From Clostridia bacterium (GTDB taxonomy: Bacteria > Bacillota > Clostridia > Oscillospirales > Acutalibacteraceae), in contig JAFYNC010000081.1 of the NCBI GenBank assembly GCA_017549905.1, positions 1 to 5,955 on the forward strand: a stretch of DNA of 5,955 bases, written 5' to 3'. Positions within the stretch are counted from its first letter, which is position 1. Each line of letters begins with the position of its first letter. Shown here piece after piece: positions 1 to 5,955 of the stretch. A model generated the notes under the pieces. The model saw only the letters and a program-made list of their open reading frames with translations. It did no database searches and was not told the origin of the DNA. The position numbers were made by a program, and so were the translations under genes.

Positions 1-63
1 CCAAGGCTTTATTATGGCTCTTTAATTGGCTCTAGAACTCACGGTATATCTGTTATAATATAA
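1..63 (+). CDS. Possible 3' end of an upstream gene (partial)
   Basis: Frame 1 is open from the left edge for 20 codons and ends at TAA 61-63. The peptide reads PRLYYGSLIGSRTHGISVII. Frames 2 and 3 hit stops within this stretch. An open run this short is common by chance even in A+T-rich DNA, and an extended -10 promoter overlaps its last codons, so it may be non-coding. No family is recognised. It is listed only because nothing to the left can be seen. Confidence 0.2.
   Translation, partial: PRLYYGSLIGSRTHGISVII
51..59 (+). promoter_or_regulatory. Extended -10 promoter
   Basis: TGTTATAAT fits the extended -10 consensus TGnTATAAT exactly. No good -35 lies at 16-18 bases upstream (the nearest TTGGCT, 26-31, is 22 bases away), which extended -10 promoters tolerate. 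A transcript would start near 66 and run through the hairpin at 106-123 towards the early genes, or it could be a short RNA. Confidence 0.45.
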
Positions 64-105
64 ACTATCTACTGACGAAATACGGGCGAAATAGGGCCGA
101 TTTAT

Positions 106-123
106 GGCTTATAATAATAAGCC
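106..123 (+). other. Perfect 7-bp hairpin with alternative pairing partner
   Basis: GGCTTAT (106-112) and ATAAGCC (117-123) are perfect inverse complements around the loop AATA. No T-run follows on either strand, so it does not look like a rho-independent terminator. AAGCC (119-123) can instead pair with GGCTT at 143-147, so two mutually exclusive folds are possible in a transcript from the promoter at 51-59. Between them lies ACCGCGGT (126-133), an 8-bp palindrome in otherwise A+T-rich DNA. Confidence 0.4.
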
Positions 124-145
124 CAACCGCGGTCTGCGATCAGGC

Positions 146-205
146 TTGTTTACTAAAATTTTATATTTGTTTACTATTTGTAAACTTTCGGTCTGGGCGT
201 TTACT
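146..205 (+). repeat. GTTTAC repeat cluster (iteron- or operator-like)
   Basis: TTGTTTACT occurs at 146-154 and again at 167-175, exactly 21 bases (two helical turns) apart. GTTTACT recurs at 199-205. The inverted form GTAAAC lies at 180-185, and a further inverted copy, TGTAAACA, at 355-362 near the transcription start expected from the downstream promoter. Spaced copies of one hexamer in a non-coding region suggest sites for a phage regulator or an origin-binding protein. Which of the two cannot be told from sequence alone, and chance is possible in A+T-rich DNA. Confidence 0.4.
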
Positions 206-209
206 GAAT

Positions 210-267
210 TTTGCAGAATTTTTAAAATTTTAATTATTTTCTGTTTTAAAATAAGCTATAATTAATG
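210..267 (+). promoter_or_regulatory. Upstream copy of a tandem promoter unit
   Basis: TTTGCAG begins at 210, followed by an A/T tract (to 234), then TATAAT at 257-262 and AATG. The same series, with the -10 starting the same 47 bases from TTTGCAG, recurs 88 bases downstream. The -35 region is poor (TTATTT at 234-239, 17-base spacer), so the A/T tract may act as an UP element or as a regulator site. It would drive the cluster at 405-1770. Confidence 0.4.
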
Positions 268-297
268 AACAGCAAATGAATAATAAATAAATAATTA

Positions 298-356
298 TTT
301 GCAGAAATTTTTAAAATTTTAATAAAATTTATTATTTATTACTGTATAATATAATG
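298..356 (+). promoter_or_regulatory. Downstream copy of the tandem promoter unit
   Basis: This is the second copy of the unit at 210. TTTGCAG begins at 298, the A/T tract runs to 323 with one extra A relative to the first copy, and TATAAT lies at 345-350, overlapping another TATAAT at 350-355, then AATGTA. The block TTACTGTATA...AATGTA is shared with the promoter before the polymerase gene (1831-1849). A transcript would start near 357, putting the hairpin at 376-389 close to its 5' end. No convincing -35 hexamer is visible. Confidence 0.5.
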
Positions 357-373
357 TAAACAAAATAAACTGG

Positions 374-393
374 GTGGCGGCCAAACGCCGGGG
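374..393 (+). promoter_or_regulatory. Leader hairpin and GGGG ribosome binding site of the first gene
   Basis: GGCG (376-379) pairs with CGCC (386-389) around a 6-base loop, and GGGG (390-393) directly follows the stem as the likely ribosome binding site, 11 bases before ATG 405. GTGGCGGCCA (374-383) matches GTGGTGGCCA (1871-1880) in the polymerase leader at 9 of 10 bases, so both transcripts seem to begin with a related GC-rich structured leader. This hints at shared post-transcriptional control. Confidence 0.4.
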
Positions 394-404
394 TAATTAA
401 ATTT

Positions 405-770
405 ATGATTTATGTAGCTAAAAAAAATAAACACGTTGGCAACAACAAATACGACATTATTGACATTAAAGAAATTAATGACGATATGTTTGTGGCAGAT
501 TTGTATACAGTTGACACCAACCCAAAGTATTTCATTGAAAATAATTGGTTTAATTGGGAAAGATCGACTGCAACCGCAACAAAAGTAAAAACTGTATCTA
601 AAAAATACAAATATTGGTCGTCAGACCAAAGTCCAAACGCTGTTAAATATATTGACACCCGCGGTTATTCTATTATTGATACAACGCGCACGTTTGATGA
701 CATTGATTCTGCTGCTAAATATGCATTGCAATTAGACATTAAAGATTTTGAAAGATTTTTATTACATTAA
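405..770 (+). CDS. Conserved-looking early phage protein, function unknown
   Basis: A 121-residue protein starting MIYVAKKNKHV, first gene of the left cluster. I do not recognise its family. It is soluble, with no signal peptide or membrane segment, and mixes charged with many aromatic residues (for example NNWFNWE near residues 46-52 and YKYWSS near 68-73). The C-terminal third (TFDDIDSAAKYALQLDIKDFERFLLH) looks helical. Start chosen: the ATG follows GGGG at 390-393, rather far at 11 bases. The next gene begins 18 bases after its stop, so the two are probably co-transcribed from the tandem promoters at 257 and 345. By position it may be a small early host-takeover or replication accessory protein, which is inference only. 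Confidence 0.75.
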   Translation: MIYVAKKNKHVGNNKYDIIDIKEINDDMFVADLYTVDTNPKYFIENNWFNWERSTATATKVKTVSKKYKYWSSDQSPNAVKYIDTRGYSIIDTTRTFDDIDSAAKYALQLDIKDFERFLLH

Positions 771-774
771 TATT

Positions 775-779
775 GGGGG
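775..779 (+). promoter_or_regulatory. GGGGG-type ribosome binding site
   Basis: GGGGGT lies 9 bases before ATG 789. It equals the GGAGGT consensus with A replaced by G, so it can pair with the 16S tail through a G:U wobble. The same GGGGGTA block precedes ATG 1084 (1070-1076), and GGGGTA precedes ATG 405. Confidence 0.6.
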
Positions 780-788
780 TATAAAATT

Positions 789-1082
789 ATGACTTTAGAA
801 AAGTATAAAGAAAAAATTAAAAGTTTGGTTATTACACGTGCGGCTATTGAAGATCAGATGAAAAAAACTGATCTTCTTAGATACGAAGAAATGCGCAACG
901 ACGAATACAGTGGCCCGGCAACGCTATTATATTTTGCGCTATTTGATGAAAAATATGCTATTAATGCGAAATTGGGGAAGATCCAAGATCAGATGAAAAA
1001 AGATGGTTTTGAAATTAAACAGTATTGTTATTGGCACAATTTATATTTAGACTTAGCAAATACAGTTATGGGGGTAAAATAA
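789..1082 (+). CDS. Small helical phage protein, function unknown
   Basis: A 97-residue protein starting MTLEKYKEKIKSL. It is charged, probably mostly alpha-helical and possibly coiled coil, with no membrane segment. I recognise no family. It contains a twofold repeat: IEDQMKKTD (near residues 20-28) and IQDQMKKDG (near 65-73), encoded by an exact 16-base DNA repeat (851-866 and 986-1001). The first copy also forms one arm of a 9-bp inverted repeat within the gene. Start chosen from GGGGGT 9 bases upstream. The stop TAA is followed after one base by ATG of the HNH gene, so the two are translationally close and co-transcribed. Confidence 0.75.
   Translation: MTLEKYKEKIKSLVITRAAIEDQMKKTDLLRYEEMRNDEYSGPATLLYFALFDEKYAINAKLGKIQDQMKKDGFEIKQYCYWHNLYLDLANTVMGVK
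849..876 (+). repeat. Intragenic 9-bp inverted repeat
   Basis: GAAGATCAG (849-857) and CTGATCTTC (868-876) are perfect inverse complements around the 10-base loop ATGAAAAAAA. It lies in codons 21-30 of the gene at 789. It could form an mRNA hairpin, but no role is evident. Confidence 0.5.
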
Positions 1083-1083
1083 T

Positions 1084-1770
1084 ATGTCTAGATCACAAAG
1101 AATTTTATATAAAGAAAAGTATGATGAATACAAACAAAGTGAAAAGTATGCTATTAGAAACAAACAACAAGTAGAGTCAAATGCAGCTAAAACATATTGC
1201 AAAGAATTAGCTGGTTATATATGTGCTATTTGTGGGGGCGACGCATTAGACGCCCACCACATTATTGCGCAAGAATTGGGCGGATCAAACGAACAAAGTA
1301 ATTTAATTTGTTTATGCCGTAAATGCCACCAACAAGTGCACAGTGGGGTATATATTATAGACCCGGAAACTAAAGTAATTGACATTGGCAAAGTAGATGA
1401 AATTACTGATGAAAAGAAACCCGAATACATTAAAGAATTTGAAAAGAAAATTGGCACAACTGTTTATAGAAATACCGGCAGATATTATGCATTTATTGAC
1501 GGGGTTAAAACTAAATTTACAGCAGCAGAAATAAAAGCTGCTATTAATTATATACCGGTTAGCACCCAAAAGAAAATTGCAGCTGCAAAGAAAAAACAAA
1601 ATGTAAAAGAAAGAAAAATATTGGCCGAATACAAAAAAATGCTAAAAGAATGTGGCGCAACACGGTTATGGCACGATACGTGTAAAGTGATAAATGTGTG
1701 GGATTCGCTTAGCGACGTGCAAAAAAACCACATTTTTGAAGTTTTAAATAGATATTTTTCTAAAGATTAA
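1084..1770 (+). CDS. HNH endonuclease, probably free-standing homing type
   Basis: A 228-residue protein carrying a Zn-stapled HNH nuclease domain at about residues 44-90. CxxC at C47/C50 and CxxC at C78/C81 would bind zinc. DAHHI (H58/H59) supplies the catalytic histidine, N73 (or N69) the central Asn, and CHQQVH (H82/H86) the metal ligand. This family cuts DNA with one divalent metal. The N-terminal 40 residues are basic and helical; the C-terminal ~140 residues (K-rich, helical) probably provide DNA recognition, but I recognise no named domain. Start chosen from GGGGGTA (1070-1076), 9 bases upstream. It follows the stop of the previous gene by one base. Such genes in phages are often selfish homing elements, but some help packaging. 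Here no intron is visible around it, so its target is unknown; the 8-base gap in the packaging ATPase is a speculative candidate. Confidence 0.85.
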   Translation: MSRSQRILYKEKYDEYKQSEKYAIRNKQQVESNAAKTYCKELAGYICAICGGDALDAHHIIAQELGGSNEQSNLICLCRKCHQQVHSGVYIIDPETKVIDIGKVDEITDEKKPEYIKEFEKKIGTTVYRNTGRYYAFIDGVKTKFTAAEIKAAINYIPVSTQKKIAAAKKKQNVKERKILAEYKKMLKECGATRLWHDTCKVINVWDSLSDVQKNHIFEVLNRYFSKD

Positions 1771-1813
1771 TTTTTTAGTCAAAAAAAATATGCTATTAAT
1801 AGTGTGCAGCGAA

Positions 1814-1842
1814 TTGAATTAGCTATTTAATTACTGTATATT
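1814..1842 (+). promoter_or_regulatory. Promoter of the polymerase operon
   Basis: TTGAAT (1814-1819) as -35 and TATATT (1837-1842) as -10 are separated by 17 bases, a good sigma-70/sigma-A match. TTACTGTATA...AATGTA around the -10 also appears at 339-358. Transcription would start near 1849, about 13 bases before the hairpin at 1862. Confidence 0.6.
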
Positions 1843-1861
1843 AATGTATATATTGTGAAAG

Positions 1862-1906
1862 TTTGGTTGCGTGGTGGCCACCCAACTTTTACACGGCGCA
1901 ACCAAA
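1862..1906 (+). promoter_or_regulatory. Structured 5' leader of the polymerase mRNA
   Basis: TTTGGTTGCG (1862-1871) pairs perfectly over 10 bp with CGCAACCAAA (1897-1906). Inside it lies the 10-bp palindrome GGTGGCCACC (1873-1882). The ribosome binding site AAAGGAG (1904-1910) begins within the last bases of the stem, 7 bases before ATG 1918. Stem opening could therefore tune translation, or the hairpin may protect the 5' end of the mRNA. A GTGGYGGCCA core is shared with the leader at 374-383. Confidence 0.6.
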
Positions 1907-1917
1907 GGAGTAGCAAA

Positions 1918-2913
1918 ATGAAACAAAATAAAAAACAGCTGAAGGCATATAATTTAAATGCCAAAGCGTTTGATTTTTTATTAACTGAATATGGTGATTG
2001 TATAGAAATACCAACCGATGATTTCAGTAATTATACCTGCGGATACCGTAAAAGTAATACTATTATTTATGACGGTTGTAAAAAGCTGGTAATATTGGAA
2101 TGTAATTTATGGGAATTATTTAAAAAACTGGGTTGGTATGATACAATTTATGAATTAACAGACTGGAAACAGTGTATCTGTTATAAACGTGAAAGTCAGA
2201 CTGATTTAATTGAAAAAAGTATTACTGGCGGTATGGCATATAGAACTGTTTATAGTAATTTAAATAAGTATTATACTGACGATGAAATAGAACAGCGACT
2301 TAATATGTTTACAGCTGATTATGATGAAGAATTGATACAAATACATTTCAATTATACGGAAGAAGCTGGCAAAATAGAAAAATGGGAAAATTGTGTTAAA
2401 TATGATATTAACGGCGCGTATGCCGCAGCTATTATAGAAATTTTTCCTAAAGCAGAAGATTATATTTTAAATTTATATAATAAAAGAAAAGAAAGACCAA
2501 TTAATAAACAGTATATAAACTATTTTATTGGTATGTTAGCACGAAATGGCCACAGAAAAACATTTAATTATGTGGTGCAAAAGATTCGTAAACTGATGGA
2601 AGAAACTATTGATGAAACTGACGGTATATTGATATATGCAAATACTGACGGTTTTGCTGTTAGTGATCCGGTTGGTAAACCACGTAAAGTAGGTAAAGAA
2701 TTGGGTGATTTCAAAATTGAATACCAAGGCGATATTTATGTATACGAAGGCGATAATTATTGGATTATGCAGTGTGGTGATAAAATAACCGGTAATGTTT
2801 TGTGGCAAGTTAGAGATCAAATAGATTTACGAATTGGTAAAGCTGTTAAATATAACAGAGTTAAAAGAGGCCATAGTTATGTGGCAGAAAATGTCGAGGT
2901 AATTAGCGTATGA
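1918..2913 (+). CDS. Compact family B DNA polymerase
   Basis: A 331-residue protein with the polymerase motifs of family B in order. Motif A is YDINGAY (D163, cf. phi29 DVNSLYP). Motif B is KQYINYFIG (K197, N201, G205, matching phi29 KLMLNSLYG in KxxxNxxxG). Motif C is YANTDG (N242, T243, D244, cf. YCDTDS). LGDFKIEYQGDIYVYEGDNYW after motif C fits the KxY thumb side. Phi29 polymerase has 572 residues. Here A to B is 34 residues instead of about 134, and B to C is 47 instead of about 75, so TPR1 and TPR2 are missing, and no exonuclease DxE motif is visible in the N-terminal 162 residues. The first Asp of motif C is Asn. Start chosen at ATG with AAAGGAG 7 bases before, not the GTG at 1855, which lies in the leader stem region without a binding site. 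It overlaps the next gene by ATGA. Confidence 0.8.
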   Translation: MKQNKKQLKAYNLNAKAFDFLLTEYGDCIEIPTDDFSNYTCGYRKSNTIIYDGCKKLVILECNLWELFKKLGWYDTIYELTDWKQCICYKRESQTDLIEKSITGGMAYRTVYSNLNKYYTDDEIEQRLNMFTADYDEELIQIHFNYTEEAGKIEKWENCVKYDINGAYAAAIIEIFPKAEDYILNLYNKRKERPINKQYINYFIGMLARNGHRKTFNYVVQKIRKLMEETIDETDGILIYANTDGFAVSDPVGKPRKVGKELGDFKIEYQGDIYVYEGDNYWIMQCGDKITGNVLWQVRDQIDLRIGKAVKYNRVKRGHSYVAENVEVISV

Positions 2914-3428
2914 AAAAAATAAAAAGAACTAGAACGTGGACAACGAAAGCTGGTATAACTAAAACTAAAACGTATGAATATACGGTGAGTGGTAGCGGTA
3001 GAACAACTAAAAAAGGTAAAACAACTAAACAATCATTTAGACGTGTTGCTAAACAAAAAAATGAATTGTTAATTAAAGACGGCGCAGTTTTAGATCAATC
3101 TAAAATAGATGATATGACACAAAATTTAAATAGTAGTTTAAAGCGAACCGTAGAAAATAAGATAAAAGCTATTATTAAAAATAACGGCAATTTAACTGTA
3201 GAAGGTTTAGATCAACGTATTAATCAAACCACAAGATCTAAAACAGAACAGTTTGTTAAAAATTTGGGTTATACTGAAGCAGAATTTGAAGCTGAATTTG
3301 GTTTAACTGATACTGATTTACAGCAAGGAACTTTTAAACATACACAAGATGGTGTAGAGTTTACGTCTAAAACCGGCAAGAATTTTATGTTTATATGGGA
3401 TTATGATGGCGGAATCAAAATCATCTAA
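2910..3428 (+). CDS. Basic phage protein, unknown; terminal-protein candidate by context
   Basis: A 172-residue protein whose first ~55 residues are very rich in Lys, Arg and Thr (KKIKRTRTWTTKAG...RTTKKGKTTKQSFRR), suggesting nucleic acid binding. The middle is helical and polar, and the C-terminus ends in a beta-like FMFIWDYDGGIKII. I recognise no family. ATG overlaps the polymerase stop (ATGA), with GAGGT at 2896-2900, so it is translationally coupled to the polymerase. Its 3' end overlaps the packaging ATPase start by about 23 bases. Small, basic and next to a family B polymerase, it could be the terminal protein that primes replication in phi29-like phages. No priming residue can be assigned, so it might equally be a DNA-binding or virion protein. 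Confidence 0.7.
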   Translation: MKKIKRTRTWTTKAGITKTKTYEYTVSGSGRTTKKGKTTKQSFRRVAKQKNELLIKDGAVLDQSKIDDMTQNLNSSLKRTVENKIKAIIKNNGNLTVEGLDQRINQTTRSKTEQFVKNLGYTEAEFEAEFGLTDTDLQQGTFKHTQDGVEFTSKTGKNFMFIWDYDGGIKII

Positions 3429-4493
3429 AGCAGCTAAAACATATAAGGGGGAATGGTATACCGTCAACAGTATATTAGGCAACGATTGGGCACGTTTCTA
3501 TTATCTGTTAGGCGGTCGATAACCCGAGAAGCTGGTAAATCATATAGTGTTATGAAATGGGCGACAAATAGAAAACTTAAAAAGCCGGATAAAGTAAAAT
3601 TCTATTGGTTTAGATTAACAGAAACCCAACAAAAAGCACTATTAGCAAATAATGCGGGCGATTTAATAGATCCCGATTTAAAAAGAAAATATAATTTAAA
3701 GACATTTACTAAAGGAAATATTGTATATACATATGAGGAAGAAACCGTAGTAAATAGAAACGGCAAAGAAACTACAAAGAAAGTAAATCAAAAGGAATTT
3801 TGTCGTGTAATGGCCTGTTCAACGTTTTATAACGATAAAGGCCGTGGTTATTTCGATAATGAATATGACGGTGAATATATCTGCATATTAGATGAAATGA
3901 ACCGAGAACAATCTGAAAAGAATACTTTTGATATTGTATATGCATTTGTTAATCAATTAGAAAACGTTTTGAGATCTACCAAGACTAAGGTTAGAATTAT
4001 TATGATAGGTAATACATTGGAAGAAGCTTCTGATTTATTATCTGCACTTAATTTTATACCGGACGATTTTGGTAGATATAAACTTAAACGTAAAAAGGCA
4101 GTTGTCGATTATATTAAACCAAACGAGCTATATAAGCTTAGACGTGAAGAGTCAACTGCAAATTTAATGATGCCAAACGCTTCTACGTTTACTAATGAAA
4201 TAGAAATAGATCGTAGTCTACTAGTTAATAAACGTAGAAGAATTACCCCGATGAAAATTATAAAGTTTAATAAAAGCCCTGATACTTGGTTTACTGTTTG
4301 GAACGATAGAATTGTAAGTGATTACAACAGTGAACAGAAACCTGCTATTGCGATGAGGCGGTATTTAGATGAACTTTATAGTATGGAAGCAGCTAATCAA
4401 GTAATTGAAGTTTTTGATGCTAGAGCATTTAAATTTACTTCTTTAGCTTGTTTTAAAAGATTTCAAAAGCAAATGAAATTATTGAAAAAGTAA
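3406..4493 (+). CDS. phi29 gp16-like DNA packaging ATPase, reading frame interrupted by 8 bases
   Basis: ATPase driving genome translocation into the prohead. The 5' part (3406-3519, 38 codons: MAESKSS...GEWYTVNSIL...FYYLLGGR) meets TAA at 3520. The rest (3528-4490, 321 codons) starts EAGKSYSVMKWATN in another frame. Joined, they give 359 residues (phi29 gp16 has 332) and an intact P-loop GGREAGKS (residues 36-43), cf. GARGIGKS. Walker B is YICILDEMNRE (D160, E161). The C-terminal part (FTVWNDRIVSDYN...) corresponds to the DNA-handling half. Start: ATG 3406 with weak GGGA 5 bases upstream; ATG 3403 is in frame. An alternative start, ATG 3453, would give a 346-residue product, but its GGGGGA abuts the ATG and its N-terminus lacks GGR. 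Either programmed bypassing, a broken gene or an assembly error explains the gap. Confidence 0.8.
3517..3527 (+). other. 8-base coding gap with matched CGA codons (possible translational bypass site)
   Basis: CGA (3517-3519) is followed directly by TAA (3520-3522), CC, then a second CGA (3525-3527), after which the downstream frame begins with GAA. A ribosome leaving the first CGA and landing on the second would insert a single Arg and make GGREAGKS. TCG (3516-3518) can pair with CGA (3525-3527) as a tiny 3-bp hairpin. This resembles T4 gene 60 in logic, though its gap is 50 bases. Confidence 0.45.
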
Positions 4494-4497
4494 TGTT

Positions 4498-4602
4498 GGT
4501 GGTGCCCGTTTATATTCTCAGACAATTGCGATGTAGACACCCTGCGAAGAGCAGCTAATAAACAACAGATTGGTTATCTGAGTCTGGTAAACGGTGCACT
4601 CC
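4498..4602 (+). ncRNA. Structured RNA, candidate packaging RNA (pRNA)
   Basis: A ~105-base segment between the packaging ATPase and the next gene folds into nested helices. The closing helix is GTGC+CCGTTTA (4502-4512) with TAAACGG (4588-4594), one bulged T (4595) and GCAC (4596-4599), extendable by G4501:U4600, G4499:C4601 and G4498:C4602 if T4500 is bulged. An inner helix is CTCAGA (4517-4522) with TCTGAG (4577-4582), continued by CAAT (4523-4526) with ATTG (4569-4572) past a 4-base bulge. A hairpin is CTGC-GAAGA-GCAG (4542-4554). In phi29 a ~120-174 base pRNA bridges prohead and gp16, but that gene lies at a genome end. The length, fold type and position here fit the role by inference; no sequence identity to phi29 pRNA is claimed. 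No T-run follows closely enough for a terminator, and no clear own promoter is seen. Confidence 0.45.
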
Positions 4603-4617
4603 TTCATATATATTTTT

Positions 4618-4622
4618 AGGAG
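4618..4622 (+). promoter_or_regulatory. AGGAG ribosome binding site deciding the start at 4632
   Basis: AGGAG lies 9 bases before ATG 4632. A nearer ATG at 4627 would make only Met-Lys before TGA (4633-4635), which overlaps the real start. The Cys-rich gene therefore starts at 4632, possibly with the two-codon mini-frame affecting initiation. Confidence 0.55.
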
Positions 4623-4631
4623 ACCAATGAA

Positions 4632-4829
4632 ATGAATAAATGTAAAAATTGCATCTATATGCAAGAAATTCACGAATATGATTCTGGAGTTGTTTGTGAA
4701 AAGCGTGGTGATACTACTGTATGTGCAAAGTGTGTCGACTACGTGTCGAAGAGACAACTCAGAAAACTCGCGCGCATCAAAAAGAAGCTCGAAGCTTTAA
4801 AAAACAAATCTAAAACTAAAAAGAAATAA
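4632..4829 (+). CDS. Small Cys-rich, probably zinc-binding protein
   Basis: A 65-residue protein with CxxC at C4/C7, C22, and CxxC at C31/C34 (MNKCKNCIYMQE...VVCEKRG...CAKCVDYV), a spacing suited to a compact zinc ribbon or knuckle. From residue 38 on it is a strongly basic helix (SKRQLRKLARIKKKLEALKNKSKTKKK) likely to touch nucleic acid. No named family is recognised. It sits between the structured RNA at 4498-4602 and the scaffold-like gene, with AGGAG 9 bases upstream and 22 bases to the next start, so it belongs to the morphogenesis operon. A role in RNA or DNA binding during assembly is inference from charge and place. Confidence 0.75.
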   Translation: MNKCKNCIYMQEIHEYDSGVVCEKRGDTTVCAKCVDYVSKRQLRKLARIKKKLEALKNKSKTKKK

Positions 4830-4851
4830 ATTAATAAGGAGATAATTAGAT

Positions 4852-5337
4852 ATGATTGAAAACGAACAAAGCGTATCGCAGCAAGAAAATGTGAATGACA
4901 GTACCGACTACATCGAAGCTTTAAAAGAGATGAAACAGAATTCTGTCGACCGTGCGGCTTATGACAAGCTAAGAAGTGAGAACAAGCAATTACTGGATGC
5001 ATTAGTTAACGGCAAAGAGATTGAAGTTAAGAAAGAAGAGCCAGTAGATATTAATCAATTGCGCAAAGATTTGTTTAATAGAGACAAACAGATGAGCAAT
5101 TTGGATTATGTATCGAGCGCTCTTAAACTTCGTAATGCACTGATTGAGAAGGGTGAACGCGACCCATTCTTACCTTATGGCGATAAGGTAGATTTGAAAG
5201 CAGAGCATTATGAAAAAGCAGAAGAAGTTGCGACAGTTCTACAAGAATGTGTAGATTTTGCAGATGGTGATTCAGGAATTTTCACTGCTGAGCTTCAAAG
5301 ACGTACAAAAGATTCTATGCCTTTTAGAAGAAAATAA
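4852..5337 (+). CDS. Scaffold-like capsid assembly protein
   Basis: A 161-residue acidic and basic, helix-rich protein (MIENEQSVSQQENVNDSTDY...) directly before the capsid gene, the usual place of the scaffold. Residues ~20-60 (YIEALKEMKQNSVDRAAYDKLRSENKQLLDALVNG) look like a coiled coil, followed by EPVDINQLRKDLFNRD, and the protein ends in a basic tail MPFRRK. Scaffolds of small phages commonly have N-terminal acidic, central coiled and C-terminal basic capsid-binding parts. Phi29 gp7 is shorter (98 residues), while many tailed-phage assembly proteins are near this size. Start from AAGGAG (4836-4841), 10 bases upstream. The next gene starts 23 bases after its stop. The assignment rests on gene order and composition rather than on a diagnostic motif. 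Confidence 0.65.
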   Translation: MIENEQSVSQQENVNDSTDYIEALKEMKQNSVDRAAYDKLRSENKQLLDALVNGKEIEVKKEEPVDINQLRKDLFNRDKQMSNLDYVSSALKLRNALIEKGERDPFLPYGDKVDLKAEHYEKAEEVATVLQECVDFADGDSGIFTAELQRRTKDSMPFRRK

Positions 5338-5360
5338 AATTACAAGGAGACTAAATAACA

Positions 5361-5955
5361 ATGGCATACCCTTATACTGGGCAACTTAACCAAAACGAAA
5401 TTTTTGCTGCGTTATTCAATATGATTATTTCACAGCAAGTTTTCGCTGACAACATTTATGACACTAAATCAACACTCGCTGATATGAGTAGAGTAGACGG
5501 TTCTATGTATGGCGACACTAAACTTTACTACAGCACCGACGTTCTTAAGTCCTTCGAATGGACTGGCGATGCAGAAGCTCAAAACCTTCTTAAACTTCAC
5601 AGACCCGAAGCTCCTGAATGTCAAGCAATTACTATCGATACTTTCCGTATGATCCCCGTAACGGTAGATAACTACCTTTCTAAGAGAGCTTGGAGCACTG
5701 AAGGTGCATTTAGTTCTTTCAACTCTCAAATCTTAGGCTGGATCCGTGATACTAAGAGAGTATACGATGCAACTCTTTTCAACTCTTTCGTAGGTACTAC
5801 TTCTAGTGCTGTTGGTAAACAAACTGTTAACATTACTCTTCCTGCTGAACCTGATGGTGTTGATGATTACAACACTGAAGCTTACAACAGACTTGTAGCT
5901 CAGGCTATTGCTACTGAAATGGCTAACCTTATGGTTGACCTTGAAGACGTTTCTA
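5361..5955 (+). CDS. Major capsid protein, 5' part (runs off the window)
   Basis: Open from ATG 5361 to the right edge, 198 complete codons. It starts MAYPYTGQLNQNEIF with AAGGAG (5344-5349) 11 bases before. Regions such as VTVDNYLSKRAWSTEGAFSSFNSQILGWIRDTKRVYDATLFNSFVGTT (residues ~100-150) have the pattern of the capsid subunit of phi29-like and related phages: a strand, an aromatic helix, then a helix with VDxY/VYDA before a flexible Gly/Thr stretch. It follows the scaffold-like gene, as expected. Codon use shifts here towards C-ending and CTT/ACT/GCT codons (AAC, TAC, GAC, TTC), unlike the A/T-ending genes on the left, which fits a highly expressed structural gene. The HK97 fold is inference; the 3' end is unseen. 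Confidence 0.75.
   Translation, partial: MAYPYTGQLNQNEIFAALFNMIISQQVFADNIYDTKSTLADMSRVDGSMYGDTKLYYSTDVLKSFEWTGDAEAQNLLKLHRPEAPECQAITIDTFRMIPVTVDNYLSKRAWSTEGAFSSFNSQILGWIRDTKRVYDATLFNSFVGTTSSAVGKQTVNITLPAEPDGVDDYNTEAYNRLVAQAIATEMANLMVDLEDVS

Follow-up and report, generated by a model that had tools for sequence, protein, structure and literature searches.

An eight-base gap divides the P-loop of a phi29-like packaging ATPase gene at an apparent recurrent break point and might be crossed by a ribosomal hop

The packaging ATPase gene of a small phi29-like phage is divided within its P-loop by eight bases that open with a stop codon, at a residue where a number of short relatives of the protein also end. 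This recurrent end is the new fact reported here: of 80 short N-terminal relatives, 20 have as their last residue the P-loop Arg that precedes the gap, the highest count of any position, which makes the site look, in these predicted proteins, like a recurrent break point. We tentatively propose that the eight bases are a scar or a shrunken remnant at a hot spot, likely crossed by the ribosome in a hop from one CGA codon to another. The window, meaning the whole stretch of 5955 bases that was analyzed, is contig C117 of a 1.06 Mb genome bin (201 contigs, 77% complete). The phage segment on it comprises an HNH endonuclease, a phi29-like major capsid gene, the packaging ATPase and several unassigned frames, the features described below all lying on the plus strand.

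The N-terminal frame of the ATPase (positions 3403-3522) encodes 39 residues, reading ...FYYLLGGR before a TAA; the codons GGC GGT CGA of the P-loop Gly-Gly-Arg occupy 3511-3519. The gap itself (3520-3527) has the TAA (3520-3522) as its first codon and a CGA (3525-3527) at its end, identical to the CGA (3517-3519) that precedes it. The conserved downstream part begins with GAA at 3528 and runs to a stop at 4493; its 321 residues (EAGKSYSVMKW...), recognized from homologues and the gp16 profile, hold the rest of the P-loop and a DEMNRE segment. The Walker A loop, GxxxxGKS, is not in one frame of the window but is divided between two. This reading of the two frames, of the gap and of the identical CGA codons with a stop right after the first had been given in the initial annotation and is confirmed from the sequence, as is its statement that the other two shifts (-1 and +2) give longer junctions. 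The gene call in the protein database, P0001 (3552-4493, 313 residues), starts at an MKW behind the P-loop, and the downstream frame is also open from an upstream ATG (3453-4493, 346 residues).

The matched CGA codons, taken alone, are weak evidence. A random insert would end in the matching codon about 1 time in 100, as estimated from base composition, and short flanking repeats are frequent both at insertions and at insertion errors. CGA accounts for 6 of the 83 Arg codons in the ten window frames counted, and no exact copy of the eight gap bases was found elsewhere in the window. The position of the break is stronger evidence than the matched codons, since 20 of the 80 short relatives end at that very Arg.

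The two frames are halves of one gene, given that identity to relatives reaches 86% in the downstream part (P0001, the window itself, aside) and that the 28 residues leading up to the gap agree with the family consensus at 25 positions. A search with the 321 downstream residues, cut off at E 0.001, returned 2882 homologues. No Pfam or PHROG model matched the downstream frame of the window taken by itself; a profile built from nine relatives (A6), in contrast, matched phi29 gp16 (PDB 7jqq, 1.5e-6; 5hd9, 1.4e-5), and seven of its nine members match the terminase family phrog_2150. On these sequence comparisons the gene is a phi29 gp16-type packaging ATPase, and the earlier description of such an ATPase split exactly in its P-loop is supported. 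A structure model of the relative P0002 was poor (mean pLDDT 67.6), with residues 29-36, the start of the P-loop, below 50.

Apart from the gap, the gene looks to be under selection. None of the 136 near-invariant columns (conserved in at least 97%) was broken by the window, compared with 0 to 4 in each of 33 other representatives, these being relatives less than 90% alike picked from 152 full-length ones; the agreement of the pre-gap residues with the consensus points the same way.

The P-loop is continuous in most close relatives. In the best 120 of the 2882 homologues, 112 have the N-terminus and the P-loop in one uninterrupted frame, 111 of them reading GGREAGKS and one (P0039) having GKA. 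Seven others have their start behind the P-loop, at an MKW whose Met is residue nine of the downstream piece (the window's P0001, P0063, P0064, P0066, P0069, P0071 and P0097), and one, P0022, starts at MLGGR. At the DNA level, five of five loci (L003-L007, about half identical in protein) are uninterrupted, and a P-loop in one frame is likely the ancestral state. The initial annotation had named uninterrupted relatives as a result that would refute its bypass; such relatives do make up most of the best 120, although a bypass in the window is not thereby excluded.

These intact relatives fit a quite different explanation, namely that the gap arose as a mistake of assembly or sequencing, or else is a genuine insertion that inactivates the gene in a genome that is defective or in the minority, with no hop taking place and intact copies supplying the enzyme. 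A broken gene or a wrong assembly had also been named as the alternative in the initial annotation. We regard this as a serious possibility, short of probable. It is in keeping with the origin of the window as one contig of an incomplete, 201-contig bin, with the short repeat that flanks the gap, as is common at insertion errors, and with the out-of-frame breaks that lie at other places among the 80 short relatives (for example in P0164, P0193 and P0146, judged by eye). It does not readily account for a break at the residue where so many short relatives end, and a null packaging gene should not dominate in a phage that needs to package its DNA for spread. P0001 is one sequence present on four contigs, the longest of 5955 bases; this helps little against an error, as the four may be copies of one assembly.

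Some of the relatives that start at MKW form a group of their own. P0064, P0066, P0069 and P0071, which resemble one another at 99.4-99.7%, have no start before MKW and share about 97% identity with siblings that lack an interruption, as if a living, diversifying lineage carried a broken state with its break site upstream of MKW; P0063 is 99% identical to an uninterrupted sibling.

The short relatives were collected with a profile of N-terminal pieces (80 proteins at E up to 0.01) and their ends were placed relative to the P-loop Arg by script, three proteins, including P0152, being left unplaced. Beside the peak at the Arg there was a second one 13 residues earlier, where 14 of the 80 end after ...GND or similar (P0152, which ends in GNN, would be a fifteenth by eye); every other position had at most 4 of the 80. 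If each protein had a 5% chance of ending at the Arg, a value that we chose to equal the next highest count, the probability of 20 or more doing so would be 2e-9. The 20 are different proteins, but they show only 8 different stretches over their last 28 residues and 10 of them belong to one divergent clade ending in ...VLIGAR, so the number of independent events is smaller than 20. All are predicted proteins, whose ends may be stops or, in some, the end of a contig. The break can differ between close relatives: P0124, which ends at GGR, and P0062, which is uninterrupted, are 97.6% identical over 42 residues.

Such a sharp end at one codon, sporadic among close relatives and within a functional motif, conforms to the usual picture of phage introns, which occupy critical positions at which inexact loss would probably be fatal, as described in PMC2988022. 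The site could accordingly be one of self-splicing introns in the relatives, the intron of the window having been mostly deleted, or lost by the assembler, with the eight bases as its remnant ends. We consider this unlikely. Eight bases cannot self-splice, and no Rfam intron family matched in the window (E up to 1) or in eight related loci (at the gathering score). Moreover, the longest contigs of four MKW-start relatives (P0063, P0064, P0066 and P0071; 13.3-13.9 kb, that of P0069 being only 5.7 kb) do not exceed in length those of six siblings without an interruption (P0010, P0014, P0019, P0023, P0034 and P0052; 13.1-14.3 kb). Provided that the contigs are complete and that the frame breaks at the P-loop site, a large intron would hardly fit.

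For the relatives that end at GGR, introns, short gaps or nonsense changes at the next codon (Glu at this first site, Trp at the second) would all fit. The second recurrent end, after ...SILGND in 14 of 80, falls right before a Trp, and a UGA-encoded Trp, nonsense changes or introns would each fit there. Recoded stops are possible in the relatives, above all at this second site, where the next residue is a near-invariant Trp; a recoded stop codon was rejected as an explanation of the window, since the frame itself shifts there. One member of the VLIGAR clade, P0178, continues beyond GAR with residues that seem meaningful only when read in another frame (a weak lead, read by hand), as if a short out-of-frame offset were present there too, though a plain indel error fits equally well. 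A literature search (titles and abstract openings) returned no description of a phi29-like packaging ATPase whose P-loop is broken or carries a gap.

DNA of GGR-ending relatives was found in none of the viral-contig, phage-record, genome-contig and whole-genome sets searched. The viral contigs yielded no relative by single protein, four alignments or P-loop pattern, and the phage records gave one weak match (21% identity, E 0.5) and five short ones (25 to 51 bases, E 0.3 or worse), very near records having possibly been left out of both collections. With that same proviso, a family with 2882 database homologues showed no clear relative in either. Genome contigs gave no locus with one protein as query and five with an alignment, the uninterrupted L003-L007 described above. 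In whole-genome searches, whose sets overlap, matches were found in 1/391 genomes of the class, 1/398 of the phylum, 3/394 of the order, 3/398 of the family and 1/397 of another family of the class. They were the window itself (class, phylum, order and family sets) and L012 to L016: the L012 match has the same end, on a contig of equal length, as that of L006, L015 has the P-loop stretch of L007, L013 and L014 are distant, and the frame of L016 runs off the locus.

In the hop that we propose, the gap would be what a mobile element, or a cut by a homing endonuclease, has left at the hot spot, as a scar or in shrunken form. The peptidyl-tRNA(Arg) would leave 3517-3519 while the UAA is slow in the A site and re-pair at the CGA of 3525-3527, translation would resume at GAA, and the phage would be viable. 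The eight bases might in addition protect the P-loop target against re-cutting, as suggested for the gap of T4 gene 60. In favor of the hop, the two conserved parts abut within eight bases, the stop comes first, directly 3′ of the take-off codon, and the take-off codon recurs as the landing codon at the end of the gap. The intact state of the gene outside the gap, the recurrent end at the Arg, the lineage that starts at MKW and the precedents compared below also speak for it.

Of the other signals known from gene 60, two were not detected. No take-off stem-loop was found, positions 3480-3580 folding no better than shuffled sequences (z +0.84, 157 of 200 shuffles as good), and the 12 bases before the landing codon contain no Shine-Dalgarno-like GAG or AGG of the kind placed about 6 bases 5′ of landing in gene 60, the AGG at 3510-3512 lying further off. 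A KTYK motif, which resembles the KKYK nascent-peptide signal of gene 60 (25-30 residues upstream), precedes the take-off Arg by 24-27 residues; since 112 of 112 uninterrupted relatives have it at the same distance, it need not be an adaptation to a bypass, and it is absent in the more distant L003-L006. The same eight-base gap was seen in no relative: a shifted-frame search gave 82 candidates covering only 43-45% of the query, as would a match from (R)EAGKS onward, and a 16-mer spanning the junction had six exact matches in viral contigs, all unrelated. The gene 60 logic invoked in the initial annotation thus holds for the stop after the take-off codon and for the matched codons, and fails for the hairpin and the Shine-Dalgarno element, with KTYK, common to the uninterrupted relatives, pointing neither way; of the five sequence features tested, two carry the comparison.

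With the bypass signals limited to a stop and matched codons, no fold, no Shine-Dalgarno-like element, a KTYK that uninterrupted relatives share and no shifted-frame relatives, the hop is no more probable than an error or an inactive copy. The bypass is possible, and we call it putative.

Further ways of expressing the downstream part, namely a -1 or +2 frameshift that lengthens the loop by two or three residues, a start at the ATG at 3453, or two separate chains, appear very improbable. A frameshift would displace the Gly of GGREAGKS, which is kept in all 112 uninterrupted relatives. The ATG has a purine-rich AAGGGGG just upstream and its frame is open to 4493, but the 25 residues that it would place before EAGKS found no relative. 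We know of no precedent for a P-loop split over two chains.

Returning to the hop and its presumed hot spot, a nuclease that might act there is encoded on the same contig. The free-standing HNH endonuclease gene at 1084-1770 (Pfam HNH, 7.9e-9; phrog_1271, 3.7e-12) is a possible homing enzyme of the phage and could conceivably be the one acting at the P-loop. On the other side of the ATPase, the major capsid gene (5361-5955; Phi29_MCP, PF25622, 1.3e-7), cut off by the contig end, provides a phi29-like head-gene neighborhood, and by eye a frame resembling this capsid protein also follows in both L003 and L004.

Two further features of this neighborhood recur. Close upstream of the ATPase lie small frames of 331-377 residues (1918-2913 in the window, 3304-4437 in L004, 5468-6553 in L005) with a YANTDG/YCNTDS-like motif, which we take to mark them as polymerase-like; that of the window had no convincing match in Pfam, PHROG or PDB. 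A non-coding stretch lies upstream of a gene that we call scaffold-like from gene order (window 4494-4612, followed there by an intervening 65-residue frame; L003 1612-1740; L004 6223-6345; L006 6080-6205). All four stretches share a hairpin C-GAAGA-G, another copy of which is inside a frame of the window at 4748, while the 125 bases behind the ATPase of L005 are without it. Their folding relative to shuffles varied (z -2.84 in the window, -2.43 in L003, -0.87 in L004 and -1.55 in L006), and no Rfam family matched; the stretch is perhaps a packaging RNA like the pRNA of phi29, or a leader.

A bolder version of our proposal would make the P-loop a recurrent interruption site and the window the smallest natural bypass known, its gap rendering the homing target uncuttable and other GGR-enders carrying like gaps; this we hold to be rather doubtful. 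Were the proposed hop real, an essential motor gene would make use of a very short natural bypass, close relatives that have or lack the break would be at hand for comparison, and one could test both the minimal requirements of a hop and the idea that gaps arise to protect against homing nucleases. Even if the window were an error, the repeated break at one codon across this group of phages would deserve attention.

Among known systems, phi29 gp16 is matched by the family profile, and a phi29-like capsid gene lies on the same contig as the split ATPase. Its gene is one open frame, unlike that of the window. Inteins, too, keep the frame, whereas in the window a stop follows at once. Those in the P-loops of mycobacteriophage terminases share with the present case that mobile elements choose the P-loop of a packaging ATPase, according to a portion of PMC5050341. 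The terminase of Streptomyces phage Hau3 is likewise a phage packaging gene with a likely bypass, which an excerpt of PMC5009743 ties to the host codon UUA; the two gene families are likened by role only. Synthetic 'stop hops', covered in the same excerpt, also have matched codons around a stop and skip a few bases for one amino acid, but they take 9 bases per amino acid, compared with 11 here (CGA to CGA inclusive), and are constructs, whereas the window holds a natural gene. The bypass in T4 gene 60, like the one considered here, has a stop right after the take-off codon and identical take-off and landing codons; it spans 50 bases instead of 8, and for its putative counterpart in the window neither a take-off hairpin nor a near Shine-Dalgarno-like element was found. 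The gap of gene 60 is, in that part of PMC5009743, possibly tied to a degenerate intron and a homing nuclease.
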